Source: Letharia columbiana
Lineage: Eukaryota; Ascomycota; Lecanoromycetes; Lecanorales; Parmeliaceae
Length of the DNA: 64,000 nucleotides
Direction of reading: 5' to 3'
NCBI RefSeq assembly: GCF_014066305.1
Contig: NW_023501114.1
Span: 124,001-188,000 of the forward strand
A program made the translations under genes and the position numbers. The notes beneath the pieces are model-generated. The model saw only the letters and a list, made by a program, of their open reading frames with translations. It made no database searches and was not told the origin of the DNA. Every line of letters begins with the position of its first letter. The first letter of the stretch is position 1. Below are positions 1-64,000 of this stretch, in pieces.

Positions 1-3000
1 AATAATTAATTAGATTTTAAGATTTAATTATATATAGATAGCGATTTACTATATAGCTTAACTTTAGAAAAACTTCTAAAATAGATTTATATCTAATAAG
101 AATCTATTAGCTTTAAATTATATAAAAACGCTAAAAGTAATATAATATAGCGAGAATATAAATCGAGTATATTTCGATATATAGACGATATAAATTAGAC
201 TTCTAACGACTAAATAGTTAAATCTTATTATTAATTAGATCGACGTCTCTCGCGAAGATAGCGGTTTCTCTATAAAAAGAGTATTCTAAGTAATAACTCG
301 AGTAATTAAGTATATATAGAGTATTATATAATATAGCGATAATATATTATCTTATAAAAGTCTTATTCGAATTAAATAGCGACGATAACTTACTAGTAGA
401 AAAGCGAGTAAATAAGTTTTATAGCGAATAAATAGAGTAGATATTATTATTTATAGCGGTAATAGATAATATAATTTCTCTTTTAAATAGATTCGTCTTC
501 GAGAATAATAGTAATAGCTCTATATAGTAACTATAGAGCGTAATTAAATATCTTATAATATATTATTATTTAAAGTCGCTATTCTTAGATTTAGCTTAAG
601 ATTATATAAATTCGCCTATATAAAGAAATATAGTAAATACGAGATAAAAGAAAGTATATAAAGTAATTTTCTCTAGGAAAGTCTTATCGAATTAGATAAA
701 GATATAAAGTAGTAGATCTTATATAATTAAATAGCGTTTTTTAATATCGATCTTATTACGTAATTTATAAATATTAGCGATTACTCGCTATAATAGTAGA
801 TAATAAAAGATCTCGAGATTCTTAAATCTTATATTTATATAAGCTAATTAAACGTCTATAAGATAGATCTTAATAGATTTAATCTAAATATAATAATTAA
901 TTAGATATATTATTTAATCGATAAATAATTAAATAATAGCGAAAAACGTAATAGTTCTTAATAGGGTATAAAACTCGATATAGAAGGCCTTCGCCGTTTA
1001 ATAGCTACTTCTTATCTTATTAATTAAACTCTATTAGAGATATCTCGCGATATTATAATTTAGAGAAGTCTTCTTATATTATAATTTAGATAAATCGCGA
1101 TTTAATAATTTCTATATAGATTAAGAGCGTTTAGCTATAAATATAAATTAATAATTTTATTAAATTTAAAGTAAGAGAGTAAGTCGACTAAAGTATTTTA
1201 TTTAACATCTATAAATCTGAAAAGTAAATTTTCGTACGATTTTCGCCGAGTTCGTATTATAAGTATAATTTAGTCTATTAAGTAAACTTTACTTATATCT
1301 AATTCTTTTTATTAATTCTACTAGTTTAGTAACTTTAAAAACTTTTAGTAACTTTAAAAATTTTATATAATATACTCTAATATACTCTAAGTATTATTCT
1401 ATATATATATAATATTAATATATATTATTATTAATATATATATTATTATACGCTATATTAGAGTATTATCTACGCGACTAATTTTATTAAATCGTTTAAT
1501 TTTATAATTAAATTTAAGTTAATATTGATATTTATCGTCGTAGAACCTTATCATCGCAACGTCGATTATTAGAACTTTTCTTTTTTTATACGTATTACTA
1601 TTAAACTAATAGAACTAGTAAAAAAGATTAGAATAGTTATTAAACCGGCGGAATTTAGGTAGATTCTAATTAGATTTACTAATTCGATGAATTTTGTAAT
1701 TTCCGCGATAAACGCGCGATTAGCAATTTCAAATTTTATAGAAACTTTTTAAATTTGCAGATGAATAGAGATTTAAATTATATTATAAATAATATCGTAT
1801 TAGGCGAATAATATAACTATTTATCTAAGTAATACTATAGCTAATTTATATATAGAATTACTATTAATATTCTTAATAATAATATTATTATTATAGTAGA
1901 GTATAAGATATAATTAATATAAGTAAAATAGTTATTTAAAAATAATTATAAGAATAATTATTCTTTTTACGATAGCGAATAGCGAAGTATATATTAAATA
2001 TATCGTCTAGTTTAGAATAAGTAATAATATTCTTAAGAATATATCTTTCTATTTCGAGCTTATTAGAAGCGTTTATTTATATAGAATAATAATAGCGTAT
2101 AACTATACGGCGGAGTAATTATATCTTATTTTATCTAAATAGAAAGATATTTTATTAGCGTAAATTCGCTACGATTATAGCGATAATATAATAATATTCT
2201 CGTTTTTTAAATAATACGAAGTAGAGTCTTCTTAGAAAAGCTCTATTAGAGATTATTATTTTAGCGAAGAAGAATAGTAGATCTATCGCTAACTTAAGCT
2301 CGTTATAGAAGATACTCTATCTATTTAGAAGAGCTTTTATTAACTTTCTCGCTTATTTTAACTTATCGAAAGAGAGCTTAATCTTTATCTTCTCGCTATT
2401 AAACTTAATTTCTAAAAATTTAATTTAAGTATCTTTTTTATTCTTAATATAATTTATCTTTAAATTATAGTTATTATAGACGATATTAAAGTTATTATTA
2501 AATTAGCTTATATCGCTATTAAATAGAAAGATAGCGAAGAAATTATCTAGATAGTAAAAAATAATACTTTAGAATAAAATAATAATAAGTATTTAATAAA
2601 GGGTCTTAGCGAATAAATTAAAAATAAAGAGTGCGGTATATAGATTAAATAATAAGAATCTATTAATATAATAGAAGCTATTCTAAAAGAAACTTAGTAG
2701 TTAAAAATTCGACTCGGCTATAGAGATATATCTAAATACGTTAACGAGGTCTTATTTAATTATAATTATATTCTCGCTTTAAGTAAGTAAGATATCGATA
2801 ATATCGTCTAATATAATATACTCGAGTACTTTATAGACTTTATAAATATAGTAGTTAACGAAGTATAGTCGTAGAAAGAAAAGATCGTAAATTCTTCTTT
2901 AGTCGTTATTATACTTCGAAATAAGATTTAATAAAAATGAAATAAAGTATTTCGAGAGTTCTACGTCTAATCGTATTAGACGATTATTATTCTTCTACTT

Positions 3001-4575
3001 TTAAAGGTCTTTAAATAGTATTTCGAGTATTATAGCGATATTAAAATAAGGTTTATTTAATAATAACTAATTAAAGCCTTAATAGCCTATTTTAATATCG
3101 CGGGCGATAATTATAAATAAGATATTAGCGAATATCTAATCGAGATAATTCTTAAGCTATTTCTTTTAGTCGTCTTTCTTTAATAGACTATATCTTTTTA
3201 ATAAAGACTTATTTAGCGAGATAAGTATATATAGAAATAACTTAACTATCGACTTAAGGCCTCTCGATATTAATTATAATCGAGAGGTAGAAGAAGACTT
3301 TATATCTAGCGAGGTAATATTAGCGAAGATTTTATTAATATAGCTAATAATAGAATATAATTAATTATATATATTATATATATATAGATAATAATAATTT
3401 TAAGAGTTATAGAGTTTATTATAATTAAATCGATTATAATAGAATAATTAAGGGTTTTAAATATTTTAATAAGAAGATATAGAAGTAATATTATAATATA
3501 TCTAGAATAAAGTCTAATTTAGACGTAAATTATATAATAAATAAACTTTCGATTAAATAGACGAGAGTCGCTATCTTAGAATTCGATTTTCTAAATAATT
3601 ATCGAGTATTCGTTATATATAGATATCGTCTTAATAAAGCTAAATTCTATTATAAACGAAGATCTTATAAAAATAATATATCGATTAAAAGATATAGATA
3701 GTTAATAGATTAGAAATATAATAGCGATAGTTTAATAGAGCTTCTTAAAGAAGTAAGGCGATTATTTTATAGATAAAGAAATATATAATTTAACTATAGA
3801 CCTCGAAGTATCAAAGAAGCTCTTTAAGTTTCTTAATCTTCTTATCGTTAGCGAGGCGGTTAATAAAGCTATTAAATAGCTTATTAAGATATTTAATATT
3901 AAACGTTTTATAATAGATTTATTTAATATATTTTAGATTCACCGCTTTAAAATAAAGAAGAAGAAAGATTATTATAGAGTTATTATCTTAATATAAAAAG
4001 AAGCGATATAATACTACTTTTATCTTAGACGATATTAATATTCTCTATTATAGTAAAATTAAAGTTAATTATAAAACTTAAAGAGATATAGATAACGACT
4101 AAGAAGATAAAGCGAATAGAAAAGACTAATAAGTCGATAATATAAAGATTTATAATATAAGCTAATATAAGATAAAGATAGTTAACTAGCGACGAGTATA
4201 AATCTTATTAACCTCGCTTTATATATACGGGCGAGTTTGTCGTAATTATAGAGTATATTATTTTCGTCGATCTATTCTTATTTGAGTTTTTAATAAATAA
4301 ATTATAATTAAATAATATAGAAATTAAGAATTAGATTTAACGAGGTAAATAATTCTATTAAAGAATCTAGCTAATAAGTAGAAGATATAGCGAGAATAGA
4401 GGGAGATAAGAGTTTATTAGAGAGCCCTTTTATAGATTTAATAGACGATTCTTATAAAGATAATAATTTAATAACGATAGTCTAATATATAGTTATAGCC
4501 TTTACGATAGACTTATAAGAACGCTTTAATATTATTAATAGTAGCTAAATAGTAGTAATATAAGTAGAAGAATAA
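1..4575. mobile_element. RIP-degraded transposon block, left end outside window
   Basis: The block is very AT-rich, has no usable reading frame, and is nearly free of CA and TG dinucleotides while CG survives. This is the signature of repeat-induced point mutation acting on a repeated element. Several stretches align by eye with the second AT-rich block: about 815-930 with 51,690-51,790 (shared TATTTATATAAGCTAAT), and about 2260-2560 with 52,600-52,910 (shared GCGAAGAAGA and ATCGCTAACT). I infer a related transposase-bearing element. The stretch ~1190-1770 keeps more CA and TG, so it may be a boundary between two insertions. The right edge is where ordinary sequence resumes near 4575. No terminal repeat was found. 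Confidence 0.8.
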
Positions 4576-5740
4576 TGTGTTTTTTAAATGAAAATTCCTT
4601 TCGTCTGATGTTAGAAAAGAGAAAAGTGTAAAAAACCTCTTCTTACGACGAGAGGAATAAGAATGAAGAGTAAAAACAGGAGGGACACCGCCTATTCAAG
4701 GCTCTTCCAACATGGCAATCTCGGCTATCCTGCCATAAGTGTGTGCTGTGCCTCTCCCTCACTAGCCCCCAGTCAAGCTGTGGCGATGAATTAGTGATTC
4801 GCCTGAGATTCTTATACGGTGTTACAAGTTAATTCCGCAGAGAACGGATCCGGACTACTTCAATGATAAAGGGTGTGAGGGGCTTTCCGCGCCATTGGAT
4901 TTCTCCCTACCGCGTACCTCCGACTTGATGGTGCAATCATTGAGTCTCTTCCGACATCGCCTCGACTTGCTTTTCAACATGAATTAAGTTTTTTCCATAT
5001 TCTTTAGACTGGAAGTATGCTAACTCGACTTGCTTTTCTAACGCACGATGAATTCAAGTTCGCCTACGTTGACCAATAACAATATCCATGTTTTCAGTCA
5101 GCACGGATGCGATGTCTTCTGCCAGATTCTTATCGTTTCAAAATTGAGTGTCTTAGAACCCATGGCAATACTTTGATCCTCTCTGCTTTGTTTTGCCTTC
5201 CCAAAGGTTTAAAAGCAAACAACAAGAATCTTGCGTTCTTTGGAGGCTCCAAGGCTGTAATCAAACTCTGAAAAGTTCCCCCTACTATTTAAAGAAGCCG
5301 TCACGTCAGCAACTACTTCCGAACGTGACGTTCTTGTACTGGACGCCGAGCACGTAGTATACCTCTGCTTTGCAAGATGACGCAACTAATGCCGATCCCT
5401 TGCTGCAATGTAACGTCGCGCTGACCCCCGAGAATGAGCGATTGTGTTTCGTCGTAGGATACCTCTAGAGATCCTTCAGCTCGGATGAAGCAGTTTCGGA
5501 GGCCGCAAGATGGTGGCGCAGTGCAGCTTGCATGTAAGCTACCAGATAGCACTAAAAAGGCGCAATGGTCTTTTTCTTCCAGGCGCAGCTTACTACCACG
5601 CATGCCAGATTGCTACCCTGCTATCTTAGCAGCACTGTCCTACGTCTTCATGCATATTCTTATGAGGCATCCGAGCCACTTCCTCCTCGAACTTGATTTT
5701 CCTTCTCTTTTGTGCACTGTATTTTCATCTGGTTCTCGCC
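4576..5740. other. Intergenic, no gene recognised
   Basis: Ordinary base composition follows the AT-rich block. I see no convincing coding region; the short ORFs on both strands show no recognisable domain. A 15-nt direct repeat (CTCGACTTGCTTTTC) occurs at 4961 and 5024, each followed shortly by ATGAATT-AAGTT. The stretch also holds the promoter of the membrane protein gene starting at 5741. Confidence 0.4.
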
Positions 5741-6891
5741 ATGGTTCTGTATCTGAAGAAACTGCTCATCATCTTCTTGGTCCGAAGATTGTGCTCGGGT
5801 CAATCAACGTCAGGTGGGTGTCGATCAGCGTAATGAAACTCTCGACTGCTCATTTTGTCAACGAGACTCTTGCAGTACTTGTAGTGCAGCACCAACATGC
5901 ACAGGCTACAATGTGAACGCAGATGTGGTTACCTCGCGCGGCACTTCTTGGAGTTATTTTAACCCCTATGAACCTGGAGTTGCGTAAGCATGAAACCCTG
6001 ACACTGCTATATTGCGGCTAATAGATACAACGAGCAGCACTTCTTTTACTGACTATAACCCCGCATATGCGTAAGTGCGAAGCTCCGATTCCGTTATCTG
6101 CAACTGAGATATACAATCACAGACAAGCATTCTTGCAAGCTTCTCTCATTTTTACAGCATACTCTGTCACCTCGACCTCCTCAGTGACAGGGAACTGCCT
6201 TACATATACTAGCTCACCGGTCCCATTGGTCGATGCACAAATTTTCCCCGTTCCCTTGACTGTTGAAACTGAGAACTACAGCAGCTTCGTGAATGACGCA
6301 TACTCCTCTTTCTATGCCACATTAGGTTACAAGGGATGTATTGCTGCCTTGACGCCAGGTCAATCATTACCAACATACCAAGGAATGTTCATAGCATCAA
6401 CCTCAGCGACGACACTCATCTCGGCAACTGCGGCAGAGACCTCAGCAACTACATTACCGTCGGTGACGTCGGCGAAGACCGCAGTACTCTCGCAACATGT
6501 CCACTCTACGCAAATCATCATCCTTTCTGTCGTAGTGCCAAGTGCTGGACTGATGATACTCCTCCTTTGCTTCATCATCATCCGTCGATACCGGAAGAAG
6601 CGAAGCCTGGCAGCGTCCACGAACCATCCAGCAATGACATCGAATATGCAACTTTACCTGGACCAGAAAGCGGAACTAGAAGATGAAGAACGAAGAAAAC
6701 ACGAACTAGATGCAGGAGGAGATACGTATGAGATGGAAGGAAAAGACTGCATATTCGAGATGCCAGGCGCCGCAAACACAGAAACGAGGTCAGCATCGTG
6801 TGACGAGGTACACGAGTTGAGAGGCGCGGAACATTCGAGAGAACTCGAAGTCCTCGGTAAAGTTGAGGCCGCAAGTGGGAGCCCGAGGTGA
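5741..6891 (+). CDS. Single-pass membrane protein, AELEDE/HEL-tail family, member 1
   Basis: Model: exons 5741-5813, 5866-5983, 6038-6070 and 6123-6891; introns of 52, 54 and 52 nt that keep the frame. Exon 1 encodes a signal peptide (MVLYLKKLLIIFLV). It is followed by a Cys-containing ectodomain (SCSTCSAAPTCTGY, then an aromatic SWSYFNPYEP segment), a Ser/Thr-rich stalk, a transmembrane helix (IIILSVVVPSAGLMILLLCF), a basic stop-transfer stretch RRYRKKR, and a cytoplasmic tail with KAELEDEERRKHEL, YEMEGKD, FEMPG and HELRGAEHSRELEV. The tail matches the genes at 7828 and 11,871, so this is a local paralogous family. Function unknown; a surface sensor or wall protein is inference. The least certain choices are the GTGGGT donor of intron 1 and the acceptor of intron 2, where GAG and CAG both keep phase. 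Confidence 0.7.
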
Positions 6892-7827
6892 TTATGTACG
6901 AAGTCATCAAGGGGGATCGCGTTTGCAGCACCGCGAGTATTAGGTATGTGGGATCTCAGCCCTTTTTCAGTTAGTACAACATACGAGCTGGAGCTACGCT
7001 CAGCCTTTTCATTCTTTGATCGCAGACACGGGACGCGTTCACACGTAAAAAGTTTGACGACTTCTCTGGAGTGGTCTGTCGCGGTTCTGTGGTAGTGGCA
7101 CGACCGATCCGGCAGAGAGCCGGAGACATCGATTGAAAAGTGGAAAACAATGATCGTGTAACGGAGATGCAAGAGGAGAGGGGATCAGGGATGCGATATT
7201 TGCCCGTCAGACACGAGTTGAATGGCAATGACCGTTTGAAGGAAATGTGAGTGCCTTCGTGCTGCTTCCGCCGTCGATGATCTTCCCGCGATCGATGTCT
7301 AATAAGAATGAGGCAGGGCAACACAAATTCGAACTTTATTAGGAGTATCCTAAGACTGGCAAGAACATGGATGGTACCGTTGCTCTATGACGCATTCTTA
7401 TGTCTAGAAAGGGTTTTCGGATCATCGACACCAATCGCATGCTCGCCCGCGCCGTGCGCATAATGCACGCCTGCAGATTCAAGCGAGCCAACGATACTCG
7501 CTTATAGACCTCCATGCCGTGACACCAAGTGGGGTTAAAAGCAGGGCGCACACTGCAACAAAATGTTGGCACAGGGAAAGGTAGTCAGCAAGCCATGCGA
7601 TTGGAATCAACTTAAACCGGAGGCACTAGCTCTCGCAAGCACATCCCCTTTCGTCAGTAGCAACCGACTTATTGACTAGCGCTACTACCCATCATGCTTG
7701 GTCTGGGAAAAACATTTTTGCCGCAACGGTCTTCTCTCCACATATACCTTCCAGAGTCACAGAATGGCTCCGTAGACTGGAGGAAAGAATCTGTTGGGCA
7801 TGGTCTTAAGACCATTCGGATTTCTCG
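6892..7827. other. Intergenic, no gene recognised
   Basis: Spacer between two paralogous membrane protein genes. Several short ORFs are open on the minus strand, but none shows a domain, signal peptide or coherent exon structure. Confidence 0.4.
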
Positions 7828-8921
7828 ATGTATTGGAAGATGACCCTACTGATCGCTTGTGTCATCCCGGGCTTGGGCTTTTGCTTTGTTCGGTCGGTAT
7901 CAGCTCTGGGAGCCGGTAAGCTTTGACCACAGTATTTGCATTATCAATTTGGGCGCATTCCAACTTATCTATGACAGTGAATCCAAATTCTACAACTCCC
8001 ACGAGCATTTCGTCGGCGAAATCATTCGGTGCAGCTCCAACAGCACCACCAGCGTCACAAGCGACACCTCTAAGCGAAGCGGATGGTCGATCAGCAGCAG
8101 CAGCATCCGTGGGAGCATCTGCATCCGCAAGCTTATCATCCGCAGCATTGTCACAAAAACTAGCCGCAGCAGTATCGTCACAAGCGTTAGCAGCCGCGGC
8201 AAGCTCCACTAATTCCGGTTCCGAAGTGGGCATCCTTGCTCAGGTCATCATAGCCATTGGTGTCCTTCCAATCGAAGTACTTATCGTGACAATTGTGCTT
8301 GGAATCCATAGGCTTATGCGTCGAAAGCCATCACGACCTCTCCGGACTAGGGTCGATATCACGAAACCAAAACGCGACTCACTACCTTACCTCCAGCCAA
8401 AGGCAGAGCTGGAAGATGAGCAGAGAAGAAGGCATGAGTTACATGGCGAGCACCTCGTACATGAATTGGATGGTAAGGATGAGATCTATCAGATGCCTGA
8501 CGAGACGGATAGTCTGGTCCTGCCTTTGCAGGGAAGACCAGGCATACATGAGATGCCAGAGGGGAGTCATGTGAGCTGGGAGATGCCTCTTCAAGGAAGG
8601 CATAAGGTGATGGGATGTGAGAATGCTCAAGAACTCGAGTCTCCAGCCCAAGAAAGAAACGAGTCCATCAGAGTGGAACGTCCGCATGAGCTTGAGTCTC
8701 CGATACGGTCAGGAAATGAGCCCATGGTGTTAGAGTCCGCTCAAGAGCTTGGGTCTCCAGTAGGAGCGAAGAACAAAGTGGAAAACGCTCAGGGTCTTGC
8801 CGCTCCGGTTGAAGATCCCGTTACAGACTCTACGCATGTCAACCCAAGTCGAAGCCATTTCATGTTGAGGCAGCAACAAATGTTAGACATCGATGTTGTA
8901 ACGGCGACAGCACAAAATTGA
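7828..8921 (+). CDS. Single-pass membrane protein, AELEDE/HEL-tail family, member 2
   Basis: Exons 7828-7915 and 7978-8921, joined by a 62-nt intron (GTAAGC...ACAG) that preserves the frame. The start is the first ATG after an in-frame stop at 7807. Exon 1 encodes a signal peptide (MYWKMTLLIACVIPG...). The ectodomain is short, rich in Ser, Thr and Ala, and has no cysteine pattern. The membrane helix covers VIIAIGVLPIEVLIVTIVLG, followed by basic residues. The long tail starts with KAELEDEQRRRHEL, then VHELDGKDEIYQMP, IHEMPEG and WEMPLQG, and ends in four degenerate units built on AQELESP (nt ~8620-8810). The ectodomain is much shorter than in the neighbouring paralogues, so either exons were lost or it evolved quickly. 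Function unknown. Confidence 0.75.
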
Positions 8922-10092
8922 TGCCAGTGAAGCATGATATAACTTGGGATATGCCACTTCAATAAGAGAGAAGAAGTTGTGAGAAAAATTTCTCGGAACT
9001 TGGAGAGGAGATATGAGCTTCCGGATTAACGATCTACTCAAGTATCTATGTTTCCTTCGGCGCGACTTTCTTTCCACCATTCTACACCAATCTGCACCAC
9101 CGTTAGCAATACACCAATTTTGAAAGCTTGCGGACCAGTGTTCTCGTGTTCATAGTGTTTCGTTCTAAGACGTCAAGTGCTTCTCTCCCAAACAGGAGTC
9201 TTCGACACCCAGAGAATTCAGGACCCAATTCGCAAAACACTCGACTGTTGGACAGGCTTGTGGCTTCATAGGCACCAATAACGGTCGTTCACGCAAGATA
9301 TGGTGCGTGAAATCACCTTCGCAGACGCTTCCAACGAGCTCCTGATCTAGTATCTGGGCTCTGACGTTCGCTGAGTCGATGGAGTCTCGTCGATGTGCAC
9401 TCGAAATCTCATGTTGCTTTCGAAATTTCACTCCTGTCGCTCGGAGACGGCGTCGGGTGACCTTGTTCCGCGACACAGAGGCATTCGGACACTGCTTTCT
9501 CGAGCTAATCGGAGTCCGAGGCGTCGGCACCGCGCGCGCGTAGTTGAGATGGTCGTTGTGTTGGATATTAAAGGGTGTGTAATAGTGTGTTGTAGTACCT
9601 ACCGTCGACCGGTGGCGGTTGTATAGGCTTCTTGGTTATAAGTGGCCTACTTTTTAGTGTTGCAAACGTGAGGCCTACGAATCACGCTGCCAGTTTTTTT
9701 GCTGGGGTGGAACGGTAGTTGTGTATGTTTCCCTTGTGAAGCTAATCCAAGGACATGGTTTCCGTTCTGAGAATGATGTTTGAGGGGGAACTGGGTTTGG
9801 GCGACATTCCAGATGCCTTGGAGAGTACAAGAGTGCTCATGAGGAAGCGCAGAAAGCCTACCTGTATGAGAAAAGATCTTACGTAGAGGGGACTGATCAA
9901 TCGGCATAAGTGAGCATCTGGATATAGGAGCTAGTCTGCATTTTTATTTGGTGCGTATATATAGGCTATAGATGTTGAAGTTGGCAGTAGGTTGTCTTTT
10001 AGATGTAGTTGGACGTCGGTACTCGCATGTAGAGCCGATCTTTTCATCCAAATGATACAATAGGCAAGAAGAATTTTCCTCCCAGCCACCAC
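8922..10092. other. Intergenic; only weak ORFs
   Basis: The best ORF is on the minus strand, 9530-9165 (121 codons, with a CFANWVLNSLGVED segment near its end). I do not recognise it and there is no supporting splice or promoter structure. The rest appears non-coding. Confidence 0.3.
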
Positions 10093-11060
10093 TTAGGCCG
10101 CGTAAGAACTGGATGGTTTCAGAAACAGCCCAGGTTTTTCGTAGGCTCCATCCATCATCTCGATTGGCCTGATAAAATCCTCATTATCGATCCATACTCG
10201 GGAAGCGTGTCTCCCTTGCACCCTGTTCACGAACTGGTCGAGTTGATGCCGGTACGTGCTCCAGGAAGCATCACCAAAATCGGAATCGTATTGCTTGAAA
10301 TATGTGTTTTTGGTCCACTATTTTTCAACACGACTACCTTTCGTATGCCGAAGAATATGATCTTCTATAATATCAATTCAATGCCATATCGATGCGAGAA
10401 GGGCGTCCCAAATAATGACAATTTTCGTAGTAATCGTCTCCATCTCTTCCAATGTTGGACATCGGATAGTCTTTTCACGATCTTTGACTGAGCACATTGG
10501 AGCCTTGATTGACGGCAGACCGCTCGTTAGCCAAGGGAGAAAATGGCCTCCTGTTGCGGCCAAATCTGAGACAATGCTCCCAATGCCGCCATTTGGGAAT
10601 ATCCAGCTGACACCGAACGCCTGGTCAGTGTTCTGATCTAATCCGTTCGGCATACGTCTCACACTAACTGCGAGGCACTCGACAGGCTCAGTGCCCAAGA
10701 CTTGCCGTGGCATTTGCACGTTGTAGAACCCAGAATCCATCAAGGGGCTAATTACCGAATCATACCCCGAAACTATGAATCCTTACCGAATCATACCCCT
10801 AATTACTGAATTATACCCCTATATTAAAATTTGGGGTATGATTCGGTAAGGATTCATAGTCTCGGGGTATGAATTAGTAATTAGCCCATTCATCAAGCAA
10901 CCCCCACATAGATCATATTGGAACATCGCTGGGCATAAGACCCTTGGGAAAGTGGTGTGTAGATGTCGCTTCAACGATTTTGATGAGTCTATAAAGGAGA
11001 GAAATTTCTGCCACGCAGGACGGAATCGGATGTGGACGGCGTCCAATGAGATTACCGCTT
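10093..11060 (-). pseudogene. Gfo/Idh/MocA-type oxidoreductase relic, interrupted by a MITE
   Basis: Read on the minus strand, the C-terminal half of a Gfo/Idh/MocA-family dehydrogenase is clear: VHIRFRPAWQKF, GGCLM-DSGFYNVQMPR, FGVSWIFPNGGIGS, IVIIWDALLASIWH, YRHQLDQFVNRVQGR, and a terminal MMDGAYEKPGLFLKPSS. These proteins use NAD(P) through an N-terminal Rossmann domain, which is missing here; upstream of ~11,060 an in-frame TGA ends recognisable similarity. The frame has a TGA directly after SIWH, where the family usually has Arg (CGA to TGA), and a TAG about 25 codons later. A foldback MITE (10,745-10,887) splits GGCLM from DSGFYN; dropping it with one copy of its target duplication joins the frame exactly. 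Terminal TAA at 10,095-10,093. Family assignment is from remembered motifs. Confidence 0.75.
10745..10887. mobile_element. Foldback MITE, copy 1 (143 bp, near-perfect palindrome)
   Basis: Starts GGGCTAATTACCGAATC and ends GATTAGTAATTAGCCC-like; the two halves are close to perfect reverse complements around a short AT-rich centre (~10,818-10,838). It is flanked by ATCCATCAAG on the left and ATTCATCAAG on the right, a 10-bp target duplication with one C/T difference. It has no coding capacity, so it must be mobilised in trans. Duplications of 9-10 bp are typical of Mutator-like transposases (inference). Related copies lie at 15,108 and 31,635. Confidence 0.85.
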
Positions 11061-11164
11061 GCAGAGAAGAGTTTCACCTTTCGCTACAAGCGGATTATGG
11101 AGAAGACTACGCGTCTCTGAAGCGTTGAATTCTGAAGGCTTTTCGAGTGAAACATGTTTCCCAG

Positions 11165-11267
11165 CCTTGAGTGCTTCCATGGCAGAGAACCTAGAATACA
11201 CAGCTTGCAAGAGCTCAGGGGCGAAGAGCATTCGGGAGAGCTAGAAGTTCCGCAGCAGTATAGTTGA
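11165..11267 (+). pseudogene. Relic of the membrane-protein cytoplasmic tail
   Basis: In one frame the DNA reads ...LQELRGEEHSGELEVPQQ and then stops at 11,265-11,267. This matches HELRGAEHSRELEV at the C-terminus of the gene at 5741-6891. Nothing upstream gives a membrane helix or ectodomain in frame, so it is a decayed copy or a fragment carried by duplication. Confidence 0.6.
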
Positions 11268-11870
11268 ACGGAAGGATGCTGCGAGCCTTCATGAAATTTC
11301 CCTGTGTCTTATATGTTCTTCGCAGAACCACCTCCCTTCATGGCCCGCGCCGTACCGGAGCCTTCTGCTCCTTGCGGCGCAGCCATGCATAACCAAATAG
11401 CACATGAAACCAAACAGCACATGAAACCAAACGATATCCGGATAAGATTTTACATCGATGAACCCAATTACAGATTTGGCACAATGAAGGCACAGTGCAG
11501 CTAAATCTATGCGCTTGGAGGATTTCGCAGTCTATTCACTTCTATAACATCTGAGCCCCGACATTTTGCTCTGGAAGCCGCGTCGCAGGCGCAGTGCATG
11601 CGTTGAGTGCAGATCAGTAGAGTAAAGTGCTTAGATGTCCCGCTGTTTTCTACCCATTTATGCTTCTTTTCCAAAAATCCCAGCTAGTCTTCGTAACTGT
11701 TCGCAATTGTTCTGTCTAGCATGTGTAAGTAATGCTCTGTTCCGTTTGAATCGTGCTTGGCGTGGTCTATATCACAGGTTCGTTCGGACTATGCACAAGC
11801 TAATAGCCGATGTATGTCGCAGTCGCCTCGCGTAGCCGTCTATCCTAATTGAGACTAACCTTGGATCAGC
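11268..11870. other. Probable 5' exon and promoter region of the 11,871 gene
   Basis: A possible first exon, 11,635-11,724 (MSRCFLPIYASF..., followed by a good GTAAGT donor), and a 53-nt intron ending in CACAG at 11,777 look gene-like. However, the phases I tried do not join to the 11,871 frame. TTCGGACTATGC occurs twice (11,783 and 11,883), which may reflect a small duplication. Confidence 0.3.
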
Positions 11871-12789
11871 ATGAACAGCACCTTCGGACTATGCGGTGGG
11901 TGTATAATAGAGCCAATGTACCCTGATTGTGCTTACTCGAACGGCGACACCATTGTCCAAGGACCTCCTGATCACCCTCCTATCTCCTTTGAGGGCTTTG
12001 GCGCTGGGTAAGCGTCACTTGCACCCCCAAGTTAATCTATTTCAACTGATCTGCTTGTGCAGTAGGCCGTTTACTACGATTGGGTATGATTTCGTAGGAT
12101 ATACGTCTTTCTCTGCATATTCGAACGACACAGGGTGCACAACGAGCTCAACCGAAATCCGTTTATCGAAGACCTTCTTCGTCCCCACACCCTCTGGTCT
12201 TGACCAGATTTATTGGCTGCCGGCGGCGGAAACATCATTCGTCTCTAACCTAGACTTTCCGTCGTGTTCCATGAAAGTGCCACCCGTTGTCATTTCACTC
12301 GGCGCTGCGGCAATTCCGGTCTTCCAGACATTAAATTCATCGCACACACTATCTTTGTCATCTTTCCCACGATCAGCAGTACCGTTTCGACCTACGGCTA
12401 CGCCGTCTTCATCGTCATCTTCGCGGTCGGGGTTACCGTCGCAGCCTCTAGCTACAACGGCAACCTTACCACCGTCGCAACATACACAGAGTTCGTCTGT
12501 AAGCACGCGAGAGATGAGTAAACTTGTCGTCGGCCTCGCCGCTGGAATCGCCGTCCTGGTCCTACTCGTCCCCATAGGTCTGGCTTTGTTTTGTACCATT
12601 CGGAGACGGCGGCGAAGGAAAGACAAAGTTGCCACAGTACATCAAGGCGTTGATAGGACGGGCGGCGAAGGGGAAAGTCCTCAATCGTGTTTTCAGCAGA
12701 ATGTGGAATTTGTTGATGAGCAACGGAGACATGAGATGGAAACCATAGAAATCAGGTACGAGTTGCAAGGGGAGGATGACATACATTAG
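11871..12789 (+). CDS. Single-pass membrane protein, AELEDE/HEL-tail family, member 3 (tail cut by a stop)
   Basis: Supported exons: ...11,871-12,007 and 12,063-12,789, with a 55-nt intron (GTAAGC...GTGCAG) in phase. The ectodomain holds CGGCIIEPMYPDC, an aromatic SFEGFGAG segment and YTSFSAYSNDTGC, followed by a Ser/Thr-rich stalk. The membrane helix is LVVGLAAGIAVLVLLVPIGL, then RRRRRRK and the tail EFVDEQRRHEME...YELQGEDDIH. At that point a TAG stops the frame; the next codons (MPVEERGR...GRELRGEDHS) continue the family pattern. The paralogue at 7828 has CAG (IYQMP) at this position, so a CpA-to-TpA change is the simplest cause. No signal-peptide exon could be joined in phase; a candidate lies at 11,635-11,724. 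Function unknown. Confidence 0.65.
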
Positions 12790-13053
12790 ATGCCGGTAGA
12801 AGAAAGAGGAAGACTTTCTCGCGGACGGGAGCTACGAGGTGAGGATCATTCGAAATGAGTTGATCACGAGTTTTGGGACTGTCGCTTTTCGAAGGTATTG
12901 AAATTTTCCGCAGGGTTTTCGCCAATACTATCAGCGTCACTGAGGTCTCAGAAGATCAAAAACCCAGTCAAGATACGCCGAACTCGAGTTCGTAGCCCCA
13001 ATCCAGCTCGAATCGTGACAGGAGGCCGTGAGTGTTTCAAAACACCTGATGGT

Positions 13054-13455
13054 CACAGTGGGACTGGAGGTTAATGGGTCTCATGATATTACCGCTGTTT
13101 TAGGCCCTTGCCAGGTACCCTGTAAGGGGTAGGAGACGGGTGTCCACTACGAGCTATGTAGTCACCTGTTTTGCAATTGTCAATGGCTCTTCATTCGATT
13201 TCGTCTCTTTCAGAGCCATTGCATACTTTTGTCCCACACACCCACGCCTGTACATAATCATTTCACTTCAAGGTCTATGCCATAGGCATGGCATTTTCTT
13301 TTACGCTGGGGTACGAGAATATGCCATTCCATGCCTCTATTTGGGCCTGTCCAGGCTTGCTATCCCCAACGTGAGAACGCCCAACCACTTATTCACATCC
13401 TATGTGGGCCCTATTTGGACATGTGATGTTTATTTTGCCTAAATGGGACAACTAA
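13054..13455 (+). repeat. Dispersed ~400-bp repeat, copy 1
   Basis: Aligns over its whole length with 39,714-40,119. Shared landmarks are CACAGTGGGACTGG at the start, a perfect 10-bp inverted repeat (CAATGGCTCT...AGAGCCATTG) with a ~27-nt loop, TATGCCATAGGCATGG, and ATGGGAC-ACTAA at the end. It is non-coding. Its first ~27 bp resemble, in inverted orientation, the right terminus of the transposon ending at 55,079. No target duplication was found. Confidence 0.8.
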
Positions 13456-13545
13456 GTCTTCATAACGTCCAACCCAGTCTTTTGTATGAACACCCAATCC
13501 TGGTCACAACGTTAGTGTACGCATTTCAGTACAGCGCAATTCAGC

Positions 13546-14393
13546 TTAACTGACAGTTACCAACACCGGGAGCTTAGACAATGCGAAGCGCACTATCGAA
13601 GCATATCCGCCTCTCCAAATCTGCCCCCTGGCCCCTCCCATAATGTCGGCCACAACTTTCTCGGCGTAGACCGAAGGCTCCATCCGTGGCGTTCCGTCCT
13701 CGCCCCTCGCTCGACCCGCTATATCTTTTTCAATACTCTTATACATCGAATTAGGCGGAAGTTTGAAGTTGGTGCCGTTGGCAAGGCCATTCGTTTTGAC
13801 AAGTCCAGTATTGACCGTCACAACCGCAACGCCCAAAGGCGCCAGCTCAAGACGAAGAGCCTCTGTGATTGCGGTCATGGCAGCCTTGGACCCTGCGTAG
13901 ACGCCTGTTCCACTGGTTAAGGGGCGGACGACAGACCTGAGGGCTTTGGGAACTCACCCATCCAAGGCGTGATCACGCTGGTAGATATAGAGCTTATGCT
14001 CACAAGGGTACCTTTGGCGGCTACGAGCAGCGGCGCAAATTCCTGCGTGACGCGGACCATGCCCCAGACGTTAATGTCATACATCTCCTTTGCAGTCTCA
14101 ATGTCGAAGTCCAACGTTGGCATGATGGTCGTCTGGCCGGCATTGTTCACCAGGTAGTCGAGCGTTCCCCCAGTCTGAGCGCGCACAGTTTCAACGGCGG
14201 TCTGTACACTGGCTGGTGAAGTAGGATCAAGCGAGAGGAGCGTCACATTGGGTATCTTGTCTAGTTGTGACATCTTAGATGGATCGCGCGCGGTTGCAAA
14301 GACATGAAGATTGCGCTTCTGGAACGCTTCGACCAAGGCAAAACCAATGCCCCCTGCACTACAGCCCGTGATGAGGACCGATTTGAGCGTCAT
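13546..14393 (-). CDS. Short-chain dehydrogenase/reductase (AYR1-like)
   Basis: Exons 14,393-13,958 and 13,904-13,546 with a 53-nt intron (GTGAGT...AACAG); 264 residues. Classical SDR order: the NADP-binding glycine motif GCSAGGIG near residue 10, a VFATARD stretch after beta-2 whose Arg favours NADPH, NNAG near 88, the SSIS active-site Ser, and YAGSK (Tyr and Lys of YxxxK) created exactly by the splice. The family includes 1-acyldihydroxyacetone-phosphate reductase, which makes lysophosphatidic acid in the ER and on lipid droplets; many fungal relatives have other substrates, so the substrate is open. The C-terminus is somewhat short for AYR1. An acceptor 8 nt further upstream would break the YxxxK frame, which decided the model. 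Confidence 0.85.
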
Positions 14394-15107
14394 GGTGCGA
14401 GTGAGAGGTGTCGCAGTACGTTGAAACTACTGGCGAATAGGTGGTGGGTAAGCTATAAAGATTGGAGAGCTCGAATGTGGGAGCTACAGCCTACGAGTTT
14501 CGTAGGGTGCGAGTTTCGTAGGGTGGGATGCCAGTGAAACACAGTCGCGTGACTACAGAGAGAAGTCTCTGCCAAAAGATGAAAGTCTATGCCAAGCCAC
14601 TAGAGTCTGTCTGCGTGTTATGCAGGTATCCTTCGGACCTTTTACAGGATGGCATGTGATTTCACAACGCAGCCAGGATCAGCACTAAGGGCATCAGGAT
14701 TTCAGCGTTCAGCTCTAGGGAATTGCCAAGGGTTCCATCAAGAGTGGGAGCAGGAAATGCTTCGACAAAGGCTAGCGCTCTTGATCTATTCTTTCTCTTC
14801 CTACCACCGTATATTTCTATCGATTCGGAACGGGATTTGACCAGGTTTCTCTTCAGACGAAACTTCCGTGTCATAGCTCCATTAGAGCCGAGCCTCTAAA
14901 ACCCAGCTTCTCAGACGATGTCGAGAGTTCCAATGATGCAAGAGAGACACCCCGAGCTCTTCATGAGCTTCAACCAGGACCTGCGAAAATGCAGGCGCGT
15001 AGTGCCAATGGGAGTTCTGAGTCTGGGAATGCTGCGTACTTGAACAACGGAACAGCGCGTATGACATCCCCAAACGATTGTACGCTTTCTAGACTGCTGA
15101 CCTTGCA
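14394..15107. other. Intergenic, no gene recognised
   Basis: Upstream region of the SDR gene. A short direct repeat of ACGAGTTTCGTAGGGTG type lies at ~14,490-14,525. No coding region is supported. Confidence 0.35.
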
Positions 15108-15232
15108 GGGCTAATTACTAATTCATACCCCAAAACTATGAATCCTTACCGAATCATACCCCTAATGACTGAATCATACCCTAGGGGTATGATTCAGTAG
15201 TTTACCATTACTTGTGATTCGGTAATTAGCCC
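15108..15232. mobile_element. Foldback MITE, copy 2 (125 bp)
   Basis: Same family as 10,745: it starts GGGCTAATTACTAATTC, ends GATTCGGTAATTAGCCC, and has internal TACCCC/GGGGTA arms. It is flanked on both sides by the identical 9-mer GACCTTGCA, a clean target-site duplication. Its palindrome is less perfect than that of copy 1. Confidence 0.9.
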
Positions 15233-16463
15233 GACCTTGCACTTAGGACGCTCTGGGCATGTAAGGGTATCCGTGCTATTACGGTCTCACCCTCACCGCC
15301 AAATTCCGCGATACCGATATGAGGATCGATCAGTAAACCCTCAAACTCCCGGGATGAGTTGTTCATCGGTCAAGATAAGAGGTTTCTCAGTATGAGCTCT
15401 CAACATCGGCGCAGTTAGAACAGCATAATTTTTTGCTTGACTTCTAGAGTTCGAATGAGTTAGTTTAAGGTAATGTCGTAGTGGAGAAGCGAGAAAAGAA
15501 GCGAACTCAACTCCTCAGTGCTTGTAGTGAAAGCTGGTCCCAAAGTGGCATACTTCGAGGAGCACATTGGAGTCCATACGAAGCCCTTCCAAACCTTGGG
15601 ATTGACTCATACGAGTATTGTGAAAGTGAGACAAAGAAGGTATAGTGCAGTTTTGGTCCTTAGTTTGGCGCGTCCGAGAAACTGAGGCAAAGCCTTTGTC
15701 CTCAGGAACAGCCGTCATACGCAGTGGAGGGGAAAAACGTGAGCTGAGCATATACCAGCAGGGTTGAGCAATCAGGACATCCTTAGGATCAAGATCGTGG
15801 ATCGGAAGTATCTATCGCTGAGGCTTGCTCTCAAGCTCAGAAGATCTGGCACTCGAAAGTTTGGCATGGCGCTGGCACTTGAACGTGACATCTTCGATCT
15901 TGAGTGGTGACAGCTTCCCAGAGTAGGATTGAATATAAGATAACTCCATGTATAAAGCGCTCGAATCGGTCAATGGGTCAATCAATCATTTATTGAGTCT
16001 TTCGAGCCTATGCTTGCTTGCAGCTCCAGGCGGCATTGAGTCCCTGAGCGAATCCCAAAGGCTTCCGGTTCATACCTGCCCTGAAAATGTCACAACCCCA
16101 CCATGTTTTAGATTAAGAGGCAGAGAGCTCTAGATGTCGAAGACATGGGCAAGTAGTGATACCGGTTTTTGTGGTATGCGACTTGCCGAATTGCAAATAT
16201 CGGACCACCAGACTGTGGAGTTGGGTGTCGGATCTCGTCGGTTCGAAGAGTATCGGGTAAATTGCCGTGATACAAAAGGAGTAGGTACTTACCACGTTGT
16301 CGATCACCAAGCAAAAGTTTGAAAACCCTCGGACGTAGGTGTGCCATGCGTAGGCGGAACTTCCCAATCCCGCCTGACGCTCCTCGTGGTGGTGGTGGAA
16401 ATCGGATCAAATGAGTTAGCCACGTAGTTACCTAATTAATCGAATGCTCGGAGCGCCTGGTTC
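15233..16463. other. Intergenic, no gene recognised
   Basis: Only short unrelated ORFs on both strands. No recognisable domain, tRNA or repeat was seen. Confidence 0.35.
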
Positions 16464-17165
16464 TTGCAGCCTCGTCGCAGCGATCGCATCATAATATTGG
16501 CCTTTCTTGAAGTTTTCCTTTCGCTTCTTTTTGGTGCGTTTTCTGACCCCTGCGTACAACAATGCGTCAATCTCAACAACCCGGTGATGGGAACATCGCA
16601 GGGATCGCATTGCTGCTATGGTGATTTGCTTCCAGCACCGAGCAGCCAGGTTGCCCACGCTGATTATCGCTCGAGTTGCACTGGATACGAACCCGACTCG
16701 TGTAGGTCCATGCAAGATCTTGGCGTTGTGTGCAGTGCTGACATTATTGGAGGTGGTGGACCCAATGCCTTGTCGGTCAATCTGACTGCATTTGACGGCA
16801 ACGTGGGCAGCAACATTTGGAGCTTAGACACGAATAGAACACTAGCGGCCACTGCGGTCTCCGGTATTGTAAGTAAAGACTCTTCGATCGCTTCCACTAC
16901 GTCAAGAAACACCACTACCATCCACTGCAACATCTTCATCGAGAACACCCTCGTCATCTACAGGAGTACCATCAGAAATGATAATGGCATCATTGTTGTT
17001 GTGATACCAGCTGCCGTGGGATGTGTGTTCTTGTTGCATGTTGTTCAATTTCGGAAGTATCGAAAAAAGCACGTGTTGAGTTGCCAGCCGATGTGAGAAT
17101 GAGAAGTGCAGAGCAATCGAAGTATCTGCAAGCTCCCTATTGAGGCGTTTAGTGAAGGAGCTAAG
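16464..17165 (+). pseudogene. Decayed single-pass membrane protein
   Basis: The frame encodes a hydrophobic leader (IIILAFLEVFLSLLFGAF), a Cys-rich ectodomain (DPCVQQCVNLNN, GSHCCYGDLL, SCTGYEPDSC, VVCSADIIGGGG), a stalk, a membrane helix (GIIVVVIPAAVGCVFLLHVV) and RKYRKK. Decay signs: no in-frame ATG precedes the leader (ATAATATTG lies where a start would be expected). At ~16,915-16,985 the neighbouring frame gives a typical Ser/Thr stalk (STATSSSRTPSSSTG), so two compensating indels are likely. The tail ends after nine residues, although another frame continues to 17,165. It lies in the same neighbourhood as the AELEDE-tail genes, but its tail cannot be compared with theirs. Confidence 0.6.
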
Positions 17166-18069
17166 ACAACGAAAGTAAATGTATAAGGCTTTGGGGCGAA
17201 TCGGGGACAAGGAAAGCAACTCGTTTCGCACCGTCCCTCGCGAATCCACTCCGCCCTCACACGCGCCGTACCGTCACACTGCATGTCAGCTTTCGGCAAA
17301 GTCACGGCTCCGCTGCAAGCGAGCCAGCCACATTTAGATGCAAAGTCCGGTTCGAATCCTTCGATACTCCTTTCGATAAGCCCGAAAAGACTGATGGGAC
17401 GAAGGAATAGGCGAAGTGCAGTCCATATTTGGGAATCTGCTAGAGTCGGTCAAGAGCAGATTGTTCGGGCGTTCTGACGCGTGCACTGCGGATGAAGCGA
17501 ACGGCAGAATGCATCACGTGGAGATGATGCTGAGTATCTAAATGGTCGCCTCCTGCATGTGTTATGCTACCACAGTGCCCTAGGTCATTGCCTCCGTTTC
17601 AAATTTTTGCTTACCTCCTGTTATCTTGCCTCACACAGCAATGCTTGCGCCGTGTGGCGAAGCAGCCAAACATGCAGAGGAACTCTGTCGCGTTTCAGCC
17701 CGGATTCCATGAATACTTGGAATTCACCTGCGCTGATGCAGCCCATAGAGTCGCTGCCCACCTCTTTATGATATGCTGGTGCTGCAAAGTACAGCCTTGC
17801 TCTCGTACCGCTGTGGTTATGTTGATAGGGCCATTCGGAGCAATGATGTAGGGTCAGGTGCTACCCCTTGGTAACTTCATATACCCTACCCTATCCTATC
17901 AACCTCATCGTTCCCCCTTTTCTATAGAGATGTTGTGCTACATCGGTGGAAAAAAAACCTTTGATTCATACTACTCTTCTTTCCTCGCAATCTAAAGTCT
18001 CTGCTAGCACTCTCATCCACACAACCTATTGACCATCACCAGATTGAGTCCGGCTCTAGACGCTTCAGC
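17166..18069. other. Intergenic, no gene recognised
   Basis: No supported gene. The last ~150 bp, with pyrimidine-rich stretches before ATG 18,070, probably held the promoter of the downstream gene. Confidence 0.35.
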
Positions 18070-19130
18070 ATGTCGAGCTATTTCTCTTCCTCGGGCTACG
18101 TTCTCCTACTTGTTTCCTCCATCATCGCAACCTTGACAGTTGCTCTGAGGTTCTGGGCGAGGAGGATTCGAAAAATTCGCCTGGAGCTGAACGATTACCT
18201 TATCGTGCTTGGGCTAGTATGAGATCTCTGCACCCTCGTGCTGCTCACTTTCTAATTTCTGTGAGGTCTTTGCACTGGCTGAGGTTATCGTGGACATTTA
18301 TGGTAGTCCTTCGTCTCTTACGCTGAAAATGTATTGGTCAGCAAACGACCCACACGTCCAAGAAATAGACGCCGGAAACTACCAAGCAGCTTACTCGTTG
18401 GTCTCTGAGGGACTTGTTCTTCTCCCTAGTACAACAAATCAAGACTGACAGCACACAGCTTTTCTTCATATCACATATCCTCTGGGCAATCGCCGTAACC
18501 CTCATCCGCTCCTCCATCATCCTTCTCTACATCCGGATATTCCCCGCGCGACCATTCCGCCTTACCTGCTACGCCGTTCTAACCCTCAACGGCGCCTTCT
18601 TCATCAGTAGCATTATCGATCAGTGTCTTCTCTGCATTCCCGTCTCTTGTTGATGGGATAGTAGGATAAGATGCAGTTATTGTGATAATCAAATAAATAA
18701 TTGATCTCTTCAACGCAAGTATCAATCTTCTCTTGGATATCACGTTGGTGATTCTGCCGACGCCTGTACTGCGGGGCTTGCAGATGGCGGTGAGTAAGAA
18801 GGCAACATTAAGTGGGATGTTTGGGCTGGGTATTCTGTAAGCTCTGCTCCTTCTTTGCCCAAAAAATCGTCTTCATATGCTGTACTCTATGTATTGATCG
18901 CCTTGCTACATCAGAACCTGCGCGATTACAGCCGATCGGCTTCAAAGGACAACCACGGTCAGCCCAGTGGGTAACGATTATGTTAATAAAACCACACCGA
19001 CACTCGCATTCCTGAAGTGTCTCGAAGCGATCCTCGGCGTCCTCAACGCTTGCCTACCGGTCTTAAAACCTGTCTTTAGCAAGTTTCGCGATTCGATGAA
19101 GAAATTATGCGGCAGGGAAATCAGAAGTAG
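18070..19130 (+). pseudogene. Fungal rhodopsin-domain (SAT4-type) membrane protein relic
   Basis: Pieces of a seven-helix fungal integral membrane protein appear in order. First is TM1 with the loop RRIRKIRLELNDYLIVLGL (18,070-18,219). Next are VFALAEVIVDIYG, then ILWAIAVTLIRSSIILLYI plus RIFPARPFRLTCY (18,475-18,570). After these come LLLDITLVILPTPVLRGLQM, GMFGLGIL, and finally ILGVLNACLPVLKP. Several short introns fit (GTATGA at 18,220; GTAAGC at ~18,839). However, a TGA interrupts the frame at 18,651-18,653, another follows near 18,700, and at least two frame changes are needed. These proteins are often listed as hypothetical; the role is unknown. Confidence 0.7.
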
Positions 19131-22100
19131 GTCTTTGAAATGTGGTAGTATTCCTATGTTTATGCGAGTGAAGCACATGTGGAAGTCAAGGTCTAGGAAT
19201 CGCGCTGGGAGAGAGGAGTTGGACTCGATAATCTCAATGGAGGATTGGAGGAGGAACCAGAACGGCGTTCAATCTACGTCGAAAGCAGAAAGTTTTGTAG
19301 GGACAAAAGTATTCGAGATTCATGTGCAGAGGGATGTTCATGTTGAGAGCTCTGCCTGTGAAGACTGAACTTTGCTGCTCGAATAGCACAGGGAAAAGCG
19401 TAGTTTGTATCGTCAGCACTAGGAGTAATAGCGATACTAATTGTGGGGCATATAAGGTCATTGATCGTCGAATTGGAGAAACAAGTTGAGGGATCCATTT
19501 CGGCGCGAGATTGAAGCTTGGGAACAGCGATGCACGAGACTTAGGTTAGCGACGGCGAGTACACACCATTCTTTAGATGCATACAGTCCGTCTATCTCTC
19601 CAAGTCTAGGACCACCACTCCTTAGCCGCCAAGTTTCCCACGGTTTTAGTAGCACCGAAACATTTCTTGTGATCTAACCCTAATACAGACTTTTCCCGGA
19701 TGATCTGGGACTTTATCTGCCTCTGAAGGTCCCAGGCTGTATGTATCGGTCGAAGTTTAGGATTGTCGGTAAGCTTGCATACTGAGGGCTGTCGCTGAAC
19801 GCTCTGATACTAGATCTAAAGAAAGACTTTGTAATTCTCTCCGCGGAGTTCGTGAAGCTAAAGCGGAGTGTCCGGGACTCTTCGGCATATGATTAACAAG
19901 GCGAGAGAAATGGAAAGAGTAGAACGCAAAGGTTTCCTCCAACTAGTAATGTCAGTGCATTGGGATGCGTGGAACCCAATGATGGCGAAGGGGAAGAAAT
20001 AAACGCTTCTATATGACGGCAACAAGAGCTTGACGACGTCGCAGGCTCGATTGCCGTTCATATAGTGAATTCAACACCTATAGTGGGGAATGCATGACCG
20101 AGGACTCGAAAATGCTGCGAAAGAAGGAACCACATAGACGAAATGAAGGAGCATCATTAAACATCCTCTAGGGCCATATGACTCGCGGCAACGCAATAGA
20201 TACCTCGCTTACACATTAGAGCGGTAATTAGTTTTGAATCGCACAAACACTGCAACCACCTACACACTCAGCCATCAGATGTGTATAAATAGTATATCTG
20301 ATAACGTTAGGCACCTAAGTCATACTATAAGTTGGCAATGCCTCAAAATCTTTGAGCGTATTGGTATGCAAGGTGTACTAAATGGGCCAACCGCGATGAA
20401 TCTCGCATATTGCGTGTGGGAGCTACGGAAGAAGGTGCAGTAATTCCAGGAACCCTATACTCCAGAATGTAATGCGGTGGTGTTACAAGGCAACGGCAAC
20501 GTAGAATGCATAGCTCAGCCTTGCTTGCGAAGTACTTTTGTTTCCGGCCGGCGTAGGAGTTCAAATACCTAGAAGAAAAACCAATGAGGCCTTCGGCGCC
20601 CGCAGTCGTACCTGAGGTAAGGATATACCGAGCTTCGTAATATTTCGTGGGTCAATGTATCTAAGGGGCGTTGATCACCACTAGAACCGTACCGTGCACT
20701 GCCCTGTGGCTCGTTCACCGCATACCACTTTCCGTCACTCATTTGCTCGCCAATAAGGCGGCGCTCACCCTAATCTGTTCAGGGGATTAGCCCCTTGATG
20801 GGCCAAGGATTTTTTCAACTGCCGCCGTCTACTGTTTCTTCTCCAACCATATCGATAATTCTAAATGCTGCAGCATTGGTATTCACTCCTTGCTGAAAAC
20901 ATCGAACCTGCTCCTGACCGCTACCCGCGAGAGTGTGGTTTGACTCTGAATTGTGTCAGGTCTGTTCTGGATCCGCTTTCTTAGCAGGCAACTGAGAGTC
21001 AGCTACTCACAGCTCCAACCTGCATCCCACAAGCACCTGACAACCACAGTTACGTAATGCCGCTGAACTCAAATCACGGAGGCAAAGGCCCTAACCATGT
21101 ATCTTCTATCTTCTCGGGTTTTCTTTTTTCCACAATACGAGGCGATGAAAGTTCATAGTTCTCCGAGTACCTCCACCTCATTACCATTTATGATCATTCA
21201 GCTGATCACGGTTCTGTAGGCGTCTACGTACGCTGGATTTAATGCCCGGGGATCTCTTTGTCTCTCGTCCCTCACATCCTTTACTCGATTTCTCTCAACT
21301 CAGCGGCTCGATTTCCCATGAGAGTCATCAAGTAACCGCACCAGACGACTGTAGGCCACTCACTATCTTCTCTAATGACCTAGGAACCATCCAAGCTGCT
21401 CTTACTGGCCAAAACCCTCATTGCAATCACAGGCTGACTGTTGTCGAGGTCACCACTATAGTCCTTGGGGTACTGCTTTCGGCACACCAAAAGCCGAAGG
21501 GTCTGGACTCTTTTGAGTGCCTTTTGTGCACCGTCTTGAACTACAGCACATTCCGCGAGACCATGCTTTAGCCAGAGTTGGGAAGTGGTCCTGCATAGTA
21601 GTACTCGGAGGCTTCCTTGTTTAATCAGCGGAAGAAGAGGATGACGCTTCGCATCGGTTTGCGTATATCGGAGGCGAATAGAAGTCTCTCAGGTGAAGGA
21701 GTAGATGTGATGCCGAATCTCTAGAGGTGAGACCAACAGTGTGGATACAGTGGTCATTGCCTTCTGCAATTTTTATCACGGAAATTGACGGACCTGTAGT
21801 TGCCCGTTGACAAGGATTGCAGAGCCTATCAGTTTTTTCGGTGAGACCAAGGCTTGTGGATCGTCCGAGAATCCTGGACTAGCAGACATGCACCTCATGA
21901 ATTGAAACAACAGGAAACTTCTTAGAGTTTCACGTTTGTTTCTGTTGCGTGCACACGGTAGCTGAGAATATAGTACGAGATTTGGCGGAGACTGGCTCGG
22001 TGGAGATTGATGCAGAAATCTAAGGGCATACTAATATGGCACCAAGTCTCGAACCAGAGATGATTGATCTAGGTAGATAGCTTCAGCATTCAGCCCTTCA

Positions 22101-22424
22101 CAGTTGGCGAAGTATACAATGCATGCAAGACCAAAAAGGGGGAAGGATCGGTACAAGGTACTTCTGTTTTCAAAAGCGGTAAGGTATCATGGAAAAGGGG
22201 TCCAACGAATCTTACGTAAGCGGAACGAAAAAAATCGGATTCATTACCTCGCTCTTTCCCCACTTTTCCCGGCCAGCCCCCCCAGCCCCCGTATCATAAC
22301 CTCATCACTCAGCACTTGAACTACACCCGCTAAGCAAATAACAATCGTATCATTCACCCTCTCGCACATCGCGCAATACGAGATCCATACATACAAAACG
22401 GACCAACCACTTTCGCAACCGTCA
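19131..22424. other. Gene desert of ~3.3 kb
   Basis: Many short ORFs, none with a domain, signal peptide plus cysteine pattern, or consistent exon structure. Base composition is ordinary, so this is not a RIP block. I see no tRNA or repeat. Confidence 0.4.
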
Positions 22425-22556
22425 ATGAGAATGGGGAGAATAGGTGACGGTGATGTCCATGCTGCCTATGTCGAGTTCCGCGCAAAAGAATCTGACAAGG
22501 TATGTTACCATCTATACCACCCATACCAAACCATCCTTGCTCCCATCAATACCCGA

Positions 22557-22615
22557 CACAATAGTACTCATCCTCATCCTCATCCTCTCCCTCATCCTCA
22601 TACTCATACGCATGC
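22557..22615 (+). repeat. CATCCT/CTCAT simple-sequence tract
   Basis: A tandem CATCCTCATCCT-type tract drifts into CTCATACTCATACGC. It lies inside the possible first intron of the DUF3237 gene. Confidence 0.7.
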
Positions 22616-22732
22616 TCATCAAACCATACACAGTGTCTCTCCGCACAATGCATCTACTGCCAATCTGTTCGCGCAAAAAATACCTCCCGTCAGCGTCAAC
22701 ATTTGCTCGAGTGTCCCAATTATCTTAGTGCT

Positions 22733-23453
22733 ATGAAAGAGCATAATCCTGACAACCCAATCCTCCACGAATCCATCAACGGCACTCCTACCGTCACTCC
22801 CTCCGCCAAACCGAAGAAGCGTGATCACGACACCATGATCGGCTTCCAAGGCGACTCCTCTGCCTCGCGCTCCTTTCCCATCCCCAAACCTGTTCTCGAG
22901 CGCGATTTCCAGATGAGTGTCCAGCTGAACCCGAAGATCAGTGTTGGACCGGGCATTTGGGGACAACGGAACTGGGTTGGCTACATCTCCGGTCACTGGA
23001 ATGGTCGTTGGGGGAAAGGCACGGTTGTGGTAAGTCTGGTGTTGTGCTCATCACCTAGCTATGCTGACGGCTTCACTGCAGCCAGGCGGACAAGACAAAC
23101 AACTCGTCGCACCCGACCTCTCCACCCACCTCGACTCTAGCTACCTCCTTCAAACCCATGACCACCCTCCTGCATACATCTCGGTTAGAAATGAAGGATG
23201 GCGTGTCGGGCCTAGGGAGACCTTGGAGAAGCTGGATGATCCGGCTCAGGCAGATGAAGTCGACCCCAAGACCTACTCTTTCAGACTCTACATCCACATG
23301 GAGACTGGTGACTCGAGGTACTTGCACTTGAACACCGGCATGTGGATTGGGAGTGGAATCCGTCGCGGCACTGAAGGTATGTACCATCAAATGCTACGGT
23401 GTTGGGAGCTGACATCTACCGCAGTCATCTACGATGCTTACCGCGTCATCTGA
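22733..23453 (+). CDS. DUF3237 family protein
   Basis: Exons 22,733-23,029, 23,082-23,376 and 23,425-23,453; introns of 52 and 48 nt (GTAAGT and GTATGT donors); 206 residues from this start. The family features are VGPGIWGQRNWVGYISGHW, GGQDKQLVAPD, PPAYISVRNEGWR, YSFRLYIHMETGD, YLHLNTGMWIGSG, and VIYDAYRV formed by the last splice. DUF3237 proteins are small beta-barrel proteins of unknown function. An upstream exon 22,425-22,499 (MRMGRIGDGDVHAAY...) with a GTATGT donor could join in phase to an acceptor at 22,711 over a 212-nt intron; that intron would contain a CATCCT tandem tract. The start is therefore uncertain. Confidence 0.8.
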
Positions 23454-25125
23454 GTCTTCTACTTCAACGATCATCACTACTTGACAGCTTCACCTACCCA
23501 CTGCACTACGTCAGGCCCTCACATCGGCGTCGATTCCCTCAGGGTTTCTGCATACTGCTGGTGCTTCCATTGGCGTCACATCCTTTCGAACCTTTGTTCG
23601 GCTCATACTCATGCTTATGCTTCAACTACCATGCTCTTGGATGAGCATTTTTTGTTGGTTTCTGGTTGCTTCAGGAAACGACATGAAAATCTCAGATGCG
23701 CTGGACTGCTAGAATTTCCTCTTGCAAGAGCTGAAATGAGATGGCACTATTGCTTACAAATGTAAAATACTGCCCCACGATTTTTCCTGTTGACTTAGCC
23801 TATTCAACATGAGTTGGACCTTGCTGCCTATGCTTGTGACTCTGCTGCTATCCTCCTACCTCATCCTGCCTCATCTACCCGGCCGCATGTCCGACTTCAC
23901 TCTCTCTCCGTGAAGCCCTAGGAGATCGCTGAAACTTGCGAATATTCTTGCTAGCTAGGGCGTACTTTCTCTCGCCTCTTCCCTTCATCTCCACTACACT
24001 TTCTCACATCTCCCTCCCACACTCCCAACACCAAAGCACATCATGTGCCGTGAACCAAGCGGTGATTGGCTGTCGACAAGTTGAGCCTTGAACCTTTTTT
24101 CCTATCCCCATCCTTGAGACCCTCGGGCCTTCGATCTTGCAACACTGGATCGAACAGATAAATGATAGTAACCAACAACCTGAGCCCTGAAATCCACACC
24201 ATGCACAATTGCATTCTCGGCGTATCATTCCTTCGCGTCCCCGCGTTGCCTGATCCTCGAGCTGAAAACTTGTCACATCGGTCCAACAGCCTGTGACTTG
24301 GAAACCTGTTTCTTTAGCAGTCTACCCCCGTACACCAGAAATCTTTATCTTCGCCACACGCCCATTTTTCAAAAAATATGAAAAGAAATTACAACCCCCC
24401 AAACGCCAATCGTCGAAGGCCCGCCCACCCGTCCATCCTTGGTACATCCACTCCACTGCACAACACAATACCACTGACACCGCCACTCCACCCCGCAGCC
24501 CCAGATAAACCATCATTCCATCCATCAGTCGCCCTCTCTTCCTCTCCAACACGCTCTTCGACAGATACAGCGACAGTGATGGTAAAGGGATAAGCGGCTC
24601 GTCGCTGAGAAAACACAGGCTTTGGATTGCGGATGCATGATTGGGGTGGGATTGGGCGCTGTTGGAGTTGGTTGTACACTGTGGGAATGCGTAGGGTGGG
24701 GGTAGAGTAGGGAGGGTTTGGCAGATGCTTGCGCTTCGGAGGTGGGTGTTTCGTGGGGGGACTTGCTATTGTTACTTGCCAGCTGAGACGTTGGGAAGGC
24801 AAGGCAAGGCATGGCATGGTATGCGGCCGTTGATATCTAGCTATCTGGTGGTACCCCCAGTGCTTTGGGGGAAGGAATGAGAGTTGTGCGCGGGAGGAAA
24901 AATGGAAATTTCTTGATATCTTTGCTGGGATGTTTTTGCACGGAGCAGATGCATTTGGTGAGTAAGGGTGAATTCCGTCAACCTGACAATCCGTCTCTTT
25001 CTATAATAACAACCATCATTTCCTCCACCCACAACATTACAGCTCACAGTGACAAAACTACCACATCAACGCCTTTTTTCCATCCATCCATCTATCATAA
25101 ATACACCCTCCAAGTCTGAACCCCC
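23454..25125. other. Intergenic, no gene recognised
   Basis: Open frames at 24,290-24,830 on both strands are compositionally biased (Pro, Ser, Thr against Gly, Trp, Arg) and mirror each other, as expected of low-complexity non-coding DNA. A small GGCAAGGCAAGGCATGGCATGG tract sits near 24,800. Confidence 0.35.
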
Positions 25126-28100
25126 TCAAAACACCACGACGATCAACAAACCAAGCACCAAAGCCGACATCGAATACAGCAGACTCAACGAACCCCGATC
25201 CGCCTTCCCAGCAAACGCAGACCCTCCAACCTCAACGCTAGGACTGGCCAAAGACAGCCTAACAGTGCTATTACCAATGTCCAAAACGCCCGACGCTCGC
25301 AAGCGGACCGGGGTCCCGGAGACCACAACGCCAGGACCGCCAGCCGAGATGGTAGTCCCGTCGATGGAGAACGCGGTCGGGTATGCCGTGAAGACTTGCC
25401 CCGCTATCGTAAACACGGACGATGATGATGCCGCGGCAGGGACGAGCAAGGACCCGGGTACGACGACGCCGGATGCGCCGGGCGTCACCGTCTGGCCGCC
25501 GATGACGTATGCGCCCGCGTCGTCGGCGGTGAAGGTTCGAGAGCCGATGATGATGGGTGGGAGCGTGGGGCCGGGGCGGAGGAGCTCGGTGCGGCCGCCT
25601 ATGACCACTGCGGAGGCGTCGGGGGCTAGGCTGATTGGGGTGTGGGAGATTGTGAGGGCGGGGGCGCCGGGGATGAGGGTTTGGTTGTCTATGATGTAGT
25701 CGGAGGCGCTGTTGGCGGTGATGGTTTGGGAGTTGAATGTTAACGGGGGAGGAGGTGTGAGGACGGGGCGGAGAAGCTCGGTGCTGCCGCCTATGACCAC
25801 TGCTCGAGGGCGTCGGGGCTAGGCTGATCGGGGTGTTGGAGATTGTGAGGGCGGGGGCGCCGGGGATGAGGGTCTGGCCGTCTATGATGTAGTCGGATGC
25901 ACTGTTCGCGGTGAAGGTTCGAGAGCCGAATGTCAACGGGGGGCGTGGAGGCGGGGGAAAGTGTGATGGTGTTGCTTCCGATGACTGCTTGAGAGGGGGT
26001 TGGAGCGAGACTGATGGGGGTGCCGGATACTGTTATAGCTGGAGCACCTGGTATTAGGGTTTGACCGTCAATGATGTAGTCGGATGCACTGTTCGCGGTG
26101 AAGGTTCGAGAGCCGAATGTCAATGGAGGAGGGGTATTGGCGGGTGTAAGATCTATGGTGCTGCTTCCCAAGACAAGCTGCGTCGCGCCCGGAGCGAGGC
26201 TGAGTCGCGTCCCCGAGACCGTGACTGCTGGACCTCCTGGAGTGAGTATTTGTCCAGCGATCGTGTATTCGGACTTGCTGTCTGCGGTATAGGTTTGAGA
26301 GCCAACTGTCAATGCAGGTGGTAGTGTGAAGGTGGATCCGAGTCCAATCGTGCTACTACCGACGACAACCTGGGTCCCGCTTGGAGCGAGGCTGATGCGT
26401 GTTCCTGAAATTGTGACCGCTGGAGCTCCTGGCGTAAGTGTTTGGCCGCCTACTACGTATTTTGATGCACTATTGGCGGAAATAACTTCACCTCCCACCG
26501 TGAATGCTGGCGCGCTGGTAGAGCTTAGCACAATCGTGCTACCAGCGATGACGATTGCACTCGCGGAAGGCGCAAGGGACACTTCGGTACCCTGTACGTT
26601 GATTGGTCGTGCTCCAGGTATGAGCGTTTGGCCTGCTACCACATACTGAGAAGCAGCGTTCTGGGAGATCTGCTGCGAGCCCACGGCAACTGATGTGATT
26701 CCAGCGACAATTAGCCCCTCGGGTCCACCAGCCGGTAAGACGGACGTGACGCCATTAACTACTACAGCTGAGGCGGAGGCAGCGATTGAGATACTGTAGA
26801 TTAGTGTTGGTGTGGGCATTGGATATGGTTGGACACCCTGGATCTCCGGTAGAGAAGTGGAAGTGATGCCAATGGCGCCAGCTATGATAGCGCCTAAACC
26901 TTGAAAATTTGAAGGAGGCTTGGCTGGGTTGGCTGGCGGAGGGTTTGCCCCGTGAACATCTTCTGGAGAGTTCAACAAGGGATTTTCAGAAGAACCTGTT
27001 GGCATTGACAGTGGTTGATTAGCCTCCCCAGGTGGCGAAAGGCTTGGAACCTTAGGTTGAAGGCTTGGAGGAGGGTTGACCGCTTGGGTTTCCGGAGAGA
27101 TGACTGGCGTGCTGCTTGGAGTTTCTACTGGCGCTGGCAGAGGTTGACTTGGAGCTTGTGGAGGCGAAGGGTTTTTGGGGTCAGCGGCGAAAGATGCTAG
27201 AAGCATCATTAGTTGCCGTGAATCTCTTACTGAAGATGACACAAATTGGACTTACTGTCTTGACCATGCGCAGTGCTGGATGCTCCAGCTTTCGGCGGTC
27301 GCTCAGCTTCAGGAGTGACTTCTGGCGTCGCAGCAACGGCCGTGGCACCTGGTGCTGCTGGAGTGGGGCATGCACCGGGATGGAAGCATCCTTCCCCAGC
27401 GACGGTGACGGTCGACGAGACGGTTAAATGTGGCTCTGAAAATTGAAGTCCGAGAAAAATAGGTCCCATAGCGGGATTTAGAAGGGGGCAAAAGTAGAGG
27501 AAGAAATCGACCGAAGGTCCTCCTGGTAAGCAAGAGGCGATGCCAGGAAACTTTGAGACATAGTCGGAATTCCGGGCCATCCACTCAATGAGAGTCTGAG
27601 GGACATAGCCCAGATTTTCGTTGAGAACCTTGGACGGGAACTGGTCGCTGAGAGGAGCGTAGATAAAAGGTTTTGAAAATGAAACGTGTATCACGTCAAG
27701 AGCTTCCTGCTTTGAACCTGAGTCGAAGTATCTTTCTGCGTTAGAATTGATGCCCGTAATGTAAAGTGCACTTTTTGTTGCTGCACTTTCGGTGTAGTTA
27801 TCCAGCCTGGTGGCGTTGTAATTCCAACTCGCGTACGTCTGGGCTGGACATGTAGCCTGATACGTTGACGTTGTAGCACATGCTGCACGGCCATCTTTGT
27901 CTACGATAGCTGGGACACTGATGACCTTGACACTCGGGAACACGTAATATTGTGTTGGGGAGATGCTTTGCGCGCGGTCAAAGAGGTCTATGATATCACA
28001 GCAAGGGGCTTACCTACATGTTTTCTCCAAAGGTCCTGGCTAGAGACCCGTTGAGCCCAATTTGCGTCACCAAGGGGCCCAGTACTTCATTATATGGATT

Positions 28101-28675
28101 AGGGATTGTCGGGGCCCCAACACTTTCTGCATTAGAAGTGTAATTGAACATCCTTACGACTGTAGAAATATTGGTGGTGACAGTCGTGTCTATGTACTGA
28201 GTGGCGAAGGTAATGAAAGTCGTAACGTGGGTTGCAAAGACCGTATTGTAAGTGACGTAGTCTTCGATTGCATTTGGTCAGAAGATGGTTCTCCAAAATA
28301 TATATTCAAGAATGATTCACCTGCCCAATACCTCACGTCGATCGTATCTTGGACGACGAAACAGCAAAGGCTCGAAGAAAAAGCAGTGGTGACCAACGTC
28401 TCATTCTTGAAGGTAGAATTGTAAGCGCTGATAGCAGTCGGAGACGTCTTTGAGCTGTTCAAAGAGTTTCCATATCCAGGAAAGACGCCGGATGGTGTCA
28501 TGACGCTATTGGACGAGACATTGTATGCAAGTGGCGACGCTGTGCCTTGAGTCAGCCTGGTCGAACTCATGACATTTTTGGTTATTCAGAACAAATTACC
28601 TCGAAGAGACAAAGCACTAACATCAACTATGCCTAGAATCGCCCAGTAAACGAAGTGGAAGGAGACGGTCGGCAT
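25126..28675 (-). CDS. Large secreted repeat protein, probably GPI-anchored, with two frameshifts
   Basis: Exons 28,675-28,600, 28,545-28,321, 28,261-28,018, 27,965-27,256 and 27,196-25,126; introns of 54, 59, 52 and 59 nt, all in phase. A signal peptide (MPTVSFHFVYWAILG) and ~400 residues of N-glycosylation-rich ectodomain precede a Pro-rich linker. Then come about eight repeats of ~63 residues with the core Y-IDGQTLIPGAPAITVSG, followed by SLAP and VIGSSTI. The C-terminus is hydrophobic (LYSMSALVLGLLIVVVF) with no basic tail, which suggests a GPI signal. Two frame changes in the repeats, at a run of six G (~25,940) and near 25,805, break the frame; they could be slippage, sequencing error or true decay. 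Cell wall location is inferred; function is unknown. Confidence 0.75.
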
Positions 28676-29182
28676 GTTGATCGGTCAATGGCGGTCTGAG
28701 GATACTTTTTCCCTTCACGAAACAGAGAACCTGCCTGTATATCATAAGGCTGCTGGGACGAGGCTGAGAGTCCTTGTTCCTGGAGACCCGCAGTTGCGCT
28801 TGGCAGCCAATTTTCCGTGGACCGGCTCATGCATCAAATGCCATAGCCACGCCAGAAGCGGATGAAATCAGGCTCACGTGAGATGATCGCCGTCGGAGAA
28901 GAGGAAGCTATTGGTTGATAAAGTGGGACCCTTGGGAAGCCTAGGTCGCCATTCTTCGTCTGGAAAATCCCTTGAGACGGAAAAGGCACGATTGGCTGAA
29001 TTTCTCAGCAGGAATGTCATGCTATCCCAGGCTGCCTGCATATGCAATCGATCATCCTGCAGCGACGCGTAGTAAAAACAACCCTTTCGTCTAAAGAAGG
29101 CCGCAGAAACCAGTCAGCTTATGTTCCCCTAAATCAAAACATAAGAAGAGATCGATATTTCGACGCAATTGCGCGGTCCGCG
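28676..29182. promoter_or_regulatory. Shared upstream region of two divergent surface-protein genes
   Basis: The minus-strand repeat protein starts at 28,675 and the plus-strand aspartic-protease-like protein at 29,183, so ~507 bp serve both. I see no clear TATA box or named binding site; the arrangement alone suggests possible co-regulation (inference). Confidence 0.4.
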
Positions 29183-30900
29183 ATGCTTTTACAGATCCTT
29201 TTTGGGTGAGAGTACCTCTAGAAGTGTCCGACTTTTATTCGCTTTTTCTAGAGCTAGGACTTCTGCTCCAATACCGCCGATGGCTTCCTCTGCTCCAGCA
29301 CCGATAGTGATACCTCCCAGTCAAGATTTCGACGGCAATGACGGTCCTTGGTCTTCTTTTTACCTTGAAATCGGTTCCCCTGCCCAAGATGTCAAGGTTC
29401 TGATTTCGACAGCTGGCTATCAAACGTGGGCCGTCGTCCCACAGGGTTGCGTTGCTTCTGATCCTCCGGATTGCGCGACGTTGCGCGGCGGCTTGTTCAT
29501 ACCCAGTCAGTCCAGTACATGGAGTTATAACAATGCAAGCATCAATGGGACCTTCACGCTGGAGCTTGAGACTAACCTTGACTTTTCCGGCAATGGAGAT
29601 TATGGCTACGATACCATAGTACTTGGTTACCAAGGTAGCAATGGACCCTCCCTCCAACAGCAAACCATAGCAGGTATCGCAACAAAAGAATTCTATCTTG
29701 GCGTCTTCGGTCTGAATCCTCGGTCGACCAATTTCTCCACGTTCGATGACCCTGTACCCAGCTACATGGCGACTCTTAAGGACAGATCTATGATTCCGTC
29801 CTTGTCTTGGGGTTATACAGCAGGAAATCAGTATCGCCCTGGCACAGTTCTGGGCAGCCTCACGTTGGGGGGCTATGACTCATCACGGTTCGTCACGAAT
29901 GACGTGACGTTTGCCTTCAATCAAGTGGATGAGCGCGATCTTACAGTCAATGTTGAGAGCATCCTCATGACCACCAGCAACAACACTGTCCATCTGTTGA
30001 ACAACAGCATAGAGGCGTATATTGATTCCACTATACCCTATTTCTACCTCCCGTTAGATGTATGTCAGCAATTCGAGGATGCTTTCGGAATACTGTGGGA
30101 CAACGATGTTCAGGCTTATCTGGTCAACGACACTCTGCACAACTCTCTACAGACCCAGAATGCCACGGTGATCTTTTCAGTTAGCAACACGACACACTCA
30201 GTCAGCATCTCATTGCCATACGCGGCCTTTGATTTGATCGCAGAATACCCTTTGGTCACCAATACAACTCGATACTTTCCCCTCATGCGCGCCACGAACG
30301 ACAGCCAATATACCCTTGGCAGAGCGTTCCTTCAAGAAGCGTAACCGTTCACTGCGTTTTATCGACCTGGCAAATTCAAGATGCTGACGTGTTTCTAGAT
30401 ACATTATTGCCGACTACGAGCGCCGCAATTTCTCGATTTCTCAATGCAGCTGGGATCCCGGAGCTCAAGAAAGCGTTGTCGCCATCGAGTCACCGGCCAA
30501 CTCAGAGGCGAGCGGAAAGCTAGTTGCTGGTACCGATACTAGGGGCTTGACTTCTGGGCGCATTGCTGGAGTCGTAGTCGGCAGCATTGTTGGCCTTCTT
30601 TTCGTTGTTTTCTTGGCTTTTAGGGGCAAAAGGAAGGTCACTACGAATGTGGATACCGGATTTCAAGGAAAGCCCGAGTTGGCCGCAAAAGACGCGCCAC
30701 TCTTCCACGGAGACAAAACTTCGAACGCAAAGACGCTAGGACTTGACGGCGGGAGCGATAGGGAACGCGAACTCGACAGTTACATGCATCCAGCTGCAGA
30801 GCTTGAAGCCAGTAGAGACATACAGGAGATGAAGAGCAACGAGGAAGTCGGAATTGAGTTGGCAATCTCGAACTTGCAAGTCAGCGAGCTGCCGTCCTAG
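29183..30900 (+). CDS. Membrane-anchored pepsin-like (A1) protein with altered active site
   Basis: Exons 29,183-29,205, 29,258-30,340 and 30,399-30,900; introns of 52 and 58 nt; 535 residues. The pepsin fold is visible: WSSFYLEIGSPAQDVKVLIS, GYDTIVLG, FYLGVFGLNP, GSLTLGGYDSSRF, the second active-site loop AYIDSTIPYFYLP, and LGRAFLQEAY-IADYERRNFSISQC, where the final splice rejoins the motif. The first catalytic motif, normally DTG or DSG, reads STAG, so peptidase activity is doubtful. A membrane helix (IAGVVVGSIVGLLFVVFLAF) with RGKRK and a tail with KPELAAKD and AAELEAS follows. A surface sensor or scaffold is inference. The signal peptide (MLLQILFG) is short, so the 5' end may be incomplete. 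It diverges from the gene ending at 28,675. Confidence 0.8.
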
Positions 30901-31634
30901 CTGACTGTCACTGGCGGGCCCATGCAAAAATCAAGCAGATTACGGATTTGTGGGTCAAGAAAGGGTGGGCTGAGAGACTTTTCGAGGTTGGACCGTAATA
31001 TTCCCTAAGCCACCCTGGATAGTGGACCGGCAGACTTTCGGACCTTTCTGGAGGTGCAACATATAGATCTAGAGATCTGTCCAAGAGCGTGATATACGTG
31101 TAGAGGGGTAGAGCTCACGCACGCTCCATAGCGTGCCATCAAAGCCGGTTGAGATCTGTGAAAATGGCTGCGACGACTCTATGGTCCCAGGAGTATCTTA
31201 CAACTAGACTCGAGGGCGCTCGATGAAGTGCAGAAAAAGTGGAGAAAGACAAGGCTGAAGGCTTGACGAGCCTCGGCAGATAATGTCCGGTGGGACAGGC
31301 GTCGCTGAAACATATGGCATGGATTCTTTTGGGGCGTTGCTTGACGATACAGGAGATCTACCCGTAGCTGAATTTTAGGCGTGCTGAGTGGACGTAGGAT
31401 TGGAAGGAATGGTGAGAGCAGTGCCGAGGTTGTTTCCTCTCAAGGCAAATGACGCTAGTCTAACGTTGGTATAGCGCTATGCAGCCTATAAATAGCGCTT
31501 GCCCCCCTTTCCGTCTGACCTTCACTCAAGGTCCGCGTTGATAATTGTAAACCTCTGGAACGAGAGGCCTGCCTATAACATCATGAGCAGGACAAAATCG
31601 GTGTGGTATGTCTTGATGGTCTGAGGGAAAGATT
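30901..31634. other. Intergenic, no gene recognised
   Basis: Downstream region of the pepsin-like gene; no coding or RNA feature is supported. Confidence 0.35.
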
Positions 31635-31727
31635 GGGCGAATTACTAATTCATACCCCAAAGTATGGATTTTACATAAAACCCAAACAAATTTCACCCAA
31701 ATATGGGGTATGATTCGGTAATTTGCC
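31635..31727. mobile_element. Foldback MITE, copy 3 (short, diverged)
   Basis: Starts GGGCGAATTACTAATTC with ATACCCC following, and ends GGGGTATGATTCGG then TAATTTGCC. The arms match the elements at 10,745 and 15,108, but the centre is unrelated. No target duplication is visible; the right-hand terminal C appears lost. Confidence 0.7.
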
Positions 31728-31828
31728 ATTGTTGGGGTATGTTTGAAAAAAAATAGCTTTCTGATATGAGAGGATTTAATGAGGTAATGATAGCGGTAGC
31801 TTATCGTCGACTTGATTATTGATAACGT

Positions 31829-32033
31829 CCATGATCGGATAACGAGAATGACTGGGCTTCGAAATCTTGGCATACTAACATTAGCGCATAGAGATAATTG
31901 GTCAAATTTGGTAGGGCTACCATTTTGCAGAAAGACCCTTGCCGACAATCTTTGCTAATGCGGTTAACTACTAAATTTTGTATGTGCTTACTAAGATTCT
32001 CGAAGTCCAGTCATTCTCGTTATCCGATCATGG
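31829..32033. mobile_element. Inverted-repeat element with ~42-bp arms
   Basis: The left arm 31,829-31,870 (CCATGATCGGATAACGAGAA...) is repeated in inverted orientation at 31,991-32,033 with about four differences. About 120 bp of non-coding DNA separate the arms. It could be a MITE or a hairpin-forming remnant. No target duplication was recognised. Confidence 0.75.
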
Positions 32034-32048
32034 CGATATTTACGCGCG

Positions 32049-32099
32049 CAACGGGGCGCGGTTCGGGGTTTGACCCCGAAGCTTACCCCGCCCCGTTGC
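32049..32099. repeat. GC-rich palindrome
   Basis: GCAACGGGGCG on the left is matched by CGCCCCGTTGC on the right, with a nested TTCGGGGTTTGACCCCGAA hairpin between. It is followed by more G/C-rich short inverted motifs to ~32,150 and lies just outside the inverted-repeat element ending at 32,033. Confidence 0.7.
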
Positions 32100-32666
32100 G
32101 GGTAGTAGGAATTATTCCTTCCGGGGCCTTACGGGGCCGGGACCCGAATAGGGGTGTCTGCAGGTGAAGGCGGGCTCGAATTTCGCCTCGGCTTTCGTCT
32201 GATGTTTTTAGGCTGATAGAAGTCTCATCAATGCGGTCGAACTCCTTATTTCTATGATCATAAGCCAGATCGCGGATTATCTCCTTCTATTTGAGCTTTG
32301 ACAACTTACAATCATACCCCATTACCATATACCCCATATTTGTCATTGGTTGGGTATTCGTATGTTGATTTAGATTCTCTTTTTATTGGGAAAGATTGGC
32401 GCGACTTCCAGGGAAGATGCTCCTTCCCGCGTTCCAGGCGCAGTGCCTGCATCACGTCTGAACATCTGCAGTCAGCGTCGAATGTAACGATCCATCATAG
32501 AATCCTGCCTCATGTGCCTTAAGGCGCAGTCGACAGTCGTCATGCTTTCTCGTCAGTCGCAGCAAACAATGCCTCCCGTTGTCTGGCACAATTTTACATA
32601 CATAGTCTGCGACGATAGCAAAGACGTCCAGCTCCGACCTCCTGCCGTTGTCTTCTCGTCGCCAAA

Positions 32667-33841
32667 ATGTCAAACATGCAATCCTGCCCTGGTGGAGGTC
32701 GATTCCAAGTCTGCCATTTGAGGAATCGGTTCGTAGGGTGTTGCAGCACTTCAGCGTGCACTGATGGCTGTCCGCATGATGATTTGAGGCCAGCGAGCTT
32801 CAATCCACATATTAGATCTCAGAATCAAGACTGCCGCCAAGGCGGCCTTTGGTACAACTGCCTTTTCACAAATTCACCGGGGTTCATGGGCTGTTGCAAG
32901 AGCAACCCATGCTCTGATGGCTGTCCGCCAGGAAATCTCACCGAGAGCTTTCTCGCCTTTAATTCGAGCGACGATTTCGATTTCGGTTTCCTGTCGGCTA
33001 TCGGGGCTTCAATTCCAAGCACGACGTCCTCTTCAATTAGCAGCTTTGCGTCGTCCCCTACGTCCATCAATACAGCAGACACACCTGCAGGGGCGAATAC
33101 AGTAGCTTCTGCTGCGCAGGGCTTCCATACTTCAATCTCACTCTCTGGTAGCGCGACAACGGTAAATGCAGCGGGCCAGTCAGTAATCCATGCTGTTACA
33201 TCTCCTCCAAAGTCAAACACTGCCGCAATTGCTGGAGGTGTAGTGGGAGGCATCGTCGGTCTAGCTCTTCTACTTGCACTTCTCACCATACATCGTCGCT
33301 GGCGAACCACTCGACCACTGCAAGATGTGGGTGAGGGGAGATCACCGACATGGGGCTCGGGCAATGCTCGTTCCTTGCAATCCGGTGAAGCTGAGCTAGA
33401 GGAGATGAAGCAAGGGCCTTCTCCAAGTAAGCGTACATTGTCACTCCGACCGTGCATAGAGCTGACTGCGTCTCTTCAGCATCTTCAACTTTGCTTCCGC
33501 CTTCGCCTTTACCCTCGCCTTTACCGCCGCCACCTGCCTACACACCATACAGATCGCACGGCAATGAGCTAGATAGGTCATCCAACCTTTCCCAGCCATC
33601 CGCTAGTTCTCCGTATCCCTCTCACGACCTTGTGTCTCCAGAGTCGCCACCTTCGCCTCCGCCGCTGAACACTCGCCTTTCCCAACATTCAACGGATCAA
33701 CACTCGGACGAACGGAGCGTGTCGCCGATATCATCACACTACCAGCATCAACCATTTGATGAGACTGGAGGCCCGGAGTCGAGTATGTACTCGGAGTTCT
33801 CGTCAAGCGAACTGCTCCACACTCACAGCGTGCGACCATGA
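32667..33841 (+). CDS. Membrane protein with duplicated Cys-rich domain
   Basis: Exons 32,667-33,426 and 33,480-33,841 with a 53-nt intron (GTAAGC...TTCAG). Two copies of a Cys-rich unit start the protein: CPGGGRFQVCHLRNRFVGCC-TSACTDGCP-DDLRPASF, and CRQGGLWYNC, then FMGCCKSNPCSDGCP-GNL. The pattern is C-x-GG-x-W/F-x-x-C ... F-x-GCC-x3-C-x-x-GCP. A Ser/Thr/Ala stalk leads to a membrane helix (IAGGVVGGIVGLALLLALLT), basic residues, then EAELEEMKQG and a Pro/Ser-rich tail with a PPPPAYTPY motif that could bind WW or SH3 domains. No signal peptide precedes the first Cys unit, so export of the N-terminus would rely on the membrane helix alone, unless an upstream exon is missed. Function unknown. 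Confidence 0.75.
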
Positions 33842-35277
33842 TACTAGCCAGTAATGAAAGTTCAAATTCCAGTGGCATGTTCAAGAGAGCGGTCTATTAA
33901 GACGCCAAGATTGCCTCCGTCACTTGCAAATTCGAGTGTGCGAAGTAAATCTTTTCAACATCGTTAGCGCCAAACTCGTTCTACGTTCGTAAACCACTGG
34001 CTACGTATCTAACGGCTTTGTACCAAGATTTTCTTTGGACTACTCCAGCATGGAATGAAGGCAAAAGGCTAAAGGGGGGTATTTCCTGTTCATGAACCTG
34101 GCGCTTAGGGTCGTGATTGAACAGCTGGCAAAGCTCGAAATATTCAGCATGCGTTTCAATATTTCTTCATCTGTTCAACGATAGCTCCAGTGGCACCATT
34201 TGACATGTTTCCCGCCGAATTTAGCGGCTTTTCCGGTAGAGCCCGTATCCGGTTCGCCGTATATTGAAGGCCAGGATCCCATGTTTCATCGCCGCTTAAA
34301 GTACCCAAGTCTCTGTTTCCTCGGCAGAGCCTTCCGTAGGGTTTCGCCCCACCTCCTCTTTCCTTTGAGGAGACAGATGTCCCGGGTAGACCTCACCAAA
34401 CCTCTTCCCGGCGCTTCCGTGCTTCCGTTAGCACTTGAGAGATGCAAATCAGCCAATCGCAGGGCCGCCCTGTATCTGCATGTGACCTCGCGCTACGGCT
34501 ACCTGCCTGTCAGGCGGTCTTCTTCCACACAGCCATGACACACCTACCCACTGATCTCAGGCGGTTCGTTTCGGCTGCGTCTTGAAGTATCGAGCTTGAC
34601 TCCGGTTTGAGCTTCTTCTGCCCCCTACGACCGTCTCCTTATCGCTTTCTCATTACCTCATCATCATTTTCCTACAGCCAATCATAGCAACCTTGCCCAT
34701 GCGGATCTCTTCCGTTGCCATGGTTTCACTTTCGCTTCTCTGCCACACAACACAGTTAAGACTGATCTACACCAGAGCCGTTGTGGACGGAACGCTACCA
34801 GACCCGAGACCTTGGGCGTCTTGATTCTGCTAGATTGCGTCGCACTTCAAGTGCTACGCCTGAGCTCCACACCCTCCCGTCTCGTGACATGACTCAAAAT
34901 TGTCACCCGCGTGATGGGCTATATCTTGACTGGTCAGATACTGAGCGCCGCCCTTCGTTTCAAAGTTTCCCTCCATGATTCTGCCAAGCTGCCGCGTCTC
35001 TGCTTGCATATTTTCGATCATGCGCAGGCTTTGATTGGACTCAGTATCTATCGGGCATACCCTTTCCCTTCATCAAGAGTGAAGGTCATCGTGTCCTGAA
35101 ACCTCTTATTTCGCTTTGTTAGAGTGTGTGGACTTTGTAGAACATTTCGGTCACGCTACTGGATGGCCGCCCTTGTGTTACACAACCTCTTCATCAGAAT
35201 TCGAAGCAGAGTGGGCGGATCGAAGCTCTCCGACCATGGTCTTGGATTGGTTTGCCAGGCGGCCGACATCTCATCAC
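33842..35277. other. Intergenic, no gene recognised
   Basis: Short ORFs only. The 3' part leads into the promoter of the gene at 35,562. Confidence 0.35.
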
Positions 35278-35561
35278 TATAAAAGCAAGCTTTCCCACCA
35301 CTTTAATCCATCTTACCAGACGTTCTGCTTCTACCTTCTTCGCATCTACCATTTTTCTCCTGAGCTATTCTTGAATCGGCATTCGGTCTCCAATCCCGCA
35401 TCTACCAATTGGCTTGGTCAGACACACTCTCGCAGCACGCTACACATAAGGCGAGACGATATCTACTCAAGTGTTCAGCATCAGTGGTGAGCCGAAACAC
35501 TTCGCCTTCTATAATTCGTAATGTTCAGTGACCAGCTCTATCTGACCTCACACAGTTCGCC
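35278..35561 (+). promoter_or_regulatory. Putative TATA box, 5' leader and leader intron of the 35,562 gene
   Basis: CTATAAAAGC at ~35,278 is a good TATA box, followed by a pyrimidine-rich leader. A consistent leader intron runs 35,487-35,555 (GTGAGC donor, CTGACC branch-like site, CACACAG acceptor) and ends just before the start context TTCGCCATGG. Confidence 0.5.
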
Positions 35562-36068
35562 ATGGCAGCACCCGGCCCGAACCCTAGACCACAACAAGCC
35601 ATGCCATCCATACCTTCTCTCAGTGACGCTGAGACAATGGTGCTACAGGCGCTGAGAAATCGACACACTTGGGATACCATCATTTTGTGCACCCTAGCAG
35701 ATGATCTCTTTGGAAGGCCCATCTATAGCAAGGAAATTGCAAACGTCATCAGCGTTCGCGACGGTCGTACAAACGTCCCTTTCCACACGGCTATCGTCGT
35801 GTTCATGTTCGGCGTTGCGCAGCGGCCATTCATTGAAGAGCTTTATCCTCTGACGTGTCGGTACAAAAAATGGGAAGGAGTAGACAACAAGCTTAGGGAA
35901 CGCAATGGGCAAAGAGACTACGACGATATGGAAGAGATGAGCGCATGGATCCTCTACAACGAGACGTTGACGACTGCGAATCTGATAGCATCCAATCAGT
36001 TAGGTTCGTCATCAGCAAGGCAGCAAGGAGAGGGTGAACACCTGTCTGCCGAAGGAGACAAGGCCTGA
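35562..36068 (+). CDS. Hypothetical protein, 168 residues
   Basis: A single uninterrupted exon with a strong start context (CGCCATGG) and a plausible TATA box and leader intron upstream. There is no signal peptide or membrane helix. The N-terminus is Pro-rich. The middle (SLSDAETMVLQALRNRHTWDTIIL, RPIYSKEIANVISVRDGR) looks globular and the C-terminus is polar and probably disordered. I do not recognise the family. Confidence 0.55.
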   Translation: MAAPGPNPRPQQAMPSIPSLSDAETMVLQALRNRHTWDTIILCTLADDLFGRPIYSKEIANVISVRDGRTNVPFHTAIVVFMFGVAQRPFIEELYPLTCRYKKWEGVDNKLRERNGQRDYDDMEEMSAWILYNETLTTANLIASNQLGSSSARQQGEGEHLSAEGDKA

Positions 36069-39000
36069 TAAGGTGGTGAGAGCTAGGGGCGATTTCTGAC
36101 TGTTGGTTCATTTGAATGTCATGCTGTGTGGGCTCTTTCTGATCTATTGTCGTCAAATTTGTTCACAGGTCGAAAGTCACTCATTGAGGGAAGTCTAGCA
36201 TGCGTCTTGGCGTTCTTGTCTGCGGCTTTGTAATGCAGAAAGCTTTGATATCTAATAGTCTGTTCCAAAGGTCACCGTCTGTGGCACAACCCAGGGCACC
36301 CATTGTGCATGCTGCTCCAACTTCTTGGTCCGTGTGGGCACGATCTCGATAGAGTAGCTTTCGAGCTGGGAAGGAACCGCTGTGCATTCCAGTCTTCTAC
36401 ATGTGAACACCTCTCGCACTGTCCGGTATTTACTCCCCTTAAGAGGTTGTTGAACACTTCGCAGCTACAGGCTCTTGTTCATCCGCGCACTCAAGGAAGT
36501 ACTCAGAACTTCCGAAGTATCTTCTCGAGGCTTGGCGCCATGGCCCAGGTAAGCTAACGGAAGAAGTGACCGTCCGAGGCGTCTCAGGTGCTGAGATTGT
36601 CCGTTTTCATGCGGACTTCACCCATGACTCTGGAGAGGGCTTCCGAAAGGCGTTTAACAAGACATTGCCCTCGCATGCTTCTGCTAATTTCTTCGATGTT
36701 TTGAGGATTTGTACTACATTCACTGCGACTTCTCCTGGCGTTTGTTCTGAGCTGTGGAAGAAAGAAATTTGGAATTTTTCCTCTATATACATAAGGGTGT
36801 CTTCTTTCCCGGATACCCAAATTTCCTTGGAATCTACTTCTGGAAGACTAATTTGCCTGTGAGCTCGCGCCAGCTATCCTCAAGTCTTATTTATGTCAGT
36901 CCTATATCTTGCCCTTTGATACCTATCTTTCAGCCTTAACGCCTCGCTTCGTCTTGGCACGGCTACAGAAAAGGTCTTTCCTGTGCACTCAGCTAGCTGA
37001 TGACAACAATAAGATGTCTGACTACCTACACACTTTTCTGTCCTGGTATCAAAGATTAGAAGCACCCAAAGCTGTCTGACATCTTGGTTGATATGCTGAA
37101 TGTAGCTGGTGAGTCTGTCAAACCCCCGGGTCTCTTTTGATGACGCTTTTGATTTGAGGCTAACAAATATCAGACCCACTTCGATGACTTGATCCGAAGC
37201 TGAAGATCGATGGGAGTCGTCCACGCCATGTCAGCAGCCATGCAAAATCGCCAGGTTCAAAAACCCTCCATCGGTGAGAGAGTCGAGAGCGACCGGCCAA
37301 ATGAATACCTAAACATAGCAGCGCACATCGCATAATTCCAAGAAATCTCAGAAGTCAACAGAGATGCCGCAGCCAGACTTTCGCTTATACTCCCGACTGA
37401 GGGTTGACCCCTAAGCCCAAGATGGCAAAGAGTTGACCGAGATTAAGGCCACGACAGTAGGTGGTCGCGGCTCTCCAGCCGATGTGCAGCTTGACTGTCG
37501 GTTTAGTAGAGATCTCCGACTCGCGGACCGTGCGAACAAGGCTTTCTGTCTCTCTGAGATTAGTATGTTAAATTCGTTGATGACGCAAATCTACAATTGC
37601 ATGTGTGCGCTTGAATAACCCTGCTTTCACTCAGAACTGTCTCAGCTTCATTCGCATTTGGAATACTTTGATAGCGAAAGGGGCGCCGGTGATCGTCTAC
37701 AGAGCGTTGCGCTGCAACTCCATGTTGAAAAAGCCTACTTCAATAGCTAGGCTGTCGGTATGATCCTGCAGATGAGAAGCGCCAGTGGCACTTTGAAGAG
37801 TCAGTTGCAACTGTTGGTAGGGCACCAGGTGGGGAATGGCTTAGTCTGTGCCTCTCACAATCTTTCACCGTTTAATCATTACCCCTACAAGAGTTGTTAA
37901 GAGTCACGGTGGAGTTTTCGAATTACGTTTTACGTGAACCTGATAGTAATCACCTGGTTCTTCGTACCAGATCTCCCTGTCAACATGCAACTCAATCTCC
38001 AAATCTTTCAATGCTCTCGAAATCTGCTGCTATCTTCTCTGCGATTACACCCTGGCGAGGATGAGACTCTGGACTGCAATCTGTCCACAAGATTGGTCTC
38101 TTTTCGTTCTCTCAAATTTAGCTTGAAAATGAATCAAACCTTTGAAACTTCTGCATCTGTCAGAGTATGGCTTGCACTTCAAAGGATACTCTTAAGTGAG
38201 TAAAACCTTATTGAGATAGGGGCGATGAAAACGAGTTGTTACAGTCGCCACCCTAGCAATACTCTGAAAGTACAGAACGGACATGGAAGAGTCTCAAAAC
38301 AAATACCTATCAGTTGCTTGACTTCTTGCGCCCTCAGCATCCACCAGATCGGGTCCTCCAGGCTGGAAAGGTCTCGTGTCTGGCTTGCAAGCATCGCGAA
38401 GAGCTCACCACGCTACTCTCAAGATCTGCGAGTTCAAAAAGGCCACAAAAGCATTCAAGGTCAGTATCACCATGATCGCAACGTCTTGCTACTCAGTCGA
38501 TGGGACGTGTAATCCTCAGCTCAATTTGTCGAATATGACCACTGTGGGAGGTAGAAATGGGGCCTATCGTGACGACTTTCAGATTCAACAGGCAGTGCAT
38601 ACGTATCCATACTCAACACCGCCTTGATCCAGAAACTTGGCGCTAATCATAAGTCGCTCACCGACGAAGATTCCGACCATACTGAGAATCAAGGGGATCC
38701 CTGCGTCATCCCCGTACCTTGACCGGCTCACTCGCCTGCAGATCACGCACAAGGTTCAGAGCACTGCACGTTACCTGTTTCACACTCGATCTATGGCGCT
38801 GAGGGTAGCCGACAGAGAGGCTACTGAAGGCCAAGCCGGAGCATGTTAGTTTGTTCCCCCGAAGGGTATGGACCTTTCCGATTCCTGGACTGCCGCATTG
38901 GTGCGGTCTAATCTTGGGAGGAGTTTCAGGTTGCGATTCTCCCGAAAGATCACATCTCGCCTTCAATTGGCACCAAAATACGATCAAGTCACCGAAGTTA

Positions 39001-39713
39001 GTACAGTTACAATTCCTTTAATCGCTACCCGCCTGACCGATCGTTAGAACATCATTATCACTAATGGCGGCTTCAGCGCTTTCATGATCCACATGGTTCT
39101 CATTCGTTCATTCCACGCAGGTCTTTCCATCCAAGAATCCTTTTTTGTGACACCCTACCACTTCATGCAAGTTGTACATTGCTGAATGGCATTCCAGCGA
39201 GCCAAAAGATCTTGACCGTGACGCATGTATCGAATAGGCAGAATCTAACCTGACGCAATCAAGACTGCCACAGTCGCAACAGAGAGTATATCCAGTGGGA
39301 GCATCAGATGGCAAAATAGACTGCGCAGAGACCATGCTGCGCCACCGACACCTGGTTTGAAGCTCTGTGTATACGTTTTCTATGTATTTGCATTGCGCGT
39401 AAGCTTCTGCGCCGTACTCATTGTTTCTTCCACTACAACTCCCATCGATATTCAATTATACAGCAATCATGGCACGCTCTTCTCTATCTACCCTCCGTAT
39501 CTACTCAAAAAGAGCGTTAGAGAGTAAGTATGTTCAGCTCAAAGCGTCTCGCTGAATTGAAAGCAAGATTTTTTCAAAATACCTCTCGAAGAGCAGTCAA
39601 TTTATTACAAGGGCTGAAAGTCGAGTCTTGGCTAGATCATGAACATCAACAGCGTCAGATGGACGACAACAGTCACCGCAAAGAGCATCGAGAGACTGAA
39701 GAAAATCATTCGC
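36069..39713. other. Gene-poor stretch of ~3.6 kb
   Basis: Numerous short ORFs on both strands, none with a recognisable domain. Some may be fragments of old genes (for example 36,303-36,860 and 37,934-38,630), but I cannot assign them. Confidence 0.35.
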
Positions 39714-40119
39714 CACAGTGGGACTGGGGGTTAGTGGGTCACATGACACGCCCCTGTTTCATAGCCCTGTCGGTACCCCTGTAAGGGGTAGGGGATAGGT
39801 GTCCAGTACGAGCTATATAGCCACCTGTTTTGCACCTGTCAATGGCTCTTCATTCGATTTCGTCTCTTCCAGAGCCATTGCATACTTTTTATCCCACCCA
39901 TTCATACCCGCACATAGCTAGCTATCATTCCACTTCAGATCTATGCCATAGGCATGGGAGTTTTCTTGCGCTGGGGTACGAGAAATATGCCTGTTAGGCC
40001 TCTATTTAGGCCTATTCAGGCTTGCTATCCCCGGCGTGAGACGGCCCAACCACTATCTACACTCTACGTGGGCCCATATACGTGCATTGATGCGTGTTTT
40101 TCATGAATGGGACGACTAA
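39714..40119 (+). repeat. Dispersed ~400-bp repeat, copy 2
   Basis: Full-length relative of 13,054-13,455, same orientation. It is preceded by CGC, giving CGCCACAGTGGGACTG, which closely matches the inverted right end of the transposon at 55,079 (CGCAACAGTGGGACTG). A GTCAATGGCTCT...AGAGCCATTG hairpin lies inside. Confidence 0.8.
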
Positions 40120-40298
40120 CGTGAGCTTGGGAAGCGACCTGTGGACTGAGAGCGAAGGACTGAGGAAGCCAAAAGAGGGTGAGGATAAAGTTCCAAGGAC
40201 CAAGCCGGGTTCCAAACGTCCCTTGAGCTACAACTTCTGGCGATATACAAGGGTCCGCGGCGAGTCTCACAAGGGGGCCCCGTCAAATACAGAGTCAT

Positions 40299-40849
40299 AT
40301 GAAGAAAACAGCGATAACAGTGGTCAGCTTGCAAGCCATTCCCAACGAACTCTTCTTTGACTCGAAACTCGTCTGTGATCCTGGCGCCTCCCTGATGATT
40401 CTCAGCGGATGTTTTCCAAAGCTCTTCGATCTGTACTTGGGAGGATCCTACCAGAGCTTACCTCGGAGCCGGACGGGCTTACGTAGCCAATATTCTTGAT
40501 GTTAGAGGGACATGCCTAGAAGAGATGAATGGAAGTTCTCAAGTCAACGTATGCAATACTTCCTTCATTAACGGTTCGATCAAGAAGCTGTTGGGTAAAG
40601 AGACTGAGGTCTCCCCACTTCGGCATCGCATGTCCGTACTCTGGCCAGCGACGAGAGACGCGTAGGGCATTGTTGAAGGCTGGACTGCAGAACATCCGAG
40701 TCGGCACAATCGAACTCTGGCAGGGCGAAGAGATTGACCTGATGATTATGGACCTCGTTCACGCGGGAAATGACCACGGCGCTCTCGACTTCCTATGCTA
40801 CAGTACGAATTTGTCAAGCATTCCAGAGGGGTTTGAATACGCTAAATGA
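40299..40849 (+). pseudogene. Fragment of a superfamily-1 (UPF1/NAM7-like) helicase
   Basis: Two separate frames give pieces in the order expected of the C-terminal helicase domain: AIPNELFFDSKLVCDPGA (motif after the F-x-MHP region), then GIACPYSGQRRETRRALL, VGTIELWQGEEIDLMIMDLV and NDHGALDFLCYS (motifs V and VI region). The final NVALTRA-type motif is replaced by unrelated sequence after ~40,814, where a 33-nt segment shared with 43,460-43,492 begins. The Walker A half is not present upstream, where the ~400-bp repeat sits. It reads as a truncated relic. Confidence 0.5.
40815..40847 (+). repeat. 33-nt segment shared with 43,460-43,492
   Basis: CAAGCATTCCAGA-GG-TTTGAATACGCTAAAT occurs here and, inverted, at 43,460-43,492 with two differences. 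It may be a transposon end or a scar of an insertion in the helicase fragment. Confidence 0.6.
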
Positions 40850-41130
40850 CTTCTACTTGGCGGAGCAAGCACTTAGCACTTTCGTTTGGTAGATAGAACT
40901 TAACGAATTTAATGACCATACTCACCTCATGATTGATAGTGAAAATTAGTCTTCTTCATGTACGAGACGCACTTTCCGCAGGTCGCATGCCAAGACTTCA
41001 TTCTCGAAAGTAACTGTCTTTTTAGGTGTCACTATGTAGTCGTGACAATTTAACTATGTAGTCGTCACGATTTACTTCGCACGCACTGAAGCCGCTTCTA
41101 ATCGCCAGACCGCTAGACCATTGTACCAGC

Positions 41131-41388
41131 GCCAATAGGAATTGAACTCATTACGAATTAGATACCCTCTGAACTAAATTTTATGGGTAGGTTGTTCCCA
41201 CAGGTGGCTGGGATAGGCCAAATGAAAAAAGCTGTTTTTGGAAAGGCTGGGAACCTTATCTCGACACTTGGCAGAATTGGATTCTCTTATTTTACTTTGT
41301 ACCAATAGGAATCGACCCTATTACGAATTAGATACGGTTCTGACTAGGTGTTGAGGAGGCTGGGAACCTTATCTCGACACTTGGCAGA
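41131..41388 (-). repeat. tRNA-Thr(CGT)-like fragments and a 31-bp direct repeat
   Basis: On the minus strand two segments (41,178-41,131 and 41,348-41,301) read like pieces of a tRNA: TAGTTCAGAGGGTATCTAA or TAGTCAGAACCGTATCTAA (D-arm, A-box-like), then TTCGTAAT with a CGT anticodon, then GGGTCGATTCC (T-loop, B box). The second has a perfect 5-bp T-stem (ATAGG/CCTAT), but the anticodon 3' half and acceptor stem are missing. GGCTGGGAACCTTATCTCGA... (31 bp) is repeated exactly at 41,245 and 41,358. Together this resembles a duplicated tRNA-derived SINE or tRNA pseudogenes, not a working tRNA. Confidence 0.45.
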
Positions 41389-41566
41389 TTGAACCATTTT
41401 CTTAATTGTATCTCAAACTCTGGTGGCGGGTTTCACCCACCGAGATGTTGGAAAGCGGACGGTGGTCTGAATTTCAGTGATTTGGAGGAAGGTATGTACA
41501 TAGAATCACCGCAATTACAACCAACACTGCCGTTACCCAACCGTTTTTCCATAAACCGTGAACGCC

Positions 41567-42820
41567 TCATCCTACCGGAGACAAGACCCTGCCATTTCCA
41601 TTTCCGTTTCCATTACCATGAACATTGCCATTTCCGTTCAAGAGTTTCTTCATGTTCCCGGCCGAAGGCCCTAACTCCGGATCCCGATTCGCACTCTCGT
41701 ACTCAAGCGCTTTTATAAGCTTATAGAGCAGGAGTGCGAAAAGAGAGCCGCAGATGGGGCCAACCCAGTAAATCCATTGCGTGGTGTAGAAGGTGTGGCT
41801 GGCGACGGCGGGACCGAAGGAGCGAGCGGGGTTGAGGGAGCCGCCGGTCCAGAAGACGCCTGGGGGTGGATGTTAGCGGTATTCACTTGTGATGAAATGG
41901 GGCGTCTGGGGCTGGAAAGTAGCGGGATTGGAGTACTCCCGGCTCAGGAATCGGTAGAGACTCACCTACGAGCTCGGCGATGAAAAGACTCAATCCGATC
42001 CCTACTGGCGCGATGAAGTTCCCCTGGTGCTTTTCTGCTGCCAGCATGAATATCGTGAAGACGAGTTGCGCGGTCAGAATCATCTCTATAATGACGCCCT
42101 GGGCGATTGTGGTTCCGCCTCCAAGCGTGGTTGAGACCGCAAGTTCGCCTTGGAATAACGCCTGTACGATATATGCCGCGACTATGCCCGCGACGATTTG
42201 GATGACAAAGAGGAGAATGCCGCGAACGAGTGAGATGGCGCCGATGAGAACCATGCCGACCGTTACCTGGGTATGTTAGCCTTGGCCTGGAATACTGCAA
42301 GCTCGCGGCGCAGGCCAACTCCATGGGACTTTGATCACCCACAGCTGGATTGAACAAGCCTCCGCTGATCCTAAAGAAGACCCATGCATTGACGGCCAGC
42401 GAGAAACCGAAGCACAAACTTATATACAGTAACTCGGAAGGGTTCTTCTGCGCGACTTGTGTAATGACTGTAGTCCCTGTGTTGGTGTTGGAAGAAATAT
42501 TGGCGACTCTGCAGCAGTCCCCAGAAATCAGCGTCTCCTTCTTTTGACTGTCGTGTGACTCGTCAGACATGCTCTGACGGTATAAGGTGAAATGTGCTCC
42601 AGAAGGCATTTTGGGAGTAATATGGCGGTAAAGACAGAGCAAGGGATGAATCGGATGACACCTACTGGGTGCCAGCAAAAGCGAAGAAGAGGAAAGAGAT
42701 GGTGCCGACGAATTCACCGATGACGGCGACGGTGTGCCCACGGGTTGTGGGAGGAAGGGTACGGAGAAGTCGGCGCACCGGCCCGTCTACAGGGGCGGTG
42801 ATGGGTGCGGCGGTGTTCAT
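41567..42820 (-). CDS. Aquaporin (MIP family)
   Basis: Exons 42,820-42,666, 42,508-42,343, 42,266-41,966 and 41,859-41,567; introns of 157, 76 and 106 nt; total 304 residues. Helix 1 is HTVAVIGEFVGTISFLFFAFAGTQ. The first half-helix carries GGLFNPAVTVG, assembled exactly by splicing (GTGGGT donor), and the second carries GGSLNPARSFGPAV, also at a splice junction. Both NPA boxes are intact, with the usual Arg after the second. Six membrane helices are countable. It should conduct water and perhaps small solutes across a cellular membrane. The C-terminus is a short NG-rich tail (GNGNGNG). The long first intron contains a frame-open stretch that would otherwise add ~50 residues; the family alignment decided against it. 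Confidence 0.88.
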
Positions 42821-44047
42821 GGTGAAGGAGACGGTTTATTGGGGGTGAGTGCTAGGATGCAAGGAAGAATTATGGATGCAGCGAACGTGGGGACATATGT
42901 TAGAAACATCATCCAAGCATGGCGTCATCTCGAGAAGCTGGACGCGCCGGCACTCTCCATCCCCACACTCTTTTGGATCTTTTCTATCAACAAACACAAG
43001 TCGGAAGATTTACCGGAAAATTATTGGCTTTTTCGACGCCCCCAAATTTACGGGAAATTTAGCTACAAAGCTTCTTTGTTGTAGGCGTAAAGTCTCAGCC
43101 ACAGATCGTCTTGGGCTGGACTGCTTCCGGCTTTTCATCATTAGGGTTAAATAATGGACACTTTCACTCCTCTCAGTCGTCTCACCCATTCGTGGCACTG
43201 GTACTTTGTCTTTCATGAGGATGATTCTGTCCTTCGACTGCCTTTACTCTCCAAGCACATGTTGGCCAGGCACTGTGCAAATTTCAGCCGAACAAATTCG
43301 GCAGGAAAAACAATCCTCTACAGGTAAGACTACGCAAAGTCCTTGTGTTGTAAGAGCTAAAGTAATGCAAAGGGTTAACGATCAAATTTGCCGTTTCCGG
43401 CCGTCTGGAAGCTCGGAGCGTCCGAATGCGGTTAGTGTAGATCACGGCATCGATCGTCGATTTAGCGTATTCAAAACCGTCTGGAATGCTTGGCACCGGA
43501 GATTTTTCACACCACACACCCAAATTCGTGCTGTAGCATAGACATCTCTCCGCAAAATTATTTTAAATCCAGTAGCCACATCGCAAATAGTCGCATTTAG
43601 TCAGTTTTGAAGCTATACAACTACAAACAGTACCAAGAGAATAGCGGATCCCTTTGACTACTTGCGAAGGCCTCCAGTAAGAGTAGAGAAGATGCTCGGC
43701 CTTCGCCTGAGTAGAAGTATCAAGAGGGAGAGGTATGGCGATTGAGAGGCTAAGGAACATCCCAAGACTTCAGTATAGCTTCATTTTTTTTTCATTTTGG
43801 GATCTATAATAATAATAGCAGTGTTGTTGAATGATTCTGCCCTGCGCCCAAGCAACAGAAACGGTCCCAAGCATCCAGGCTTGGAGCGTAATTAAGAAGA
43901 AATTTTATGTGGGAAGAGGGGATACCATCAGAAGAAAAGAAATCATCTGCATGGCGATACCGTCGAAAATGCTTGGTATCTTTTCTTATGTGAATTCCCG
44001 CTGTCTCGACTCCCTTCCTTACGATTGCTACTTACCGCTAGACTCAA
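42821..44047. other. Intergenic; contains a 33-nt repeat segment
   Basis: No gene is supported. The minus-strand ORF at 43,523-43,284 includes the 33-nt segment shared with 40,815-40,847, so its similarity to that ORF is repeat-derived. Confidence 0.35.
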
Positions 44048-44840
44048 TCAACCTTGGGTACTATTAGGCAAAGTAATGAAGCCCGAAGGCGCCAAAATCG
44101 CTCCTGCAACAGTGGGTGGGCCGTCCGGGATAGTCCTGTCCTCCGCCGAGCCACTCGTCATGATGAGAATTCCAATGCTTCCCTGGTCCCCTAGCAGCAT
44201 TCCAAGGTCAGTGTCGAGTCCTTCGGTATTCAAAAAGAAAAACGACACCACAGGTTTCATGCCCTCTATTCCGTCCGCCCAAAAACCAATAGAAGAAGAT
44301 TCCCTATCCTTCATCGAAACATCACTCACCCGCAGCAACCCATCCCGCCTTCCCATGCCGCACACACTCAAAATCAACCTTCATCGCCGCATGCCACATC
44401 GCATCAAACGTCGCCACATCCGTCTCCTCATACCTTTCCCTGAAATCCGACCCGGGCAGTTCCCTGGGTTGGAATCGATCCATCATGGCTATCGTGACCA
44501 CGCAGGTCCCATACTCGTACATCCTCGGCGTCATTTTCTTGGGCAAATCCGTCCTCGTGGTCGTAGCGCTCAGGGACGTGAATTCGAACCGCTCGCTTTC
44601 GCGCGGGCGGACTTCGTTGTTGTAGATGTAGTTGGTGATGGCGAGACAGTCTCTACGGTAGAACCCGTTTGCGACCCATGTGCGCGCTTCGGTGCATTGG
44701 GTGCCGATGTTGTTGCTGGGGAGGGTGTGAATAGGGGTTGTGGTGTTCGCAATCGGAGTTGCGGTCGTAGAGATGAGGAGGGTTAGGCTTTGTATCACGA
44801 GGTGGATACTTGCTAGAGCTGTCCTGAAAGCTAGGGGCAT
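44048..44840 (-). CDS. Small secreted protein, 242 residues
   Basis: Exons 44,840-44,330 and 44,265-44,048 with a 64-nt intron (GTGAGT...GAATAG). The ATG at 44,840 is chosen over 44,906 because it places the hydrophobic signal peptide (MPLAFRTALASIHLVIQSLTLL) at the very N-terminus. The mature part has four or five Cys in a loose pattern (QCTEARTWVANGFYRRDC, YEYGTCVVTIAMMDRF, VDFECVRHGKAGWVAAG), a type common among secreted fungal proteins of unknown role. It lies head-to-tail behind another secreted protein (45,711-45,060). Confidence 0.7.
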
Positions 44841-45059
44841 GCTGAATGTCTTTTGAACTTTGCTCGGGTCCAGCGGGCCTTTGACGGGTATTGTATTCAG
44901 TTGCATACGCTATGGCATGTATCGGCTATGCGCATCCTCAACCTCCAACGCTTGTCGTCCATCCATCGCGCTCGCTCATCGATGGCGCCGCGGCAGTGAG
45001 TCCCCCTCTGCAACAACCCACAACCTCCGATCCCACGAACGCTAGCGTCCACGCCGATC

Positions 45060-45711
45060 TCATCGCTCCTCCCAACTTCGGTCTCTCCTCCCCACCGCCC
45101 CAGGAGGCGGACTCTGCGAATACCACAACACCCCCGCGGCCACGGTCCCCTGCTCGACCACATCAACCTCGAAATTCGCCGGATGCAACCGCCCCGGTTC
45201 GCCCCCCTCCATAAACCCCAACAACCCATCCAACACCCACTCCAACTGCAGCCACGTGAACACCTTGCCCTCGTTGCCCCGGATACATACCGCAATCGTG
45301 TCCCGCCACCGCTGGCTGTACAAGCTGTGGAATCACGGCAGCGGCGCGACGGCCTCGTCCGGACGCCAGGCGACGCTCGTCCCGGATCGCGGCGTGCGCG
45401 CCCGAACAGAGCGCTTCGACGAGCCAGGCCGCGAACCAGCTTTCGCCAACGTGCGCGATGCGGAGGGAGATGTCCGTGCCGGGTATGGGGACGGTGGTGG
45501 GGAGGGAGACGGTTGTGTGAAGGGCGGTCGGGGTGGCGTCCAGTAGCGGCGGCGGTGGTGTCCGTGGCGTCGAGTCCTGTCGCTGGAGAATGCCGTCCGA
45601 GATTGAGCTCCTGGGTTCCGCAGGGGCAAGAACCGCGGCTGATGCTACTGCGAGAGCGGCACTGCTGAGCAGGAGTAATGAGAAGGACGTGCGCGCACAC
45701 GTTGGATACAT
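45060..45711 (-). CDS. Secreted protein with an apparent frameshift
   Basis: The start at 45,711 gives a clean signal peptide (MYPTCARTSFSLLLLSSAALAVASA). It is followed by a Pro-rich stretch and VPIPGTDISLRIAHVGE. Around 45,330-45,345 the good coding frame switches: the downstream part YSQRWRDTIAVCIRGNEGKVF and the continuing LQLEWVLDGLLGFM, HPANFEVDVVEQG read well in the next frame to 45,060. No intron with normal splice signals bridges the change, so this is a frameshift or a sequence error. The family is a secreted fungal type I only loosely recognise. Confidence 0.55.
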
Positions 45712-46420
45712 CTTCTCTCGGCGTATGTATTCCTATTCCTCGCAAGGAACATACTCTACATCCAGTGCCCGATGTCGTGATGTTTTCACTCCACTCTGTT
45801 CCGTCGCCAGAATTCCGTTTGCGCATAAGCGACCGACCTTCTTCTCTTCACGGGTTTGGCCCACTCGGCGCGTCTGTGCGGAGTAGGTAAGATCTACCCA
45901 CGCCTATATCTCTCGTCGGCTAGGATTTCGGCGAGGGTCTGGCTGCCAGTCAGGAGTCTGCGGTAGAAGTACCGGCCTCGGACTCGAGGACTCGGCGCGT
46001 GGAGAACGAACGTCACGGGTGTTTGGATCGGCGTTTGGTGTAGGCCGCAGATCTGGAATGAGAGATGGTTTGTTTGGAGAGGATTGGTTTCTTGATTGAT
46101 TGTCGTCATATGATTGATGTTATTGGATGGGGTACTCGCCTTGTCTTGTCTGTTTATGCACACAAGATATTGCTTTTTCGAATCTCACCACTCGTGCCAT
46201 CCTTTACACTTATCACTTCGCTCAAAGGGATCTTGAGAGAGCCAGCTCCGTCACGCATACAGAGCTCATCATTGGATTTGCAGCCCCTTCTTTTCAAATA
46301 AAAACCGGTAGCTTCACAATCATCAAAATCCCCACTTGCGTAGCTCCACTCTCGCTTCTCCGACCCCTAATCCATCAAAAAAACCGGTCGCTTCAACCCC
46401 CCTTCCCCTTCGCTTGATCG
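45712..46420. other. Intergenic
   Basis: Upstream of the secreted protein and downstream of the SET-domain gene. No further gene seen. Confidence 0.4.
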
Positions 46421-48090
46421 TCATAAACAGCAAGATCCCCAGACCCAGCGCCGTCGCCCCTCCCCTTCCTCCGTCTCCGGCCTCTTCATCCGCGAAACAC
46501 ACCCTTCCGCCCCACACTCACACACCCGATCCCGCCAATACCCAACCCCATAATCCACCGTCAGCTCCTCAAACACCTCGATATCCCTCACCGCCTGCAC
46601 CACAGTCCGATGCCGGCCCCCCAACGTCACCGACGCAAACCTCGTCGACGCCTCGCACGAGTGGTTGACAAAGCGCGTCCAGTTCCCGAACCGCCCCGCG
46701 CTGATCTTCGCGATCACCTCGTCGGTTCGCCGGCCCGGTTCGCTGAAGTCGAGCGTGTAGGTCGGATCCACGGCGTAGGCCGCCGGGTGCACCTCGCCGA
46801 CGTACTCGCCCAGGATGGCGCCGGCGGGGATGCGCTCGAGGGCGCGCACGCCGACGCCTTTGGGGCCGTAGGCGCGGAGCTCGGTGAGCGGGTGCCAGGT
46901 CCGGGCGTGGAAGAGGCAGGCGCAGGGGGCGTGGGAGCCGCTGGTCGGGCAGGGGTGGGGGCTCGGGTCGCGGACGCGGGTGGGGTCGGAGGGGTAGGGG
47001 CGGTCGGCGGGCCAGCTGGGCGGGCGAGGGCTGTTGGTGAAGGAAGCGGCGCGGTAGATGTTGGTGTGGATGTTGATTTGCGGCTCGCCTTCGAAGTGGG
47101 GAGGGTGGACATCGGAGAGATTGTCGGTGACGACCCATTTGTGCGGGTGCACTTCGTCCCGTGGCTCGCTGGGGAGGTGGCGTTCGAAGTCCTGGGGGAG
47201 GAAGGGAGGGGAGAGGCCGTTTAGGCGGATTAGCTCCGTCCACCATTCTAGGCTGTGCCCTTGCGCGAAGACCGTGAGGCTCACGGCGTTCTCGGCGATG
47301 CTGGTGGAGATTACGTTCCAGGCTTCTGCGTCGAGGAGGGTTATCGCGTCTTGGAAGGTGACGGAGTGGGCTAGTATGCCTAGTAGCGTCCAGTCGTGAC
47401 GAGACGCCAGCTTGCTGCATCGCTCGCAGACGGGACCGTCAAAAGATGAACTTCTGACCGTGTTATCGCCGTGTTGCCAAATCCTGCTGGATTCGGGGCT
47501 TGCAGGGTTGCGTTGGTAGGCGAGCACGGCTTCTGTCGATGAATTAGCAATTGTATATGTAGAATCGAGTGCCCTGACCTACTTATAGCCGTACCCACAC
47601 CATCTGATACTTTTCGAAGTGCGGGATCAATCCCACCGAGCTCTTCGAGAGAAAGTCTATCGGTCTGAGTTTCTCCAGAAGCGGCTTTTGAGGCTTGAGC
47701 GGCCGCGACAGTGTACAGATCCTGGTAGATCTGCGCCATCAGCCTATTCACATTGTATTTAGAACACCTACCGACAGCCCTAGAGGAGCTTGCGTCGGCA
47801 TCCTCAGAGGAGCTTTTATCGGCCTCCTTCTTGGAATCTTCTTCTTTCAGAACGTCAAAAAGCTGTGCTCGTACTGTCTCATCATCAGCACTGATCTCGC
47901 GGGTGGAACCGAAAAATGTCTGCCATTTCTTGTCTCCCCCCGGAATTTCCCCCTTTGTTGCTTTACAAACCCCACCTGAAGTCTCCGTTCTTGCTGATTG
48001 TTTCTTTACCCCGGAATCGGTAGGATGCGACGCGGCTTTCTTGCTAGCTGTGGAGCTGCCAGAGCTTCCGCTCCTTGGAGGGGACTTCAT
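46421..48090 (-). CDS. SET-domain protein lysine methyltransferase
   Basis: Exons 48,090-47,583 and 47,532-46,421 with a 50-nt intron (GTAGGT donor, GCTAATTC branch, GACAG acceptor); 539 residues. The N-terminal ~170 residues are polar and probably disordered. The catalytic SET domain occupies the C-terminal third: GVGVRALERIPAGAILGEYVGEV, TLDFSE, the SAM- and substrate-site RFVNHSCEAST, and EELTVDYG. A post-SET zinc motif CECGAEGC follows. A Cys cluster (CPTSGSHAPCACLF) just ahead of SET could be a reduced pre-SET region. The protein should transfer methyl from S-adenosylmethionine to Lys; the histone or other substrate is not determined. The ATG at 48,090 has a good context (GAAACCATG). Confidence 0.85.
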
Positions 48091-48529
48091 GGTTTCGAAG
48101 AGGGTGTTGAGGCTGCTCAAATGAAGAAGTCGGAAACGGTGAGTGTCCTAGAGTTGGAGAAGTTGGCTGGGCAATGATGATATGAAGAGTGTTAGAAGTC
48201 AGTGGATATGAGAAAGATAAATTGAATTTGACTAAAGCTTAGGAATTCTTCGCCCATGTGAAATAGCAAAAACAATGGCCATTGTGTAAAGGTCCCAATT
48301 CGAGTAGTGAAATAAAAGCGAGACATGGAGGTTTGTGTCATAAAGATTTTTGAGGTTCCCGTGCCTGCGTGAAAGACACGAGAGGACACGTGCGCCATAC
48401 AACAACACAATAGAGCGCACAGTGCCAATGACAGTAGCACAAGTGAACAAAGGCTGCACCAGAGTGTGCAAAGAGAACTTCATCCGATTGCTCTCGCTAC
48501 GAAAGTATGACTCCCGAGAACAAAGGCAC

Positions 48530-48989
48530 AGTGTCACAGTTCAGGGCTGGCAACGGTGGAAATAGTTGGTTTTGGAGGGCAAACTGCACCAATTACTAGA
48601 TTTGGAAATCGAAACTGCACCAACTACTATATATTGAAAACCAATTACCCCATCATCAGTGTAACTGATAGTGGAGTAGTTGTAATAAACGATAAAATAT
48701 CGCTTAGTGAGGGATCAATATATCAAGTGTCAAGCCTTATCAGCCCTATGAGCCCTACTTCAGCCCTATAAATGTTAGCCTATTACCTAGCTCTTTTAAC
48801 TTAAAACTCGACTTCTTAATTTTTATTTATAAACTACTTCCTTGTCAGTTGAATCAGTTGGTTTTGAGGTTAGAACTACACCAACCACCAATCGGTAGAC
48901 CTCAAACTGCACCATCAACTACGAGAGACTTACGGTACCACTGGTAGTAAACCAGTTAGTTGGCCCATCATTGCCAGCCCTAGTGTCAC
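48530..48989. mobile_element. hAT-like MITE (~444 bp) with 8-bp target duplication
   Basis: AGTGTCAC flanks the element exactly at 48,530-48,537 and 48,982-48,989. The terminal inverted repeats are AGGGCTGGCAACGGTGG (from 48,543) and the inverse of CCATCATTGCCAGCCCT (to 48,981), about 15 of 17 matching. The motif AACTGCACCAA-TACTA recurs at least three times near both ends, as subterminal transposase-binding repeats do in hAT elements. It has no coding capacity. It lies ~440 bp upstream of the SET-domain gene. Confidence 0.8.
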
Positions 48990-50085
48990 TAAATAGCGAG
49001 TGAAGTTCGAGCCGTCGCCACAACCTGATACCGCTGTGGGAACCGAGTAGCCTCCTCCTTAGAAAGCAAGTAAGAAGGGATCAAAGGTGATGTATAACCT
49101 CTAGAGCTCTTTTAAGCGAAATGCTATAGGTTCTTTACCGTGACTTACCCACATCCTATCGAGACTTTTGACGGATCCCATACTGAATTGACGGCTACAT
49201 TGTATAGCGATAATGAGAATGTTTGCAAAGAACGGTCATACTCGGCGATCGTAGGAGTACAACTGACCTAAGGCTCTAGTAGCCCCTTTTTGATGGTATG
49301 CTCCGGCCTTTGAGCCTTGACGTACCTAATTTCCTCCCGTTCTTGCTCAAAATGCACACTACCGTACCGGAGCAATTCTGCAAACGTCCCGGGCGCTACA
49401 TCCTTCCCCTGGTTCTCTTCCATATCCCACAGAACGCCCAGCGCGAGTCCCTTGGTTAAATTCTTCCCATGCGTAATCTTCTGCATACTTGATTGCGTCA
49501 GCAGCCTCCAAATGGTTTTATGTGCCGCCTGGTAATCCTCTGATTCTGAAATTGCATCGCATCTCGTCGTCAGCACGTTGAAAAGGTCCTGCCCCGAGAA
49601 ACCAATAGTTGCTTCCGCGCCCCAGTCCTCGGACAGTGAGTCGAACAGCAGGACTTTGTCCTCGTAGTACTCCGTGCCGTTGAAGCCGTCGTTCGGATCT
49701 TCGAGCATGCACAGTCGCAGCCAGGCCAGAACCTGCCCGATGTATTCCATGACCGTGCGGGGTTCGACCTTAAACTCCCAATGGTATTTCATCGCCTGTG
49801 AGTCCTCGAATTTGATTTGCTTGCCGAACGAGACCAAAGGATTTTCAGTCATACCACCGGGGTTGGTGCGGTCCTTCCATAAGTGAACGAAAAGATCATG
49901 CCTTGGGATGTCAGTATATGGAAGGAAGAGAGAAGCGCTAGAGGAGAAGAAAGCGAATAGCGACGAAGATTGGCAGGCATCGAATATAGTAGATCATATT
50001 GAGCACTGTCCTTGATAATCTTCATGCACCTCGTCGTATCCTTTTACCATTTTCATGCAAACGAGAAGTACGTGAATGTTCACTT

Positions 50086-50094
50086 ATTAGTGCT
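50086..50094. repeat. Target-site duplication, left copy
   Basis: ATTAGTGCT equals the right-hand copy ACCAGCGCT (55,080-55,088) after three C-to-T changes. The middle copy ATTAATACT lies at 50,528-50,536. Confidence 0.8.
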
Positions 50095-50527
50095 CGCAAA
50101 CAGTGAGGCCATACAGAAATAACGTATGCACAAGTAGATATATAGATATATGATTAGGCATATCCAATACTGGGGTAGCTAAGACCTTTTTGAATATCTG
50201 GACTAAGCAGATAGCCTCGAAAAAGGCCCCCCAGCGCTAGAAAAACTCCTATATCTAAGCGATATACTTTGAAGTGAAATAAAGCTATATATAGATATAA
50301 GTAAGAGGAAGAATAATAATATAGCTCTAAAGGAGAATAATTTGAATAAAGAGCCTACTATAGGTACAGCGGCCCTACAAATAGTACTCGCTATATCCCC
50401 CTATCTCTCGTATATTATATATCGAATATCGCATATCGAATATTATATAGTAATAAAACGACTAATTAAAAGCTATTAACGCTATAGTCTTATAATAGAT
50501 CTATTAATTTATAATTCTACTATTACG
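50095..50527 (+). mobile_element. Non-autonomous internally deleted element A (433 bp)
   Basis: Starts CGCAAACAGTGAGGCC. Its first ~180 bp match the 5' part of element B (GATAGCCTCGAAAAAG, AGCGCTAGAAAAACTC) and its last ~250 bp match the 3' part of B (AGCGGCCCTACAAAT, TCGCATATCGAAT). The middle of B and a ~170-bp 5' block are missing. It has no coding capacity. The left end is little affected by RIP and the right end strongly. Confidence 0.8.
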
Positions 50528-50536
50528 ATTAATACT
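50528..50536. repeat. Target-site duplication, middle copy between elements A and B
   Basis: ATTAATACT is a RIP-mutated version of ACCAGCGCT: C-to-T and G-to-A changes only. Confidence 0.75.
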
Positions 50537-53500
50537 CGTAAATAATAAGATTATATAGAAATAACGTATATATAAGTAGATATATAGATATATAATTAGA
50601 TATATTTAATACTAAGATAACTAAAACCTTTTTTAAATATCTATATTAGAATCGATATAGATATAATATTAATATAGATATATTTAATAAGATAACTAAG
50701 ATATCGAACTATATAGATAGAAGAAAGATATTAAATAGTAGATAAATGTCTCTATTAAGACACGCTAGGCTCGAATAAGTAAGAGGACTAAGTAGTATAT
50801 TAAGAATATAGAATACGCTCGTAACAATCTAGACTGAGTAGATAGCCTCGAAAAAGATCTCTTAGCGCTAGAAAAACTCTTAAATAACCTAAAACGTCGT
50901 TTAAAGAGGGCGAAGATCTTAAGAAGAACTCTTAATAATATCTATTATAATAAATAATAGAGATTAATAATACTAACGCGAACGGGCTAAAAGATACTAA
51001 TATTATAATAATACTCTAAGTATATAGACTAGATAAATAATAATATATAAATAATAAAAATCTAACTTTTAACGATCTAGTAATTAGATCTTATTATTAC
51101 TAAGATTAATATTATATATTAATATTATAGCCTCTCTATAAAAGAAGTAATCTAAATAATAGCTCTTAATATTAAATAATATTAATATCTCGCGGAGGTT
51201 ATTAATAACGGTGTTTCTAGTAAAGAAGAAACCTCTTAGCTAAAATAGCGATATATTAGATAAAGCCTCTTACTTAAAGAGATAACGTAAGACTTTAACT
51301 ATATATACGTTATCGTCTAATATAACTATTATAAATATAATTTTACGATAAAATAGATTCGTTTTAAATGTTAAAAGTATAAGTTTTAAATAATTATTAA
51401 ATAGTCTTATTGAGTAATATATAAGAAACTATTCGCCGAAGTCCTTCTATTAAAGATCTCGCTTATTATAAATAAACTCACCTACGCGTAGAAATACCGC
51501 GAAGATAAAATAAAAAAAGATATATAGAGTCGTCTCGATATAGATTAATTTATCGAAATAAGAAAGAATTTAAAGTAATAGATTCTTAATAATTAAACGT
51601 CTTTTCTTCGTATTAGCTTCGCTATAAAGACGTTAATTATTTATAATAATATATTATAACTAAAAATAATAAAATATTAAGAGATTATCGAATTCTATAT
51701 TTATATAAGCTAATCTAAGATCGATAAGATATATCTTTATCGATTTCGACTTAACGCGATAAGTACTTAAATTAATAATTTAATCGATAAGAGTATTTAT
51801 AGTTATTAAAAAGAGAGGTTAAATCTCTATAAGTGCGTAATAGATTATATAGAATCTTATTAAAGTTATATATATCTTTTTAATTTTAATAATAAGCCTC
51901 TATTAGAGAAGTTATACGGTCTCTCTAGATAGTATAATCTAATTATATTAATATTCTAATAAATCTCGCCCTATTTTAGCGAAGATTTAAGATCTTTTAG
52001 CTATAAATATTCGTTAGCGATTTTTTAAGATTAAAAATATAATAGATTATTAACTAGCTAATTAGCCTTCGTAGATATCTAAATAAGTATTATTATAATA
52101 TTATAAATAGTTATTAATATAGCTATATCGCGTAATAAGGCTATAACTAGCCCGTATATAGAGAATTTATATAATTTATTAACGTATATATTATTATCGT
52201 AGTAGAGAACTAAGCGAGATTTTTATAACTAATATAACTATAGCTTTATCGCGTAATAGATAATCTTTATTTTTTTAAATTATATATCTTTAAAATAATA
52301 ATATATAGCTATCTTAATACTAAAAACGTCTTTAAGCTAAATCGATTAAATATAATTAGAATAATTAAGAATATAGTCTCTTATATCGAATTTTCTAGAT
52401 ATATTAATTTATATATATTACGTAACTTAACTATTAATATAGCGTATTAAGGCGATATTATTCTAATACTTTAAGAAGATATCTCATTATAATAAGTCTA
52501 CTCTTATATTATCTATAATTCATATAATTATCATAGGCCTTCGAAGAATATTAAAAAGTCGTCTTAAGAATACTCTTTTTAAAATTATAATTTTTATAGC
52601 GAAGAAGAGGAAGCTAATCGCTAACTCGAGCTTTTAATATAAAATAATTATTCTTTTTAAAAGATTTTTAGTTATAATTCTCGTCTTAATTAGCTTATTC
52701 GAGGGAAATCTCGCTTTTATATAAATACTATCGAATTCGATTTCTAGAAACTTAATTATAAAATTTATAATATTTTTTATATAATTAATTCGAAGGCTTA
52801 ATTTACTATATAGCTAATCGAATTACTAGATATATATAGTTACGTTATTATCTAATAAAAGAATTATAAAGAAATCGTCTAAATAGTAAAGTATTACTTT
52901 TTATAGAAAAATCGTAATTAAGATTTAAATAAAGGCCTTTATAAAGAGATTAAATAGAAATAATAATATACGTAATTTAAATAATAGATATCGTTCTTTT
53001 TAATAGCGTTTATCGCAATTAAAACTAAGTAGCTATTAATTCGATATAGCGATAGATATATATCTAAAAGCGTCTTTAAAATCTCTTTTAATAAATTAGA
53101 CCCTTAAGCCTTTCTATAATAATACTACTACTATATTATTATATATAATATATTTTAATACGCCTTACTTCGCTTAAATATCGTTATTAATTAAATAGTC
53201 ATATAAGAATAAGAGATTATAAATTTATCTTTAATCTCTATCGTATTTTAATATTAATTCGAATAGCGAATAGATATAATAGAGCTCGTTTTAAGAGTTA
53301 ACCTCGATTAAATAATATTACTAAAGCTATTTTTAAAGATTCGCCGATAATATTTAAAGTGCTTAACGTGCTAATAAATAATTTTAATTACGATAAACTA
53401 AGATAGAGCTTTAAAAATCTATCTTAACGCCCTTTCGAAGAATAATTAAAATAGTCTTAATAAATATTAGATTTAAGTAATCGTTTAATTATTTAAATTA

Positions 53501-55079
53501 ATTATTAATTATTAATAATTCTTAATAAGATAAATTTAGATTTAATAGATTATATAGCGTATATAGAAATCTCTTAGATATATACTATAGCGACTATAGT
53601 ATCTACGAATACTCTAAAAGTTATTCTAGTCTAATAATATAATTATTTAATAATAATTAATTAAAAATATTTATCGCTAAGTTTTAGATCTTAAAATACT
53701 TATTTAACGAGTAATTTTATTAATAGATTAAATAGATATATAAGTAGAGATAGCGCTCGCGAAAATAGTTACCTCTATTAAAACTTTTATAAATTCTAGA
53801 TTCTTCGACTATAGCGGGCTTATTAAGGCTAAAAGTACTAGTATTTAATCTACTATTATTCGTATAAGTTTCTTTAAATACGAGAAGATCTCTATAGCTC
53901 TAATCGTCTATCTTCTAAATCTTAAGATTATCTTAATTATTCTAAATATATATAATAATAAAGATAAGATAATAAGCGAGAATAAAGTTAAATTTATAAA
54001 TAAGAAATAGACGTAGTAGGCGAATAGTATACATATAAAGAATCTTATTTAAGTCTTTCTTTACGCTTATATAAATAAAGCGACTAGCGATTATCGAGTA
54101 TATAAGAAAATAATATATTATATAATTATAGTTATTAATATTCTTATTCTTTTTAATTAAAATAATATATATATAAATTAGCTTAACGAAGTTTTTAATC
54201 TTAAAAATTTCGAAGAAGATTTACTTAAAGTACTTAATATTTATACTTTAAAACCTTTTAATAATACTAAAAAAGGGCTTCTTATCTTTTAAATAATAAA
54301 ATAAGATTTCTCTTCTTTTCTTCTAATTCGACTTAGAGTTAAACGAGTTTATATTTAATATATTCGAGTAACGATAATAATAACTACGACTATAGCGATA
54401 GTAATAGTAATATAATTTATAAACTTAACTCTTATAATAAATTCGACTCTTATAATAATAGCGCTAATTTTAATTCTCTTAAACTTTAGATAGCTAGACT
54501 ATTAATTTTATAAGATCTACTTTAAACCTCTTAATAAGCGAGAATATTTCATTAATCTTATTTAAGATAATAATTCTCGATAGCGTTTCTAATATAAGAA
54601 TCTTATCGCGGGAAAAAGATATTTTAGTCTTAATAGTCTTTTTAATCTTAAGAACTTTAAAAGCCTTATTAGCGGCGTTAAAGGTTTTTTTAATAATTTT
54701 AAAGACGGGTATAACTTATATAATCGCTTTTTTAAACCTAATAATAGTAGCGAAAGCTATTATAAAGTATATAAGAGTATAAAATATATTTATAATAGTT
54801 AGATAATACTTATAATAATTAAATAAAGGCTAATATATATAGACTTAACTATAAAAAGAAGAAGAATAATAATATAGCTCTGAAGAGAATAATTCGAATA
54901 AAGAGCCCACTACAGGTGCAGCGGCCCTACAAATAATACTCGCCATATCCCTCTGTCTCCCGTATATCGTATGTCGGATATCGCATATCGGATATCGCAT
55001 AGTAATAGGACGGCTGATCAAAAGCCACCAACGCTATGGCCTCATAATGGACCCACTAACCCACAGTCCCACTGTTGCG
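50537..55079. mobile_element. RIP-destroyed DNA transposon, element B (~4.5 kb)
   Basis: Left terminus CGTAAATAATAAG is a RIP version of CGCAAACAGTGAG. The right terminus, read inverted, is CGCAACAGTGGGACTG. With the 9-bp flanks this indicates a terminal-inverted-repeat transposon, Mutator- or hAT-like. The interior lacks CA and TG and has no ORF, so the transposase can no longer be read. Stretches align with the block at 1-4575. The last ~220 bp are nearly free of RIP. Confidence 0.8.
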
Positions 55080-55647
55080 ACCAGCGCTTGATGAATGGAT
55101 TACCTTTCCGGCTTGCGACGAAATGGTTTGCCATGACTGTGCCATACATCCATGGGACGGAGACCTCGAAAGGCGAATCAGGGTCCTCCAGCTGCCTCCA
55201 GCAGATGTTCTCAAGCCGACGAATAAGAATGATACCGACATCCATCCAGACGCCGCCGTAAAGGAAAAGACACGCGCCACGCAGAAAATCCGCACTGTGC
55301 GGGCCGGTATAGGGACCGTCCATGGTGCCCTTGACGAAGGTTTCCGGGAGCAGTCCTGCAGAGACCCAGTTGAGTGCATTGTTTGGCGAGCTGGGAACAT
55401 TGTCGAGGATACGGATGGACCACGACGGACCGCTTAGGCGAACCCAGTTCACGACATTGCGCTGGCACCAGGCAGGCATGGAGCGGACGCCGGAGTGCCA
55501 GTAGGTCCATACATTCTTCTCCGAGGTGACGGGCGCATGCTCGGACAGTGAATCTAGAATCTCCTCGTTTGATCGTGTGTCAAGAGCTTCGACGTAATGG
55601 AGGTCAGAACGGAACTCATCTGGGATAGGTACCTGGGATTCTTGCAT

Positions 55648-57121
55648 TTTGAAATCCTGTGGACACTGAAAATGTCCCGATTGCAGCTGCTATGAAATAT
55701 GAAAGGTACCTCGAACCTTCTGGACAACTGAATACTTTGTCTTTCACCGGCACCATTTCGGGTCAGCTGACGTGAGACCGGTGCTGGCCCTGGAACTAGG
55801 GTGGTGCTAATTGCCACTCGACTACGGGAGCTTCCGGGCAAAAAGTCATCCCTAACTGAAACTATGTCCATGCGGACTGAGCTAAGGTAAGTAGCCGTTT
55901 CATCTCGACCGTGGTCAGACCAGTCTCGGTAGGTCATCTTTCACAGATCTCGCCGGTCAGGTAAATGCTGCCGTCAGCTTGACTCACTTTTACACGGAAA
56001 GGTCGATGGAGACTACTGTTTCACGAACCCCATCAAGTACGGAAGACCAAGCCTAGAACTCCCCCCAGTAGAGACACCACCGGCTGTTTCTTCGTGTGTT
56101 AGCCGACTATTGCCTCCGCGATGATGATGATGGCTTTGCGTATCAGCAAGCAGTGAGATCTACAACTCGGAGCGTTCAACGTCGGTTCCATAGCAACGAG
56201 TTCAAGAAAGCCAACAACATCGTCACCAAGTTTCGAGCTGCCATCCAATCAGCCAGGTCCAACAGATCAGTGAGCGACAAACAGATGCGATATCTGGAAT
56301 CTTTGGCTGACGCCACATAATGTGAGACTTCGTAGTCCCGGGATTTTGACCAAGTCGAAACCGAGCGAGCGCTTCACAATGATCCGGATGGAGTCTCATT
56401 GCTGGTACCATGAAAGATTTTCGTAATTCGAAACCATTGGAGCGAAGATCCTAGACTCCTTCAATTTCCTCGTCCTGGATACGACCTGCGCCCAGATCTC
56501 CCCAGATCTCTTGCCCGACCCTGCCTACTCTAAGCCGCGATATCCGAAGACCCTCGATGCCGCTCTCCTTTGGGCTCAGTCGAGAAATCACAGGATCATG
56601 GACGAAATCGTCCCATGACTAAAGATAAAAGGCAAGGAGGAGGAAGTGAGTGTATGGGGCAATGTCTCAGTATTGTGCGAACGAGTGATAAGTTTGGTTG
56701 AAAAGTCTCGAACTACTTCTGAGATTATTGTCAGGATATTTTGCCCTCTCCTGAAGACCGAGGAAGTTTCTTTCGCTAGCGGAAGACATCCGTAGCGACA
56801 TTGCTGACTACCCACTGTATTATAAGGAAACAGGAGATTAAGGCCATTGTGTTTAGAAATATTCAAAAAGACGCGACTTGAAAGAGTCTATATGGGAATG
56901 TCAGAAGGAAAACGGTTGCTAGCTATTCACTTTTGAAAAGAGAATTCCCTGTTGATAGCTGCTACCACACATGAACGATGCTCCCGTGGTCAAGAAGGTA
57001 CTAAAATTCATCATTCGAATCGAAAGAGCCACCCATGCCCAGCTGTATAAGGAACACTATTTCGCAAAGGCACTGAATCAAGCTAGCCGCCCACCGCAGA
57101 CCCACGCCTTACTCAATCATA
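55648..57121. other. Intergenic, no gene recognised
   Basis: Upstream of the glycosyltransferase. A plus-strand ORF at 56,096-56,320 and others are unassigned. Confidence 0.35.
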
Positions 57122-57597
57122 TCAATTGGGCGTCGGGCTGCAGACGTCCACAGTGGTAGTTGACTCAGGCTCAACCACAAAGGTGGTGGTTTCAATCACC
57201 TAGACTCCGTCATCAGGAAAGATATCCATTCGCTCAGCAGGCCAAAGTAAAAAGGGAAAACGTACAGGCCCGTGTCCATAGCAGTCTCTCGGAATGACGG
57301 TCACCTCAGTGCAACCTTGGCAATCAAAGGACTGGGTGGCGGTAGCAACGAACGACACCTCGTACACGGTGCTCGTCTTAACGTCACCTCCTGGAGGGGG
57401 CGCGCAGGGAGTGGCGGTGAAGGTGCATGGCTGTTCTGGCCCCCCTGGGTTTATTGAGCCGCCTTGGGCTAGGGCGAAGCTGTGTCTATAATCAAGATGT
57501 CAGAGAACGGAAGGACGCTGCGTAGCGAGGTGGGTGGGGGTATTTACATTGTTGCTGCGTAAGCGATGATGCTTGCAATGATTGATTGGTATTTCAT
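57122..57597 (-). CDS. Small secreted protein with six cysteines, 115 residues
   Basis: Exons 57,597-57,548, 57,485-57,266 and 57,199-57,122; introns of 62 and 66 nt (GTAAAT...TTATAG and GTACGT...GTCTAG), all in phase. The signal peptide is MKYQSIIASIIAYAATM...FALA. The mature chain starts QGGSINPGGPEQPC, then TFTATPCAPPPGG, SFDCQGCTEVTVIPRDCYGHG, VIETTTFVVEPE and a final VDVC. Six cysteines and a size of about 95 mature residues fit an effector-like or surface protein; function unknown. The single long ORFs here are on the other strand and are shadows, so automated callers may miss it. Confidence 0.75.
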
Positions 57598-60415
57598 ATT
57601 GAGCTTGAGGGTGGTGAATTGATGCCTTATGGGTCCGAGTTAATCTTAGCTAGATTATATTTGAGGGGAGGATGACTAATAAGGCTTTGCTGTTGATGGA
57701 TGATCGTGGGGGACTCAATGAGGGAGTGAGGCTTTATATATGCTTTTAGGGATGACAGAAGGGCCATTTAGCTCCGTCTGATGCCTGTGCTGAGTATGAC
57801 GTTCGACGTCCGATCCTGGGCTGAGCAAGGAAAAATTTGGAAATACAGAGGTCCCCCATGTTGACTGGATGGTGGAGGCTCTATCCCCCGCAGCTGACTC
57901 ACGCCACATGTGTTGTGGAGCAGTATGCGAGCGGGAAATAAGCAGTCAAATTGATTTGGCGAGAAAGTTGGCTAGAAACCGGGTCCGTCTTACTGTCACA
58001 TAGAGCCGGGACCGTAAGAAGTCCATATGACCATCACGATGCAGAAGAGTTGGATTAGATTGGTTGAAAGTCATGCACACCTAATTGTACCATGATGATC
58101 GTAAAGAAGACTTCATCGATCTAGGATGTTGATCAACAGAATCTTATAAATTTGACATATAGCCCAACAGTATGCGGGCTTCATTCGCTGACTATCATCA
58201 TGGCTTGACTCTTGCAAAAGTAGCTTGCAGCATCTCTGGCTCGTCCGACCAGCAAATCAGATCCGTCACACCCTATGGGTCTCTACGCCCGGAGAGTCTG
58301 TCTAGACGACTTTGTAACAGGATTTCGGAGGTAGCGGCCTAGTGGGATTTACTCGTGATCCTATTAGTAAGCTTACCTCGGTATTCCACGCTCTGGTGAC
58401 GCATTAAACAGCCGTCTCTTCACCATTGCTGAATTTGCGTCTGTATGGTCTCGCATTTTGGTGTCCGCGAGCCATCGAAGCGCAGCAGCCTCTCACCGAC
58501 TGGATTGAGGCTTGTGAAATAAGCTGGGGCTGTACAGTTTGTTGCTTCTCGATCTTGGTTACGGCCGCACGTGGCTAATGGATCTGGAAATTATTGGTGT
58601 CCTATTCAGAGCTGCAGAGGCCGCCCCGCGCCAAACTTTTACGTTCGTTCACATTTCTGGCATGAGCACAGGAAATTACGCTCGTTTCCGCCGGGCTGGG
58701 ATAGGTCTCGCGATCCCGAAGCTGCTCGTGGAATACTTGCTGGGATAACGGAGGCTTCGTTCTCTGAAATCAGCTAGCGTAAGGAAAGTATTGCTGGTTG
58801 CGTACTCAAAAAGATGGTCACACCGCCTTCAGCTCCGTCTCATTCTGGTCTGGGAAGAAGAGGTGACGGTTGATACGGATCGAGTGGTACGAAACCTCAT
58901 GATCGAGATCTTTTTGGTTCAGTCATTGGCCCGGATGACCGAGGCTCCATTCTCTAGGGCGGGTTCGTGTGGGGAAAACATTAGCTGTGGCAACTCGCAA
59001 GGCTAGAAGTTTCTGGGAACGCCATCAAGACTTCAGCTTCGTCTGATTCTGGCCTGAATATGAAAGCTGACGTCGGACAAATGTGGCTCTGAGTGAGACG
59101 GAGCCGCGTGATTCAAAGCCTGTTGCCCCTCAGTTGACAGGCTGGGCAATAGATGAAAAGTTTCCCGCAGATGACTATTTCGGGGGACGAGTTGCTCACT
59201 GCAACTCCAGCAAGTCTGCGATTCCCATTACGTAAAGCATCGGCTAGGCTTGCATTGGAGCATTGGGACCCTGCGTCGATTGTGGGATGTGTTTCCCTGT
59301 TGCCTTTGAGACGTGCATCAATTGACTATGCTTGGCCGACCAGGTTTGTCACCGAATTTGTTGAGGGAATATTTTCGCGCGTCGAGTCGAAAACGGAGAG
59401 CTGAGCGGTACTGGACGCCTACTACCTCGAAAGGAAATAACTCGCGAGCTGAAGACGCTACCTTAAGGTCACAGGGAGCCCCAGCGGAGTGATATCTTCT
59501 CCTGTCTTGAAATAGGACAGGCCTCCGAATTGCGGGCTTCGGTACTCCATCAGGTCATCTTGTGCTCCGCCTGTGTCAGCAAATCAACCAATCCGGATTG
59601 CCCGTGCCCATGCCCATCCAATGTGTGACAAGGTCGACATATAATTTAGGCGGCAGCTCGCCCACATGGCACATGCGTAGGATGCTTCGCTCTCGGCGTT
59701 CTGTGATAATTTTTCCAGTTAAAGTTCTGACATGTAGCCTTTCCGGGCTGAAATTGCGGTCGCCCAATCTAGTTGCATATTGAAAATTAAGTAGGTACTT
59801 AATGTCATAACACTCTGGTTCAGGCGCTCGAGATTTTTGAGGTAGCTGGCTGCAGGACATGCTCTGATTGCCTGAGCGGCCATGCCTCGCATACTTTGCA
59901 GGTAGGCTTACCTCATCCTGCCATCGGTCTACGTATGACGTTGTTTCTGCGGATTGCGTCTCCATTCGCGACACTATAGCCAGACTTCAAGTCCTGGCAA
60001 GCTGTATGTGAATACATGCCGCGAGAATACCGTATCAACGATGCTGACCGAATGTTGATCCTTGGTTCCTCTCTTCCTTCGGCGCCCCAACCAGAGATCG
60101 ATAGCCAGAATCTCTGAAGTGCAGACTCAATCAGCGTCGACTATAATCCAGATCTGTACTAATACTGATAGCCATTGTATGAAAAGGTTTCGAAGGAGAA
60201 AAGGAAGGATGGTGAACGGAAGTGCTAACGGTGTCTTTTGTCTTTGTTTCCGACATAATTCCGAGTGCCGAGGTTGAGCCGGCAATATGACGATTTCGAT
60301 AGCGGAGATGCTGTTTGTCAGCTCCTCTTGCCTGCGAACCTAATGCGAACGCCAATGGTCTTGTTGTATTCCTCCAACGTCAATTGCAATATTGTGACCT
60401 GTTAGTGCATCAGAC
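57598..60415. other. Intergenic, ~2.8 kb
   Basis: No supported gene. Short ORFs at 58,539-59,404 lack domains. Confidence 0.4.
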
Positions 60416-62204
60416 ATGTCCTCTTTGCTGAGGACCGTCAACCGAACAGCGATTCGGCAGCTGCAAAAGCAGAGATCTTTCTCTCATTGCTTAAGTGGAA
60501 AGACACCGACGAATAGCCCATCAGATCCGCTACAGAATTCGAGATCGTATCCTACTTCTTCTTCAAGAAGTCCTTTCTCAACAATGGCCGCTCTCAAGTC
60601 CAATGCCCCCGCAATGGCCGGCGTCAGGGAATTCGATCCAGAGATCAAGGACATGGCCAGCTATATCCACAACTACAAAGTTGACTCGGACCTAGCTGTA
60701 TGTGAATACCTCTATCCAGTCTTCCAATGGGATCGCCATTGACTCTCTTCGCTCGACAGTATGAAACCGCACGCTACGTTTTCCTCGATACCATCGGCTG
60801 CGGCCTTGAAGCTCTTCGGTTCAAAGAATGCACCAAGCTCCTCGGACCTATCGTTGAAGGTACCATCGTCCCACATGGCACTCGAGTGCCCGGTACCCCC
60901 TACGTCCTCGATCCTGTCAATGGCGCCTTCAACATTGGAGCGATGATCCGATGGCTCGACTACAATGACTGTTGGCTAGCAGCTGAATGGGGCCACCCTT
61001 CAGACAATCTGGGAGGGATATTGGCGGTGGCAGACTGGATATCGAGAACGAATCGTGCTGGAGGGCATGTTGGGAACGGGACCATTGTCAAGATCAAGGA
61101 TGTCCTGGAAGCTATGATCAAGGCGCATGAGATACAAGGATGCTTGGCGCTGGAGAATTCCTACAACAAGGTTGGGTTGGATCATGTTGTGCTGGTCAAG
61201 GTCGCCACCGCGGCCGTAGTCTCGAAGATGCTGGGTCTACCAGAAAGACAGACCGCCGATGCCATATCACAGGCTTGGGTTGACGGGCAGAGCCTGCGGA
61301 CATACCGACACTCGCCGAACACGATGTCGAGAAAGTCTTGGGCGGCGGGCGATGCATGTCAAAGAGCCGTCAACTTGGTACTGAAAGTGCAAAAAGGCGA
61401 GCATGGTGTCCCTACAGTCCTCTCGGCCCCAGTATGGGGGTTCTACGATGTAGCTTTCAAAGGCAAGAAATTCGAATTCCAGCGGCCGTATGGGAGCTAC
61501 GTGATGGAGAACATCTTATTCAAAGTCTCATACCCAGGTACATCCCCTCCTCGGCTGTCTACTCGCAGCAACGCTGACCGTTTCCGTACCCAGCCGAATT
61601 CCACTCCCAAACCGCCATCGAAGCTGCCAAAAAGATCAACGCCCAGCTCTCGGAACAAGGAAAGTCCGCGGAAGACATCAAATCCATCACCTGCCGCACC
61701 CACGAAGCTTGCATCCGCATCATTGACAAACAACACAAACCCATGGACAACTTCGCCGACAGAGACCACTGCATACAGTACATGGTAGCGACCATGCTCG
61801 TCTTCAACCGTCTGCACGCGACAGACTATACCGATGGCTCGGAAGCTGCCACCAGCCCGCTCGTCGAGAAGTTGAGGAGGACCATCTCTTGCGTCGAAGA
61901 CCCCGAGTTCACCAGAGCCTACCACGATCCCAACATGCGGACGATACCCAACGCCCTCACCGTCACGCTCGAGGATGGCACCGTGCTCGAAGAGTCGGTC
62001 GTGGAGGCGCCATTGGGGCACAAGCTGAGGCGAGAGGAGGCGAAGCCGGAAATCCTGGAGAAATTCGAAAGGCACCTGGGGCCACATTTTGAATCGGAGA
62101 AGGTGCAAGAGCTGGTCGAGCTGGGGAAGGATAAGGAAAGGCTGGAAAACATGGGCGTTGATGAGTATATGGATAAGTACGTGAAGGAAAAAATGCAATG
62201 GTAG
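60416..62204 (+). CDS. prpD: 2-methylcitrate dehydratase (MmgE/PrpD family), mitochondrial
   Basis: Exons 60,416-60,697, 60,760-61,537 and 61,594-62,204; introns of 62 and 56 nt; 556 residues, normal for the fungal enzyme. A basic, Ser-rich N-terminus ([20 protein letters not shown]) looks like a mitochondrial presequence. PrpD signatures are [19 protein letters not shown], the [21 protein letters not shown] region, [48 protein letters not shown] and [16 protein letters not shown] [11 protein letters not shown] near the C-terminus. The enzyme dehydrates 2-methylcitrate to 2-methyl-cis-aconitate in the methylcitrate cycle, which clears propionyl-CoA. The gene appears intact, with no cycle neighbours in the window. 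Confidence 0.93.
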
Positions 62205-64000
62205 ACTATGCGCAATGGGTAGATGAACCTTCTTCCTTGGATATGTCGTATATACCCTCCCAAACGAATGAACTCATCCCCTATCATCCATCCATCCTCC
62301 AACTCAACAGCTCACATCGACAGTACCTACCTAACCAGCCCTAGTACGTACTCTACACTCACTCACTCACTACCTCGGAAACCCCCAATGTCTGAGAACC
62401 GGCGCCGTGCCGTGCTGTTCCTGGTCAGGCATGGCATAGCATAGCATGTGCGGGTACAAGATCGTGGGGGGATGGGGGGGGACTGGCATGGAGGAAGGGG
62501 TTGAAGAATGAAAGAGTGAGATATTATTAGAGAAGAGGAGGGAGGGAAGAGGAGGGAAGAATGAGAGGGTGGGATACTATTGGGGAAGGGAGGGAAGGAA
62601 AGGAAGGGAAGGGAAGTCCAGAAATCTCCCCACCCCCATTCTCCCTGAGTTCTTTTCGTCCTCACCTCCACGACGACACCCCTTCCCTCCGCCATCTCCG
62701 GCCGCAAATCCAGATCCAAATCCAGATCCAAACCCAAACCCCCCAACCCATCCTCCTCCCCCCCCTCTCCCCCCCTCTAGCCCGCGCCCGTAAAAGGCGC
62801 GCCTGTCCTACTACGTCCCATTCCCACCGCGGCCGTGAATCCGTTTTTTCTTTCTTCCTTCCTTCCTTCCTTCCGCCCTTTTATCCTTCTTTCCTTCATC
62901 CCTTCCTTCATCCTTCATCCCTTCCTTCATCCCTACACCTACGCAAGCACAAACCAGATTATACGTACGTGTGCGTTTCGTTTGATGGGTGTGCTTGCAT
63001 GCGTGGTGGGATGGGATGGGATGGGGGGAAGGGGGGGGGGGGAGATAGCATAGCGTTGTGAGAGGGGAGGGAGGGAGGGAGGGAGGGAGGGAGGAGGAGG
63101 AGGAGGAAGGAGAAAGAAGAAAGGGAGGAAGGGAGGAGGAGGAGGAAGGAAGGAGGAAAGGGGGATGAAGGAAGAGAAAGAAAGAAGGAGAAGGGAGGGA
63201 GGAAGAAAGAAAGGGAAAGAAGGAAGGAAGGAAGAAAGGAAGGAAGGAAGAAGGAAGGAAGGAAGGGAGGAGGGAAGAAGAAAGGAGAAAATGAAGGAGG
63301 GAAAGTTCGCCATACACCCCCCCTCTCTCTCTCCCCCCCTCCCAAACAACCATCCCAACCATCCCCATCCACCCTCATCCCATCCCTCGCAACCACGGAA
63401 AATCTGAAATCCTTTCTACTCCGTAATACGAGCGCCAAACACGCTCCCATCCCGTCCCGTCCCATCCCATCCCATCCCATCCCATCCATCCTCGCTGCCT
63501 CAACCTGCCAAAAGCGAAGACCGTCCATCCATCCATCCATCCGATTTCCTTGCACCGGGGACGGAGCCATCGGTGCTGCGCGCAGTCGACGTGGTCTTCG
63601 TCGTCGACATGGATGTCCTGGGGAAGGAGGAAGAATCAGCATGCGAGGGGGGTTGAAGGAAGGGTTGCCGATGTCGGTTCTGTTGGTGGTGGGGGTGGAT
63701 AGGTGAGGGTTATATTATACCATCGTATGGAGCGAGCGTGCGTGCGTGCGTGCGCGTTTGGTATAGCCACTTTTCGGTCGGACGGGGTTGGTTTCGCTGT
63801 TGGTGTTGGTGTTGGTGTTGGGGGTTCCGCACTCGATTAGTTATTTTTAGGAGCGATCGGTGTTATGTATAGACGACGTAGATAAGAGGTCTTTATCGTC
63901 AAAATCAACGCCCGGCGGGGGTGGGGGAGGGGGGGTTTACATTGCGGTTGACGGAGACGGCGCTGCTGTATCGTCGGTCGTTTCCCGCATCGTTGGAGTA
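62205..64000. repeat. Low-complexity and microsatellite-rich region
   Basis: Tracts seen: TTCC repeats at ~62,855-62,880; a poly-G/GGGA block at ~63,020-63,100; long purine-only GGAAG/GGAGGA runs to ~63,300; CATCC repeats at ~63,440-63,545; GTGC at ~63,740; and TTGGTG at ~63,800. Open frames across it are by-products of composition. No gene can be supported. Confidence 0.75.

Follow-up and report, generated by a model that had tools for sequence, protein, structure and literature searches.

A glycosyltransferase gene split at its splice donor

The window, which is the whole stretch of 64,000 nucleotides that was analysed, carries on its minus strand a single glycosyltransferase gene of the Caps_synth type (49271-55647) whose intron is occupied by a transposable element. 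Exon 1 (55082-55647) is an open frame of 188 codons plus the TG of a split Trp codon, and exon 2 (49271-49901) is an open frame that supplies the G and 210 further codons and is followed by the stop codon at 49268-49270. With the codon that the intron splits counted in the first piece, the two pieces hold 189 and 210 codons, 399 together, and the homologue P0019 is 399 amino acids long. Exon 1 matched the Pfam family Caps_synth (PF05704) with 36.7 bits against a curated cut-off of 24.5 and PF04488 with 22.0 bits, slightly under the cut-off of 23, and exon 2 searched alone against Pfam matched no family. At E ≤ 0.001 there were 191 relatives of exon 1 and 378 of exon 2, 120 in each case among the matches listed. 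The join ..KRW|HDLF.. was read through without a gap in all 13 aligned full-length relatives; the motif was absent from 4 of the 120 exon-1 relatives and from 38 of the 120 exon-2 relatives, the latter mostly because these start within exon 2. An intron with identical donor and acceptor is retained in many metagenomic relatives, as deduced indirectly from the start and end points of their ORFs, and in 36 of 36 relatives whose exon-2 ORF enters from the intron an Arg precedes the His, as the AG|G acceptor join requires. Neither a different exon junction nor halves that are separate genes were seen among the relatives, which share the junction and in which the halves are one protein, and the preliminary description was right to join them into one 399-codon gene. 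A single copy was found in the assembly, besides one 47% paralogue. The exons show no deviation at 44 and 46 columns, respectively, in which 95% or more of the relatives agree, a score that is also common among the relatives themselves (the exons rank 51st of 120 and 53rd of 121).

On the minus strand exon 1 ends as ..AAGCGCTG|G at 55082/55081 and is followed in the occupied allele by GTCGCA. The original intron resumes about 5 kb away at 50086, where the left flank reads TAAGTGAAC, and its remainder (49902-50086, minus strand; TAAGT...ACTGAC...AG) holds the branch-site-like ACTGAC and the acceptor AG, exon 2 beginning at 49901 after ..CTGACATCCCAAG|G. When the two 20-nt flanks were set side by side they read ..AAGCGCTG|GTAAGTGAAC, that is TG|GTAAGT, a consensus donor. 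The element is inserted after intron base +1 (G, 55081, minus strand) and before the T at 50086 that was originally base +2, without a target duplication, and the intron is 5,180 nt long when occupied versus 186 nt when empty. This bears out the earlier account of an insertion exactly on the exon-1 splice donor, with GTAAGT as the original donor, GTCGCA in the inserted allele and the rest of the true intron some 5 kb away. The terminal T of the element remakes a GT at exon 1, which gives the weak donor GTCGCA, and an in-frame GTTAGT lies 21 nt into the element; as an alternative donor it would add 7 codons.

Anatomy and class of the inserted element

The element (50087-55080, minus strand, 5' end at 55080) is 4,994 bp long, with limits set by the ends of copies in the genome (34 left, 33 right) and by its split direct repeats, and all its parts lie on the minus strand in the order A1-gag-RT-RH-YR-B1-A2-B2. 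Repeat A1 (54856-55080, inner limit approximate) has 79% identity to 50333-50528 and 93% to 50303-50332, and these two stretches make up its match to repeat A2 (50303-50528). Repeat B1 (approximately 50529-50885) has 78% identity to 50086-50194 and 83% to 50196-50254, and about 190 nt of it are absent from repeat B2 (50087-50302), whose end TTAGTGCT is at 50087-50094 on the plus strand. Between the repeats all three ORFs are recognisable as remnants, namely a Gag-like ORF (53624-54307; 45% identity over 228 aa to an ORF of the related copy L022), an RT-RNase H (51974-53596; E 9e-152, 50% identity) and a tyrosine recombinase, YR (50976-52013; 45% identity over 346 aa). The RT-RNase H remnant contains 15 TAG, 30 TAA and 2 TGA, and the recombinase remnant at 51135-52013 contains 6 TAG, 11 TAA and no TGA. 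The base composition of the element (GC 0.21; TA/AT 1.24 versus 0.71 in the window) and its stop codons, almost entirely TAA and TAG, suggest that it was damaged by repeat-induced point mutation (RIP) after insertion.

There are 80 RT-matching stretches in the genome. L022 matched RT PF00078 at 8e-14 and the recombinase ORF of another copy, L048, matched PF00589 at 1e-4; the Pfam scores of the recombinase (22.5 bits) and RNase H (19.7 and 19.1 bits) are under the curated cut-offs. The recombinase ORF gave a full-length but weak match to Cre (E 0.01-0.1), weaker with a three-copy profile than with a single sequence; the residues LRvGE, HSFRRG, GRW and Tyr are present, but a structure model from three close copies gave no usable fold (mean pLDDT 34.1). 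The order Gag-like, RT-RNase H, YR on one strand was found in L022, in L048-L050 and in the window remnants. In Pfam the Gag-like ORF had no match better than E 0.04, and it had a GltJ match at chance level in NCBIfam, where the element ORFs gave solely matches far under cut-off (XerA, XerD, group II RT, RNase HI). The methyltransferase PF05869 had no match across the genome, the control search being positive in E. coli, and was absent from the three L022 ORFs.

By structure and domains we assign the insertion to one retrotransposon of Ngaro type. That it is one element follows from the split direct repeats, A-pol-B-A-B, with the Gag-like, RT-RNase H-like and tyrosine-recombinase remnants between them. 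In the sections of PMC3783388 and PMC4157794 cited here, Ngaro is defined by A-pol-B-A-B repeats with the internal repeats downstream of the YR; the element has that order and that placement, and neither a methyltransferase nor a target site duplication was found. The Ngaro elements described from Basidiomycota (PMC3783388) and from Cafeteria burkhardae (PMC8547959) share with it the A-pol-B-A-B split direct repeats, the order of Gag-like, RT-RNase H and YR ORFs, the lack of a methyltransferase and the solo AB repeats. It differs from known Ngaro in its host, an ascomycete by its relatives and probably lichen-forming, in RIP of many copies and in the resemblance of target and element end measured here. 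DIRS1-like elements share the tyrosine recombinase, but their terminal repeats are inverted and they also have internal complementary regions and a methyltransferase (PMC3266345). None of these was found in this element; with direct terminal repeats and no PF05869 in the genome it does not belong to them. PAT-like elements share the split direct repeats and YR but, in the section of PMC4157794 cited, carry a methyltransferase domain, and with PF05869 missing from the genome membership in that group is likewise rejected. A split-repeat YR retrotransposon outside true Ngaro, from a lineage that either is PAT-like but has lost the methyltransferase or has no name yet, would leave the mechanism unchanged; published trees, in the part of PMC4157794 cited, indicate that split repeats and methyltransferase loss each arose more than once, but the domain order, the internal repeats downstream of the YR and the missing methyltransferase are together the Ngaro feature set as given in those sources, and we regard such a lineage as improbable. 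A survey of 177 fungal genomes found a single truncated Ngaro in Ascomycota, and a multi-copy split-repeat family of Ngaro type in this ascomycete widens the range that the survey gave.

Element ends and target sites

For the left ends, up to 5 differences from the end sequence were tolerated, which kept 34 of 37 external ends. Of the right ends 33 of 56 were kept, after removal of altered ends, of chance hits to the pattern within AT-rich DNA and of a variant internal copy in L020; seven loci that were duplicates or had no relevant element end were skipped. Each of the 34 left ends has an 8-nt flank of its own, and in 28 the end is exactly TTAGTGCT; the same 24-mer starting with TTAGTGCT was present in 12 of the 12 matches listed, which come from 8 different left ends, an internal junction included. 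The right ends have a terminal A in 31 of 33 cases and a G instead in the other 2. An A at 13 of 13 internal left ends was excluded as evidence, since the search pattern itself ends in A. In 23 copies with both ends, 16 had no flank duplication and the longest was 5 bp, with the terminal A counted as element; a 9-bp target site duplication was absent from all 23 pairs. Nine of these pairs enclose solo AB units of 412-439 bp, and in 7 of 12 end-bearing copies tested a piece of the YR was matched but neither RT nor Gag; non-autonomous copies are thus among those counted in the junction statistics.

What the targets do share is a resemblance to the element's own end. At the second to fourth target bases after the terminal A, T was found in 21, A in 19 and G in 19 of 33 right junctions. 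With this offset 24 of the 33 have two or more letters of TAG, versus 1-9 of 33 with 15 others. The agreement of target and element end over eight bases was reached by 0 of 5000 shuffles. Across the 33 right junctions the targets thus resemble the element end as nTAG, and in the window the target bases CCAGCGCT (55081-55088, plus strand) are identical to TTAGTGCT at 5 of 8 positions. The first target base is a T, however, in only 3 of 33, which is below expectation (p 0.004) and a mismatch with the element that simple homology leaves unexplained. These junctions are a natural data set on site choice by YR retrotransposons.

Origin of the insertion and its consequences

The preliminary description had proposed a compound in which two transposons, one short and one long, share a target and a 9-bp duplication is present three times, once in a form mutated by RIP. 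Three 9-mers in the window (50086-50094, 50529-50537 and 55080-55088) do differ by transitions only, joining the flanks does restore the donor, and some DNA transposons, Mutator-like ones among them, do combine 9-bp target duplications with short inverted termini, transposons with which the element shares a short inverted similarity of its ends. But the supposed left copy ATTAGTGCT consists of a single base of the flank followed by TTAGTGCT, and TTAGTGCT, taken for the mutated copy, is the element's own end, found as such in 28 of the 34 left ends irrespective of the flanking sequence. What was taken for the second element is part of A-pol-B-A-B, and the middle junction (RIGHT-A-LEFT) recurs within copies in 15 of 21 sources, 20 of the 21 loci having been picked for showing paired hits. 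When 9-mers were paired as in the preliminary description, 3.78 of 9 positions were alike within copies versus 3.71 in shuffled pairs, a likeness reached by 25.6% of 2000 shuffles; the window pair has 6 of 9, as have three other copies, and one copy has 7. The 9-mer, with at most one mismatch allowed, was found 13 times in the window versus 11.8 expected. The body carries an RT and a YR in place of a DDE transposase, and a DNA transposon with a 9-bp duplication varying from site to site is rejected by the 23 end pairs. We find the two-transposon model scarcely credible: the split gene, the donor and the empty site stand, and the two elements, the duplication and RIP of one of its copies do not. 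The apparent 9-bp duplication arises because the target resembles the element's own end; what looks like a mutated target duplication can be recombinase target resemblance, and a site history read from two flanks can be right about the empty site and wrong about the mechanism. An assembly artefact, with a repeat misjoined into the gene, might be suspected of so repetitive and AT-rich an element, but both junctions are exactly at the ends of the family, the flanks yield a consensus donor and one conserved protein, and only the 47% paralogue was found besides the single gene copy; misassembly is so improbable that we reject it.

With the element ends, split repeats, domain remnants, empty site and lack of target duplication directly observed, it is very probable that one Ngaro-type element entered whole between the first and second bases of the intron of the glycosyltransferase gene, was later damaged by RIP and left the donor weakened. 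In the published DIRS1 model a circular form integrates, without target duplication, at a short stretch that matches it (PMC3266345). By analogy, a circular copy with the joined ends TTGCGA|TTAGTGC may have recombined at a short nTAG target like its own end, after which RIP probably destroyed the element. The terminal base restores a GT, and what is left is GTCGCA, a 5,180-nt intron and two coding exons that are still intact. Much more speculative is the idea that this ascomycete family uses one-sided tyrosine-recombinase strand exchange at purine|nTAG: after any G its terminal base would recreate GT, so that a split donor could stay spliceable, even across a multi-kilobase intron silenced by RIP. 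We hold this to be a long shot.

As the preliminary description foresaw, the gene would either lose its function or have a giant intron. A 5.2-kb intron is far longer than is usual in fungi, and RIP-damaged DNA tends toward silencing. Together with the weak donor GTCGCA, these points argue against splicing; the insertion is most likely fairly recent, with expression of the glycosyltransferase strongly reduced or lost. It is less likely that the gene is retained, with the giant intron spliced from GTCGCA or the in-frame GTTAGT and selection keeping the exons. The exons are open and without deviation at the conserved columns, the acceptor and branch-like site are kept, and the sequence of the window has no stop codon between exon 1 and GTTAGT; a recent insertion, however, predicts intact exons equally well, and many relatives also show no deviation. 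The split donor makes it possible to see, in a natural setting, whether splicing can span an insertion that is silenced.

The two pieces form one gene

Two open minus-strand pieces flank an AT-rich block with a GC of 0.14-0.36 in 200-nt bins (50101-54900); bins outside it lie at 0.42-0.61. Exon 1 (55647-55082, minus strand) matched Caps_synth (PF05704, E 4e-09), and exon 2 (49901-49271, minus strand), which gave no Pfam match when searched alone, has 378 relatives (E ≤ 0.001; 120 of them listed). That both pieces are one gene, as the preliminary description had it, is borne out by 13 of 13 aligned full-length relatives picked from the list, in which the residues of both exons run gap-free across the join (..NPFIKRW HDLFVHLW.. 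and variants). Trp stands immediately ahead of the HDLF-type motif in 46 of the 120 listed exon-2 relatives, and the best full-length, source-named exon-2 relative among the matches listed is P0019, a 399-aa glycosyltransferase homologue from Lecanoromycetidae sp. with 76% identity. The host is therefore probably a lichen-forming fungus or another ascomycete related to these. In the genome searched (52.2 Mb, 161 contigs) a second family gene, on contig C22, has 47% identity and carries Trp-His in line, without this intron. The exon-2 match of this paralogue (C22:178022-178531) breaks off soon, in an AT-richer stretch.

The junction was tested on unspliced ORF predictions from metagenomes, 120 listed relatives per exon, whose codons can, we infer, be read as splice signals. 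It was found that 82 of the listed exon-1 relatives, and 18 of the best 20, stop exactly at Trp, which is expected if TG|GTAA, GTAG or GTGA becomes TGG-stop. Tyr or Cys follows Trp in a further 26, and this fits TG|GT since their codons begin with T; of the remainder, Ser or Leu comes next in 4 (ambiguous) and His in 2, 2 matched at a later motif, being contiguous already, and 4 lack the motif. Exon-2 ORFs enter from the intron in 36 of 120 listed relatives, with Arg ahead of His in all 36, as AG|G requires, and a branch-site-like motif encoded by 20. There is good support for the junction, for the type of donor and for the acceptor, and the two flanks set side by side give the empty site TG|GTAAGT read back earlier. 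The intron is 5,180 nt long as occupied and would be 186 nt long when empty.

A single element without target duplication

The insertion had been described as a compound of two transposons (49,902-55,088). It is one element: the internal RIGHT-A-LEFT junction of its repeat parts turns up in 15 of the 21 sources examined, which are the window itself and 20 loci selected for paired hits, and the order LEFT-RIGHT-A-LEFT-body-RIGHT is thus shared with other loci. On the minus strand it reads A1-body-B1-A2-B2, as in the split direct repeats that PMC3783388 and PMC4157794 describe for Ngaro and its relatives. Solo units (412-439 bp; 9/23 paired copies) occur, as is reported of Cafeteria Ngaro elements (PMC8547959).

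All 12 matches (8 distinct ends) share the same 24 bases, starting at 50087 in the window (TTAGTGCTCGCAAACAGTGAGGCC), and in a larger set of 34 left ends with 34 differing flanks the exact TTAGTGCT start is found in 28, while the preceding base varies (A 15, G 12, C 4, T 3). The right end, ..CACTGTTGCG, is mostly exact; the next base is A in 31 of 33 and G in 2, the latter at loci L020 and L032. Largely constant left ends, right ends mostly with A and a variable preceding base therefore delimit the element as TTAGTGCT...TTGCGA, 50087-55080, 4,994 bp. The 9-bp target duplication (ACCAGCGCT) formerly placed over the exon-intron boundary falls with this, because its left copy is one flank base plus eight element bases. 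Among 23 copies with both ends, flank duplication is absent in 16, of one base in 4, and of 2, 4 and 5 bases in one copy each; with the terminal A counted as target instead, there is none in 12, one base in 9 and two in 2. Compared in the manner of the preliminary description, the 9-mers of one copy agree at 3.78/9, no better than shuffled pairs (3.71; 25.6% of 2000 shuffles attain the observed 3.78), and the window pair scores 6/9, with three other copies at 6 and one at 7. A target duplication was rejected on these 34 left ends with 34 flanks and on within-copy 9-mers that resemble shuffled pairs.

Target choice

The supposed RIP-mutated duplication copy owes its appearance to the resemblance between target CCAGCGCT and element end TTAGTGCT, which agree at 5/8 positions; with transitions counted as agreement, 2 of 33 sites (window and L022) pass as such a duplication. 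In 33 right flanks, all distinct, bases 2-4 past the terminal A favour T, A and G (21, 19 and 19 of 33; p 2e-4, 2e-4 and 3e-5), the letters found in TTAG, with which the element itself begins. Two or more letters of TAG are matched by 24 of 33 flanks at this offset and by 1-9 of 33 at 15 other offsets, and TAG is exact in 4 versus 0 or 1. Eight-base agreement of flank and element is 3.12 versus 2.13 shuffled, with 0 of 5000 shuffles as high. T is rare at the first base past the terminal A (3/33, p 0.004), which counts against simple homology. Joined via A, the element ends read TGTTGCGA-TTAGTGC-TCGCAAACA, inverted arms flanking a short spacer, the typical look of a tyrosine-recombinase crossover site. 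For DIRS1-like elements PMC3266345 gives a model of integration without duplication, in which a 3-bp circular junction finds its match in the genome. A circular form probably integrated at the glycosyltransferase intron, because the target resembles the element end. The junctions seem one-sided, with TTAG of the element always at the left end and nTAG of the target at the right flank (33 right junctions; window 55081-55088), which is unexpected since two-strand exchange over a mismatched spacer should mix both.

Consequence for the gene

The insertion lies between intron bases +1 and +2, and the element's terminal T restores GT, so that the donor, formerly GTAAGT, is now GTCGCA, as had been read for the occupied allele. 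A further GTTAGT, read from the sequence, lies 21 nt deeper within in-frame reach and would add 7 codons. Neither exon deviates at the columns conserved in ≥95% of relatives (44 and 46 columns, 0 deviations), and nor do many relatives; this leaves a recent insertion, a still functional gene, or both. Expression is probably reduced or lost. Insertion exactly on the donor may be chance: a guessed 25,000 donors in 52 Mb and about 80 insertions give a few per cent.

Coding content and RIP

L022, a largely open relative of the element, has three minus-strand ORFs, identical in L050: a Gag-like ORF without Pfam match, a second that matches reverse transcriptase (RT; PF00078 at 8e-14) and, weakly, RNase H, and a third, resembling a recombinase, that ends prematurely. 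In L048 and L049 the tyrosine recombinase (YR) ORF is longer (346 aa), matches PF00589 at 1e-4, under the curated cut-off, and Cre weakly across most of its length (E 0.01-0.1), and contains LRvGE, HSFRRG, GRW and then Tyr. The window copy matches the Gag-like ORF at 45% over 228 aa, RT at 50% over 513 aa and YR at 45% over 346 aa, with 45 TAG/TAA and 2 TGA stops in its RT part and 17 and 0 in its YR part. These stops, the GC of 0.21 and the ratios TA/AT 1.24 and (CA+TG)/(AC+GT) 0.07 (window background 0.71 and 1.22) give the element the sequence pattern of RIP. A genome-wide search for a Dam-type methyltransferase found none. Matches genome-wide comprise 69 YR and 80 RT stretches, which are pieces rather than copies and lower bounds.

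What is new here is not the element class but its host, its history of RIP and the resemblance of its target to the element end. As far as the relevant passages go, a 2013 survey of 177 fungal genomes has a single truncated Ngaro in an ascomycete (PMC3783388), a 2011 survey of 75 ascomycetes no well-conserved DIRS1-like copies (PMC3266345), and in later papers on ascomycetes Ngaro or Gypsy/DIRS1 figures in the counts per repeat class (PMC7601665, PMC12387558, PMC7181583); the words Ngaro and DIRS are absent from a Cladonia paper with strong RIP (PMC12542154). The literature searched on ascomycete, lichen or Pezizomycotina Ngaro and on Ngaro target sites, covered partly by best-ranked matches and with most subscription journals outside its scope, describes no such family or target preference.

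Among 12 end-bearing copies, 5 have Gag, RT and YR and 7 a YR piece alone. Two of these 7, at L019 (1804-4683) and L025 (3023-5657), carry the family's ends without RT or Gag match and are packed with tandem arrays (periods 9, 44, 88 and 132 bp); L019 holds a 52-bp repeat, CATTATTCAGGCCAGTCCTTCCGCAGAGGGGCTACAAC.., which looks derived from the recombinase HSFRRG box. ORFs at L025 6801-8165, adjoining the end-bearing copy, may resemble a Pif1-type helicase, and this is perhaps a Helitron that received the copy's insertion. A second, more distant YR retrotransposon has left minus-strand remnants of YR (269-1117; 31%, E 3e-31, 4 TAG, 14 TAA) and RT (1960-3183; 34%, E 3e-59, 6 TAG, 17 TAA) at the window's left edge.
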